The notes under the pieces are model-generated. The model searched no databases. It was not told the origin of the DNA and saw only the letters and a list, made by a program, of their open reading frames with translations. This document shows, piece by piece, positions 1 to 48,805 of a stretch of 48,805 nt of DNA. Position 1 is the stretch's first letter; every line of letters starts with the position of its first letter. Both the position numbers and the translations under genes were made by a program. This DNA is from Gallionella sp. (GTDB lineage Bacteria > Pseudomonadota > Gammaproteobacteria > Burkholderiales > Gallionellaceae), in the NCBI GenBank assembly GCA_017880865.1, contig JADGRL010000020.1:1-48805 (forward strand), given 5' to 3'.

Positions 1-70
1 GTCACAGTGCCATCATAGATGTAACTGTATGTCCCTTTGTAACAATCTCTGAATTTGATGGACGAGCAGG

Positions 71-625
71 TTATTTCTTATCCATCTGGTCTGATGGTTC
101 AGGCCAATTTTCGACTTGCAACCAAGCCAGCTGTACCGAGGGTGGTAACTTATCCATGTGCTTCAGGAAAAGCGCAAGCGTCCAGATTTTCTGATCCTTG
201 AGGGTGTACCCGAACGAAGGCATGCCCGTCAGACGAATCCCATGCTTGATCTTCCAGAACGAATCACCCTCCGGGTCGCCCTCAACCCCATCGCTCGCCA
301 ACTGCGGCGGCTTTTGATAAAGACCTTTCGCTATCGGAGATGCTGACTTACCACCCTTAGCAGATCCATGGCAGATCGCACAATTCTGTGCGAAAAGATG
401 AACTCCCTCTAGGAGATTTTGGTCTGTCAGTGCAACCGGATTCTGTTCCTTTGGGGCTTTGCGACGAAGAGTCGCATCTAGCGAAGTACTAGCCATCCAG
501 GTTTCCATCCATCCCGGTTTTGCATCAGCATTGGCCGGAATTAGACCACTATTTACCAGAAAGTAACCGCCAATCAATGCAACCCCAATTGTTAACGCTA
601 CACCGAATAAAACACCTTTCAACAT
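71..625 (-). CDS. Membrane-anchored mono-haem cytochrome c
   Basis: A 184-residue class I cytochrome c, probably an electron carrier at the periplasmic face of the inner membrane. Residues 1-27 form a hydrophobic segment with no clear signal-peptidase site, so it is likely retained as an anchor. The haem-binding CxxCH is CAICH at residues 82-86. The likely axial methionine is M135 in a GMPSFG context, typical of this class. The C-terminus is acidic and lysine-rich. The start has an AGGAGATG-like ribosome site on the minus strand. It stands alone at the window edge, so no partner can be named. The redox partner is unknown. Confidence 0.9.
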   Translation of the reverse strand: MLKGVLFGVALTIGVALIGGYFLVNSGLIPANADAKPGWMETWMASTSLDATLRRKAPKEQNPVALTDQNLLEGVHLFAQNCAICHGSAKGGKSASPIAKGLYQKPPQLASDGVEGDPEGDSFWKIKHGIRLTGMPSFGYTLKDQKIWTLALFLKHMDKLPPSVQLAWLQVENWPEPSDQMDKK

Positions 626-1022
626 AACATCTCCTTATTCAATGGATGGAACCGGAAAGCCTTGCTAACAGCTTGCCACAAATCAGACTTTCGTAGCCAA
701 GAAAATCTAATCGCCATCAAGCGTCCGCACCGAACAGCGGAAATCCCTGCTTCCACAAAATCCTGGCCAACTCGAGCGGAACTGGCACGCCATCGCGATG
801 CCTGGCTACATGATTACTAGGTGATTAATGTGCGGTAACGTACAGATGCAAACGACAAGCTCCCATAGAGTTACAGCAATTACTCACGGTGCTTGGCGTA
901 TCGATGGCAACAGTTTGTTTCTTGTTTTCGCAGACGCTGCTTTTTCGATCAACATAATGAGACAAGTAGACTTCAATACCTGTAAGTTAAAAAGACATTA
1001 ATCATGCGGTTTGGTGGAGTGC
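626..1022. other. Intergenic stretch without a convincing gene
   Basis: About 400 bases between the divergent cytochrome gene and the small Cys-rich ORF. No RNA gene, strong promoter or clear hairpin-plus-T-run was seen. On the minus strand, about 717-824 reads as an open fragment rich in P, L and R codons that ends in a stop. It lacks a start codon and may be a decayed gene end; I do not recognise it. Confidence 0.4.
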
Positions 1023-1175
1023 ATGAAGGAAGTTTTTTGCAAATCCTGCATTAATTGTGCGGATGCAGGTAAATATTGCGGACACCCGAGTATCAAATAT
1101 AACGAAGCAATATATATGGCATTAATTGCAATAAGTGATCAAGAGAAGGCTATGGATTCGGCAGTAATAATGTAG
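1023..1175 (+). CDS. Possible small Cys-rich protein (50 aa)
   Basis: A 50-codon ORF starting at ATG 1023, preceded by GGTGGAG at a good Shine-Dalgarno distance. Near the N-terminus it has cysteines at residues 6, 9, 12 and 19, the last followed by Gly-His. This C-x2-C-x2-C-x6-C pattern could bind zinc or an iron-sulfur cluster. The rest is a short helix-like segment. It ends about 40 bases before the HU gene on the same strand, so co-transcription is possible. I do not recognise the family. The ribosome site and ordered cysteines favour a real gene, but its short length leaves doubt. Confidence 0.4.
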   Translation: MKEVFCKSCINCADAGKYCGHPSIKYNEAIYMALIAISDQEKAMDSAVIM

Positions 1176-1217
1176 CTTCTTGGCACTTCATATAAACCGA
1201 CCCGCTATGGAGCACCC

Positions 1218-1523
1218 ATGGATCAAGCTGAGCTTATTGAAAAAGTAGCAAAGAAGTTGGGCATATCGAATGCTCTGTCGCAGCGGTTGCTTAAGGCAAC
1301 ACTGCGGGAGATTCGTGACCTACTCCGGGTCGGGCACGCGGTAACCATCCCACACCTTGGCACCTTCGACACGGCGACGTACGCGGAGCACCGCGGTTAT
1401 CGGCCAGTCAGTCATGACTTTGCGATTTTCCCAAAACGGCGCGTGCCTGTGTTTCGCACGGGCACCTTGCTCCGTGAAGAAGTTTACGATGTCGAATCGG
1501 ACAAAGAAGGTGCGCCGACATGA
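1218..1523 (+). CDS. HU/IHF-family DNA-binding protein
   Basis: A 101-residue member of the bacterial histone-like HU/IHF fold, which normally binds and bends DNA as a dimer. The N-terminal helices (residues 1-40) and the GTF-containing beta arm start (about residue 46) are recognisable. The conserved arm-tip RNP motif is replaced by a different Arg/Tyr/Pro sequence, so DNA contacts may differ from HU. GGAG stands five bases before the start. The stop overlaps the next gene's start by four bases (ATGA). This implies translational coupling and probably a heterodimer or shared function with the downstream HU-LysM protein. Confidence 0.85.
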   Translation: MDQAELIEKVAKKLGISNALSQRLLKATLREIRDLLRVGHAVTIPHLGTFDTATYAEHRGYRPVSHDFAIFPKRRVPVFRTGTLLREEVYDVESDKEGAPT

Positions 1524-2407
1524 GCGATGACAACAAAATAACGCTCCACTCCTTTACGGCGCTGGTGGCCAGGCGTGCCAAGGTCAGTAGTGTCGAAGCA
1601 GACGCCTATATCCACCAATTCGCTAAGACCATGAGTGAGGAATTGGAGACGGGCGGCGAGATTCCTCTGTATCACTTTGGCCGTTTCCATACGACCCATG
1701 TCGATGAACAGACGGGGCACGATCCCAACTCCGGCGCGCCGTTAACGATACCTGAGCACTCGCGTGTCCACTTTCGCCCCTACAGTGCCTTGCGTTTTGC
1801 TGTCAACGCGCCTTTCCGTCAGCTGCGAATCAAGGAACTCACTCCGGACAAAACAGGTTGGCGTATCAGAACCGGCGCCTGGATCTTGCTGGTGCTGCTT
1901 GTATTGCTGCTGATCGTGCTTGGCATCAGGGCAATGAGTGGGATATCCATTCAGGATGCGTCCGTGGTGCCGCCCGAACTGTCATCGGATAAAGCCGTAG
2001 TGGCGCACACCGACCAAACTCCCGATACAGGCGCGCCCGCAACCGTCCCCGTTGCTCCCGTAAAATCGGAAACCACCCAGATGGAAATAGCTGCGGCGAC
2101 AGCGGTTATCGTGTCGCCCGGCGATACGTTGTGGGCGATTGCTGCGGCCAGATTGGGCGATCCCTATTGGTGGCCGGTTATCTATGCGGAGAACAGACCG
2201 GAGTTGTCCCGCCGAAACCCGGACCTGATCGATAGCGGGATCACTCTGCGGATACCCGCTCTGGCCGGTAGCGTGAACAGTCCCAATGTCGCTAATCTCC
2301 GTCTGAAAACGAACGGTTACCAAATGGTGGCCAACGATTACCGGAAACTTGGCAATCCTCGAGCCGCAGAATATGAGAAGGTCGCTGCTCGCTGGTCTAA
2401 AGAATAA
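1520..2407 (+). CDS. HU-like domain fused to a transmembrane helix and LysM domain
   Basis: A 295-residue protein of unusual architecture. Residues 8-96 are HU/IHF-like, with a GxDPxSGxPLTIP arm resembling the HU GRNPxTG arm but with His for Arg. Residues 118-138 are a strong transmembrane helix preceded by Arg/Lys. Residues 145-195 form a Pro/Thr/Ala-rich linker. Residues 198-247 are a LysM domain (VSPGDTLWAIA start, ending in LRIPAL), a fold that binds peptidoglycan glycans. The expected topology puts the DNA-binding domain in the cytoplasm and LysM in the periplasm, which would tether DNA to the wall. The domain order is read from sequence; the tethering role is inference. It is coupled to the preceding HU gene. 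Confidence 0.85.
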   Translation: MSDDNKITLHSFTALVARRAKVSSVEADAYIHQFAKTMSEELETGGEIPLYHFGRFHTTHVDEQTGHDPNSGAPLTIPEHSRVHFRPYSALRFAVNAPFRQLRIKELTPDKTGWRIRTGAWILLVLLVLLLIVLGIRAMSGISIQDASVVPPELSSDKAVVAHTDQTPDTGAPATVPVAPVKSETTQMEIAAATAVIVSPGDTLWAIAAARLGDPYWWPVIYAENRPELSRRNPDLIDSGITLRIPALAGSVNSPNVANLRLKTNGYQMVANDYRKLGNPRAAEYEKVAARWSKE

Positions 2408-2518
2408 CCGGGTAGCGTAGATCAGCATTGTGATAGAGAAATAAAGGGGTTAGCTCATGATCTCGCGTGGCGCTAACATAACTCCGTATTTATCTACATT
2501 ATGAAGGATAGAACTATC

Positions 2519-3280
2519 ATGTCTGATCGATATTCGCGTATCGCAATCATTACCGGTGCTACCTCTGGCATCGGGGAAGCGACCGCAAGAAAATTTATTG
2601 CCAGTGGCTATGGTGTTGTAGGTAATGGCCGCAACGTCGAAAAACTTCGAGCACTTGAACAAGAGATGGGAGCGGCATTTTGTGGCATAGCAGGTGATGC
2701 AAGCGATAGCATAGTATTGGAGCAGCTCTTTGCTTCAGCAATCGAACGCTTTGCAAAGCCAGCCGACATCGTCGTCGCGAACGCCGGGCGAGGCCTGGGC
2801 GGTTCAGTCATGAATGCAGATTTGTCCAAGTTCGAAGAAATTCTCAAACTTAACGTAACAGGTACTTTGGCCTTGCTGCAAAAAGCTGCACAGAGAATGG
2901 TCGATGAGCAGAGAGCCAACTATCCAAAACAGGCTGCGGATATCGTGATCATTGGTTCGGTGGTGGGGAGGCACATATCTCCATTCAGCGCGGTTTATGG
3001 TGCCACCAAGTTCGCCGTCCATTCACTGGCCGAAGGGTTGCGTCGCGAGGTGGGACCTAAAGGCATTCGCGTGTCGCTGGTGGAACCGGGCATCGTTATC
3101 AGCGGGTTTCAGGATGGAGCCGGCTACAGTGACGATCTGGTGCAGACCTTCGAAGATAAATTTGGCCCGTTGTTGCATGGGGAAGATGTGGCAAACGCGA
3201 TTCACTACATTGTGGCTCAGCCGCCTCATGTTCATATCAGCGACATCATGGTTCGTCCCACGCGTCAGGATTATCCCTGA
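2519..3280 (+). CDS. Short-chain dehydrogenase/reductase (SDR)
   Basis: A classical SDR of 253 residues, an NAD(P)-dependent oxidoreductase. Visible features are the TGATSGIG cofactor loop near the N-terminus, a VANAG-type motif, the catalytic Ser in a VIIGSVVG strand, and YGATK supplying Tyr and Lys. The family is closest to the YdfG/serine-3-dehydrogenase type by overall pattern, but the substrate cannot be told. I chose ATG 2519 because AAGGA lies about ten bases upstream; an in-frame ATG at 2501 would add six residues. It is separated from the HU pair and probably has its own transcription unit. Confidence 0.85.
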   Translation: MSDRYSRIAIITGATSGIGEATARKFIASGYGVVGNGRNVEKLRALEQEMGAAFCGIAGDASDSIVLEQLFASAIERFAKPADIVVANAGRGLGGSVMNADLSKFEEILKLNVTGTLALLQKAAQRMVDEQRANYPKQAADIVIIGSVVGRHISPFSAVYGATKFAVHSLAEGLRREVGPKGIRVSLVEPGIVISGFQDGAGYSDDLVQTFEDKFGPLLHGEDVANAIHYIVAQPPHVHISDIMVRPTRQDYP

Positions 3281-3423
3281 TCGGTACTGAGTTCATGGGC
3301 TCAACCCTCAGGGAAGTCACGACCGTCTGTTTTCCTGCTGGATATTTCACACCTCGACAGTCCGCAGATGGCACATAGCAGAGACTGCCAAATAGTTTTG
3401 GTTTTAGGGTTTCGATTTTCTTT

Positions 3424-3630
3424 CCCCTGTGCGCCGCCGAGTAGCACAGGCGGGTCAGGGAATGTCTGCGAGGACTATCTGAGCGCGAAGCGCGAGTTCC
3501 GCAGCCGCCTGAACGGGCGAGCAACGCAGGGAACGCCGCAGGCGCGGGAAACCGGGGACGCCTTCTTTCGGTTACCTTTCTGGGCAAGATCAAGAAAGGT
3601 AATCAGTTGCCGGTCTGCCACCGGCGAAGT
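3424..3630. repeat. Dispersed multi-hairpin intergenic repeat
   Basis: A non-coding GC-rich stretch containing several perfect or near-perfect hairpins: CCTGTGC/GCACAGG (3426-3450), GGTTACCTTTCT/AGAAAGGTAATC (3570-3604, one wobble pair) and GCCGGT/ACCGGC (3609-3625). The succession of stem-loops, with a GTTACCTTTCT...AGAAAGGTAAT core, matches a type of dispersed intergenic repeat that I remember from many betaproteobacterial genomes, usually mis-called as small ORFs. Only one copy is in the window, so the repeat status rests on recall. Confidence 0.5.
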
Positions 3631-3789
3631 TGACTTTGTTTATGACATATCTAGGCGTTACGCACAAAGGTTAGCAAAAACTGCCGGGGCACAAAAGATT
3701 AATGTGTCTGTCTAGGTACTGTTTCCTCTCGCACCGACATCCAGCAAAATCGAGGTATCATTCGTCTCAATACCTTTAAGGAGAATGCG

Positions 3790-4218
3790 ATGCGCCTCAC
3801 CATCATTACGCTAGCCCTGTTGACGACCCTGTCCACCCCGGCTTTTGCCGCAGATATTCAGCCGGGATTGTGGGAGCTGACTCTGGAAACACGGGTTGCC
3901 GCCACGCCTGATTTTTCTCCCCCACCTAACACGATGAATCAGTGCTTGACTGAGCAGGATGCGCAGGATCCATCCCGTGTTTTCGGCGGGGTGGCGAATC
4001 CGGGCGCATCGGATTGCACGTACACCGAAAAAAGTTATGTTGGCGACACGCTTAACTTCAAGATGAAGTGTGCAGGCACTTTAAGTCTGGAAGCACGTGG
4101 CGAAATCACTTCCTCTGCCACGTCCATGCAGGGCAGCATAGTCTCAACGGCAAACCTGTCGGGACAGGCGATCGAAATGCAGAGCAAGATCACGGCTCAC
4201 CGATTGGGTGGATGCTAA
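3790..4218 (+). CDS. DUF3617 family periplasmic protein
   Basis: A 142-residue secreted protein with a clear signal peptide: Arg, then a hydrophobic core, then AFAA, with cleavage near residue 20. The mature start, [13 protein letters not shown], is the PGLWE signature of DUF3617. Cysteines near residues 51, 76, 93 and the C-terminal end may form disulfides in the periplasm. The function of the family is not known. An AAGGAG ribosome site lies six bases before ATG. A 6-bp hairpin (AGGTAT/ATACCT, 3753-3775) sits immediately upstream of the ribosome site and may affect translation. Confidence 0.8.
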
Positions 4219-4262
4219 ACTTAGAACTAAAAATCCCTTTAATGACCCAGCCCGAATTCATC

Positions 4263-5297
4263 ATGCAACAACTAATTATTACCCGCCCAGATGACTGGCA
4301 TCTGCATTTGCGCGACGGCGCGCTGATGGAATCGGTGTTGCCGGATACCGCGCGGCAATTCGCACGAGCGATCGTGATGCCCAATCTCAGGCCGCCTATC
4401 ACCACCACCGAACAGGCACTCGCCTATCGCGCGCGCATCCTTGATGCATTGCCTGCCGGTGCGAAGTTCGAGCCGTTGATGACTTTGTACCTGACCGACA
4501 ACACCAGCGCACAAGAGATTCAACACGTCAAACAAAGCGGCGTGATCCATGCGGTCAAGCTGTATCCGGCGGGGGCAACCACTAATTCCGACGCGGGCGT
4601 GACCGACATCCGCCGTGCATATCCGGCGCTGGAAGAAATGCAGCGTTGCGGCATGCCGCTGCTGGTGCACGGTGAGGCGACCGATCCGGCGGTGGACGTG
4701 TTCGACCGCGAGGCGGTGTTCATCGAACGGGTGATGATCCCGTTGCTGCGCGACCTGCCGCAACTGCGCGTGGTGTTCGAACACATCACGACCCTTGATG
4801 CGGTGCAGTTCGTGACCAGCGCGCCTGAGCATATCGCCGCGACCATCACCGCGCATCACCTGCTGTATAACCGCAACGCGATGTTCAGCGGCGGTATGCG
4901 CCCGCATTATTACTGCCTGCCGGTGTTGAAGCGCGAGCTGCACCGCGAGGCGCTGGGCAAAGCGGTTCGTAGCGGCAACCCGAAATTCTTTCTCGGCACC
5001 GACAGTGCGCCGCACGCGCAACACACCAAGGAGGCGGCTTGCGGCTGCGCCGGAATTTATACCGCGCATGCGGCCATCGAGCTGTATGCGGAAGCGTTCG
5101 AGCAGTTGAACGCGCTGGATAAGCTGGAAGGCTTCGCCAGTTTTTTCGGCGCGGATTATTACCGGCTGCCGCGCAACACCGACAAGATCACGCTGTGCAA
5201 AGAAAGCTGGCAAGTGCCGGAGAGTTTTGCGTTCGGCGAGCACAGGCTGGTGCCGTTATGTGCAGGAGAAAAAGTAAACTGGAAGATAGGCGGCTGA
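4263..5297 (+). CDS. pyrC: Dihydroorotase (class II, PyrC type)
   Basis: Catalyses cyclisation of N-carbamoyl-L-aspartate to dihydroorotate in pyrimidine synthesis. The 344-residue protein closely matches the E. coli PyrC pattern. It has the metal-binding HLHLRD at the N-terminus, the carboxylated lysine in [15 protein letters not shown] and FEHIT segments with metal-ligand histidines, and GTDSAPH near residue 245. Neither candidate start has a strong ribosome site. I prefer ATG 4263 by length; ATG 4242 would add seven residues beginning MTQPEF, also plausible. The next gene begins two bases after the stop, so they form one unit. Confidence 0.95.
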
Positions 5298-5298
5298 C

Positions 5299-5625
5299 AT
5301 GGATGCATTAGAAAATAGCAGCGCGGCATTACGTGCGAAGGTGAATCTGGAAACTTCGAAAATCGCCTGGAGGGATTTGCAGCGAAATTTTGCCAGCGGT
5401 GTCGCGCTGGCCGTTGCCAGCGATCTGGATTTAGTCGATGTGGCGTATCAGATGTCCCAGGACAACGCGGCGCAAATTCAGCAATGGATGGCGGCAGGGA
5501 AATTCGGCAAAGTGTCCGATGAGCAGGCAGGTACGTGGTTTGAGATGGATGAGATATTGTGGGCAGTCGTGATCAGCCCGTGGGTGCTGGTGCAACCGGT
5601 GCAGAAGCTTCAGAAAAATCATTGA
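5299..5625 (+). CDS. DUF2288 family protein
   Basis: A 108-residue soluble protein matching the DUF2288 pattern: an N-terminal LETSKIAWRDLQR helix, SDLDLVDVAYQ in the middle, and a C-terminal LWAVVISPWVLVQP strand-helix. The family is common in proteobacteria and cyanobacteria, and I know of no assigned activity. It follows pyrC with almost no gap and precedes the EamA gene by 12 bases. These three genes therefore probably form an operon, but the context does not reveal a role. Confidence 0.8.
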   Translation: MDALENSSAALRAKVNLETSKIAWRDLQRNFASGVALAVASDLDLVDVAYQMSQDNAAQIQQWMAAGKFGKVSDEQAGTWFEMDEILWAVVISPWVLVQPVQKLQKNH

Positions 5626-5637
5626 TCGGAGCTGCCG

Positions 5638-6072
5638 ATGTTATCTGCACATAGCTGGTTCTACTGGGCATTGCTCTCGGCCGTTTTCGCCGCGATGACG
5701 GCCATATTCGCCAAGATCGGCCTGGAAGGCGTGGATTCGGATTACGCCACGCTGATACGCACCTTTGTGATCCTGCTGGTCTTGTCGGGCTTCGTATATT
5801 TCACGGGCAAGTGGAGCGACCCGTTTGCGCTCAATCCAAGAACCTGGCTATTCCTGTCGCTGTCTGGGCTGGCCACAGGCGCGTCCTGGGTTTGCTACTT
5901 TCGCGCACTGCAATCGGGCGAAGCTTCCAAAGTCGCGCCGGTGGATAAGTTCAGCCTGGTGCTGGTCGCGATATTTGCGGTCATCTTTCTGAACGAGCGC
6001 CCTAGCCTGCGCGAGTGGCTGGGGATTCTAATGGTCGGTGCAGGGGTGCTTGTTCTAAGCTTCAGAAGATAG
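5638..6072 (+). CDS. EamA-family transporter, single-repeat
   Basis: A 144-residue inner-membrane protein with five predicted hydrophobic helices, equal to one EamA (DMT superfamily) repeat. Full-length members have two such repeats, so this half-size form presumably works as a dimer; half-size EamA proteins are a known class. Typical features are the YWALLSAVFAAMTAIFAK start and the C-terminal LGILMVGAGVLVL helix. The substrate cannot be predicted. GGAG occurs about eight bases before ATG. It is downstream of pyrC and DUF2288 on the same strand. Confidence 0.85.
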   Translation: MLSAHSWFYWALLSAVFAAMTAIFAKIGLEGVDSDYATLIRTFVILLVLSGFVYFTGKWSDPFALNPRTWLFLSLSGLATGASWVCYFRALQSGEASKVAPVDKFSLVLVAIFAVIFLNERPSLREWLGILMVGAGVLVLSFRR

Positions 6073-6149
6073 TCCTGAATTCGAGCGGGTAGATATTCCG
6101 GCAGTTACATCGCAGTACTCAGAAGAGCACAACTGATATGAGGCGAGAG

Positions 6150-6608
6150 ATGATGAAGAAATTTTTGTTAGCAGGGATGGTCGTGCTGCTGGCGGCTTGC
6201 CAGAGTACGCCCAATCTCGAAGACGATACGCGCTACGTGAGGCTGGCCAAGGTGGTGGACGTGCACGAATTCACCGAGGCGGAGCGCAAGGAGGCAAAGA
6301 TGCAAAGGCCGAGCGACAGCGGCGTGAGTGTCGGCATGGGCATCAGCTTTGGCACCGGCGGCGGGGGTAGCGGGATGATGTTGGGCGCGGGCAGCATGCT
6401 GGGCAGCAGGCACGATAGCCGCAAAGAGCCGCCGCAAATTGCTTATGGCGCAAACCGCTACACCGTGCAGCCGCTAAATTCAGGCGAGCGCATGGAGGTG
6501 ATGAGCTACGGGACGTATAAGCTGGGCGAGTGCGTAAAGGTTTTGTCGGGCCACCCCAGCGAGTACTCGCGCCTGTTCGACTCGAAGCCGGGCGAGCGCT
6601 GCGAATAG
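6150..6608 (+). CDS. Small Gly-rich lipoprotein
   Basis: A 152-residue lipoprotein. The N-terminus MMKK is followed by a hydrophobic stretch and the lipobox LLAAC, so the mature protein starts at that cysteine and is lipid-anchored. The middle has a Gly/Met-rich segment (SVGMGISFGTGGGGSG and onward) of the kind seen in SlyB-like outer-membrane lipoproteins, but I cannot assign it firmly to that family. GAGG lies six bases before ATG 6150. An in-frame ATG at 6138 would include this ribosome site in the coding region and is less likely. Its end faces the converging pap gene with only 15 bases between. Confidence 0.75.
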   Translation: MMKKFLLAGMVVLLAACQSTPNLEDDTRYVRLAKVVDVHEFTEAERKEAKMQRPSDSGVSVGMGISFGTGGGGSGMMLGAGSMLGSRHDSRKEPPQIAYGANRYTVQPLNSGERMEVMSYGTYKLGECVKVLSGHPSEYSRLFDSKPGERCE

Positions 6609-6623
6609 CTCCGGTCATGCTGG

Positions 6624-8108
6624 TTAAACGCGCTCCATCGCGGCTTCGATCTGCTGGCATAGCGTTTTCAGAATCTTGATGCGCGCGAAGTTTTTGTCGT
6701 TGGCTTCCACCAGTGTCCACGGTGCGATTTCGGTGCTGGTGCGGTCTACCATGTCGCACACGGCGGTTTCATACGCGTTCCATTTCTTGCGGTTGCGCCA
6801 GTCTTCTTCGGTGATCTTGAAGCGTTTGAACCCGGTCTTTTCGCGTTCCTTGAAACGGCGCAACTGTTCGTCTTTGGTGATGGCCAGCCAGAATTTCACC
6901 AGCACGGTGTTGTTTTTGACCAGCTGTTCCTCGAAGTCATTGAGTTCGCTGTAGGCGCGCATCCAGTCCGCTTCGGAACAGAATTTTTCTACGCGTTCAA
7001 CCAGTACCCGCCCGTACCAGGAGCGGTCGAAAATCGTCACGTGACCGTTGTGCGGAAGGTGCCGCCAGAACCGCCACAAGTAAGGCTGGGCGCGTTCTTC
7101 CTCGGTGGGCGCGGCCACCGGGATGATACGGTAATGGCGTGCGTCCAGTGCGCCGGTGATGCGACGGATCGCGCCGCCCTTGCCGCCCGCATCCGAACCT
7201 TCGAACAGCGCGATCACCGACAGGTTGCGGAAGCGTTCGTCGCGCGTGAGCAGGTTGAGCTTGCCCTGATATTTTTCTAGTTCGGCATCGAATTTCTTCT
7301 TGGCGAGCTTCTGCGACATGTCCAGTTTGTCGAACACGTTCAAGCGGTCTATCGGGGCATGCAGCGGCGCTGCGTTGGCAGGCGCGGCCTGGGCGGAATG
7401 ATCTAAACGTTTGCGCAGGGCTTCGAGCAAAATCTTGCCGGTGGTCAGATTGCGATAGCGCGCATCCGCGCCCTCGACCACGATCCAGGGTGCTTCTGCC
7501 GTACTGGCGGCGCGCAGAGCGTGCTCGGAAACCTTGCGGAATTTGTCGTAGAGCTTGAAGCGTTGCCAGTCCAGATCGGTGACGCGCCAGCGCGTCTTGG
7601 GATCTTTCTCCAGACTCTTGAGGCGTTTGCGCTGCGTTTCTTTGGACAGATGAAACCAGAATTTGATGATAAGCGCGCCTTCGTTGGTAAGCATTTTTTC
7701 GAAGTGGTTGATCTCGTCGATACTCTGGTTCAATTCGGAAGCCTTGGACTTGCCTATGACGCGCTGCACGATGGGCGCGGTGTACCATGAGCCAAAGAAC
7801 ACGCCGATCTTGCCCTTCGGCGGCAGGACGCGCCAGTATCGCCACATGTGTGGGCGCTCGCGCTCTTCATCCGATTTTTCGCCCATCGCATGGGCCTGAA
7901 TGTGGCGCGGATCCATCCATGCATTGAGCAAGTTGACGGTTTCACCTTTGCCGGCGCCATCCACGCCGCCGACCAGAATGATGACCGGAAATTTGGCCTT
8001 CTGTGCCAGATCGAACTGCGCGTTGAGCAAGTCCTCGCGCAGCTTCGGCACTTGTGCATCGTAAGTGGCTTTGTCTATCTTGTGACCGAGTTCAGCAGAT
8101 TCAAACAT
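6624..8108 (-). CDS. pap: Polyphosphate:AMP phosphotransferase
   Basis: A 494-residue two-domain PPK2-family enzyme that transfers phosphate from polyphosphate to AMP, yielding ADP. Domain 1 (about 10-230) carries a Walker A-like GGVDGAGKGE near residue 48. Domain 2 (about 265-490) has EGSDAGGKGG near 304 followed by a Walker B/lid region with FDRSWYGR. This tandem arrangement and length are the hallmark of the class II PPK2 Pap. GAGGAGAA stands before the start. It lies 27 bases downstream of sixA and close to ppk1, forming a local polyphosphate-metabolism neighbourhood. Confidence 0.93.
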   Translation of the reverse strand: MFESAELGHKIDKATYDAQVPKLREDLLNAQFDLAQKAKFPVIILVGGVDGAGKGETVNLLNAWMDPRHIQAHAMGEKSDEERERPHMWRYWRVLPPKGKIGVFFGSWYTAPIVQRVIGKSKASELNQSIDEINHFEKMLTNEGALIIKFWFHLSKETQRKRLKSLEKDPKTRWRVTDLDWQRFKLYDKFRKVSEHALRAASTAEAPWIVVEGADARYRNLTTGKILLEALRKRLDHSAQAAPANAAPLHAPIDRLNVFDKLDMSQKLAKKKFDAELEKYQGKLNLLTRDERFRNLSVIALFEGSDAGGKGGAIRRITGALDARHYRIIPVAAPTEEERAQPYLWRFWRHLPHNGHVTIFDRSWYGRVLVERVEKFCSEADWMRAYSELNDFEEQLVKNNTVLVKFWLAITKDEQLRRFKEREKTGFKRFKITEEDWRNRKKWNAYETAVCDMVDRTSTEIAPWTLVEANDKNFARIKILKTLCQQIEAAMERV

Positions 8109-8135
8109 ACAGTTCTCCTCAATCTAAAATTAGCC

Positions 8136-8582
8136 TTACAAAAAATCCGGCGTGATAACCAGACGCAACGTGACCTGTTCAGCGCCTTCACGTCGGCTGA
8201 ACCACCATAGCGCGCCCTTTTTGATGCTTAACGAGGTGCCCGCACAGCCCAGCAGTTGTGCCGCGACTTCACCCAGCGTGGGCTGATGCCCGACCACCAA
8301 CACCGTACCTCCGGCATCCGGCCAGCGCGCCGCATGCAACACGGCCTGGGCGGAAGCGCCGGGTGCGATGGTCGGTGCCAGCGTAAAATGGTCGGTAAAG
8401 GCGGTAACGGTTTGTTGGGTGCGGGTTGCGGGGCTGACCAGAATACGGTGCTCGTCGGGCAAATGCTGATGCAGAAAAGCGGCGACTTTCGCGGCCTGTT
8501 TGATACCCTTTGCGGTGAGTTCGCGCGCGTGGTCGGGTGCTCCATCTACCGCTTCCGCATGCCGCCACAGGATCAAGTCCAT
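8136..8582 (-). CDS. sixA: Phosphohistidine phosphatase SixA
   Basis: A 148-residue member of the histidine-phosphatase (phosphoglycerate mutase-like) superfamily that removes phosphate from phosphohistidine. The catalytic RHAEA motif is at residues 7-11 and the second catalytic region VVGHQPTLGE is near residue 95. ATG 8582 is chosen because a strong GGAGG lies six bases upstream; the longer reading frame upstream has no such signal and crosses the probable promoter. It is transcribed with pap and divergently from the histone-tailed gene, with a palindrome between them. Pairing with phosphate-metabolism genes is consistent with a phosphorelay role. Confidence 0.9.
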   Translation of the reverse strand: MDLILWRHAEAVDGAPDHARELTAKGIKQAAKVAAFLHQHLPDEHRILVSPATRTQQTVTAFTDHFTLAPTIAPGASAQAVLHAARWPDAGGTVLVVGHQPTLGEVAAQLLGCAGTSLSIKKGALWWFSRREGAEQVTLRLVITPDFL

Positions 8583-8612
8583 CACAACCTCCAAGATTAC
8601 ATTTTGTTTATC

Positions 8613-8631
8613 AGCGTATACCGTATACACT
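8613..8631. promoter_or_regulatory. Palindromic operator candidate between divergent genes
   Basis: The sequence GTATACCGTATAC (8616-8628) is a 13-bp palindrome made of two copies of the self-complementary GTATAC around a single C. Two further base pairs match on each side after one mismatch. It lies 34 bases from the sixA start and 35 bases from the start of the histone-tailed protein, where both promoters must be. A dimeric regulator could bind here; which one is unknown. Confidence 0.45.
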
Positions 8632-8662
8632 ATTTGTACCACTCTATTACGAAGGGAATAAT

Positions 8663-9043
8663 ATGACAACCGAAAAGACTGCTGCGACGACAATCAAGGC
8701 CCCAGCAAAAAAACTGCCCGTGAAAAAATTAACCGCTCCGGCGAAGTCGGCTGCAAAGGCCCCGACTAAACCCGGCGTTAAAGCCGCGCCTAAACCCGCC
8801 GCGAAAAAGCCCAAAAAAGAGCATAAGGAAAAGGTAGTGCGCGACAGCTTCACTATGCCGCAAAGCGAGTATGCGAAAATCGCCGAGATCAAGGCGATTT
8901 GCCTGAAGACGAAAATGCACGTCAAGAAAAGTGAAGTGTTGCGAGCCGGGCTGAAGCTGCTGGCTGCACTGAATGCCGCGCAATTGAAGCTGGCATTGGA
9001 CGGTTTGGAAAAAATAAAAACCGGTCGCCCGCTGAAACCCTGA
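8663..9043 (+). CDS. Histone H1-like Lys/Ala/Pro tail with a conserved C-terminal helical domain
   Basis: A 126-residue basic protein. Residues 1-58 are a low-complexity Lys/Ala/Pro tail with repeated APAKK/AAKAP units, like eukaryotic H1 and bacterial H1 mimics. Residues 60-126 form a conserved-looking domain (RDSFTMPQSEYAKIAEIK...KSEVLRAGLKLL) that resembles a ribbon-helix-helix fold, with a short strand then two helices. This combination suggests DNA binding and possible nucleoid compaction. I remember similar uncharacterised proteins in betaproteobacteria. GAAGGGA precedes ATG 8663; the longer upstream frame lies in the promoter region and is rejected. Confidence 0.8.
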   Translation: MTTEKTAATTIKAPAKKLPVKKLTAPAKSAAKAPTKPGVKAAPKPAAKKPKKEHKEKVVRDSFTMPQSEYAKIAEIKAICLKTKMHVKKSEVLRAGLKLLAALNAAQLKLALDGLEKIKTGRPLKP

Positions 9044-9128
9044 TTCCATTTATCGGAGCTGTGATGGTTTTCACGCGCCACGGCGACGGACTATTCGGCA
9101 CGGCATGCTTTTGACAGTAGCGGAACTG

Positions 9129-9163
9129 CATCCCCTTGCGGGGGTGTGTATGTCGGACGTCCG
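9129..9163. terminator. Possible bidirectional terminator hairpins
   Basis: Between the converging histone-tailed gene and ppk1 there is a 7-bp stem CATCCCC/GGGGGTG (9129-9146, one T-G pair, loop of four). It is followed by the 10-bp perfect palindrome CGGACGTCCG (9154-9163). No T-run follows on either strand, so this is a weak terminator candidate, supported mainly by its position between gene ends. Confidence 0.35.
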
Positions 9164-9169
9164 GAGAAA

Positions 9170-11257
9170 CTAGGGTATCGTCTTGGCCGGGGTATGGGTG
9201 AACTGTTTGAGCAACTCGGTCTGAGCGCATTTGCGCGCGGCCCGGCGAGGATGTTTTTGCCGGTAATGCCCCGCGCTGTCCATGTCCCAAGCTTGGCAAT
9301 TGTCCTGCAGATATACTTTTAGTCCTTCTTCGATCACACGCTTTTTGAGTTTCTTGTCGAGCACCGGGAAGCACACTTCGATGCGGCGGAAGAAGTTTCT
9401 GTCCATCCAGTCCGCGCTGGCGAGATAGACGTCGTGCTGCAAATCATTGCGGAAATAAAAAATTCGCGTGTGTTCGAGAAAGCGCCCGACCACCGAGCGT
9501 ACTTTGATGTTTTCGGACAATCCCGCCACGCCGGGACGCAGCGCGCACACGCCGCGCACGATCAAATCGATTTTCACCCCGGCCTGCGATGCCTCGTAAA
9601 GCGCATTGATGGTTTCAGGTTCCAGCAACGCATTCATCTTGGCGATGATGTGGGCGCGCTTGCCTGACAGGGCGAGGCGGGTTTCGTTGTGAATCGCGCG
9701 CAATACCTCGACGTGCATCGAAAACGGCGATTGCCATAAATGGTTCAGCTCGCGCGCACGGCCTAAGCTGGTGAGCTGGCTGAACACCTCGTTCACATCC
9801 GCGCAGACCTCTTCGTTGCAGGTGAACAGGCCAAAGTCGGTGTAAAGCCGGGCAGTGCGCGGATGGTAGTTGCCGGTGCCCAAGTGCACATAGCGGCGCA
9901 GCTTGCCGTCCTCGCGGCGCACCACCATCAGCATCTTGGCGTGTGTCTTGTGCCCGACCACGCCATACACCACATGCGCGCCGACCTCTTCCAGACGGTT
10001 CGCCCAATTGATGTTGGCTTCCTCGTCGAAGCGCGCCAGCAGCTCGACCACCACCGTTACTTCCTTGCCTTGCTGCGCCGCCGCGATCAACGCTTCCATC
10101 AGAGCGGAATCTGCCCCTGTGCGATACACGGTCTGCTTGATGGCGAGCACTTGAGGATCGCTGGCCGCCTGCTGGATGAAATCGATCACCGGCTTGAAAG
10201 ACTGGTATGGGTGATGCAGCAGTACATCGCTTTTGCGCATCACCTTGAACATATCCGAGCCTTTTTTTTGCAGCACGCCGGGTACGCTGGGCACAAAGGC
10301 CGGAAACTTCAAATCACTGCGTGCGACCAGATCGGGGATTTCCATCAGGCGCACCAGATTCACTGGACCATGCACACGATACAAATCCTCATTGGCGAGG
10401 TTAAACTCTTTAAGCAATAGCCCGGAAATGAGTGGCGAACAATTGTCGGCGATCTCGAGGCGCACCGCATCACCGAAGTGGCGCTGAGGCAATTCGCCTT
10501 GCAGACTGAGGCGCAGGTTTTTAACTTCTTCCTCATCCACGAACAGGTTGCTGTTGCGCGTCACGCGGAACTGGAAGCAGCCGAGCACTTCCATGCCGGA
10601 GAAGAGTTCGCCGACATGCGCATGCAGGATCGATGAAAGAAAAACGAAACCATGTTCGCAGCCGCTGATTTCCGGTGGCATCAGGATGGTGCGCGGCACC
10701 ACGCGCGGTGCTTGCACGATGGCACGGGCCGAGTTGCGTCCGAAGGCATCCTTGCCTTGCAGTTCCACGGCAAAATTCAGGCTCTTGTTGAGGACGCGCG
10801 GAAACGGGTGCGCCGGGTCGAGCCCGATCGGGGTCAGCACCGGCATCACTTCGCGAAAGAAAAAATCCTTGACCCAGGCCTGCTGCGCTTCATTCCATTG
10901 AATGCGGCGCAAAAACTTGATGCCTTGTTCGGCGAGCGCGGGAATGATGTCTGTGTTGAATAGCTGATACTGGTGCTCGATCAATTGATGCGTCTGTTCG
11001 AGCACCAGCTTGAGGGTTTGCTGTGCAGTCAAGCCATCCGCACTGGTGGCGATGCCGCCAAGCTTGATTTGTTCCTTCAGCCCCGCCACGCGTATCTCGA
11101 AAAATTCATCGAGATTGCTGCTGACGATGCACAGATATTTCAGCCGCTCCAGCAATGGAATGGTCGCATCTTCGGCTTGCGCCAGCACACGGCGATTGAA
11201 CTCGAGTTGCCCGAGCTCGCGGTTCAGGAATTGTTGCGGGGCAAATTTTTTAGACAA
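9170..11257 (-). CDS. ppk: Polyphosphate kinase 1
   Basis: Reversibly polymerises the terminal phosphate of ATP into polyphosphate. The 695-residue length is standard for PPK1. The start FLNRELGQLEFNRRVL is the typical N domain. The phosphorylated histidine is in GHKTHAKM (about residue 435), HLGTGNYH follows, and a second conserved His is in FLEHTRIF near residue 595. It is 11 bases downstream of yggX on the same strand, so the two are co-transcribed. Together with pap and sixA this neighbourhood is devoted to polyphosphate and phosphate signalling. The C-terminal tail after the catalytic domain is basic and slightly extended. Confidence 0.95.
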   Translation of the reverse strand: MSKKFAPQQFLNRELGQLEFNRRVLAQAEDATIPLLERLKYLCIVSSNLDEFFEIRVAGLKEQIKLGGIATSADGLTAQQTLKLVLEQTHQLIEHQYQLFNTDIIPALAEQGIKFLRRIQWNEAQQAWVKDFFFREVMPVLTPIGLDPAHPFPRVLNKSLNFAVELQGKDAFGRNSARAIVQAPRVVPRTILMPPEISGCEHGFVFLSSILHAHVGELFSGMEVLGCFQFRVTRNSNLFVDEEEVKNLRLSLQGELPQRHFGDAVRLEIADNCSPLISGLLLKEFNLANEDLYRVHGPVNLVRLMEIPDLVARSDLKFPAFVPSVPGVLQKKGSDMFKVMRKSDVLLHHPYQSFKPVIDFIQQAASDPQVLAIKQTVYRTGADSALMEALIAAAQQGKEVTVVVELLARFDEEANINWANRLEEVGAHVVYGVVGHKTHAKMLMVVRREDGKLRRYVHLGTGNYHPRTARLYTDFGLFTCNEEVCADVNEVFSQLTSLGRARELNHLWQSPFSMHVEVLRAIHNETRLALSGKRAHIIAKMNALLEPETINALYEASQAGVKIDLIVRGVCALRPGVAGLSENIKVRSVVGRFLEHTRIFYFRNDLQHDVYLASADWMDRNFFRRIEVCFPVLDKKLKKRVIEEGLKVYLQDNCQAWDMDSAGHYRQKHPRRAARKCAQTELLKQFTHTPAKTIP

Positions 11258-11268
11258 AAGACAACCTT

Positions 11269-11541
11269 TTAATTTTTTGGGGGAACATACCCGTCCGGCA
11301 TTTGTACCCCCTCGCCAAAGAAATATTTTTCCATCAACGTGACGAGAAATTTGCGCGCTGTCGCATCGGCGAGGTTGAGGCGGTTTTCGTTCACCTGCAT
11401 GGTCTGATACTTGAGCCAGCCTTGCCAGGCTTCTTTGGAAACGTTTTCAAAAATCCGCTGACCCAGCGCGCCGGGGTAGGGCGGCCTATCCAATCCTTCG
11501 GCTTCGCGGCCCAATTTTATGCAGTTAACCATTCTTGCCAT
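11269..11541 (-). CDS. yggX: Fe(II)-trafficking / oxidative damage protection protein YggX
   Basis: A 90-residue protein of the YggX family, linked in enterobacteria to protection of iron-sulfur clusters from oxidation and possibly to iron handling. The family start [15 protein letters not shown], the central [19 protein letters not shown] and the C-terminal FFGEG are all present, including the conserved Cys near residue 7. A GGAGATAAAGC ribosome site precedes ATG. It is the first gene of a yggX-ppk unit. An AT-rich stretch upstream (11555-11585) probably holds the promoter, but I cannot fix the boxes. Confidence 0.93.
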
Positions 11542-11615
11542 GCTTTATCTCCAGCTTGGTATTGTAATTTTAAATTATGACATTTGGATGAAAGCGATGC
11601 GCCGCAATCAAACAG

Positions 11616-12443
11616 TTATGCGCCAACAGACCAGCTCACCAGCCCGGTGTAATACGTGATCAGCACAATCAGGCCGAACGCGATGCGATACCAAGCGAAC
11701 ACGGTGAAGTCGTGGCTGCTGATGTAGCGCAGCAACCAGCGCACGCACAGGAACGCCGAGATGAACGAGGCGATGAAACCTACCGCCCACATGCCCAGAT
11801 CATCAAGGCTGAGCAGCGCGCGCTCTTTGTAGAGCTCATAAATGGTTGCGGCGATCAGCGTGGGCATAGCGAGAAAAAACGTGAATTCCGTCGCCGCGCG
11901 GCGCGACAAGCCGAAGAACAGCCCGCCGATGATGGTCGCACCGGAACGCGAAGTACCCGGGATCAGCGCCAATGCCTGCGCGCACCCGACCTTCAGCGCA
12001 TCGCGCCAACTCAGGTCATCGACTGATTCCACGCTCACGGTGTGCTGGCGTTTTTCCGCCCACAGGATGAACAGTGCCCCGACGATCGAGGTGACGGCGA
12101 CCGTGATCGGGTTGAACAGTGCGGCCTTGATGTGCTTGCCGAACAGCAGCCCCAGTATCGCCAGCGGCAAAAAGGCAATCATAATATTGAACGCGAAACG
12201 CTGTGCGGCAGCCTCGCGTCGCTGCAACCCGCCCAACACCGAGGCGATCTTGGCGCGGTATTCCCACATCACGGCCATGATCGCCGCCGACTGGATGACG
12301 ATCTCGAACAATTTGCCGCGCTCGTCATTGAAATTGAGCAAATTGCCCACGACGATCAGATGCCCAGTGGAAGAAATCGGTAAAAACTCGGTCAATCCTT
12401 CGACGATGCCCAATATCAGGGCTTTCCAGTAAATCAAATCCAT
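11616..12443 (-). CDS. uppP: Undecaprenyl-diphosphatase UppP/BacA
   Basis: An integral inner-membrane phosphatase of 275 residues that recycles undecaprenyl diphosphate, the lipid carrier for peptidoglycan and O-antigen. Diagnostic motifs are [14 protein letters not shown] near residues 15-28 and the second catalytic region [13 protein letters not shown] near 162-174; multiple hydrophobic helices fill the rest. A position beside the polysaccharide operon, read divergently, suits the demand for lipid carrier there. A TATAAT box on the minus strand (12535-12540) is the likely -10 element. Confidence 0.95.
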
Positions 12444-12534
12444 AAACTATCCTTCGGGTGAATTGGCAGGTCGAGCATTCGTTTTTGCGTAACCCGACGA
12501 GTTGACTCAGCGGGCCACATTTGCATGGGGCGCG

Positions 12535-12540
12535 ATTATA
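12535..12540 (-). promoter_or_regulatory. Likely -10 box of uppP
   Basis: The minus strand reads TATAAT here, a perfect -10 hexamer about 90 bases upstream of the uppP start codon. The corresponding -35 region is poor, so an activator or an extended contact may be needed. Confidence 0.4.
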
Positions 12541-12587
12541 CCTACACCCGGTAACTAAACGGGTCGCTAACGCAAGCACATGCGGCA

Positions 12588-12603
12588 GCAGGAAATCTCC
12601 TGC
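12588..12603. repeat. Small perfect hairpin in the uppP/EPS divergent region
   Basis: GCAGGA and TCCTGC flank a four-base loop. The hairpin lies just upstream of the EPS promoter and could be an operator half-site pair or part of the uppP-side leader. No function is assigned. Confidence 0.3.
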
Positions 12604-12621
12604 CGGGAGCCTGTCTGCTGC

Positions 12622-12651
12622 TTGACAGCCCTCATGGGTGGCTGTTCTAAT
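12622..12651 (+). promoter_or_regulatory. Sigma70 promoter with inverted repeat in its spacer (EPS operon)
   Basis: A perfect -35 box TTGACA (12622-12627) is separated by 18 bases from TCTAAT (12646-12651), a five-of-six -10 box. Overlapping them is the inverted repeat ACAGCC (12625-12630) and GGCTGT (12640-12645) with a nine-base centre, placed where a bound dimer would block polymerase. The first gene downstream encodes a MarR-type regulator, so autoregulation is a fair inference. A second perfect hairpin, GCGTTCA/TGAACGC (12654-12672), lies around the expected transcription start. Confidence 0.55.
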
Positions 12652-12679
12652 GCGCGTTCACGCAATGAACGCACTATAA

Positions 12680-13024
12680 ATGTCCGACGACGTCACCAGT
12701 TACGGTCTGCTCAAGACTCTGGAAGAAAACCCTGGGCTTTCGCAAAGAGATTTGGCGAAACGGTTGGGGGTCAGTCTTGGAAAAATTAATTTCTGCCTGA
12801 ATGCGCTGGTCGCAAAAGGCAGCATCAAGATTAACAACTTCCGTAACAGTGGCAACAAGCTGGCTTACGCTTACCTGCTTACCCCGCGCGGAATCGAGGA
12901 AAGGGCGCGCATGACCGTGCATTTTCTCAAATTCAAAGTGCAGGAATATGAGCGGTTACGCGCTGAGATAGAAGATTTGCAGCGCGAGGCTGGGCAGAAT
13001 TTGCTGAGGAATTCACATGAGTAA
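12680..13024 (+). CDS. EPS-associated MarR-type transcriptional regulator
   Basis: A 114-residue winged-helix protein matching the EPS-associated MarR-family regulators found at the head of exopolysaccharide loci. The core LSQRDLAKRLGVSLGKINFCLNAL is the helix-turn-helix, followed by a wing containing NNFRNSGNKLAYAYLLTPRGIEE. A C-terminal coiled-coil-like helix (about 80-110) would dimerise it. No Shine-Dalgarno is visible before ATG 12680; the leader is very short and forms a hairpin, so translation may be weak or regulated. It overlaps manC by eight bases, which ties regulator and operon expression together. Confidence 0.88.
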   Translation: MSDDVTSYGLLKTLEENPGLSQRDLAKRLGVSLGKINFCLNALVAKGSIKINNFRNSGNKLAYAYLLTPRGIEERARMTVHFLKFKVQEYERLRAEIEDLQREAGQNLLRNSHE

Positions 13025-14426
13025 GAGCCAAATTAACGCGGTCATCCTTGCGGGCGGTAGTGGTAGCCGCTTATGGCCGTTGTCGCGACAACAGATGCCC
13101 AAGCAGTTCCTGGCGCTGGACGGGGATGCATCGCTGTTGCAAACCACGATTGATCGCTTGTCTACGGTGATTGATGCAAAGAATGTCCTGATCGTCACAC
13201 AGGAATCTCACGCTAAAGGCGAGGCCTATCATGCCTTGTTGCCGTACCAAACTCTGTTCGAGCCTGTTGGACGCAACACCGCCCCGGCCATCGCACTGGC
13301 AGCAGCTTACCTGATGGCGGATGGAGCAGACCCGATCATGGTCGTGCTACCTGCCGACCACATCATCAAAGACGAAGCGCGATTCCTTACGCATTTACGC
13401 ACGGCGATAGAAGCTGCCGAAAGCGGCAAGCTGGTCACCTTTGGCATCCAGCCCACCCGGCCCGATACCGGCTTTGGCTATATCAAAGCTCATTCGGGCA
13501 AAAATCCGGACGTATTTGAGGTTGAGCGCTTTACCGAAAAGCCCGACCACGCCGCCGCCGAGCATTTTCTCAAAGAAGGAGATTACTTCTGGAACTCCGG
13601 CATGTTCGTCTGGCGCGCTTCGGTGATACTCGCGGAGATTCAACAGCACCTGCCTGTGGTGTATCGGGTGATTCAAAACATAATTGCCGAGAGCCGCGAT
13701 GCGGCAACATTCCAGCAGGCTGTGGGAAAGCATTTCGCCGCGATGCCCTCAATCTCCATCGACTATGGCGTGCTGGAGAAATCGAACCGTGTCTCACTCA
13801 TCCCCTGCGACATCGGCTGGAACGATGTCGGCAGCTGGCAGGCGGTGCACGAAATTTCCGCCAAGGATGTAAACGGTAATGCGCTGCAAGGTAATGTCAT
13901 CGCGATCGGGTGCAAGGACAGCTTGATCCGCGCCGAAAAGCGCTTGGTCGCGGCCATCGGGCTGGAAGACATGTGCGTGATTGAGACTGCCGATGCAGTA
14001 TTGATCTCGAAGAGTGACCAGACTCAGCGCGTGCGCGAAGTGGTGGATGCGCTGCATGAAAAGGGTGCGACCGAGCACATCTACCATATGAAAGTAAATC
14101 GCCCGTGGGGCAGCTACACGGTGTTGGAGGAAGACCCGCAGGGTTTTAAACTCAAGCGTATCGAAGTTGCGCCAGGGGCGAGACTCAGCCTGCAAAGCCA
14201 TAAACTGCGCTCCGAACATTGGGTCGTCGTGTCTGGCACGGCCACGGTCACCAATGGAGATGAGGTCATCACGGTGTACAAGAATCAGAGTACATACATC
14301 CCGATGGGCACGAAACACCGCTTGGAAAATAAAGGCAATGAGCCGCTGCATATCGTCGAAATACAGGTCGGCGAATATCTGGGTGAAGATGATATACAAC
14401 GTTATGAAGACCATTACGGTAGATAA
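13017..14426 (+). CDS. manC: Mannose-1-phosphate guanylyltransferase / mannose-6-phosphate isomerase
   Basis: A bifunctional 469-residue enzyme that makes GDP-mannose and can isomerise fructose-6-phosphate to mannose-6-phosphate. The N-terminal nucleotidyltransferase (1-340) starts with [14 protein letters not shown] and carries FTEKPD near residue 175. The C-terminal cupin (about 355-465), with RPWGSYTVL and a [10 protein letters not shown] metal site, is the isomerase half. It supplies substrate for gmd and fcl directly downstream. No phosphomannomutase gene is in the window, so that step must be encoded elsewhere. Confidence 0.94.
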
Positions 14427-14448
14427 CAATTTAACAAAGAGTATTGAA

Positions 14449-15543
14449 ATGAGCCAAATCAAAAAAGTAGCGCTAATCACCGGCATCACCGGTCAGGACG
14501 GGGCCTACCTTGCAGAGCTGCTGCTCAAAAAAGGTTACATCGTGCATGGCGTAAAACGCCGTTCGTCGTTGTTCAACACCGATCGTATCGATCATCTGTA
14601 TCAGGATCCGCACGTCAAAAAGGCCAGCTTTATTTTGCATTACGGCGACTTGACCGACTCCACCAACCTGATCCGCATCATCCAGCAAGTTCAGCCGGAC
14701 GAAATCTACAACCTCGCGGCGATGAGTCACGTGGCGGTGTCGTTTGAAACACCGGAATACACCGCCAATGCAGACGGCATCGGCACGCTGCGCATCCTCG
14801 AAGCGATCCGCATCCTCGGTCTGGAAGCGAAGACCCGCTTCTACCAAGCATCCACTTCCGAGCTGTACGGTTTGGTGCAGGAGACCCCGCAAAAGGAAAC
14901 CACGCCGTTTTATCCGCGCAGCCCTTATGCAGTTGCCAAGCTGTATGCCTACTGGATCACCGTCAATTACCGCGAGGCTTATGGCATTTACGCTTGCAAC
15001 GGCATCCTGTTCAACCACGAGTCGCCGGTGCGCGGCGAAACCTTCGTCACGCGCAAGATCACCCGCGCGCTGGCGCGCATCAAGCTCAACCTGCAAGACT
15101 GCCTGTACCTCGGAAATATGGATTCCTTGCGCGACTGGGGTCATGCCAAAGACTACGTCGAAATGCAATGGCTGATGCTGCAACAGGATCAACCGGAAGA
15201 CTTTGTGATCGCTACCGGCGTGCAATACAGCGTACGCCAGTTCGTCGAAATCGCAGCAGCTGAATTGGGCATCAGCATCACATGGAAAGGTAAGGGAGTA
15301 GAAGAAAAAGGATTTGACGCTGCCGGCAAGTGCATCGTTCAAGTCGATCCGCGTTACTTCCGTCCAACGGAAGTCGAGACCCTGCTTGGGGATCCTTCCA
15401 AGGCCAAACAAAAGCTCGGCTGGACACCCAAGATCACGTTCCACGAACTGGTGGCGGAGATGGTGCGCGAAGACCTCAAGTCTGCAGAACGCGATGAACT
15501 GGTGAAGCAGCACGGTTTTACTGCGTACGATTACCACGAATAG
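14449..15543 (+). CDS. gmd: GDP-mannose 4,6-dehydratase
   Basis: Converts GDP-D-mannose to GDP-4-keto-6-deoxymannose, the first step to GDP-fucose. The 364-residue extended SDR has [16 protein letters not shown] as cofactor loop, the HYGDLTDS segment, the catalytic YAVAK (Tyr-x3-Lys) and [17 protein letters not shown], all typical of Gmd. I chose ATG 14449 ([12 protein letters not shown]) with AAAGAG upstream; the longer frame runs into manC out of register. The gene follows manC by 22 bases. Confidence 0.95.
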
Positions 15544-15554
15544 ACGCAGCTACG

Positions 15555-16529
15555 ATGAACAAGAAAACCAAAATCTACATAGCCGGGCATCGCGGCCTGG
15601 CAGGCAGCGCGATCGAGCGCGAGTTGCAGCGTCAAGGTTACGCCAACATCGCGACCCGCACTCATGCCGAGCTGGATCTGGAAGACGCGGTCGCCACGCA
15701 AAGTTTCTTCGAGCAGGAGCGTCCCGAGGTGGTGTTTCTCGCTGCCGCCAAAGTCGGCGGCATCCACGCCAACAACACCTACCCGGTGGATTTTCTGATG
15801 AGCAATTTGCTGATCGAAGCCAATATCTGCCGTGCGGCTCATGCGACCAAGGTCAAGCGCCTGATCTTTCTGGGCAGCTCCTGCATCTACCCGCGCGACT
15901 GTCCGCAACCGATCAAGGAGGCCTACCTGCTCACCGGTCCGCTGGAGGCGACCAACCGGGCTTACGCGCTGGCGAAGATCGCCGGTGTCGAGATGTGCTG
16001 GTCGTACAACCGCCAATACGGCACCAAATGGCTGGCGGCAATGCCGACCAATTTGTACGGGCCGGGCGATAACTATGACCTGAACAACTCTCATGTCCTG
16101 CCCGCGCTGATCCGCAAGATGCACGAAGCGAAGTTGTCCGATGCGGCCGAGGTGGTGCTCTGGGGCAGCGGCAAACCGAAGCGCGAATTTTTATACGTGG
16201 ACGATCTGGCGAATGCGCTGGTGTTCCTTGCCACGCTGGATGACGAACGCTATGACACTCTGGTCGAACCGTCGCAATGTCCGCTGATCAATGTGGGCAC
16301 AGGCACAGACCTGAGCATACGGGAACTGGCAGAAACAATCGCCAGTGTGGTCGACTACAAGGGCAAGTTCGTGCAAGATACCTCCAAGCCGGATGGCACG
16401 ATGCGCAAGATGCTGGATGTGAGTAAAATTCAGGGCTTGGGATGGAAGGCTGCAACCGGTCTGAAAGAAGGGATCGCTTTGACTTATAAAATATTCAGCA
16501 ACCAAAATATTCAGCAAACTCAATTATGA
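15555..16529 (+). CDS. fcl: GDP-L-fucose synthase
   Basis: Epimerises and reduces GDP-4-keto-6-deoxymannose to GDP-L-fucose. The 324-residue SDR shows [11 protein letters not shown] as the NADP loop, [25 protein letters not shown] and the catalytic [10 protein letters not shown], matching the WcaG/Fcl family closely. It follows gmd by 11 bases. Fucose is therefore a likely component of the polysaccharide made by this locus. Confidence 0.95.
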
Positions 16530-16551
16530 TAATCATTAAAGGAAGCACCGT

Positions 16552-17454
16552 ATGAGCCAATCCCAACTTGCCAGAAAAGGCATCATCCTTGCCGGCGGTT
16601 CCGGCACGCGCCTGCATCCGGTGACGCTTGCGGTATCCAAGCAACTGTTGCCGGTTTACGACAAGCCGATGATCTACTATCCGCTGTCCACGCTGATGCT
16701 GGCGGGGATACGCGATATTCTGATTATTTCCACGCCGCAGGACACGCCGCGCTTCCAACAATTGTTGGGCAATGGCAGCGCGTGGGGGCTGAATCTGCAA
16801 TATGCCGTGCAACCCTCGCCGGACGGCTTGGCGCAGGCATTCATCATCGGGCGTGACTTCATCGGCAAACACCCCTCCGCACTGGTGCTGGGCGACAATA
16901 TTTTTTACGGGCATGCCTTGCAGGATCAATTGAATAACGCGGCACAGCACACCACCGGTGCGACCGTGTTCGCCTATCATGTGCGCGACCCGGAGCGCTA
17001 TGGGGTAGTCGAGTTCGATGCCAACGGGCGCGCCATCTCGCTAGAAGAAAAACCCGATCAGCCCAAGTCCAGCTATGCCGTCACCGGCCTGTACTTTTAC
17101 GACAATACCGTCGTGGATATCGCCGCCAACCTCAAGCCTTCCCCGCGCGGCGAACTGGAAATCACCGATGTCAATCGTATCTATCTTGAGCGCAACAGTT
17201 TGTCTGTTGAGATCATGGGGCGCGGTTATGCCTGGCTGGATACCGGCACGCACGAGTCATTGCTCGAAGCCAGCCAGTTCATCCAGACCATCGAACATCG
17301 CCAGGGACTCAAGATCGCCTGCCCGGAAGAGATCGCCTACTACATGGGATTTATCGATGCCGCGCAACTGGAGAAGCTTGCCGCGCCGCTTATAAAAAGC
17401 GGCTATGGTGCCTATTTGATGCGGGTGCTTAATGAAAAAGGCTTACCAGCATGA
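16552..17454 (+). CDS. rfbA: Glucose-1-phosphate thymidylyltransferase
   Basis: First enzyme of dTDP-L-rhamnose synthesis, making dTDP-glucose. The 300-residue protein has [13 protein letters not shown] (nucleotide binding), [15 protein letters not shown] and the catalytic [20 protein letters not shown] region, all standard RmlA. It overlaps rfbC by four bases (ATGA). The partner genes rfbB and rfbD are absent here and lie about 19 kb downstream, so the rhamnose set is split. Confidence 0.95.
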
Positions 17455-17996
17455 GAGTGATTCATACCGCCATTCCTGACCTGCTGATCATCGAACCCAA
17501 AGTATTCGGCGATGATCGCGGTTTCTTTTTTGAAAGTTTCAACCGGCGCAGGTTTGCCGAGCTGACAGGCCGTGATGTGGATTTCGTGCAGGACAACCAT
17601 TCGCGCTCGGCTCAGAACGTGCTGCGCGGGTTGCATTATCAAATCCAGCACCCACAAGGAAAGCTGGTGCGCGTGGTGCAAGGCGCGGTGCTTGATGTGG
17701 CGGTGGACATTCGAAAAAATTCACCGACCTTCGGGCGGCATGTCGCACTGGAATTATCGGCCGAGAACAAGCTCATGTTCTGGATACCGGAAGGTTTTGC
17801 GCATGGCTTTGTTGTCCTTACCGAGACCGCCGAGTTTTTGTACAAGACCACCGATTACTGGTTCCCGGAACACGAGCGTTCATTGCGCTGGGATGATCCT
17901 GCGCTGGCGATAGACTGGAAGCTGCAGGCCGCCCCGGCACTCTCAGGCAAAGATGCGCAAGGCAAAAGCCTGGTTGAAGCCGAATTATTTGCATGA
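17451..17996 (+). CDS. rfbC: dTDP-4-dehydrorhamnose 3,5-epimerase
   Basis: A 181-residue cupin that epimerises dTDP-4-keto-6-deoxyglucose at C3 and C5. Typical segments are [14 protein letters not shown], the catalytic His in LRGLHYQ (near residue 62), [18 protein letters not shown] and the IPEGFAHGF loop. Translationally coupled to rfbA by an ATGA overlap. It ends before a 124-base gap that separates it from the CDP-sugar genes. Confidence 0.94.
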
Positions 17997-18041
17997 TCAA
18001 TCCGCACGTCAATCTGAGCCTAAGTTTCAGGAAGAGCGGAG

Positions 18042-18054
18042 CGCTAAACTAGCG
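18042..18054. promoter_or_regulatory. Small hairpin in the gap before rfbF
   Basis: CGCTA-AAC-TAGCG forms a perfect 5-bp stem, and an AT-rich stretch with T-runs follows 30-45 bases later. This may be a weak attenuator that lowers transcription entering the CDP-sugar genes. The AT-rich DNA just upstream of the rfbF ribosome site could also carry a second promoter. Neither is certain. Confidence 0.3.
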
Positions 18055-18120
18055 GCCCGCAATTTTCTGTTTCAATTTTGCAATTATTTATTTTTTAATC
18101 GAATAGCCGTAGGAGAAAAA

Positions 18121-18894
18121 ATGAAAGCAGTCATCCTCGCCGGGGGGCTAGGAACCCGAATCAGTGAAGAGACATCCACGCGTCCAAAGCCTATGGTTGA
18201 AATCGGCGGCAAGCCGATCTTGTGGCACATCATGAAAACTTATTCAGCGCACGGTATCCATGATTTTGTGATTTGCTGCGGCTACAAAGGCTATGTGATT
18301 AAGGAATACTTCGCGAATTATTTCCTGCATATGTCGGATGTCACATTTGACATGGAGCACAACAAGATGGAAGTACACCAGCGTTATGCCGAGCCGTGGA
18401 AAGTTACTTTGGTCGATACCGGCGAGGAGACCATGACCGGTGGGCGCTTGAAGCGGGTGGCGGAATACGTCAAGGATGAAGAGGCGTTTTGTTTCACCTA
18501 CGGCGATGGAGTCAGTGATGTAAACATCACCGAGCTGATCGCCTTCCACAAGGCGCAGAATGTAAAAGCCACGTTGACCGCAACCCTTCCTCCTGGCCGA
18601 TTCGGTGCTCTGGACATGAGCGAAAATAAGGTCAACAGCTTTCGGGAAAAGCCCAAAGGGGATGGCGCGATGATCAACGGCGGTTTCTTCGTGCTATCGC
18701 CGCAAGTCATCGACTACATCGCTGATGACGAGACGATCTGGGAGCGCGGCCCATTGGAGCGTCTGGCGGAAGAGGGCGATCTGGCCGCGTTTCATCACAA
18801 CGGATTCTGGCAACCGATGGATACGCTGCGCGACAAGATGCATCTCGAAGAGTTGTGGCAATCCGGCAAAGCGCCGTGGAAAGTCTGGAAATGA
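18121..18894 (+). CDS. rfbF: Glucose-1-phosphate cytidylyltransferase
   Basis: Makes CDP-glucose, the entry to CDP-3,6-dideoxyhexoses. The 257-residue protein begins [20 protein letters not shown], the CTP-specific variant of the nucleotidyltransferase loop, with [18 protein letters not shown] and [18 protein letters not shown] as further signatures. I chose ATG 18121, eight bases after TAGGAG; the open frame upstream overlaps rfbC and lacks signals. Overlaps rfbG by four bases. Confidence 0.95.
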
Positions 18895-19961
18895 ATGCAG
18901 CCTTCTGGCAAGGCAAGCGCGTCCTGCTGACCGGGCACACCGGTTTCAAGGGAAGCTGGTTGTCGCTCTGGTTGCAATCCATGGGTGCGCAGGTGGTGGG
19001 TTATGCGCTTGCTCCGCCGACCAATCCCAGCTTGTTTGAGGTCGCCAAAGTAGGCTCTGGCATGACCAGCATCATCGGCGATATCCGCGATCTGGAGCAT
19101 TTGCGCAAAGTGTTCGCCGAGCACAAGCCGGAGATCGTGATCCACATGGCGGCGCAACCGCTGGTGCGCTATTCCTATATCGAGCCGGTCGAGACTTATT
19201 CCACCAACGTGATGGGCACGGTGAATCTGCTTGAAGCCGTGCGCAGCACGAACAGCGTGAGGGCGGTGGTGAATGTCACCACCGACAAGTGTTACGAGAA
19301 CCGTGAATGGGCGTGGGGCTACCGCGAGAATGAAGCGATGGGTGGCTTTGATCCATACAGTAGCAGCAAGGGCTGCGCGGAGCTGGTGACCGCCGCCTAT
19401 CGCAACTCATACTTCCATCCCGAGAAATATAAAACACATCGCGTCGCCTTGGCCACGGGCAGAGCAGGTAACGTCATCGGCGGGGGTGATTGGGCGGAAG
19501 ATCGGCTCATCCCGGATATAATGCGCGCCATCACAGAAGGAAAGCCCGTCAATATCCGCAACCCGCACGCCATTCGTCCCTGGCAGCATGTGCTAGAGCC
19601 GCTGTCAGGCTATCTGGTACTGGCGCAAAAGCTTTATCAAGAGGGCGCGAGTTACGCGGAAGGCTGGAACTTCGGGCCGAACGATGAGGATGCCAAACCG
19701 GTGCAATGGATCGTAGAGAAGCTGACCAAATCCTGGGGAGAGCTGGCGAGTTGGGTGCTGGATGGCGGCGAACATCCGCATGAGGCGCATTACCTGAAGC
19801 TGGATTGTTCCAAGGCGAAAGCGCGACTGGACTGGCATCCGAGATGGCATCTCGAAGACGCGTTGAGCGCGATCGTCGATTGGCATCGTGCCTATCGCGA
19901 TGAAAAAGATATGAAAGAATTTACACTGGGTCAGATACAGCAATATGTGAACGGGCGATAA
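18891..19961 (+). CDS. rfbG: CDP-glucose 4,6-dehydratase
   Basis: A 356-residue extended SDR that produces CDP-4-keto-6-deoxyglucose. Seen are the [17 protein letters not shown] cofactor loop, [24 protein letters not shown] and the catalytic YSSSKGCAE, followed by [19 protein letters not shown], all diagnostic for RfbG. ATG 18891 overlaps the rfbF stop, a common arrangement. A toxin-antitoxin pair begins four bases after its stop instead of the expected rfbH. Confidence 0.95.
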
Positions 19962-19965
19962 TCGG

Positions 19966-20388
19966 ATGACGACAAGGGACGCAACATCGCAATCTCCGCA
20001 GGCTATAGATGCGCAACTTAAGGAGGTGTTGGCGCGCTTTCCGCAGATAGTGCTCGCACTGTTATTTGGTTCAGTTGCCTCGGGTCGCCAGCGCGCAGAT
20101 AGTGATTTGGATATAGCGGTTGCTGCCGCACAAGTGCTGACTATTCAAGAAAGAATAACGCTGGTCAGTGCGTTAGCGGAGCGTACCGGACGGTCTGTTG
20201 ATTTGATCGATTTGCATGGGGTGTCCGAGCCCTTGCTTGGGCAAATAGTACATCATGGTAGAAGATTGCTGGGCAGCGATACCTTTTACGGTGAGTTGAT
20301 TAGTCACCATTTGTTTGAACAGGCGGACTTCATGCCATATCGGACCAGGTTGCTTGCGGAAAGGCGGATGGCATGGATCGGGAAGTAG
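19966..20388 (+). CDS. mntA: MntA-type nucleotidyltransferase antitoxin
   Basis: A 140-residue minimal nucleotidyltransferase with the motif FGSVASGRQRADSDLDIAV (GSx10DxD type) near residues 35-53. In characterised MntA/HepT systems MntA neutralises the HEPN toxin by AMPylating a tyrosine near its active site. It overlaps the hepT gene by 16 bases. The pair is embedded in the polysaccharide operon between rfbG (4-base gap) and rfbH, so it probably rides on operon transcription. The assignment rests on motif and pairing. Confidence 0.85.
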   Translation: MTTRDATSQSPQAIDAQLKEVLARFPQIVLALLFGSVASGRQRADSDLDIAVAAAQVLTIQERITLVSALAERTGRSVDLIDLHGVSEPLLGQIVHHGRRLLGSDTFYGELISHHLFEQADFMPYRTRLLAERRMAWIGK

Positions 20389-20789
20389 TCGAGCAGAAAT
20401 TGGAATCGTTGCGTCGCTGTTTGCGTCGCATAGAAACAAAGTGCCCAACGGATGCTGCTATGTTAGTCGCGGATATTGATCTTCAAGATATAGTCTCGCT
20501 CAACCTCAGTCGTGCGGTACAAATATCGGTGGATATCGGCGCGCATCTGATTGCCGGCATGGAAGTGCCGCCACCTGACACCATGGGACAAACATTCGAT
20601 TTGCTGGCGCAGGAAGGTTTGTTGAGCAACGAGTTGGCGAGCAGTCTCAAAAAAGCAGTGGGCTTTCGAAATATTGCGGTTCACAGTTACGAGAATATCA
20701 ATTGGATCATTGTGCATAGCATTGTGAAATATCATCTCGCAGATTTTTCAGAATTTGCCAAGGTCGTTGCGATGAGATTGAATGGCTGA
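20373..20789 (+). CDS. hepT: HepT-like HEPN ribonuclease toxin
   Basis: A 138-residue all-helical HEPN-fold protein, the likely toxin of the MntA/HepT pair. The catalytic motif is RNIAVHSY near residue 112, fitting R-x4-H-x-Y, where the Tyr is the AMPylation target in studied homologues. In known systems HepT cleaves RNA. The start overlaps mntA. All key residues are intact, so the pair is probably functional. Confidence 0.85.
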   Translation: MDREVVEQKLESLRRCLRRIETKCPTDAAMLVADIDLQDIVSLNLSRAVQISVDIGAHLIAGMEVPPPDTMGQTFDLLAQEGLLSNELASSLKKAVGFRNIAVHSYENINWIIVHSIVKYHLADFSEFAKVVAMRLNG

Positions 20790-20914
20790 CTACTCAAAGC
20801 CATGATGAGAAAAAGTAACGTTCTTCCATCTTTCGTGGGGAGGACGAAATAAATAGTTCATTTAGAGTAAGCCCTGATTCATTAGCTGCTGGGGCACCAC
20901 AAAATCAATAAGTT

Positions 20915-20960
20915 GTAGGTCGGGTTTTAACCCGACATGTCGGGCTGAAGCCCGACCTAC
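20915..20960. repeat. Palindromic REP-like repeat
   Basis: A 46-base palindromic unit starting GTAGGTCGGG and ending CCCGACCTAC, built of two inner hairpins: one around TTTTAA, the other around CTGAAG. The same GTAGGTCGGG/CCCGACCTAC repeat type is, from memory, dispersed in many betaproteobacteria. It lies between hepT and rfbH and is probably part of the scar left where the toxin-antitoxin pair entered the operon. Confidence 0.6.
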
Positions 20961-20992
20961 GACCTGATGGATAATTTAAGTAAGGGGCTGGC

Positions 20993-22306
20993 ATGAGTAA
21001 AGAAACGATAAAGCAACAGATTCTTAATCTGGTCGAGCAATACAGCACGCTGCAATATGCAGAAAAAGCCTTCACGGCGGGCACATCAGTTGTTCCCCCT
21101 TCCGGTAAGGTCATCGGCGCACCCGAACTGAAGAACATGGTCGAGGCCTCCCTGGATGGCTGGCTCACCACCGGGCGTTTCAACGAAGCTTTCGAGAAAC
21201 GCTTCGCCGAATTCGTCGGTGTACCGTATGCGTTGACCACCACCTCCGGTTCATCGGCGAATTTGCTGGCCTTCACCGCGCTGACTTCGCACAAGCTGGG
21301 CGATCGCGCCTTGAAGCCGGGCGATGAAGTCATCACCGTCGCGGCAGGCTTCCCCACCACAGTGAACCCGATTTTGCAGAACGGCATGGTGCCGGTGTTC
21401 GTGGATGTGGACATCCCCACTTACAACATCGACCCGAAAAAAATAGAAGCGGCGATCAGTCCCAAGACGAAAGCCATCATGGTGGCGCACACGCTGGGCA
21501 ACCCGTTCGATCTGGATGCGGTGATGGTATTGGCCAAGAAACACAATCTCTGGGTCATCGAAGACTGCTGCGACGCGCTCGGCTCGCGCTACAAGGGCCA
21601 GCACGTCGGCACCTTCGGCCACATCGCAACTTGCAGCTTTTACCCGGCTCACCACATCACGATGGGCGAGGGTGGCATGATATTCACCAAAGACCGCGAC
21701 CTGCGCTCTATCATCGAATCGTTCCGCGACTGGGGACGCGACTGCTACTGCGGGCCGGGCTGCGACAACACCTGCGGTAAGCGTTTCGGCCAACAACTGG
21801 GCTCGTTACCGTTCGGCTATGACCACAAATACACCTATTCACACCTGGGCTACAACCTCAAGATCACCGACATGCAGGCCGCTTGTGCGCTGGCGCAGAT
21901 GGACCGCCTGCCGGGCTTTATCGAGGCGCGCAAACACAACTTCGCCTTTCTTAAAGAACGCCTGAAATCGTGCGAAGAATTTCTGATTCTGCCGGAAGCC
22001 ACCGCTGGCAGCGAGCCGTCCTGGTTCGGTTTCCCGATCACCGTGCGCGAGTCGGCTGGAATCGCGCGGGTCGAGCTGTTGAAATATCTGGATCAGTACA
22101 AGATCGGCACGCGCCTGCTGTTTGCCGGCAACCTGACGCGCCAGCCGTATTTCGAAGGTCGCACCTACCGCATCAGCGGAGAGCTCACCAACACGGACAA
22201 GATCATGAATGACACGCTTTGGATCGGTGTGTATCCCGGACTGTCTGAGGAGATGTTGAGTTTCGTGGTCGAGAAGATCGAAGCGTTCTTCGGCGTGAAT
22301 TTCTAA
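20993..22306 (+). CDS. rfbH: CDP-4-keto-6-deoxyglucose 3-dehydrase (E1)
   Basis: A 437-residue PMP-dependent, [2Fe-2S]-containing dehydrase that removes the C3 hydroxyl in dideoxyhexose synthesis. Diagnostic features are all present: H220 replaces the usual PLP-binding lysine ([13 protein letters not shown]), and cysteines 193, 251, 253 and 261 match the C-x57-C-x1-C-x7-C iron-sulfur pattern of E1. It normally works with a ferredoxin-type reductase E3, and no E3 gene is in the window. AAGGGG lies a few bases before ATG. Upstream are the MntA/HepT pair and a palindromic repeat. Confidence 0.95.
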
Positions 22307-22327
22307 TTATCGTAACTGGGCGAAAAA

Positions 22328-23215
22328 ATGAAAGTAATATTAACTGGTGGGACAGGATTTTTGGGGTGTAATCTGCTCCATAAGTTACTAGCCAATAATT
22401 ACGAAGTCATTGTTCTGAAAAGATCATTTTCGAAGCTGGATCGGATTCATTCAGTACTGGGACATCACAATCTCACCCTGTTTGATTTGGATATAGGCAA
22501 TGTTGAGGACGTGTTTGCCGGTACTGCAATTGACAGCATTATCCATACCGCGACCGAGTACGGACGGCCTGGATCCTCCATTCATCAGGTACTCGAAACC
22601 AATCTGGTTTATCCAATCAAACTGATAGAGTTGGGTATAAAGTACGGCGTTAAAAGCTTTATAAATACTGATTCTTATTTTAACAAAGAAAATTTTAGAT
22701 ACTCCCATTTACTGAACTATTCCCTATCAAAGCGCAGCTTGGTTAGTTGGTTGAAAAATCTGTCTGAGCACATCCACGTAACAAACGTGGTGCTAGAGCA
22801 TTTGTATGGTCCTTATGATGACGAAGCAAAATTTGTTGGGAACATGATTCATAATATTGCTATCAAGCAAGTTGCACGCATAGCTTTAACTCACGGCCAC
22901 CAGAAGCGTGACTTTATTTATGTAGATGATGCAACAGATGCCTATCTGTTGTTGCTCGGCCACATGAAGCACAGCAACGCCAGATACAGTGAATTTCAAC
23001 TTGGAACAGGACAGAGTATTCCTGTTCGCACTTTGGCTGAGACCATAAAAGATTTATCTTCATCTCCAACCATATTAGGATTTGGAGACATTGAGTATCG
23101 CAGTGATGAGATTATGGATTCAAAAGCCGATAACACAGCTTTGATGGAGTTAGGTTGGCGTCCCCATGTTACGCTGCAAGATGGCGTCATCAAAACTATC
23201 AATTCATACAGATAA
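22328..23215 (+). CDS. CDP-abequose synthase-like NAD-dependent reductase (RfbJ type)
   Basis: A 295-residue extended SDR with LTGGTGFLG at residues 5-13, catalytic Tyr131 and Lys135 (YSLSK), and the distinctive stretches TATEYGRPGSS and FINTDSYFNKENFRYSHL. These closely parallel the RfbJ CDP-abequose synthase of Salmonella as I remember it. With rfbF, rfbG and rfbH just upstream it would reduce the 4-keto group of the CDP-3,6-dideoxy intermediate. Whether the product is abequose or a stereoisomer (for example paratose) cannot be told from sequence. Codon use becomes AT-rich here. Confidence 0.8.
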   Translation: MKVILTGGTGFLGCNLLHKLLANNYEVIVLKRSFSKLDRIHSVLGHHNLTLFDLDIGNVEDVFAGTAIDSIIHTATEYGRPGSSIHQVLETNLVYPIKLIELGIKYGVKSFINTDSYFNKENFRYSHLLNYSLSKRSLVSWLKNLSEHIHVTNVVLEHLYGPYDDEAKFVGNMIHNIAIKQVARIALTHGHQKRDFIYVDDATDAYLLLLGHMKHSNARYSEFQLGTGQSIPVRTLAETIKDLSSSPTILGFGDIEYRSDEIMDSKADNTALMELGWRPHVTLQDGVIKTINSYR

Positions 23216-23266
23216 GCTCGACGCGTTATTGTCCTGAATGAGATCACCACACTAAAGGTACTTCAT

Positions 23267-24574
23267 GTGAAATTGTTTTCTCACGATTTTCGTCATACAT
23301 TAAAAAATCAATTATGGAGATTATTTTCCGGCCCTGCATTATTGTTAGTTCTACCGTTATTCCTAAGCGCTGAAACCCAGGGATATTGGTTTACTTTTGT
23401 AAGTCTTGCCGCGTTAGCTGTTTTTGCTGATTTGGGATTTACGGTGATAATTCTTCAGTGGTCCGCTCACGAGTTTGCCCACCTCTCTTTTGATGAGAAC
23501 CGTAAATTCTCTGGAAACAAAACGAGTCTAAGCCGCATTTCTTCGCTATTTGTTTTTTCGGTTAGATGGTCTGGCTTTATGGTTGCTATAGCCTTCCCAA
23601 TAATTTTTGCTATTGGATATTTCTTGCTGTCGCAAAAAAGCACAAGCGTGAATTGGCATTTCCCTTGGCTTATTTATTGCGCAACATCGGTTCTCGTGTT
23701 TATTAATAATGTAATACTTTCATTTTTTGAGGGATGTAATTCCGTTGGAAATATACAAAAGGTTCGTTTTTATATTAGTGTTGCCTCAAGCGTAGTTACG
23801 ATACTAGGCGTAGTTGCCGGATTTGGGCTCTATGCATTGGCAGCCGGTTTGTTGGTCTCTTCGCTTGTTGGCACATACGTGATTTACGTTAATCATGTAA
23901 GTGCTATAAAGCAAATGCTATCTTTATATAAGTCGTGTCAGCATCCTTGGAAACGTGAGCTGTCGCCACTATTGTGGCGGTATGCAATTAGCTGGGCAAG
24001 CGGGTATTTTATTTTTCAAATATTCACACCGGCTGCATTTCATTATTACGGTGCAATCGAAGCAGGCAGAGTTGGCCTGAGTATCGCGGCTTTGATGGCA
24101 ATTTATGGCATTGCCAATATTTGGATGACCATAATAATTCCGAAAGCTAACATTTATGTTGCTCAGGGCGATTATTTCAATTTCAACTTAGTGTTCAATA
24201 AAAACCTTAAGTTAACAATTGCTACCTATTTGGTTGGGATTTCGTTTTTTTTGTTATTGTTGGAAGCGTTTGGAAATGCACTTAAATTGAGTGATCGATT
24301 CGTTAGCACAAGCAGTTTGATCGTGCTCGCTATCGCATGGTTATTGCAAATGTTGGTAAATGCATGGGCTGTTTATATTCGTGCCCATAAGCAAGAGCCA
24401 CTTGCTCTGGCTTCGTTAGTATGGGCAATTTATACCTCGTTAACAACATGGGCGATAGCTGCTTTTTTACCAATTGAATATTATTTTTTGGGCTTTCTAA
24501 GCAGCTACGTATTAATACTACCGTGGTTCCACAAGATTTTTTTAAGCTACAAAAAGGAAGCTTTGCGAGCATGA
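23267..24574 (+). CDS. O-antigen/polysaccharide flippase (Wzx-like)
   Basis: A 435-residue polytopic inner-membrane protein with about 10-12 hydrophobic helices. A first amphipathic segment with FRHTLKNQLWRLFSGPALLLVLPLFL is like those of Wzx/MurJ-type exporters, which move undecaprenyl-linked oligosaccharide units across the membrane. Sequence conservation is low in this family, so the assignment depends on topology and context. GTG 23267 is used as start, with AAAGG about ten bases before. The next gene's ATG overlaps its stop. DNA is distinctly AT-rich. Confidence 0.7.
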   Translation: MKLFSHDFRHTLKNQLWRLFSGPALLLVLPLFLSAETQGYWFTFVSLAALAVFADLGFTVIILQWSAHEFAHLSFDENRKFSGNKTSLSRISSLFVFSVRWSGFMVAIAFPIIFAIGYFLLSQKSTSVNWHFPWLIYCATSVLVFINNVILSFFEGCNSVGNIQKVRFYISVASSVVTILGVVAGFGLYALAAGLLVSSLVGTYVIYVNHVSAIKQMLSLYKSCQHPWKRELSPLLWRYAISWASGYFIFQIFTPAAFHYYGAIEAGRVGLSIAALMAIYGIANIWMTIIIPKANIYVAQGDYFNFNLVFNKNLKLTIATYLVGISFFLLLLEAFGNALKLSDRFVSTSSLIVLAIAWLLQMLVNAWAVYIRAHKQEPLALASLVWAIYTSLTTWAIAAFLPIEYYFLGFLSSYVLILPWFHKIFLSYKKEALRA

Positions 24575-25539
24575 AAGCCAACCAACTTATTTCGATAACA
24601 ATCCCGACCTATAATCGGGCTGAATTCCTTGATCGTTGCCTGGCACTCCACATTCCTTTAGCTAAAGCACATAACATACAAATATTTGTTTCTGATAACG
24701 CATCCACTGATGATACAGAATTAGTCGTCAAGAAGAGAATGGCAGAGTACCCATTGATAAGATATAGCAGAAACGAGGCTAATCTTGGAATGGATAAAAA
24801 TTTTGAGCAAGCTCTAAGAATTGCCCAGACGGAATATATTTGGCTTCTAGGGGATACTTACAAAATACCATCTGAAGGGATTAGTTATTTTTTCGAGATA
24901 ATTTCAAAAAGTAAGCAAGATTATGATGCGCTTATTTTTAATGTAAGAAATAGAGTTCTGGATGTCCCTGGGCAGGATTACAACGACAGAAATAAATTGT
25001 TATCTGACCTAGGTTGGCACATGACGTGTTTAGCCAGCTTGGTTTATAATTCCAAGGCTGTAAAAAGTGCAGATTTTGAACGCTATAAGAACACGGACTT
25101 GGTGCAAACAGGGATTATTTTTGACTATATCGGTAATAGAGAATTTCTTATTCATTGGAAAGAAAATATTTCGATTCAAGCTATATCAGTTGAGGGAATA
25201 AAAAAAGTTGGTTGGCAAAGTCGTACCTTCGAAATATGGACCGAGAGATGGCCGAATTTAGTTTTTTCACTCCCACCATCGTACAGGTTGGATGTAAAGT
25301 TAAAATGTATTAAGGACCACGGAATAAAATCTGGGTTATTTTCTTTGAAGTCGCTATTGTTTCTTAGAAGTTGCAACACACTTAATAGAAAAACATACCA
25401 GAGATACTCGATATATTTCCCATTAACCATCAACTTTTCAAAAGTTACAATATTTCTTATCTCATTGCTTCCAATTTTTCTTCTTCATAGAAGTATTATT
25501 TTATATAAGCAAATTAAGAAGCAAAATATTATTGCTTAG
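24571..25539 (+). CDS. Glycosyltransferase family 2, possible abequosyltransferase
   Basis: A 322-residue GT-A protein starting SITIPTYNRAEFLDRCL, with VSDNASTDDTELVV as the nucleotide-sugar site. The usual acidic DxD is replaced by WLLGDTYKI, so metal binding must differ or the activity be altered. Overall shape and neighbours suggest a dideoxyhexose (abequose) transferase, but this is inference. The ATG overlaps the flippase stop and AAAAGGAAG stands before it. The C-terminus ends with a hydrophobic helix (about 295-315), perhaps a membrane contact. Confidence 0.7.
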   Translation: MKANQLISITIPTYNRAEFLDRCLALHIPLAKAHNIQIFVSDNASTDDTELVVKKRMAEYPLIRYSRNEANLGMDKNFEQALRIAQTEYIWLLGDTYKIPSEGISYFFEIISKSKQDYDALIFNVRNRVLDVPGQDYNDRNKLLSDLGWHMTCLASLVYNSKAVKSADFERYKNTDLVQTGIIFDYIGNREFLIHWKENISIQAISVEGIKKVGWQSRTFEIWTERWPNLVFSLPPSYRLDVKLKCIKDHGIKSGLFSLKSLLFLRSCNTLNRKTYQRYSIYFPLTINFSKVTIFLISLLPIFLLHRSIILYKQIKKQNIIA

Positions 25540-25754
25540 CAAGCATTTTGGTAACAGCCGCAACCATATTTTAGACCGCTTAGCTGTGGAGGCTGTGTGC
25601 TAAGATTCAAAATCTTGGAAAAAGTGACCCTCGATTTGGCAGGACACATTTTTCAATATCTGTCGGGCACCGTCGCGCAAACAAATTAAGTACTTGGGTA
25701 CGTGGTTTCATCAACCGCAAGCTTCATTAATGGTTTTCTTAGGGTTAAATTCTG

Positions 25755-26666
25755 ATGGCTATTGCTGCGATTGTAGTTACGTACTTTCCCAATGAAATAC
25801 TTTTAGCGCGATTGCTGCGGAGTATTGGTAATGAGGTCGAAAAAATATACGTTATCGACAATACGCCAAATGGAAACCAGAATTGGTTGACTTCAGAATG
25901 GCTCACCAAATCGGATTTTGATGTTGGTTACCACGCGCTTGGTGAGAATTACGGAATTGCAAAAGCGCAGAATATTGGAATTGATTTTGCTATAAAAGAT
26001 GGCTGTGATCATGTGATTCTTTTTGACCAAGACAGTGCTCCACCAAGAGAAATGATAAATAGGCTTGCTAGTGCCGAACTGAAATTATTAGACGTTGGTG
26101 TTAAGGTCGGGTCGGTAGGTCCCCTTTTCTTAGACGAAAAAACTAAGGAGTACTCCCCAGCTGTACGTCACGGTGGGCTGATGGTCCATAAAATTAAAGT
26201 ATCACCCAATGAAAGTTTGCCGGTTGTTGCGGATCATCTTATTGCATCCGGCTCATTAATACGTGTGTCTATCTTGCAAGAAGTTGGTGTTATGCGGGAA
26301 GATTTTTTTATTGATTGGGTTGATATTGAATGGGGATTGCGTTCGGGGAACTTTGGTTGTTTGCACTTCATCATTCCTGATGTTGTCATGCTTCACAGCA
26401 TTGGTGATGAATTTATTTCTTTAGGGAAGAAAAAAATCACTTTGCATAATGATATAAGAAATTATTATATCGTTAGAAATGCATGCTATCTCCTTTTAAA
26501 CAAGTCGCTAAATTGGCAATGGCGCGCAAATATCCTTTTCAAAATACCTCGATATGTCATAGTGTATTCTATAACAACTACCTCAAAAAAAAGGGTGAGA
26601 GCCTTTCTGCTACTAATGCGCGCATGTTCAGATGGTTTATTTGGCCGACTTGGTAAGGCTTTCTAA
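25755..26666 (+). CDS. Glycosyltransferase family 2 (rhamnosyltransferase type)
   Basis: A 303-residue GT2 enzyme, AT-rich. It begins IAAIVVTYFPNEILLARLLRSI with YVIDNTPNG, then GENYGIAKAQNIGIDFA and the acidic motif FDQDSAPP, an arrangement typical of dTDP-rhamnose-using transferases of the WbbL/RfbN kind. FFIDWVDIEWGLR is the usual acceptor-side acidic motif. The locus makes dTDP-rhamnose, which agrees. A 215-base gap without a recognisable gene precedes it; its ribosome site is weak (AGGG). Confidence 0.78.
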   Translation: MAIAAIVVTYFPNEILLARLLRSIGNEVEKIYVIDNTPNGNQNWLTSEWLTKSDFDVGYHALGENYGIAKAQNIGIDFAIKDGCDHVILFDQDSAPPREMINRLASAELKLLDVGVKVGSVGPLFLDEKTKEYSPAVRHGGLMVHKIKVSPNESLPVVADHLIASGSLIRVSILQEVGVMREDFFIDWVDIEWGLRSGNFGCLHFIIPDVVMLHSIGDEFISLGKKKITLHNDIRNYYIVRNACYLLLNKSLNWQWRANILFKIPRYVIVYSITTTSKKRVRAFLLLMRACSDGLFGRLGKAF

Positions 26667-26668
26667 CT

Positions 26669-27742
26669 ATGGCCGCGTATTGGATACTATATTTTTATGT
26701 AGTAATCACCACGTTACTATGTTCCGTAAACAAGGAGAATTTGCTTTATTCAATGAGGCATATCCTCTTAGCACTATTGGTAATAGTCTTGGTCATTTTT
26801 TCCGGTTTTAGGGGAGTTCAGGTCGATGCGGATTCTGCAAATTATCTTGGATGGTTTCAGGGCTTAAATGAAATAGATGGTAACGATTTGTTTCTATTTA
26901 AAGACCCGGCTTTTTATATTGTTGGAAGCATCATTTCTGGATTAGGTCTTGGAATTTCATATTTGTTCTTGAGTTATGCATCAGTTGCATTATGGTCAAA
27001 ATTTCAGCTCATTAAATATTTTGCATATGCCGAATATTCCCATTATTTTTTATATCTGTACTTCTGCCGATTCTACTTTGTTCATGATATGACCCAGATT
27101 CGTATAGGAGCCGCTACCGGACTCGCTACATTGGCATTGATTTTGTTGTTTCGAAAAAACATCTATTTAAGTATCGCCGCTTTTATTTTAGCAATTGCAT
27201 TTCATTTGTCTGTTATTTTGATGCTCCCTTTTTTTGTCCTCTTGAGTTTCGGTTATTGTTTTGAATCACGGTTGCCATTATTTTTAATTCTATGCCTTGC
27301 CGGTATGGTGAATGTGAATTTTGATTTGTTTATTAATATACTAGGATTAAATGATTTTACTCGGATTGCTGATTACGTTAATGGTGACTATGATGTGAAG
27401 CCAATCAGCCTATTCTCTTTTTATTTTATAGTTAAAGCTTCTTTGCTTTCATTTTTAATATTGTTTCGTTGGCGATCTTTAAGAGATTTCGATCGTATGG
27501 TTGTTTACTTAGTAATGGCAGGTCTTTTACTGCAGGTAGCCCTTATGAATAATGATGCTTTGGCTTTGCGTGCAGCCGAAGTCTTTGCAGTTTTTGATTT
27601 GATATTATTTATTACCCCATTTCTTTTTCTTTCTGCATCTTTTAAAGCTGGTTATGCCGTGTTTATTTTCTTAGTCGGAAGTATTTTCTTTGTTTCGTCC
27701 CTTAAAATTATGGGGCCATACACGTTGGCTTCTATTAATTGA
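26669..27742 (+). CDS. EpsG/Wzy-type polysaccharide polymerase
   Basis: A 357-residue inner-membrane protein with about nine to eleven hydrophobic helices. The sequence FSGFRGVQVDADSANYLGWF near residues 46-65 is the signature of the EpsG family, which acts as Wzy-type polymerase joining repeat units in the periplasm. A periplasmic loop near FVHDMTQIRIGAA also fits. It begins two bases after the rhamnosyltransferase stop. AT-rich, as usual for polymerase genes. Confidence 0.75.
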   Translation: MAAYWILYFYVVITTLLCSVNKENLLYSMRHILLALLVIVLVIFSGFRGVQVDADSANYLGWFQGLNEIDGNDLFLFKDPAFYIVGSIISGLGLGISYLFLSYASVALWSKFQLIKYFAYAEYSHYFLYLYFCRFYFVHDMTQIRIGAATGLATLALILLFRKNIYLSIAAFILAIAFHLSVILMLPFFVLLSFGYCFESRLPLFLILCLAGMVNVNFDLFINILGLNDFTRIADYVNGDYDVKPISLFSFYFIVKASLLSFLILFRWRSLRDFDRMVVYLVMAGLLLQVALMNNDALALRAAEVFAVFDLILFITPFLFLSASFKAGYAVFIFLVGSIFFVSSLKIMGPYTLASIN

Positions 27743-27789
27743 GGCAATCGACCCTGCATGACTTGTACTTTATAACTATGATCCAGAGC

Positions 27790-28160
27790 TATGTCACTTG
27801 ATTTCTTGAAGGTGTTACTGACGTAATGTTGGCGATTGTAGATAACTCATAGACGCCGCTATCGCATTCGCTGTTCGAGCTTCCCCGCGTGCGTTACATA
27901 TTTAATAACGCCAATCGGGGCTTTGGTGCTGCGCACAATTGGGCTATTGCCGCTCTAGGCGCAGAGTCTTTTTTTTATTTAATTTTGAACCCGTATATTT
28001 GTTTCGTAGTAGAAGTAATTCCTCATCTGGCAAGTGTGATGCGCAACATTCCAGGCCGATTAAGTCACTGCAGGCCATCATTAATCGCCGCTGTGAGTTA
28101 CATGCGTTTAAGTTATATTTTCCGAATGGACTCTGCTTGCACTAAGCTCTTTCTATGTGC
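27790..28160 (+). pseudogene. Decayed GT2 glycosyltransferase
   Basis: In one frame the DNA reads LAIVDNS, then a TAG stop (27850-27852), then TPLSHSLFELPRVRYIFNN and GFGAAHNWAI, followed by FFYLILNPYICF. This is the N-terminal half of a rhamnosyltransferase-like GT2 with an in-frame stop and the DxD region degraded (NPYIC for NPDIxF). Further on, YFPNG appears in another frame, showing a frameshift, probably near the T8 run at 27970. No intact product is possible. Confidence 0.75.
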
Positions 28161-28184
28161 ATATAGAAGCTTAGCGTAAGAAAC

Positions 28185-28214
28185 AACATCAACATCAACA
28201 TCAATATTAATATT
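28185..28214 (+). repeat. Hexanucleotide tandem repeat AACATC/AATATT
   Basis: Three copies of AACATC followed by two of AATATT and a partial unit, encoding alternating Asn-Ile if translated. It lies between two decayed glycosyltransferase fragments, immediately before a short reading frame. Such a tract can expand or contract by slippage. Confidence 0.7.
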
Positions 28215-28242
28215 AATAAGGTTGAATATTGTGAATGCTAAT

Positions 28243-28455
28243 ATGAATAAAATAAGCGCATCTGTTGTACTTTACAACACGCCCGAATCTCAGCTGTCGC
28301 GACTGTTAGGCTGCATTGAGCAGACATGGCAGCCGACTGGTAACCACCATTCCAATCCCGATGCACCGTTTGCACCTGATTGGGCTAGCTTATGGGACAT
28401 TCTTACTGACGGACTTGCGTCTTCACCTCAGATTGGCAGTGATCGAACTATATGA
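28243..28455 (+). pseudogene. N-terminal fragment of a second GT2 gene
   Basis: ATG 28243 opens with NKISASVVLYNTPESQLSRLL, the typical start of a rhamnosyltransferase-like GT2, then loses all similarity after about 27 residues and stops at 28455. It may be the displaced 5' end of the decayed gene just upstream or the relic of another gene. A TTG start at 28222 is in frame. No product function is expected. Confidence 0.6.
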
Positions 28456-28691
28456 TGAAGCTTGTGATTCCTGCTGCTTTTTATTCATCCAACATGGCTT
28501 TATTCAAAAATGTCATCGAGATCGTCAACTCGTTATTGAGTATATGTATACACGCGTCGCACTCGTCTACGTTGAGCAGTGCGTTGGATAACCTCAACGA
28601 CAAGCGAGAGGACGTGCACATGGAAAGCATTTTCACTCTAGCCCGTTTTGCCCCTGCAGAATATTCAATTGCATTCGAGGCCAATAAGTAA
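28452..28691 (+). CDS. Hypothetical ORF, possibly a remnant
   Basis: A 79-codon frame between the decayed GT fragments and an intact GT2 gene, whose ATG overlaps its stop region. I do not recognise it. It starts MMKLVIPAAFYSSNMALFKN and has no motif I can name. Its position among debris suggests a remnant, but the overlap with the next gene could mean translational coupling. Confidence 0.25.
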   Translation: MMKLVIPAAFYSSNMALFKNVIEIVNSLLSICIHASHSSTLSSALDNLNDKREDVHMESIFTLARFAPAEYSIAFEANK

Positions 28692-29638
28692 TGCAGCAAC
28701 TGAAAATGACCAGAAAATTGCCCAATATAGCAGTCTTGTTGGCTACACATAATGGCTTGCAGTGGCTGCCTATGCAGTTGACCAGTATTCTGGGGCAGCG
28801 CGCTGTGAATGTGATCGTCTGGGTCTCTGATGATGTATCCAGTGATGGCACTTGGGATTGGTTGCAAGAGCAGAGCAAACTTGATTCAAGAATTAAAATT
28901 TTACCCAAGGCGGGTCCGTTTGGCAGTGCGGCCCAGAATTTTTACAGGCTGATTTGTGACGCAGATTGGCAAGACGCGGACTATGTTGCTTTTGCTGATC
29001 AGGATGATATTTGGTTGCCGGACAAGCTCAGTCTCCATTCGTCATTGATTGAACAGCGCAACTTAACCGCAGTTGCATCAAACGTCACGGCATTTTGGCC
29101 GGATGGACGCAAAGCATTAATTGAAAAATCCCAGCCTCCATGTACGTGGGATTACATGTTCGAGACTGGCGGACCAGGATGCACTTTTCTGATGAAACCC
29201 AGTTTGATGGCACAGATAAAGGCGCTGCTGCTAGATGAGCATTCAGTTGCCAAGCAAAGCGAAGTTCATGATTGGCTGGTTTATGCGGTTTGTCGTGCCA
29301 CAGATGGAGCTTGGTACATTGATCCGTTTCCTTCAGTACTTTATCGCCAGCATGGAAATAATGAAGTTGGTGCGAACGTGGGAATTAAGCCGATGTTGCG
29401 TCGCACCAAGAAGATCTGGGGCGGCTGGCATCGACAAGAGGCATGCAAAATTGCAAATAGTGTCAGCCTATTGGTAAATGATCAAAAGAGACAAGCTGAA
29501 TTGGCGGTGCTGCGATCTGCGCTAATGGGGAAAGGCTTTGGGGCGAGACTACGTTTGCTGAAATTCGCCATTGCAGGAAGAAGAAAGTTGGTTGATAGGC
29601 TTGCATTGTGCTTCTTGATTGCAATTGGCGTGTGGTGA
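28691..29638 (+). CDS. Glycosyltransferase family 2
   Basis: A 315-residue GT-A enzyme. IAVLLATHNGLQWLPMQL with VSDDVSSDGTWDWL is the nucleotide-sugar site, FADQDDIWLPDK carries the DxD-type acids, and VHDWLVYAVC supplies the probable catalytic Asp near residue 193. The pattern fits rhamnosyl- or related transferases that act on O-antigen. Unlike the genes at 22-28 kb its base composition is closer to the backbone. It is followed by a scar of an epimerase gene. Confidence 0.82.
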   Translation: MQQLKMTRKLPNIAVLLATHNGLQWLPMQLTSILGQRAVNVIVWVSDDVSSDGTWDWLQEQSKLDSRIKILPKAGPFGSAAQNFYRLICDADWQDADYVAFADQDDIWLPDKLSLHSSLIEQRNLTAVASNVTAFWPDGRKALIEKSQPPCTWDYMFETGGPGCTFLMKPSLMAQIKALLLDEHSVAKQSEVHDWLVYAVCRATDGAWYIDPFPSVLYRQHGNNEVGANVGIKPMLRRTKKIWGGWHRQEACKIANSVSLLVNDQKRQAELAVLRSALMGKGFGARLRLLKFAIAGRRKLVDRLALCFLIAIGVW

Positions 29639-29714
29639 GATTTTGGGCAACACGCGAACCAATCCAGCGATACTCAAAATTGCAATTCATTCCTAAATCG
29701 CCCAAGCTGGGCGG

Positions 29715-29846
29715 TTGCTTGGTAAAACGGATCAGGTTGAGCGCTTATTGGGCTCGTTGCAGGTCAATAGTGATAAAATTCGGCGCGAACTTAACTGGAA
29801 ACCGCCCTACACCCTCAGTGAGGGGTTGAGAAAAACAGGGGCATAG
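29715..29846 (+). pseudogene. C-terminal scar of an NAD-dependent sugar epimerase (copy A)
   Basis: One frame reads LLGKTDQVERLLGSLQVNS then KIRRELNWKPPYTLSEGL and stops at 29844-29846. This is the C-terminal end of a GalE/WbpV-type nucleotide-sugar epimerase; the remainder of the gene is missing. A related, more degraded copy lies at 33188-33320, just before the WecA-like gene. Confidence 0.75.
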
Positions 29847-29881
29847 GTTCAGCGTATTAATATTATTAAATCGGAGTAATG

Positions 29882-30745
29882 ATGAACGATGTAAAGCGTA
29901 GCGACGAAGTGAGTATGGTGGAACTTTTTAATGCGCTTCGGCGTTACAAGTGGCTGATATTGACATTGCCTATCGTTGCCGCCGTATTCGCGGTCTTGTT
30001 GGTTTTCTATGTTCTTCGTCCCACTTGGGAGGCGTCAGTCATTCTGGAAATAGGGCATGTATGGCAGGCAGGGCAGACGGCCCAGACTGGGCAGATGCCT
30101 ATTGAGCCCGTCACGAACGTGGTGTCGCGCATGCTGCATCCGTCTTTTGCCACAGGAGCGCTGAGTTATGCGAACGTCAAGCCTGACGAATTGAAGGCGG
30201 TGCAGAGGCTTTACATTGGCACGTTAAAAGTGACTCCGGTTAAAGGCGCCGACCTGGTCGAGGTTAAGCTCAGGGCGCACTCGGCGGAACAGGTAAGAAA
30301 TCTGATGCAAGGCAGCATCGTCAACTTGCAGAAAGTGCATAGCGAAATGATGTCCACCACTGTTGACCGATATAACAAAGAGATCCAGATGCTGACTAAG
30401 GATATCCATGAGACGGGCGCCGAGATCGAATTGCTTCGAAAGAAGCTGCTCGCTAGCCACAATTGGAATGCGTTCGACGCAACTTTGTCGGCGACCGTAT
30501 TGCAAAATAAGTCCGCCGAACTTCGCGATATGATTCAAAGGAAGTTAGTGTTGGACGAACAGCTTAGTCCTTCTCGTACTTTTACGACCAGAGCGGTCGG
30601 CGATGTGTTTGTTTCTGAAGAGCCCGTGTCGCCAAACAAACCGTTGATTATCGGATTGGCGATGTTGTTGGGCTTGCTGGCGGCTGGGTTGATTGCGCTC
30701 ATTCAAAACGCAATCACTGCGAGCGTTCCTCGGGCCAAGTCATAG
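29882..30745 (+). CDS. wzz: Wzz-type chain-length determinant
   Basis: A 287-residue inner-membrane polysaccharide co-polymerase that sets O-antigen chain length. A transmembrane helix lies near residues 27-48 and a second at about 258-280, preceded by the Pro-rich EEPVSPNKP; between them is a periplasmic region with a long helical segment (residues 150-200). No C-terminal kinase domain is present, as in Wzz rather than Wzc. ATG 29882 has GGAG five bases upstream; the adjoining ATG 29879 is too close. Upstream is the epimerase scar. Confidence 0.85.
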   Translation: MNDVKRSDEVSMVELFNALRRYKWLILTLPIVAAVFAVLLVFYVLRPTWEASVILEIGHVWQAGQTAQTGQMPIEPVTNVVSRMLHPSFATGALSYANVKPDELKAVQRLYIGTLKVTPVKGADLVEVKLRAHSAEQVRNLMQGSIVNLQKVHSEMMSTTVDRYNKEIQMLTKDIHETGAEIELLRKKLLASHNWNAFDATLSATVLQNKSAELRDMIQRKLVLDEQLSPSRTFTTRAVGDVFVSEEPVSPNKPLIIGLAMLLGLLAAGLIALIQNAITASVPRAKS

Positions 30746-30876
30746 CGTTTACTAAGCTCCTGGTTCATCTCACAGTGGAAATACGCACCTTCGTCCATGC
30801 CATGGGTCATTGGCCAAGGTTCATTCTTGGGAATGTGATGCGATAACATCATGATGTGCTCTCATCTGGAGGGGTT

Positions 30877-31113
30877 ATGCGGACGACGATTGATATTGAA
30901 GATGATGTGCTGGCAGCCACCAAGGAGTTGGCGCGTTTGCAGAATGTTTCTGCGGGTTACATTGTTTCCAAATTGGTGAGGGAAGCTTTGGCGGGTCATC
31001 AGCAAGCACAGACTGGCGGAAAGCCTATTGCTGGCTTTAGGCCGTTTCCGGCACGCGGAATGCTGGTTACTAATGAGCAAATCAAAGAGTTGCGCGACCA
31101 GGAAAGTGTTTGA
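30877..31113 (+). CDS. Orphan RHH antitoxin (VapB type)
   Basis: A 78-residue antitoxin. The start MRTTIDIEDDVLAATKELA is the strand and first helix of a ribbon-helix-helix fold, and the C-terminal part GFRPFPARGMLVTNEQI is the toxin-binding tail seen with PIN toxins. GGAGGGG precedes ATG 30877. No matching PIN gene follows: after the stop only a short frame starting MILLFDLK, faintly like a PIN start, remains. It therefore looks like an antitoxin that has lost its toxin. Confidence 0.75.
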   Translation: MRTTIDIEDDVLAATKELARLQNVSAGYIVSKLVREALAGHQQAQTGGKPIAGFRPFPARGMLVTNEQIKELRDQESV

Positions 31114-31175
31114 TTTTATTATTTGATTTGAAGTGCTATCATGCGCGCATTCAAATCGAATTCAAGGGTGATATC

Positions 31176-31433
31176 ATGGCAACCATGAGTATTCGCGGGC
31201 TAGACGAACAGGCATTGATCCGGCTTAAAAATCAGGCCGAACAAGAGGGCAGTAGTCTCAACAGCCTGGTGTTGCGTCTATTGCAAGGCACAGGTGCATC
31301 AAATCAGCCGAGTGCACTGAAAAAATTTGGCGACCTTGATGCCTTGGCGGGCACTTGGAGTGACGAAGAAGCGCAAGCCTTTGAGCGCAACACGGCTGCG
31401 TTTGCCGAGGTTGATGCAGCACTTTGGAATTAA
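31176..31433 (+). CDS. vapB: VapB/FitA-type antitoxin
   Basis: An 85-residue antitoxin with MSIRGLDEQALIRLKNQAEQ as ribbon-helix-helix, followed by a toxin-binding tail ending WSDEEAQAFERN. AAGGG occurs seven bases before ATG 31176; the longer frame upstream overlaps the preceding gene and has no ribosome site. It lies three bases before the PIN toxin gene and would neutralise it and repress the pair. Confidence 0.82.
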   Translation: MATMSIRGLDEQALIRLKNQAEQEGSSLNSLVLRLLQGTGASNQPSALKKFGDLDALAGTWSDEEAQAFERNTAAFAEVDAALWN

Positions 31434-31436
31434 GTT

Positions 31437-31847
31437 ATGCGCCCAATCGCGCTGGATACCAACGCTTACGCTGCTTTCAAGCGCGGCGATGAACAAATAG
31501 TTGCCGTGCTGCAGTACGCACCCACCATTATCTTGTGTGCTACCGTGTTGGGTGAGCTGTTGGGAGGCTTTGCAGCGGGTCAGCGGGAAAGTACCAATCG
31601 TAGCGAGTTGACGCAGTTTATCAACGCACCTCGCGTAAAGGTGGTTCCTAGTAATGCGGCCACGGCCGATCTATATGCACTGGTGTATGCGGCACTACGT
31701 CGCAAAGGCCAACCCATTCCCACCAATGACCTGTGGATTGCCGCCAGTAGCCTGGAACACGGTGCCGCGCTGTTGACACTCGACGCGCATTTTAAAAACA
31801 TTGATGGCCTGCGCGCTGGTGCGCGACTGGATGACTTTATTCCTTGA
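31437..31847 (+). CDS. vapC: VapC-type PIN ribonuclease toxin
   Basis: A 136-residue PIN-domain protein. Acidic metal ligands are seen at LDTNAYAAF (Asp7), GELLGGF (Glu near 40), PTNDLWIAA (Asp near 98) and TLDAHF (Asp near 116). PIN toxins cleave RNA. All four acids are intact, so activity is expected. The vapBC pair with the orphan antitoxin sits between wzz and the O-antigen ligase, within the polysaccharide operon. Confidence 0.87.
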   Translation: MRPIALDTNAYAAFKRGDEQIVAVLQYAPTIILCATVLGELLGGFAAGQRESTNRSELTQFINAPRVKVVPSNAATADLYALVYAALRRKGQPIPTNDLWIAASSLEHGAALLTLDAHFKNIDGLRAGARLDDFIP

Positions 31848-31897
31848 TGGTGTCAGCTTGTCTGGCAAACGATAATGGCTCCTAAGGAAAAATAAGA

Positions 31898-33187
31898 ATG
31901 AAGCTTGTTTCATCCCAGACACATCAGATATTAATCGATCGGCTTGCGGCATTATTGTTGCTGGTTTATCCAAGCTTGATGATTGCGGTCAAGGGCGGGA
32001 TGAATGGAATATTTCTATTGCTGTTGCTGATATCAATAAGTGCTCTGATCTTTCGGCCAAGCCGCATGCCATCGATAGTATGGGATAAAGAAACAGTCCT
32101 CTATTTAGCGGCAATGGCCGCTTTGCCGGTAGCCATATTTTTGAGTCAAATTTACCATCATCAATACAGCGCGCATCCGTATGATGCCGCCTCGCGCTTT
32201 TTGCTGGCAGTGCCAATATTCATGTTGTTGCGGCGCGTCCGGTTCAAAGTGGTTGCAATGGTGCAATATGGCTTCCCGCTTGGTGCAATTATAGGTTGGG
32301 TGATGGCGAAAGATGTGGGTGGTCGCATAGGTACTCCTTTTTTGGACGTAATTCATTTCGGAGATTTCGAGCTGATTCTGGGAGTGCTGTCGGCTTTAAG
32401 TATTAATTGGACCGGACGTGATTCCATAGCACTACGCATATTGAAAATATTGGGTCTGCTGGCAGGCGTTTATGCATCTATTCAATCCGGTTCACGCGGG
32501 GGATGGCTGGCGATGCCATTTCTTTTTGCGCTTATTTTATATTTTAAAGTTGGGAAAGTTGCGGTTAAATCGATGTTGGCAATGCTGCTCCTGGTTTTGA
32601 CCGCCAGTTTCTCTGCCTACCTGTTTAACCCGCAAATACATCAACGTGTAGATCAGGTTGTCAATGATGTGGCAGCCTTTCATCAGGGGAATCACGATAC
32701 TTCTACGGGTGTTCGTTTGCAATTGTATAAAGCCGCCGTCTTGGTTTTTGTGCGGAACCCAATATTTGGCGTTGGACCAGAGGGCTTTAAGCTGGAAATG
32801 GAAGCGATGCAGCAATCCGGCGAACTGACAGCAACTGCCGCCGAATTGGGTCGCGGAGAAGTGCATAACGATATTTTGTCCAAAGCTGCGGGGATGGGCA
32901 TATGGGGTCTGATAGCGATTTTGCTGATTTATGGCGCACCGCTCAAAATATTTATTCACGCTGTCCGGCATGGTTCGGTGCGATCCAGGCAAGCCGGGAT
33001 ACTCGGGATCGCTTATGTGAGTGGTTTCGTGGTATTCGGGTTGACGGTAGAAATACTTAACCTGACCATGGCCGCCGCATTTTACAGTTTCACCGTGGCG
33101 GTTTTGTTGGCGGCAAGTTTAAATGTTCACCATGACGAGCAGCGTCCTTCTTCGATAAATAATTCAGAAGTCCTGCCGGCCAGTTGA
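31898..33187 (+). CDS. O-antigen ligase family protein
   Basis: A 429-residue polytopic membrane protein with about 10-12 helices. A large periplasmic loop contains GSRGGWLAMP (about residue 193) and, further on, NPIFGVGPEGF, with a His in GRGEVHNDIL near residue 325. These are typical of the WaaL/O-antigen ligase or Wzy_C family, which moves polysaccharide from lipid carrier to acceptor. AAGGAAAAATAAG precedes ATG. An epimerase scar begins directly after its stop. Confidence 0.8.
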   Translation: MKLVSSQTHQILIDRLAALLLLVYPSLMIAVKGGMNGIFLLLLLISISALIFRPSRMPSIVWDKETVLYLAAMAALPVAIFLSQIYHHQYSAHPYDAASRFLLAVPIFMLLRRVRFKVVAMVQYGFPLGAIIGWVMAKDVGGRIGTPFLDVIHFGDFELILGVLSALSINWTGRDSIALRILKILGLLAGVYASIQSGSRGGWLAMPFLFALILYFKVGKVAVKSMLAMLLLVLTASFSAYLFNPQIHQRVDQVVNDVAAFHQGNHDTSTGVRLQLYKAAVLVFVRNPIFGVGPEGFKLEMEAMQQSGELTATAAELGRGEVHNDILSKAAGMGIWGLIAILLIYGAPLKIFIHAVRHGSVRSRQAGILGIAYVSGFVVFGLTVEILNLTMAAAFYSFTVAVLLAASLNVHHDEQRPSSINNSEVLPAS

Positions 33188-33320
33188 TTGGCAATTCGGA
33201 TCAGGTCGAACGTTAGTTGGCTCGTTGCAGGTCGATAGTGATAAAATCACCGCGAACTTAACTGGACATCGCCGTTTACTTCGCAGCAGGGGCCGCAAGC
33301 GACGGCTGAGTGGTACGAAA
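33188..33320 (+). pseudogene. C-terminal scar of an NAD-dependent sugar epimerase (copy B)
   Basis: The DNA closely parallels copy A at 29715-29846: gatcaggt, then gttggctcgttgcaggt, atagtgataaaat and gcgaacttaactgga appear in the same order. Translation requires frameshifts but ends with a TAEWYE-like tail that copy A lacks. The scar lies just upstream of the WecA-like gene, where related loci often carry an intact epimerase gene; that placement is from memory. Confidence 0.72.
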
Positions 33321-33329
33321 TAATTGCCT

Positions 33330-34307
33330 ATGAGTCATTACTCCCCCCTTGTCGCTGCGCTAATCACATTAGTGCTGACGCGTTATATATTGTCGAGCAA
33401 GGTCGCCAACAAAATACAGGATGTGCCTAACGAGCGCTCTTTGCACAGTACGCCAGTGCCCCGCATCGGTGGCGTGAGCCTGATGGTGGGGCTGTTGTCC
33501 GGATGGGCATTGATGTTCGATTCATTGGCCTGGTGGGTGGTGTTACCGCTGCTGGGTTTGTTGCTGGTTTCATTGCTCGACGATATACATAACCTGCCCG
33601 TGAAGCAGCGTCTGTTGGTCCATCTGATGGCAAGCGCGATTCTGGTGGGCGGCTCCGGATTATTTGCACAACAAGGTGTGGTAATCGCCGTTGCGGTGCT
33701 GCTATTGACGGTGTGGATGACCAATCTATATAACTTCATGGATGGCTCCGACGGGCTGGCGGGAGGCATGGCGCTGTTCGGTTTCACTTTCTACGGAATC
33801 GCGGCGCTGCTCGCACACAACACGCCGCTGGCATTGCTCAATTTTTGCATCGCAGCTGCTGCGGCAGGTTTTTTATACTACAACTTCCATCCGGCTAAAA
33901 TATTCATGGGCGATTCAGGTTCCATACCGCTCGGCTTTCTTGCCGCTGCGATGGGGGTGTGGGGCTGGCAGCAAGGCGACTGGGCAATGTGGTTCCCGCT
34001 GCTGGTGTTCTCGCCTTTTATCGTGGATGCGAGCATCACGCTGGTGAAGCGTGCGCTACGCGGCGCCAAGGTCACCGAGGCACATCGCGAGCATTATTAT
34101 CAGCGCGCCATTCAGATGGGCTGGGGTCATCGCAACGTGGCGCTGATCGAATACGCTTTGATGCTGGCCGTCGGCGTATCGGCGTTGTCAGCAATGCATG
34201 AAGCTCTTCCAGGTCTGGTGTTCATCGTGTGGGGCGCGGTCTATGCGAGCATTATGTTGATCCTGGATGCGCGCTGGAAAAAATTGAAGAGAGACAACCA
34301 TGATTAA
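33330..34307 (+). CDS. WecA/WbpL-like initiating glycosyl-1-phosphate transferase
   Basis: A 325-residue MraY-family membrane enzyme that transfers a sugar-1-phosphate to undecaprenyl phosphate, starting O-antigen synthesis. Typical features are the LLVSLLDDIHNLPV acidic pair, NLYNFMDGSDGLAGG, FHPAKIFMGDSGS and the cytoplasmic HREHYYQRAIQMGWGH. ATG 33330 is chosen over an upstream TTG at 33324; the ribosome site is weak. It overlaps the next gene by eight bases. Confidence 0.9.
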   Translation: MSHYSPLVAALITLVLTRYILSSKVANKIQDVPNERSLHSTPVPRIGGVSLMVGLLSGWALMFDSLAWWVVLPLLGLLLVSLLDDIHNLPVKQRLLVHLMASAILVGGSGLFAQQGVVIAVAVLLLTVWMTNLYNFMDGSDGLAGGMALFGFTFYGIAALLAHNTPLALLNFCIAAAAAGFLYYNFHPAKIFMGDSGSIPLGFLAAAMGVWGWQQGDWAMWFPLLVFSPFIVDASITLVKRALRGAKVTEAHREHYYQRAIQMGWGHRNVALIEYALMLAVGVSALSAMHEALPGLVFIVWGAVYASIMLILDARWKKLKRDNHD

Positions 34308-36138
34308 GTCCCGTATTAATACCGGCATCGCCATATTGCATGACGTGGCCGCTGCAGCGCTCGCATGGGGGTGTGCCTATTTGCTGCGTTTCAATTTTGA
34401 ACTCCCGCCACATTTTCAAGGTGAGTTCTGGAGCACTTTGGTCTGGGTGGTTCCTTTACAAAGTGCGGTCTTCTGGAGTTTCGGGCTGTATCGCGGCATC
34501 TGGCGTTATGCCAGCGTGGCCGATTTGCGGCGCATCTTTTTTGCGGTCATCGCGGCGACCGCGCTGATCTCGTTGATCCTGGGATTGTTCCGCGTCAACG
34601 TCATCGTCCCGCGCTCGGTATTGGTCATCGACCCTATCCTGTTGATCCTGGTCATGGGCGGGAGTCGTTTGTTGTATCGGATGTGGAAAGAAAATCTGCT
34701 GTATGGCGGTTTCCATTTGCAGGGTGAACCGGTGCTGGTATTGGGGGCGGGGAGCGCGGGTATAGGCCTGGCCAAAGAGCTTGCGCGAAGCAGTGAATGG
34801 CATCAGGTCGGTTTTCTGGATGACGATGCGCACAAACAAGGCCGCACGCTCAATGGCATCAAGGTGCTGGGGAAGCTCAACAGCCTGCCGTATTGGGCAG
34901 AACGTCTGGGTGTCGAGCAAGTCATCGTCGCGATACCCAGCGCCCCGCATCAGGTGCGCAAACAGGTTATCGACCTTGCCAATCAGAACGGGATCAAGGC
35001 GCAAATGGTGCCCGCATTTGCGGATCTGCTGAGCGGGCGCGTCGCCATCTCGCAGTTGCGCGCGGTGGAACTGGATGACTTGCTCGGACGCGATCCGGTG
35101 CAATTGGATGACATCGGGCTGCATGAATTATTGACTGACAAAACCGTGCTGGTGACGGGAGCGGGTGGCTCCATCGGCTCCGAGTTATGCCGCCAGATCG
35201 CGCGCTTCTCGCCAAAGAAGCTAGTGTTGTTCGATGCGAGTGAATTTGCGCTGTACAACATCGAACAGGAATTGAATAAAACATTTCCTGAACTCGACCT
35301 GATTTTTCTGGCAGGCGACGTGCGCGATGCGGCGCGACTGGAGCAGGTGTTCGCGGAATGCCAACCCAGCGTGGTGTTTCATGCCGCCGCCTACAAGCAT
35401 GTGCCGTTGATGGAGACGCACAACGCCTGGCAAGCGGTGCGCAACAACGTGTATGGCACCTGGCAGGTGGCGCAGTGCGCGCAAAGACACGGCGTTGAAA
35501 AATTCGTGCTGATCTCGACCGACAAAGCGGTCAACCCGACCAATGTGATGGGCACGACCAAGCGCCTCGCTGAAATGGTGTGCCAGGGATTGCAGCAGAC
35601 CAGCGGCACGCGCTTTGTGATCGTGCGCTTCGGCAACGTGCTGGGAAGCAACGGCAGCGTGATCCCGAAGTTCCGCGAGCAGATAGCCCGTGGCGGGCCG
35701 ATCACCGTCACGCACCCGGATATCACACGCTATTTCATGTCGATTCCCGAGGCCGCGCAATTGGTGATGCAAGCTGGCTTGATGGGCAATGGCGGCGAAA
35801 TATTCGTGCTGGACATGGGAGAGCCGGTGAAGATCGTCGATCTGGCGCGCGACCTGATCCGCCTTTCCGGCTTTAAAGAAGACGACATCAAGATCGAATT
35901 CAGCGGCTTGCGCCCCGGCGAAAAATTGTACGAAGAATTGCTCGCCGATAACGAACATACGATGCCGACCCCGCACCCGAAATTGCGCATCGCTCAAGTC
36001 CGAGGACTGAATGCCGAATGGGTTACGGAACTGCTGGCCTGGGCGAATACATCGGACCGGACGTGGAATGATGCGGAAGTTAAGCAACGCCTGCAGCACT
36101 GGGTTCCGGAATATACGCCGACTTCGAATGCGCATTAG
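34300..36138 (+). CDS. PglF/WbpM-type nucleotide-sugar 4,6-dehydratase
   Basis: A 612-residue membrane protein. About four transmembrane helices (10-140) precede a Rossmann CoA-binding-like domain (about 145-260) and a large SDR domain (from 283) with TGAGGSIGSELCRQI and FHAAAYKHVPLMET. The catalytic Tyr of SDRs is replaced by Met in NVMGTTK, as in WbpM and PglF, which convert UDP-GlcNAc to a 4-keto-6-deoxy sugar. It probably makes the precursor of the first sugar used by the preceding transferase. Confidence 0.92.
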   Translation: MIKSRINTGIAILHDVAAAALAWGCAYLLRFNFELPPHFQGEFWSTLVWVVPLQSAVFWSFGLYRGIWRYASVADLRRIFFAVIAATALISLILGLFRVNVIVPRSVLVIDPILLILVMGGSRLLYRMWKENLLYGGFHLQGEPVLVLGAGSAGIGLAKELARSSEWHQVGFLDDDAHKQGRTLNGIKVLGKLNSLPYWAERLGVEQVIVAIPSAPHQVRKQVIDLANQNGIKAQMVPAFADLLSGRVAISQLRAVELDDLLGRDPVQLDDIGLHELLTDKTVLVTGAGGSIGSELCRQIARFSPKKLVLFDASEFALYNIEQELNKTFPELDLIFLAGDVRDAARLEQVFAECQPSVVFHAAAYKHVPLMETHNAWQAVRNNVYGTWQVAQCAQRHGVEKFVLISTDKAVNPTNVMGTTKRLAEMVCQGLQQTSGTRFVIVRFGNVLGSNGSVIPKFREQIARGGPITVTHPDITRYFMSIPEAAQLVMQAGLMGNGGEIFVLDMGEPVKIVDLARDLIRLSGFKEDDIKIEFSGLRPGEKLYEELLADNEHTMPTPHPKLRIAQVRGLNAEWVTELLAWANTSDRTWNDAEVKQRLQHWVPEYTPTSNAH

Positions 36139-36224
36139 GAAATGCTCGTCCTTTTTGCCATTCGGGATTGATCCGGCATCGAATATAATCGCATCTCATT
36201 TTGAACATAACACGCAAAAATAAC

Positions 36225-37292
36225 ATGATACTAGTGACTGGCGGTGCAGGTTTTATTGGATCTAATTTTGTCCTGGACTGGTTCGCGCAAAGCGATGAAG
36301 CCGTCATCAATCTGGACAATCTGACTTACGCGGGCAACCTGGAAAATCTGGCTGCGCTCAAGGGTGATCCGCGTCACATCTTTGTGCAAGGCGACATCGG
36401 CGACGCGTCTGTGGTGGCCAAGTTGCTTGCCGAATATCGCCCGCGCGCGGTGGTCAATTTTGCGGCGGAGAGCCATGTGGACCGCTCGATTCACGGCCCC
36501 GAAGATTTCATTCAGACCAACATCGTCGGCACCTTTCATTTGCTCGAAGCGGTGCGCGCCTACTGGTCCGGTCTGGTCGATGCGGAAAAATCCGGCTTCC
36601 GTTTTTTGCATGTTTCCACCGACGAGGTATATGGCTCGCTCGCGAAAGACGAGCCGGCGTTCAGCGAAACTCACCGCTACGAACCGAACAGCCCGTACTC
36701 CGCCAGTAAGGCCGCCAGCGACCATCTGGTGCGCGCATACCACCACACCTACGGCTTGCCGGTGCTGACCACCAATTGCTCGAACAATTACGGCCCGTAC
36801 CATTTCCCCGAAAAACTCATCCCGCTGATGATCGTCAATGCGCTGGCGGGCAAACCGTTGCCGGTGTACGGCGACGGCCAGCAAATCCGCGACTGGCTGT
36901 ACGTCAAGGATCACTGCAGCGCGATACGCAGTGTGTTGGAAAAGGGTCGGCTGGGCGAGGTGTACAACGTCGGCGGCTGGAACGAAAAAGCCAATCTCGA
37001 CATCGTGCATACCGTATGCGCCTTGCTCGACGAACTCAGCTCGCGGGTAGACGGCAAGTCTTACCGCGAGCAGATCGCTTTTGTCACCGACCGTCCCGGC
37101 CATGACCGCCGCTATGCGATTGATGCGCGCAAGATCGAGCGCGAACTGGGCTGGAAACCGGCCGAGACTTTTGAGACCGGCATACGCAAGACCGTGCGCT
37201 GGTATCTGGAGAATCAGGACTGGGTGAGCCACGTGCAGTCCGGTGATTATCGAAACTGGGTCGAAAAGAATTACGCGGAGCGCGCCCGATGA
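36225..37292 (+). CDS. rfbB: dTDP-glucose 4,6-dehydratase
   Basis: A 355-residue extended SDR, second step of dTDP-rhamnose synthesis. [18 protein letters not shown] opens the protein, [23 protein letters not shown] and the catalytic [11 protein letters not shown] follow, and [15 protein letters not shown] is the standard RmlB segment. ATG 36225 is chosen; a TTG 24 bases upstream is in frame but the family starts here. Overlaps rfbD by four bases. Confidence 0.95.
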
Positions 37293-38188
37293 AAATCCTG
37301 CTGCTCGGCAAGAACGGCCAGGTAGGCTGGGAGCTGCAGCGCAGCTTGGCCCCGTTGGGCGAGTTGATTGCGCTGGATCACGATAGTAAAGATTTTTGTG
37401 GCGATTTCACCGATCTGGACGGTCTGGCGCAAACGGTTCGCGCCGTCGCACCCGATGTGATCGTCAATGCCGCTGCGCACACAGCGGTAGACAAGGCCGA
37501 AAGCGAACCTGAGTTGGTGCGCACTCTCAACGCGCTCGCCCCCGGTGTGCTGGCGCAGGAAGCGAGGCGAGCCGGTGCATGGTTGATTCATTATTCCACC
37601 GATTATGTGTTTGATGGTGGCGGTGAAAAGCCCTGGCTGGAAACCGATCCAGTCGCGCCGCTGAGCGTATATGGCGCGACCAAGCTGGAAGGCGAGCAGC
37701 TGATCCTGCAATCCGGTTGCCAGCATTTGATATTTCGCACCAGCTGGGTGTATGGCGCACGCGGCGGCAATTTTGCCAAGACCATGCTGAGACTGGCCAG
37801 CGAGCGCGAGAGCCTCAGCGTCATCGACGACCAGATAGGCGCACCTACCGGGGCGGATCTGCTGGCTGACATTACCGCCCACGCGATCCGCACCGTACGG
37901 CAGCGACCCGAGTTATCCGGCCTGTATCATCTGGTGGCGGGAGGTGAAACTTCGTGGCACGGCTACGCCAGCTTCGTGATCGACTTTGCCCGGTGTGCGG
38001 GCATCCCGCTCAAGGTCGCGCCCGATGCGATCAAGCCGGTGCCCACCAGCGCATTCCCCACGGCAGCCCGCCGACCGCACAATTCGCGTATGGATACGAC
38101 CAAGCTGCAACACGCTTTCGATTTGAAACTGCCTGCATGGGAAATCGGCGTGGCGCGCATGTTGAGCGAAGTGCTGGATAAATCGTAG
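37289..38188 (+). CDS. rfbD: dTDP-4-dehydrorhamnose reductase
   Basis: Final step to dTDP-L-rhamnose. The 299-residue SDR has [42 protein letters not shown] and the catalytic YGATKLEGE. Translationally coupled to rfbB. It is the last gene of the plus-strand polysaccharide operon; no good terminator was found after it. Separation from rfbA/rfbC by about 19 kb suggests that the rest of the locus was inserted between two halves of the rml set. Confidence 0.95.
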
Positions 38189-38287
38189 CGCGAGGCGCAA
38201 TAGAAACCGGAGTTACGCGAGATCAGTTATTGCACCTAGCACCTAGCCTGAATATTGCATAAACTTTTCGTAGAGCATTTGCCTATC

Positions 38288-38351
38288 GTGAACACTCATT
38301 CTGGTGAATGGCAAAAAGTGTTCACGTTCGAGCAGAGTCGGTGTTCACGTT
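38288..38351. repeat. Repeated GTGTTCACGTT motif, possible relic of an IS21-type end
   Basis: Two direct copies of GTGTTCACGTT (38318-38328 and 38341-38351) lie 23 bases apart, and an inverted GTGAACAC is at 38288-38295. Multiple short terminal repeats of this kind resemble the ends of some IS21-family elements, as I recall. No transposase is here. The stretch 38189-38430 otherwise holds no gene and no clear terminator. CACCTAG is repeated in tandem at about 38235. Confidence 0.4.
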
Positions 38352-38430
38352 GCCCCAGAATATGCACCTGTCAAGCTAATGGCAACATTTTAACAGCACA
38401 ATCTGACAATTTGCGCCAACACCACCACTT

Positions 38431-41400
38431 TCAAGGGGTGGGTTGATCGAATTGGTCTGCGTCCAGGGTAGGTAGACTTGCCCAAACCGCAATAATGAAG
38501 AGGGCACGATTGAGTGTGCGCTGATAACCCAGTTGGTGTTTTTTTCCTTTTTCGGACTGCAATATAAGGCCGATTCGGCTGTTCGAATTTGTTTTTTCCG
38601 AGCTATGCGATAGTCGTTTATCTTGGCGAACGGGCAGCCCAAGCGATTTTAGATATTTCTCCGTTGGCTCCCAAAATGCTGGTTCATCCTTATTGGGATT
38701 TGCTGGAATGATTGCATCCAAATCAGCCGGCGAAATACCAAACTCTTTCATGGCATCCAATAGCGCCACCAGATCGCTACGTTTAGTAATAAGAAGATAA
38801 GTCTTGTGCGGGTGATAGGCATCAATCCAGATTTGGCTTGCGATGGTTGGTGATCCGGAATCTATTGCGGATTTACTTATGGCTTCTAAAAAAACACGAA
38901 CCCGCTGCGATTCTTTATCAAGGGTTGTACCACGTGATGCAGGCTTAAATACCCAAGGATCATCGGGGTTAGTCTGCGGAATGGCAAAATCGGCAAAACC
39001 AGTCCGCTCTTGGAGCATTGAAGCGGACAACAAAGTTGATGTGACAATCCTATTTGTAGTAAGAAATCGATCTGCGAGACCATCAATCGAATCACGCAAT
39101 GTAGCGATTGCCAATAATCGATCAACATCCGCTGGAGTGAGAGTTGATTGTGCGGAAAGAGTTGTAGGCGACGAAACGTCGTGTTGAAGACCCGACTGTA
39201 GTTTCGGGGTGGGAATAGTCGATTTCCGCATGAAATATTCTGATAGTGAAGCTAGTGAAGCTAGTGAAGCACCCTTTCCCAATCGTGATCTGACCTGACG
39301 CATATTATCGTAGGATGTCTGGAAGGCGTAAGCAAGAGCCTTGTCGTCCATGTTTACTGTTTCCTTAACGATCCATTCCTTGAGTACGATGTCGGCAAGA
39401 TGAACATAATGTCGGTGCGTAACATCGGGACTGGCGTGGCCCATGAACAGTGCCATCGCGTACAAACCCCGGCGCGACAGGCGAGAGTTTCCGATCAGGA
39501 TGTCGCGAACGTCCTTGGGAGAAACATCATCCCACAGCGCACGATAAATGTCGCCCAAGCGCCCGAACGGGACATTATCCAGAATCATTGCCAGAAAGAG
39601 GCGTGTTGCGCATGTGTGACGCAAGTGACGAAGTCGAATTTGTTGATCACCAGTCACCGCGCGCAAAGCTTCAACCACAACGCGTACACTCTCACTGCGG
39701 TCAGCCAAGTCGCGTTTGCCGGATAGCTTGGAAAACAGCGCCGCCAGATTGTCATTATCGGCATATGTTTCTACATGCGCCAGCCACATTGTTACAAGGT
39801 CGCGTTCCACCTCGCTTAATTTTCCGATCAGTGGCAGCTGGCGAACGCCGTTATCTGTCTTTGTTTCACCATGGACGCTGTTGCGTATATATACGACCAT
39901 CTCACCATCTTGCAGTATTACATCGGAAATGGTCAGTCGAATTATTTCTCCGGTGCGCAAGCCAAATCGATATCCGAAGAACAGAATGGCGGCATGCCGT
40001 AATCTTTGTTTAAAATCTGGATGGCTGGGGTCCTTTAATAGAATATCCAGAGCTTTTCCGTACTCCTCAGTTGTGACAATTCCGGCATCAACGGCTTCTG
40101 CTTCCACTAAATCTTCATCGATAACTTCACTCCAATCCACCGCCGGCATGGCGTAGGTGGAAATTAGGAATGCATGGAAGTTCTTCACGCGCTTCGCAAC
40201 GTATGCTCGATTATTGACTGTTGCAGAAGCTAGCACATCGCGATAGATGGCCTCAATTTGCAGATCCGACAGCGCGAGAAAGTCGAATTCATATGCCAGT
40301 GAAATTAACCGGTTGCCGATCGTTCTGCCGTAGGTAATTACTGAGCTAGCAGCCAAATCGGGTTCTTTTATAGTGCCATTGCGGCACAAATGAATTACCC
40401 AGGCAGCGACAAGCCCGCCGATGGGCGGAAAGACCTTTGATTTGTCATTGAGTAAATCATGAATTCGCGACTCTACCTTTCCTTTTTTGGCATTGGAGCG
40501 CGCATCAGTTTTACCTGTACCCTTATTTCTTGGCGATGGACCAAAGGCCTTATTGATTTCATCCCAGAACGCCATTGCCTGCTTGAAGTCTCCAGCCTGG
40601 TTAAATTGTTTTATCGGTTGGATGTCATCGCATGGAGCGGTGGTGGGCAAAGTACTTGGTGTCGTGTTCAGTGTGCCGGATTCCCCGGTAACGAGCCTGA
40701 GCCAGTTTGATAGTGGGACTGATGCGCAGGGAATTTCACCCTCAGCATAAGCGCGAATCACACCCGGCAGGCGAAATCGCCAACGGTGTCTGGAAAGTTG
40801 GATCAAGGGAAGCAGCAGCTCACTTATTGCTGGTGGAATTTTCGATTTCTTTCCTCTCGATTTTATTTTCTGTCTGGGTGCCTTGATGAGCTGCAGAATT
40901 TCATCGAGTGATTGGGATACCTTTTCAGCCGAAGGTGCGGGCTGGTTTTGATCAAAACTTTTCCAGTAACCCAGAAGAAGTGCACATGACACCTTATCAG
41001 GCATCCAGCGGCGAATTGGCGATTCGGCAGATTCATAGATATCGACAATCAGTTCGCCATCAATGCGGTTAATGCGACCGCCAAGTCCGGTTGCAAGGGT
41101 ATCAAGAAAACGTGGTGATGACTGTGCGCCAAAAATGCATGAAGAAATTAATATTTCCGCAATCCTCATTTCAATACTTGGGCCTTTCCAGGCCTTTGAT
41201 GACAGATATGAAAGGAATCGATTTCCAATTTCGTCAGTTATTGATGCGGCACGGGAAGAGTCTGTGTCGAAACATGATGGTTCTTTATTTGCTAATGCCA
41301 GCCTTCCAGGAATCTTGACTGATTTTCCCGCTCGCTTGAGTTTGAGCAGATGCCTGCGAAACAGCGACAGTCGGATCAGAACTCTTCCGTCTGCAGATTT

Positions 41401-42378
41401 ATTTTTAATTATGTCCTGTAGCGAATCCACATCTGCATCGGGAATTACATCGGGTGTGCCTGTTGAAAATTTTTCCTTGAATAATGTGAGCACGGCTTCG
41501 GTATCATTTTGCAAAGTATTTTCACGATTTGCAGATCGTACCTTGGGGCCGAACGGGATTGATGCTTTGAGATGTTTGGAATTAATTGACGGGCGGCATA
41601 CAGGAAATCTGCTCGGTGCGCTCAGCCCCTCCACCTCACTCCACCCTTGTTCCTTAAGATAGGCCTCAAGTAAGGAAATAACAATGCCTGCAACGACCTC
41701 TGGGGCAAGCGGAGATCTTGCACTAAACGGTGAGCATCCCGCTTCGATGTGGCCAAGTTGTGCGTCGATCACCTCAGATGGGCAATTATTTTCATGCAGC
41801 CAGGATGAAAGTAAATGTCTGTTTGAGTTTAGGGGCAATATCCAGGCGCTGCCTAGCATCGCTTTGAGCGTGGACGGTTGAATGCGAATCCATTCCATCT
41901 CACCATCCTTTTCCTGAAGGAAGAAAAACAAGGGAATTGGATGCGGATAGTCCGGTTCGGTCACGGCCCAAATCTGGTTCGCTAGTATTGAGTTTTGTGG
42001 CCGGATGTATCTGGATAAACTACGCAGATGCGCAATGTAATTTTCGAGTTGTGAAATAGCTTGGGGAGGCAACCAAGCGATGCGGGTTTGATGTGCCGAA
42101 CTGACTACTTTGTCCTCGATGAGGACTGTGCGATTTTTGACATCGAAAGTACATAAATCGAAAAACGGATCGCTTACGGCTCGATGCTCGGTCGCGAAAG
42201 CGAGCATTTGCTGGGTATATAGCGCCATTGCATTGTGAGCCTCAACTAGCGACTTGCCTTTTTTAGAAACCAGACTGCTACAGTTGTTTTTCATAAAAGC
42301 AACGAACTCCATGACTTTAGAAAGTTCCGGAGTTAAATAGCTGCCTATGAGGGTTTTTTTAGCTGCAGAATCGGTCAT
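38431..42378 (-). CDS. Giant tyrosine recombinase (1315 aa)
   Basis: A site-specific recombinase far longer than the usual 300-450 residues. The intact catalytic core lies at about residues 780-1000: Arg in GLRTGEIIRL (about 807), HLRHTCATRLF (H-x-x-R, about 915), MGHASPDVTHRHYVH with His (about 979) and the Tyr nucleophile (about 989). The N-terminal part has a second, degenerate recombinase-like motif near residues 190-225 (RHLLSSWL, then AQLGH), suggesting a duplicated or fused core. A tail of about 300 residues follows the catalytic domain. Its ATG overlaps the 829-aa gene by four bases, so the two work together. Function as an integrase is inferred from the motifs. Confidence 0.85.
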   Translation of the reverse strand: MTDSAAKKTLIGSYLTPELSKVMEFVAFMKNNCSSLVSKKGKSLVEAHNAMALYTQQMLAFATEHRAVSDPFFDLCTFDVKNRTVLIEDKVVSSAHQTRIAWLPPQAISQLENYIAHLRSLSRYIRPQNSILANQIWAVTEPDYPHPIPLFFFLQEKDGEMEWIRIQPSTLKAMLGSAWILPLNSNRHLLSSWLHENNCPSEVIDAQLGHIEAGCSPFSARSPLAPEVVAGIVISLLEAYLKEQGWSEVEGLSAPSRFPVCRPSINSKHLKASIPFGPKVRSANRENTLQNDTEAVLTLFKEKFSTGTPDVIPDADVDSLQDIIKNKSADGRVLIRLSLFRRHLLKLKRAGKSVKIPGRLALANKEPSCFDTDSSRAASITDEIGNRFLSYLSSKAWKGPSIEMRIAEILISSCIFGAQSSPRFLDTLATGLGGRINRIDGELIVDIYESAESPIRRWMPDKVSCALLLGYWKSFDQNQPAPSAEKVSQSLDEILQLIKAPRQKIKSRGKKSKIPPAISELLLPLIQLSRHRWRFRLPGVIRAYAEGEIPCASVPLSNWLRLVTGESGTLNTTPSTLPTTAPCDDIQPIKQFNQAGDFKQAMAFWDEINKAFGPSPRNKGTGKTDARSNAKKGKVESRIHDLLNDKSKVFPPIGGLVAAWVIHLCRNGTIKEPDLAASSVITYGRTIGNRLISLAYEFDFLALSDLQIEAIYRDVLASATVNNRAYVAKRVKNFHAFLISTYAMPAVDWSEVIDEDLVEAEAVDAGIVTTEEYGKALDILLKDPSHPDFKQRLRHAAILFFGYRFGLRTGEIIRLTISDVILQDGEMVVYIRNSVHGETKTDNGVRQLPLIGKLSEVERDLVTMWLAHVETYADNDNLAALFSKLSGKRDLADRSESVRVVVEALRAVTGDQQIRLRHLRHTCATRLFLAMILDNVPFGRLGDIYRALWDDVSPKDVRDILIGNSRLSRRGLYAMALFMGHASPDVTHRHYVHLADIVLKEWIVKETVNMDDKALAYAFQTSYDNMRQVRSRLGKGASLASLASLSEYFMRKSTIPTPKLQSGLQHDVSSPTTLSAQSTLTPADVDRLLAIATLRDSIDGLADRFLTTNRIVTSTLLSASMLQERTGFADFAIPQTNPDDPWVFKPASRGTTLDKESQRVRVFLEAISKSAIDSGSPTIASQIWIDAYHPHKTYLLITKRSDLVALLDAMKEFGISPADLDAIIPANPNKDEPAFWEPTEKYLKSLGLPVRQDKRLSHSSEKTNSNSRIGLILQSEKGKKHQLGYQRTLNRALFIIAVWASLPTLDADQFDQPTP

Positions 42379-44864
42379 GATTCCTTCCCTAAAATTCGTG
42401 TTGTGGCCTGATCGTATATTTGGCGCAATACGTCTTCAGAATAGGAGGTGTAGTAGACGCCCGCGGGTGGCATGTCAGTGGGAAGCGACGACAGGAGGTG
42501 AGTGGCAACCGGATCTTGAGCAACCCGCATGATCTCTGCACTCAATACATTTCTTATTTTTCCAGGCAAGAGGCGCATGTCCCGCGTCCTATGCTGTTCG
42601 AGAAACTGGCGGACAACTTTGTCTGCTCCTGCATTATCCAGTTTTAGATATGCGCCAATATTTTTATATTGAAGGTTAGGTTTGACATTTGAGTCGATCA
42701 AACCAAGCTCTCCGAAAAGGGCTGGAAATGGCGGCGCTAATGAAAGATCGATAAATTGGCCGTGATTTCCTAGAAGGATTTTTTCCTGCTCACTTGGTCG
42801 AAATGCGTGAGGCGGGCTTTGGATGTACTTACGATATACTGGGCCGAATATTAACGCTCCCCGAATGTTCGCTGAGTGTGTAAGACACAGTTGCAATATT
42901 TGATCGATGCTCTGGCCGATTGCCAGCATCAGCCAGACAAGAAATGCGCCCTGTTTTTCTGAGACGGAAGCATTTTCGAGAGTAGCGCTATCCTTCAATG
43001 CGTGCCTGAGAGCCACAATCTCAAATTTGTTTAAACAATCCCAAGCCCAAGGCAATCGCTGGTTATCCATTGCCGTGCGGTAGTTTGTATATCGAACTTC
43101 TAGTGATTGCACAGCGGCCAGTTGGACTGGCTGGTCTACAGGTGTGTCCTGCAGTGGAATGATATGAATCATGTCAGGTGCAAGACCATCGGAATCTGCA
43201 TCAACATGCGCCCTCTGTTTTGGAAACAAATTGAACGATGGCCGGACCGAATGTTTTCGCCCCGAGCGTGAATAATTATTGGTGGCAGGCTGGATTACTA
43301 CTGAATGGTCTTGCTCTTGCAAGGGTAACTTCGTGACAGTATGTTCGTGCCTGGGTGTATTTTTTTGATTTTGATTTGTATATTCTAAAATCAGTTGTAT
43401 TGTATGAATGAATGAGTGTTTATCTGGATATCTCAAATATGGGTTAGTTGGTGGAGTTTCATTTGCTTTTTCAAAGAATAACTCTTTCCATTTTTCGGGT
43501 GAGGAGATTGGCCATTCAGGAAGGTACATCTGTGCAAGTTGGAGGTGAGTCCATTTGAGCGTGCAACACTTTCGGATTGTGTTGGCTAAGATTTTTTCAC
43601 CAACGAAGAAAGTAAACCGTTCAGCAAAATGTAAATCAAGTTCTTCGTAGATAGCGTAATAGCCGCTGAGCAAAATTGCCTTGGCCGGAAGAAGTCCTGA
43701 TGGAGCCGCTTTGTCTATCTCGGTAACAAGGCAAGAAATAAGGGGATGTTCACCAAGCTTGCTGCGCCAATATTTTTCTTGAGGTAACAAAGGTGAACTA
43801 CCGAATAAATTTCGCAAAATGTCTAGGACCTTGCAGATAGTGGCTGCCCAGCGCGGCCATATATCTGAAAATCGTGGGCAGAGTGCTTCGGCGATTGGAA
43901 GCAGTGGTTCTATAGCCTGAAGAACTATATCGAGTTTATCGACAGGTCTGTCGCAAAAACTAATTACACTTAAAATTTCGCGAAAGGTTTTTGCTGTAGA
44001 TACTTCATCTGCAGAAGGATTGTCACCTAGGATTATTTTTTCTATTTCGTCTAATCTACTGGGGGGCTGAGTTACCACCGAAGAATGTTGTTTCGGTGAT
44101 TGTGTGTGTATCGGCTGAGCTGGGAGAGGATTCTCTGGTTTGGAAGGCCGGGTATTTACATGCCTGTCGAGTTCGGGAACTAATGTTGCAGAGTTCGTAT
44201 TGGGATTGCTGGTGGCTTTGGGTTGCTGAGAATCTAATTCGTGACTCAGCACTTCCTGTATGCGGATTGTCAGATCGATAATCTTGGATGTAATGATATT
44301 GCTCTGTGATTCGCTGGCTAATGAATCGATTATTCCTTGAAATGAATGAGCGTCGCCAACTAAAGATAAAATTTTATTGGATAATCGATCCCTCATGATT
44401 ATTCGCAGTTCATTTACAAATTTAACGACGTCAGGCGAAACTGGATGCCAAGGCGTATTAGCTTTCCAAGCTTTCGCGAGCAATAATCCAAGAACTATTT
44501 GACAGCCCCAATGGAAAGAAATTTGCGCCTTCCATTGGTTGCCCTGTGTAAACAAGGAATAGACGGGATAATCTTCATACCGCCCGGACATAGGATTATT
44601 GTCTACGCATGATTGACGGAGGCGTGACGGTAGTAGGTCTTTATTTTTACAGATTGAGTGACTCAACGAAACCAACTCGGAGAGTGTGGGTGACGCGGGT
44701 GCCAATCTTAACATTTCGCGGGCTGCTGATTGCATCGAGAAAGCCGCTTCGTAAATGCCCGCGCAATCCTGAGGTGCGTGAATCAGCTCCAGAAGTCTAA
44801 CTAGCTTGTCTGTATCGACGCCCTTGTCTTTAAGCTCTTGAAGTGGGATTTCGAATGAGGCCAA
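42375..44864 (-). CDS. Recombinase-associated 829-aa protein, unknown family
   Basis: An 829-residue protein with no domain I can firmly name. TTG 44864 is the start: MASFEIPLQELK aligns with MTTFKIPIQELK of the truncated paralogue upstream. A Pro/Ser/Gln-rich linker is at about 225-265. The last 100 residues (KIRNVLSAEIMRVAQD, then HLLSSL and YYTSYSEDVL) faintly resemble the end of a tyrosine recombinase, with a Tyr but without the Arg-His-Arg set, so it may be a degenerate recombinase or accessory factor. Coupled by ATGA overlap to the giant recombinase. An 18-base piece of its 5' end recurs at 45525-45542. Confidence 0.65.
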   Translation of the reverse strand: MASFEIPLQELKDKGVDTDKLVRLLELIHAPQDCAGIYEAAFSMQSAAREMLRLAPASPTLSELVSLSHSICKNKDLLPSRLRQSCVDNNPMSGRYEDYPVYSLFTQGNQWKAQISFHWGCQIVLGLLLAKAWKANTPWHPVSPDVVKFVNELRIIMRDRLSNKILSLVGDAHSFQGIIDSLASESQSNIITSKIIDLTIRIQEVLSHELDSQQPKATSNPNTNSATLVPELDRHVNTRPSKPENPLPAQPIHTQSPKQHSSVVTQPPSRLDEIEKIILGDNPSADEVSTAKTFREILSVISFCDRPVDKLDIVLQAIEPLLPIAEALCPRFSDIWPRWAATICKVLDILRNLFGSSPLLPQEKYWRSKLGEHPLISCLVTEIDKAAPSGLLPAKAILLSGYYAIYEELDLHFAERFTFFVGEKILANTIRKCCTLKWTHLQLAQMYLPEWPISSPEKWKELFFEKANETPPTNPYLRYPDKHSFIHTIQLILEYTNQNQKNTPRHEHTVTKLPLQEQDHSVVIQPATNNYSRSGRKHSVRPSFNLFPKQRAHVDADSDGLAPDMIHIIPLQDTPVDQPVQLAAVQSLEVRYTNYRTAMDNQRLPWAWDCLNKFEIVALRHALKDSATLENASVSEKQGAFLVWLMLAIGQSIDQILQLCLTHSANIRGALIFGPVYRKYIQSPPHAFRPSEQEKILLGNHGQFIDLSLAPPFPALFGELGLIDSNVKPNLQYKNIGAYLKLDNAGADKVVRQFLEQHRTRDMRLLPGKIRNVLSAEIMRVAQDPVATHLLSSLPTDMPPAGVYYTSYSEDVLRQIYDQATTRILGKES

Positions 44865-45152
44865 TGGTCATTACTCGTGGTGGTTGCCCAGCATCGTACA
44901 CCGGGGAAATATTTTCAAAAAGTGCAAATAACTGTTGTTGCTACAAGGGGGTGCCAGTAATGCACCATGCTTCAAAGAAGTGAGACTGATCTGTCCTTGA
45001 CCTCGCAGCCTAAATTGCACCTCAATATAATGGTATCTGGCCAGCGCGTACATGCATCTTCTATCTATTCAGCAGGCCGGGATATTTCTTTGTTCGCAGC
45101 GCTTCGAGCACTTTGCCCGTCAGCTTCCACGCATCGCCATTGATGCGTGTGA
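44865..45152. other. Gap between the 829-aa gene and its truncated copy
   Basis: On the minus strand, 45163 to about 45062 reads as a 33-codon ORF starting MELITRINGDAWKLTGKVLE and ending at a TAG. It is joined directly to the truncated paralogue's breakpoint near 45170, so it is probably the tail of an unrelated gene brought in by recombination. I do not recognise it. The rest shows no gene or strong signal. Confidence 0.4.
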
Positions 45153-45455
45153 TCAGTTCCATCCATAGTCATCGTACCTGCCATACATTGGGTTATTGTC
45201 CTCGAGTGATTTTTCCCTAGGTAGTAGATGTGAGTGTGTTGATAAGTTTTGAGTGAAAGATACCAACTCTTCAAGCTTGGCTAATTTTTTTGCCAGACAA
45301 TAGATTGATACAGATGAAGAATGCAGGGTATGAATTATCGCTGCTAAGTTTGAACATTCTGGAGGCGCGCCGATTAGATCCAGAAATTTATTAAGCTTGT
45401 CTACATCCGCACCCATATTTTTGAGCTCTTGAATTGGGATTTTAAATGTAGTCAT
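45153..45455 (-). pseudogene. Truncated paralogue of the 829-aa gene
   Basis: Its 100 residues align along about 96 positions with the N-terminus of the 829-aa protein: FKIPIQELK for FEIPLQELK, DKLNKFLDLIGAP for DKLVRLLELIHAP, and DNNPMYGRYDDY for DNNPMSGRYEDY. It then breaks into foreign sequence and stops. The divergence shows an old duplicate, not a recent copy. It keeps a start and ribosome site (AGAAAG), so a small product may still be made. Confidence 0.75.
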
Positions 45456-45522
45456 CTTTCTACGCTTTCACGAAATATTATTGTGAAAATATGAAACTAG
45501 TCGTTAATGAATAACGATGGTA

Positions 45523-45636
45523 TCAATCAGCTCCAGAAGTCTCGGCCTGCGTCTTCACGAGGTCAATGTCTTCCGGATAACGCAGCGGCTGTTTGAACAG
45601 CAACTTATTGATACCTGTGCCGCCGCGGAAGGCAAT
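45523..45636 (-). pseudogene. abiEii toxin fragment, middle part
   Basis: The minus strand reads IAFRGGTGINKLLFKQPLRY, then PEDIDLVKTQAE. This is the nucleotidyltransferase core (GGT...N and the DxD) of an AbiEii toxin, truncated on both sides. Its 5' continuation is at 47402-47539; joining them at GGCAAT gives NGKIAFRGGT without shift. Its 3' part is replaced by AATCAGCTCCAGAAGTCT (plus strand), also found in the 829-aa gene. Confidence 0.85.
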
Positions 45637-45642
45637 GTAAGA

Positions 45643-45661
45643 TCCAAAATTATTTGCGAAT
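45643..45661 (+). repeat. Left inverted repeat of the Fic cassette
   Basis: TCCAAAATTATTTGCGAAT on the plus strand. It pairs with the sequence at 47376-47394 with one mismatch at its ninth position. Confidence 0.75.
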
Positions 45662-45675
45662 TATAATATCTACAT

Positions 45676-47238
45676 TTAAGTCTTGAGCGGCGTTAGCCTC
45701 GGCACTTCACCCATTTGTCTTCGCACGGATGCACCAATAAACTCGGCAAACGGCTCAATTTTTCCTTTCACGCTGGCTTGTTCAAGCGAGGCCATGTAGC
45801 TGTCTCGATCTTCAACACGGATGACCGTCCACGGGTATCCTCCGGACGCAAGCATTGAATTCATCAGGAACCGCGCCATGCGTCCATTTCCATCCCCATA
45901 AGGATGAATATAGACAAATACAAAATGTCCGAGCACAGCACGGACAGCTGGATCCGGTTCCTTCGAGATTATGTCGAAAAATACCGGCATGGCTTCGCGC
46001 ACAGACTCATAGGATGGCGGCACATGTCGGGCATAGCGAATGAACACCGGCCAGGAACGATAGCCGGCGAGGTGTTTTGCTTCAAGGATGCCGCTCGTGA
46101 CCGAAGGCTCGAAAAGTTTCCGGTACCAGTCATGATGGTCGTGCCGAACCACGTTGCCGGGTTCGGTTCGCTCCAAAATTTGCGACACGCTTTTACGAAC
46201 CTCAAGAAACGCCTGATGGTAGCCTTTGGCTGCCAGTGCATTGCGATCATTTCGGTCTTTGCTATTCTCTTCTGGGTTCCATTGGCCGGACGCGATCTTG
46301 GCGATCATATCTTCCGTCACTCGATAGCCCTCAATTGACAGTGAGTGATAGGCATCTTCGACATGACGGTCGTCGACGTCGGCGATGTAGGCCTCGATGT
46401 CACCCGGCAATCCAGGTGCCGGCGGAAATGCACTGATCACCGCCTCCCGCATTGATTCCCACATCAGTCTGATTCGGATTGCACAAGCTGATTCAGCACG
46501 CGACTGAGTCGGTAAGGATTTCGGCGGAACCTGAAAAGGGTCTGTTTCGGTGACTGCATAACCGGCATCTTGCATGGTTCGAACGATACGGTCACTTTCA
46601 TTGGCACGTCCAATCGCGCGCATCGCGCCGGCAATTCGCCCTGCAACGACCGAATTCCCGCCCTCCAGAATCTTAGCCAGTATTTCTGATGCATCCGAAA
46701 TCTGCGATAACGCGATCTGCGCATCAATCGGGTTCGTCTCGAAGATTGTCGGTGACGCACGTACCAGCGATGTGGGCAACGATAGCAAACGAACGCCATC
46801 TTTCACGACAATATCAGTCCCAGAGGCGAAATCCTTTGAACGGTAATCAAAAAGACCTGTCTCGAATTTAAGCGTGAGATTGTTGTTCGATCCGGTTTTG
46901 GTGTGAATCATCAGCTGACGAGGGATCGTTGTATTACCGGCATGCCTTTGTAGTGACGCTTCGGGCGAAAGGTACCAATCATTGCCGAACCGAACATTGC
47001 AGTATGCACTGACGAATTCGAAGAAAGAGGCATACCAGGCAGTCGATTCTCCTGCTTTTTCAACTGGATTTGAAACGATATACCAGCCCTTGACGACTTC
47101 TTTTATAAAGCCTGCAGCAGCCAGTCGCTCACGATGAACGCGACTGAAGTCACCGCTCTGAAATACGCGCCGCCCTTTATCCTGCTCAATTTTCAGGAGT
47201 TTCAACGATTCTGCAAGCTTTTCATGTGGGGTAGCCAT
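45676..47238 (-). CDS. Fic-domain protein with N-terminal winged-helix region
   Basis: A 520-residue Fic protein, probably an AMP-transferase acting on protein hydroxyls. The active-site loop HPYGDGNGRMARFL (about residues 444-457) fits HPFx(D/E)GNGRxxR with a full set of key residues. The SxxxEG motif in SLSIEGYRVTE (about 298) is the inhibitory helix, so it is self-inhibited (class II type). Residues 1-75 look like a winged-helix/AbiEi-like N-terminal domain (VFQSGDFSRVHRERL). ATG 47238 follows GAGG. Two 48-base direct repeats lie at the promoter. It is the only gene of the insert in abiEii. Confidence 0.9.
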   Translation of the reverse strand: MATPHEKLAESLKLLKIEQDKGRRVFQSGDFSRVHRERLAAAGFIKEVVKGWYIVSNPVEKAGESTAWYASFFEFVSAYCNVRFGNDWYLSPEASLQRHAGNTTIPRQLMIHTKTGSNNNLTLKFETGLFDYRSKDFASGTDIVVKDGVRLLSLPTSLVRASPTIFETNPIDAQIALSQISDASEILAKILEGGNSVVAGRIAGAMRAIGRANESDRIVRTMQDAGYAVTETDPFQVPPKSLPTQSRAESACAIRIRLMWESMREAVISAFPPAPGLPGDIEAYIADVDDRHVEDAYHSLSIEGYRVTEDMIAKIASGQWNPEENSKDRNDRNALAAKGYHQAFLEVRKSVSQILERTEPGNVVRHDHHDWYRKLFEPSVTSGILEAKHLAGYRSWPVFIRYARHVPPSYESVREAMPVFFDIISKEPDPAVRAVLGHFVFVYIHPYGDGNGRMARFLMNSMLASGGYPWTVIRVEDRDSYMASLEQASVKGKIEPFAEFIGASVRRQMGEVPRLTPLKT

Positions 47239-47250
47239 AACAGACCTCGT

Positions 47251-47336
47251 CAAGTTTATTGCGTATTACTATGGCACGTCTATCGTGCATTGCAATAGCA
47301 AGTTTATTGCGTATCACTATAGCACGTCTATCGTGC
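47251..47336. promoter_or_regulatory. Two 48-bp tandem repeats with GCACG palindromes at the fic promoter
   Basis: CAAGTTTATTGCGTAT...GCACGTCTATCGTGC occurs at 47251-47288 and again at 47299-47336, a period of 48. Each unit ends in the palindrome GCACG-TCTAT-CGTGC (47274-47288 and 47322-47336). Their position directly upstream of fic suggests paired operators, perhaps bound by the Fic protein's own winged helix. On the minus strand a TATAGT near 47320 may be a -10 box. Confidence 0.7.
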
Positions 47337-47375
47337 TGAACAAAAGTAACACTGTAATCGCATTTACCTATGTTC

Positions 47376-47394
47376 ATTCGCAAATTATTTTGGA
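47376..47394 (-). repeat. Right inverted repeat of the Fic cassette
   Basis: On the minus strand it reads TCCAAAATAATTTGCGAAT, matching the left repeat at 18 of 19 positions. Confidence 0.75.
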
Positions 47395-47401
47395 GTTAGC
47401 G

Positions 47402-47539
47402 GGCAATCTTGCCGTTCAGTGCAGGCGCATTGAACAGGTCGCACCGCGCACGGCAGATGATCAAGTCCTGTTCGACCTGCCGCCAATCGGGCCAGGGTGC
47501 CTTCGCACTCCATGCCTGGATGTATGAGCTGGGAATCAA
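47402..47539 (-). pseudogene. abiEii toxin fragment, 5' end
   Basis: From TTG 47539, overlapping the abiEi stop as is normal for the pair, the frame reads 46 codons: IPSSYIQAWSAKAPWPDWRQ, then VEQDLIICRA, and ends NGKIA where the Fic cassette begins. This is the typical N-terminus of an AbiEii toxin. The next codons run into the insert and stop at once. Confidence 0.85.
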
Positions 47540-47830
47540 AAGTCGATCCCCACGGGTTCATTGATTACGAGCTTCCACTTGACATCTTTCTTGTGAAGTT
47601 CGGCAAGAGATTCGAGCAGAAGTTTAACAGAAGGATCCAGTGGCACAGCCGTTTTAGCCTTCTTGACGAAAGGTTCCAGCGCATTGGTCTGGCGCACTTG
47701 GCCAACACGGTCGAGCAAATAGCCGAGCCTGCGCACGGGCGAGTTCTCGTAGGCAGAGGCCACATTCGCAAGGGTGGGCGGATCAGCCTTAGCCCCGATA
47801 TCCTTGGCGAGCTGCGCGACTCCATTGATC
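47536..47830 (-). pseudogene. abiEi antitoxin, C-terminal remnant
   Basis: The minus strand encodes INGVAQLAKDIGAK, then SAYENSPVRRLGYLLDRVGQ and the family's end KWKLVINEPVGIDF. This is the C-terminal half of an AbiEi-type antitoxin; the winged-helix N-terminus is gone upstream of about 47830. An internal ATG at 47763 could still give a 75-residue product. With abiEii broken, the system is inactive. Confidence 0.8.
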
Positions 47831-47976
47831 TGGCGTAAAATCAGCTTTAGAACGAGTACAGGCAGGCATTTTTTACGAATCGGTTTCGAGATAACTCAAA
47901 TTATATCAAATGGTTGCCGTGTCATTCGCCCTGTTTGTGCAAAATTTAGGCTAGCACCTTGTGTGTATTACACCCC

Positions 47977-48035
47977 AAACCCGCCACCGATTTCAATCGC
48001 AAACCCGCCACACAAAACGATCGTAAAACCACCAC
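47977..48035 (+). repeat. Three 24-bp tandem repeats upstream of hicAB
   Basis: AAACCCGCCAC occurs at 47977-47987 and 48001-48011, and the variant AAAACCACCAC at 48025-48035, all exactly 24 bases apart. The spacers contain CGAT/ATCG elements. Regular spacing near two helical turns suggests a protein-binding array; the nearby hicAB promoter is one candidate target. The stretch 47840-48082 holds no gene. Confidence 0.65.
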
Positions 48036-48063
48036 ACAGGTAGATTATTTGTATAAATGGTGG

Positions 48064-48110
48064 TTATAGTGTTGCCTTTTATATGCAAGTGGTCATAATA
48101 ACCACTATAA
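48064..48110. promoter_or_regulatory. Inverted repeat spanning the hicA start
   Basis: TTATAGTG (48064-48071) and CACTATAA (48103-48110) are perfect complements flanking the hicA start region. HicB-type antitoxins usually bind inverted repeats at this place, so it is a likely operator. Confidence 0.45.
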
Positions 48111-48289
48111 ACAGCAAGCAAATCATTAAGCAGCTTGAAGCGGACGGCTGGACACTACGTGGTGTGAAGGGTAGTCATCACGTTTTTACGCACCCTAGCA
48201 AGCTGGGACACATCAGTGTGCCGCACCCCAAGCAGGATTTGGGCGTTGGATTGGTGCACAAGCTGCTGAAACAAGCTGGATTGAAATAA
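48083..48289 (+). CDS. hicA: HicA toxin
   Basis: A 68-residue double-stranded-RNA-binding-fold mRNA interferase. NSKQIIKQLEADGWTLRGVKGSHHVFTHP carries the catalytic His in GSHH, and the C-terminal VPHPKQDLGVGLVHKLLKQAGL is the family hallmark. ATG 48083 is used although no ribosome site is visible; family members usually start near the NSKQ, so the first seven to nine residues are unsure. Followed by hicB with a 12-base gap. Confidence 0.88.
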   Translation: MQVVIITTINSKQIIKQLEADGWTLRGVKGSHHVFTHPSKLGHISVPHPKQDLGVGLVHKLLKQAGLK

Positions 48290-48301
48290 AGGAGACTGAC
48301 C

Positions 48302-48697
48302 ATGAAATTCATTATCGCGATTGAGCCGGGCACTGACACCACCGCATTCGGTGTTGTTGTACCAGACCTGCCAGGCTGCTTTTCGGCTGGGGATACTTTG
48401 GATAAAGCCGTGGATAACGCCCGCGAGGCGATTGATTTGTGGTGCGAAACAGTGATCGAGGACGGCGGCGATGTCCCTGTTGCCAAGTCCTTGGCAGAGC
48501 ATCAAATCGATCCTGATTTTGCAGGCTGGATTTGGGCGGTTATTGAAGTGCCAGTTGAGCGTTATTTCGGCCCAGCAGAAAAACTCAACATCACCTTGCC
48601 GCGCTTGTTGCTGGCAAAGATTGATGAGTACACCCACGCCCACGGCGAAACACGCTCCGGCTTTCTGGCTGAAGCTGCACGGATGGCGATGCGCTAA
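48302..48697 (+). CDS. hicB: HicB antitoxin
   Basis: A 131-residue antitoxin with the partial RNase H-like fold at the N-terminus (AFGVVVPDLPGCFSAGDTLDKAVDNAREAI, typical of HicB) and a C-terminal ribbon-helix-helix segment (NITLPRLLLAKIDEYTHAHGETRSGFLAEAARMAM) for DNA binding. AAGGAG lies eight bases before ATG. It neutralises HicA and probably represses the pair. Confidence 0.92.
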   Translation: MKFIIAIEPGTDTTAFGVVVPDLPGCFSAGDTLDKAVDNAREAIDLWCETVIEDGGDVPVAKSLAEHQIDPDFAGWIWAVIEVPVERYFGPAEKLNITLPRLLLAKIDEYTHAHGETRSGFLAEAARMAMR

Positions 48698-48805
48698 CGC
48701 ACAAAGTATTAAGGGAATCTCTATAAATTGCCCTTCAAATTTTCGGAATCTGTCAGCCCGCTGATGTTGTGAAACGTTATTTCCAAGTGCAATCACGAAC
48801 TGGCG

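Follow-up and report, generated by a model that had tools for sequence, protein, structure and literature searches.

The window, i.e., the whole stretch of DNA analyzed here (48,805 nucleotides), is a complete contig (C16) of a 2.85-Mb Gallionella sp. draft genome (G000) assembled into 84 contigs with an estimated completeness of 95.5%. Towards one end it carries a 1766-bp element (positions 45636-47401) bounded by inverted repeats of 19 bp with one mismatch and flanked by a 5-bp direct duplication (Table 1). Open reading frame (ORF) and repeat analyses confirmed that a fic gene and the repeated block upstream of it are the only contents of the element; tnsA, tnsB, tnsC/tniB, and tniQ are all absent, and fic stands alone between the tips. 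The element lies within what remains of an abiEii toxin gene, next to a remnant of abiEi.

Table 1. Features of the element and of the interrupted abiE genes, in window coordinates.
Feature	Position	Strand	Basis or remark
abiEii middle piece, left of the element; rest of 3′ part missing	45541-45635	-	85% identity to L176 1411-1503
Target duplication, left copy (GGCAA)	45631-45635	none	5-bp size from G011 and G109
Left tip, TGTAAGA plus 19-bp site (45643-45661)	45636-45661	+	23/26 bases identical to G109 left end
fic, 520 aa from ATG at 47238, no internal stop	45676-47238	-	Pfam Fic, E 2.2e-11
FICD-like Fic domain, residues 256-516 of the Fic protein (P0001)	45706-46488	-	
Catalytic motif HPYGDGNGR, residues 450-458	45880-45906	-	8/9 positions invariant in 30 aligned sequences
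SLSIEG, inhibitory-type motif, residues 304-309	46327-46344	-	Invariant in 30 aligned sequences
N-terminal half, residues 1-245, predicted AbiEi-type fold	46519-47253	-	
24-nt direct repeats (48-nt block, twice), candidate operator/promoter region	47251-47346	-	Repeat search
Weak second right-end site (12.1 bits), 20 bp inward of the outermost one	47356-47374	-	
Right tip, CGCTAAC plus 19-bp site (47376-47394)	47376-47401	-	40/49 first columns identical to G109 right end
Target duplication, right copy (GGCAA)	47402-47406	none	Matches left copy
abiEii 5′ piece	47402-47539	-	Within 91% match to L176; start set by L176 ORF
abiEi 3′ piece; 5′ part missing	47536-47829	-	L176 match ends at 47829

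An uninterrupted counterpart of the insertion site is present in the same genome. The 5′ piece of abiEii (45 aa) has one other match, with 91% identity, on contig C51 (L176), and none at E <= 1e-4 in the other 75 genomes of the genus; at L176, a 281-aa AbiEi ORF is followed by an unbroken AbiEii ORF of 289 aa. When aligned alone to L176, the right flank of the element matched at 91% from position 47403 and the left flank at 85% up to position 45633, the two flanks meeting on the same L176 bases while the element itself had no match there. Outside the borders, ungapped identity to L176 was 363/399 and 78/93, compared to 9/40 and 11/40 inside them. One flank, translated separately, ends with ALNGKIA and the other opens with IAFRGGT, and L176 reads NGKIAFRGGT continuously. 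An initial annotation of the window from its letters alone had interpreted abiEii as split by a transposase-less, inverted-repeat insert with fic as passenger, and had predicted NGKIAFRGGT for the collapsed junction. The ORFs, the flanks, and the L176 paralogue, which provides the empty site, support this interpretation; the meeting of the separately aligned flanks on L176, together with the unbroken NGKIAFRGGT there, thus indicates that the insertion is real.

Since both abiEii and abiEi are truncated, the locus is not, however, a working toxin gene with a single insertion. The match of the abiEii 3′ part to the paralogue stops at position 45541, and from the alignments the losses of the abiEii 3′ part and of the abiEi 5′ part are events separate from the insertion. 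The abiE-bearing stretch exists in this genome as two diverged copies (85 to 92% identity), one on C51 (L176:462-1928) and the other in the window (44754-45170, 45541-45633, and 47403-47829), the latter being rearranged, with positions 45355-45448 forming a second, 80% copy of L176 472-565. Genes for a HicA toxin and a HicB-like antitoxin (48083-48697) adjoin the abiE remnant. Elsewhere in the window, a tyrosine-recombinase domain protein of 1315 aa (38431-42378, minus strand) and its neighbor of 829 aa, which has no Pfam match (42375-44864, minus strand), may form the core of an integrating element.

The borders of the element and the size of the duplication were set by comparison with complete relatives in the genus (G011 and G109; see below). 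GGCAAT is indeed present at both junctions (45631-45636 and 47402-47407), as initially annotated, but its sixth base already belongs to the element, being the first of its bases, and the relatives give a 5-bp duplication, GGCAA. The 6-bp duplication was consequently dropped, along with the asymmetry of the outer ends that had been noted, which disappears once the ends are aligned to the relatives' tips, and the length of the insert was corrected from 1765 to 1766 bp. The inverted repeats themselves held up: the two arms, whose pairing can be extended to 33 nt at 79% identity, are the only 0-mismatch matches to the 19-bp repeat pattern in the window genome, where the pattern has two further matches at 3 mismatches and the reversed control pattern has three. 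The left tip begins with TGT and the right tip with CGC, where the relatives have TGT. Two predicted transposase-binding sites were found in the right end (26.8 and 12.1 bits) and one in the left end. Dif/Xer-type modules were considered and dropped by eye.

When up to 2 mismatches were allowed, the 19-mer had seven matches in five of the 76 genomes of the genus, i.e., two each in the window genome and G109 and one each in G112, G022, and G008, while the reversed control gave three; the G022 and G008 matches were regarded as chance hits. The tip in G109 (L148) is directly ahead of genes for TnsA, a TnsB-like transposase, TniB, and TniQ, and that in G112 (L151) is ahead of TnsA, TnsB, and TniB within a gene of the comM type. 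Searching with this TnsB detected it in 10 of the 76 genomes, the window genome not being one of them, and led to a third left end in G011 (L165), likewise ahead of TnsA, TnsB, and TniB; the G011 ends were left out of the site matrix that located them. Of 11 tnsB places, nine were examined (all except those in G028 and G027), and the three closest have these ends; the distant tnsB genes (37 to 48% identity) were rejected as a source of the ends, none of the six examined showing a site of >=16 bits.

The left ends of G109, G112, and G011 are all composed of TGTAA, site 1, 13 nt, and site 2, the last of which is absent from the window element. The opposite ends, found on G109 contig C3 (L149) and in G011 (L230), have three sites with a 20-bp spacing; beside them are ORFs of 549 and 597 aa, 26% alike over 313 columns and without a profile match, which by position were taken for TnsE. 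The G011 element is complete on one contig (38559-68914, 30.4 kb), with both comM parts outside it and the 5-bp target duplication GTGGC at both borders. In G109 the duplication is GCAAC, also 5 bp, and the two ends, on two contigs, are inferred to belong to one element. The G109 element (L164:2168-13005 and L149:2112-3038) appears to carry SspF-, SspG-, SspH-, and SspB-type defense genes, together with a SIR2/ThsA-like and an NsnA-like gene. At L149:5055-6020 (G109:C3), its right end is at the 3′ end of a lipoyl synthase-like gene (named by eye) rather than in comM, and the use of a different target by this element is possible.

Two broader searches defined how distinctive such ends are. An end model built from six tips and run over the 76 genomes recovered its six inputs at E <= 1.9e-4, with the next best hit at 0.0498; because the top hits are the inputs, this result speaks for the rarity of the ends and is not independent support, and the model can miss diverged ends, as the real G011 right end scored E 0.68. 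In an order-wide pattern scan, 78 of 399 genomes matched with up to 3 mismatches, the reversed control also matching often, and the window left tip was the only 0-mismatch match. The 17-nt core of the repeat was found in at least 118 stretches over many phyla in a large collection, with one match each among the 80 matches listed, and these were taken as mostly chance. A match in a viral contig (L235), among phage-type ORFs and covering only model positions 7 to 26 with no TGT tip, was also considered chance. By their gene set and target, the relatives are assigned to the Tn6022-like (Tn7-like) transposons, and the sequence comparison identifies the ends of the window element as the outermost transposase-site-type repeats of this family.

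Searches of the window genome (95.5% complete) detected neither a tnsB at E <= 1e-10 nor a TniQ. Four weak matches to the TniB profile, two of them over the cut-off, were in ORFs of 477 to 894 aa; the profile matched in all 14 control genomes too. In Tn7 transposition, both the tips and the inner sites matter, and with its CGC right tip and missing left site 2 the window copy is predicted to be grounded, i.e., it is probably immobile.

The passenger gene is intact. The fic ORF (45676-47253, minus strand) encodes 525 aa from a TTG, with the first ATG at 47238, and its dN/dS is 0.097 to 0.127 against three orthologues. The C-terminal part (residues 256-516) resembles class II Fic proteins (FICD, 4u04) and has both the Fic motif and, ahead of the Fic core, an (S/T)xxxE(G/N)-type motif, SLSIEG, which from class II Fic proteins we take to be inhibitory; AMP transfer is predicted. 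The predicted fold of residues 1-245 is like that of AbiEi antitoxins (6y8q), which comprise a winged helix and a C-terminal domain, although neither Pfam nor PADLOC gave a match for this half at E <= 1, AbiEi models included. In a structure search with the full-length protein, the Fic domain filled the list and AbiEi was absent among the matches listed. PADLOC SoFic/PDC matches covered the Fic part, and a Pfam match to VbhA that fell short of the cut-off (E 0.0018) was set aside. The fic product is predicted to be a single polypeptide combining an AbiEi-type DNA-binding half and a FICD-like AMP-transferase half, unlike the AbiEi antitoxins and class II Fic proteins with which it was compared. 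A period of 24 nt is also seen upstream of several fic relatives.

The gene is not tied to these ends. All 16 other fic loci lack them; the occurrence of the same fic arrangement without the repeats, which the initial annotation had set against its own interpretation, is therefore a fact for the gene, which does not depend on this vehicle, while the insertion itself is unaffected. The closest Fic relative with an organism name is from Gallionella sp. (84%), and a Fic protein with 95% identity (P0002) is encoded on a metagenome contig of 43,448 bases. Among plasmid records with a Fic relative, 340 of 341 were below 60% identity, and no relative was confirmed among the 11 viral-contig stretches checked. 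In G015, fic pieces on three contigs (C39, C11, and C82), with the same C-terminal region represented on two of these, hint at more than one copy in that genome. That a predicted AbiEi-Fic protein sits in an abiEii gene is probably a coincidence.

We consider it somewhat more probable than any other single account, and slightly better than an even chance, that a complete Tn6022-like transposon with fic as cargo entered abiEii and that an internal deletion later left only the tips and fic. The insertion would have been the work of TnsA/TnsB machinery of the relatives' type, the deletion would have removed left-end site 2 and all the tns genes, leaving fic intact, and the right tip would have decayed to CGC from TGT. 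In favor of this account are ends that can be aligned base by base to those of complete relatives, the matching size of the duplication, the uninterrupted paralogue in the same genome, the lack of tnsB and TniQ hits there, and the intact fic gene. The loss of left site 2, retained in all three close relatives, fits a deletion. Against this reading, only a single copy is known, from which deletions before and after the jump are indistinguishable; the right tip does not read TGT as in the relatives, and the second right-end site is weak; no complete Tn7-like element with this fic as cargo was found in a relative; and tns genes could sit in a gap of the assembly. The alternative that the 1.77-kb unit was already devoid of tns genes when it jumped, and was mobilized in trans by a Tn6022-like machine, is a serious contender to which we attach distinctly lower probability. 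The borders and the duplication are equally compatible with transposition of the unit as it now stands, the genus includes relatives that have the machine, three of them close, and comparable cassettes have been published for insertion sequences (PMC3913671). However, no second pair of tns-less ends was detected by the end model in the 76 genomes, a search from which weak ends can escape (cf. the score of the real G011 right end), and the element has one left-end site versus two in 3/3 relatives. Shrinkage after the jump is favored because a one-site left end would be a poor substrate and no second copy was found. The fuller proposal of a trans-mobilized Tn7-like miniature, in which a self-regulating AbiEi-Fic fusion travels between minimal Tn7 ends, is regarded as a touch more doubtful still.

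Two further accounts would deny the Tn7 connection or the transposition altogether. That the element is an unrelated, insertion sequence-type cassette with a merely accidental similarity between its repeats and Tn7-like sites could draw on the ease with which AT-rich 19-mers match by chance, as the many stretches with the 17-nt core and the tipless viral contig illustrate, and on the right tip not being TGT. The likeness nevertheless exceeds the 19 bp, extending to the tips, the site spacing, and 40/49 right-end columns, and the 5-bp size of the duplication is shared with the family, making this account improbable. Least credible of all is an assembly artifact or a chance recombination junction without transposition: the assembly is indeed a draft in 84 contigs, and abiEii and abiEi are broken by other rearrangements too, but the only two exact repeats of the genome lie there, inverted, exactly where the match to the paralogue breaks, and accompanied by the 5-bp duplication.

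Tn6022-like Tn7 transposons are described as encoding TnsA, TnsB, TnsC, TniQ, TnsF, and TnsE and targeting comM (PMC10293859). The window element is like them in its end sequences, right-end site spacing, and 5-bp duplication, as are three relatives in the genus with TnsA, TnsB, and TniB, two of which (G112 and G011) are in comM; it differs in having no tns genes, one left-end site, and a changed right tip, and in residing in abiEii instead of comM. The family typically has TGT...ACA tips and enters comM by way of TniQ/TnsF; no TnsF gene was identified in the genus relatives examined. In a survey of Tn7-like cargo, Fic/Doc was listed for seven transposons and AbiEii for 19 (PMC8649781), and the G109 element, with its Ssp-type genes, likewise appears to carry defense cargo; the survey delimited elements around tnsB, so that one without tnsB would be invisible to it. 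Mobile insertion cassettes, with inverted repeats, target duplication, a passenger gene, and no transposase (PMC3913671), share this architecture with the window element, but their ends derive from an insertion sequence, whereas those of the window element derive from a Tn7-like family and its movement in trans is only putative. Fic and AbiEii as Tn7-like cargo and transposase-less passenger cassettes of insertion sequences are thus already in print (PMC8649781 and PMC3913671). Among the matches listed in the open-access literature, none described a tns-less Tn7-like element that occurs naturally and carries a cargo gene, and none an AbiEi-Fic fusion.

As for the passenger, the closest comparison is CccR, a Fic protein acting as repressor of the promoter of its own gene (PMC9755527). 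The two are alike in the combination of Fic and DNA-binding domains and in the repeats near the promoter, through which CccR represses itself, and differ in that the DNA-binding domain of CccR is C-terminal and its operator palindromic; self-repression is only predicted here. By the model proposed for the element, the AbiEi-type half would repress the protein's own promoter via the 24-nt repeats, the AMP-transferase half would be kept inactive by the SLSIEG helix that it contains, and the product would function as a toxin or defense protein that regulates itself.

Overall, the locus illustrates that the limits of a transposon remnant can be fixed with single-base precision through its tips, a 5-bp duplication, and an empty site in the same genome. 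Cargo surveys anchored on tnsB, such as the one cited above, miss elements without this gene, although the ends still reveal the cargo. If the unit did move in trans as a miniature, it would represent a hidden class of Tn7 passengers unseen by such surveys, captured here as it inserted into a competing AbiE system and disrupted it. The locus also points to a widespread Fic family with a predicted AbiEi-like N-terminal half and, in several members, 24-nt repeats upstream, which offers a testable one-protein toxin-antitoxin design.
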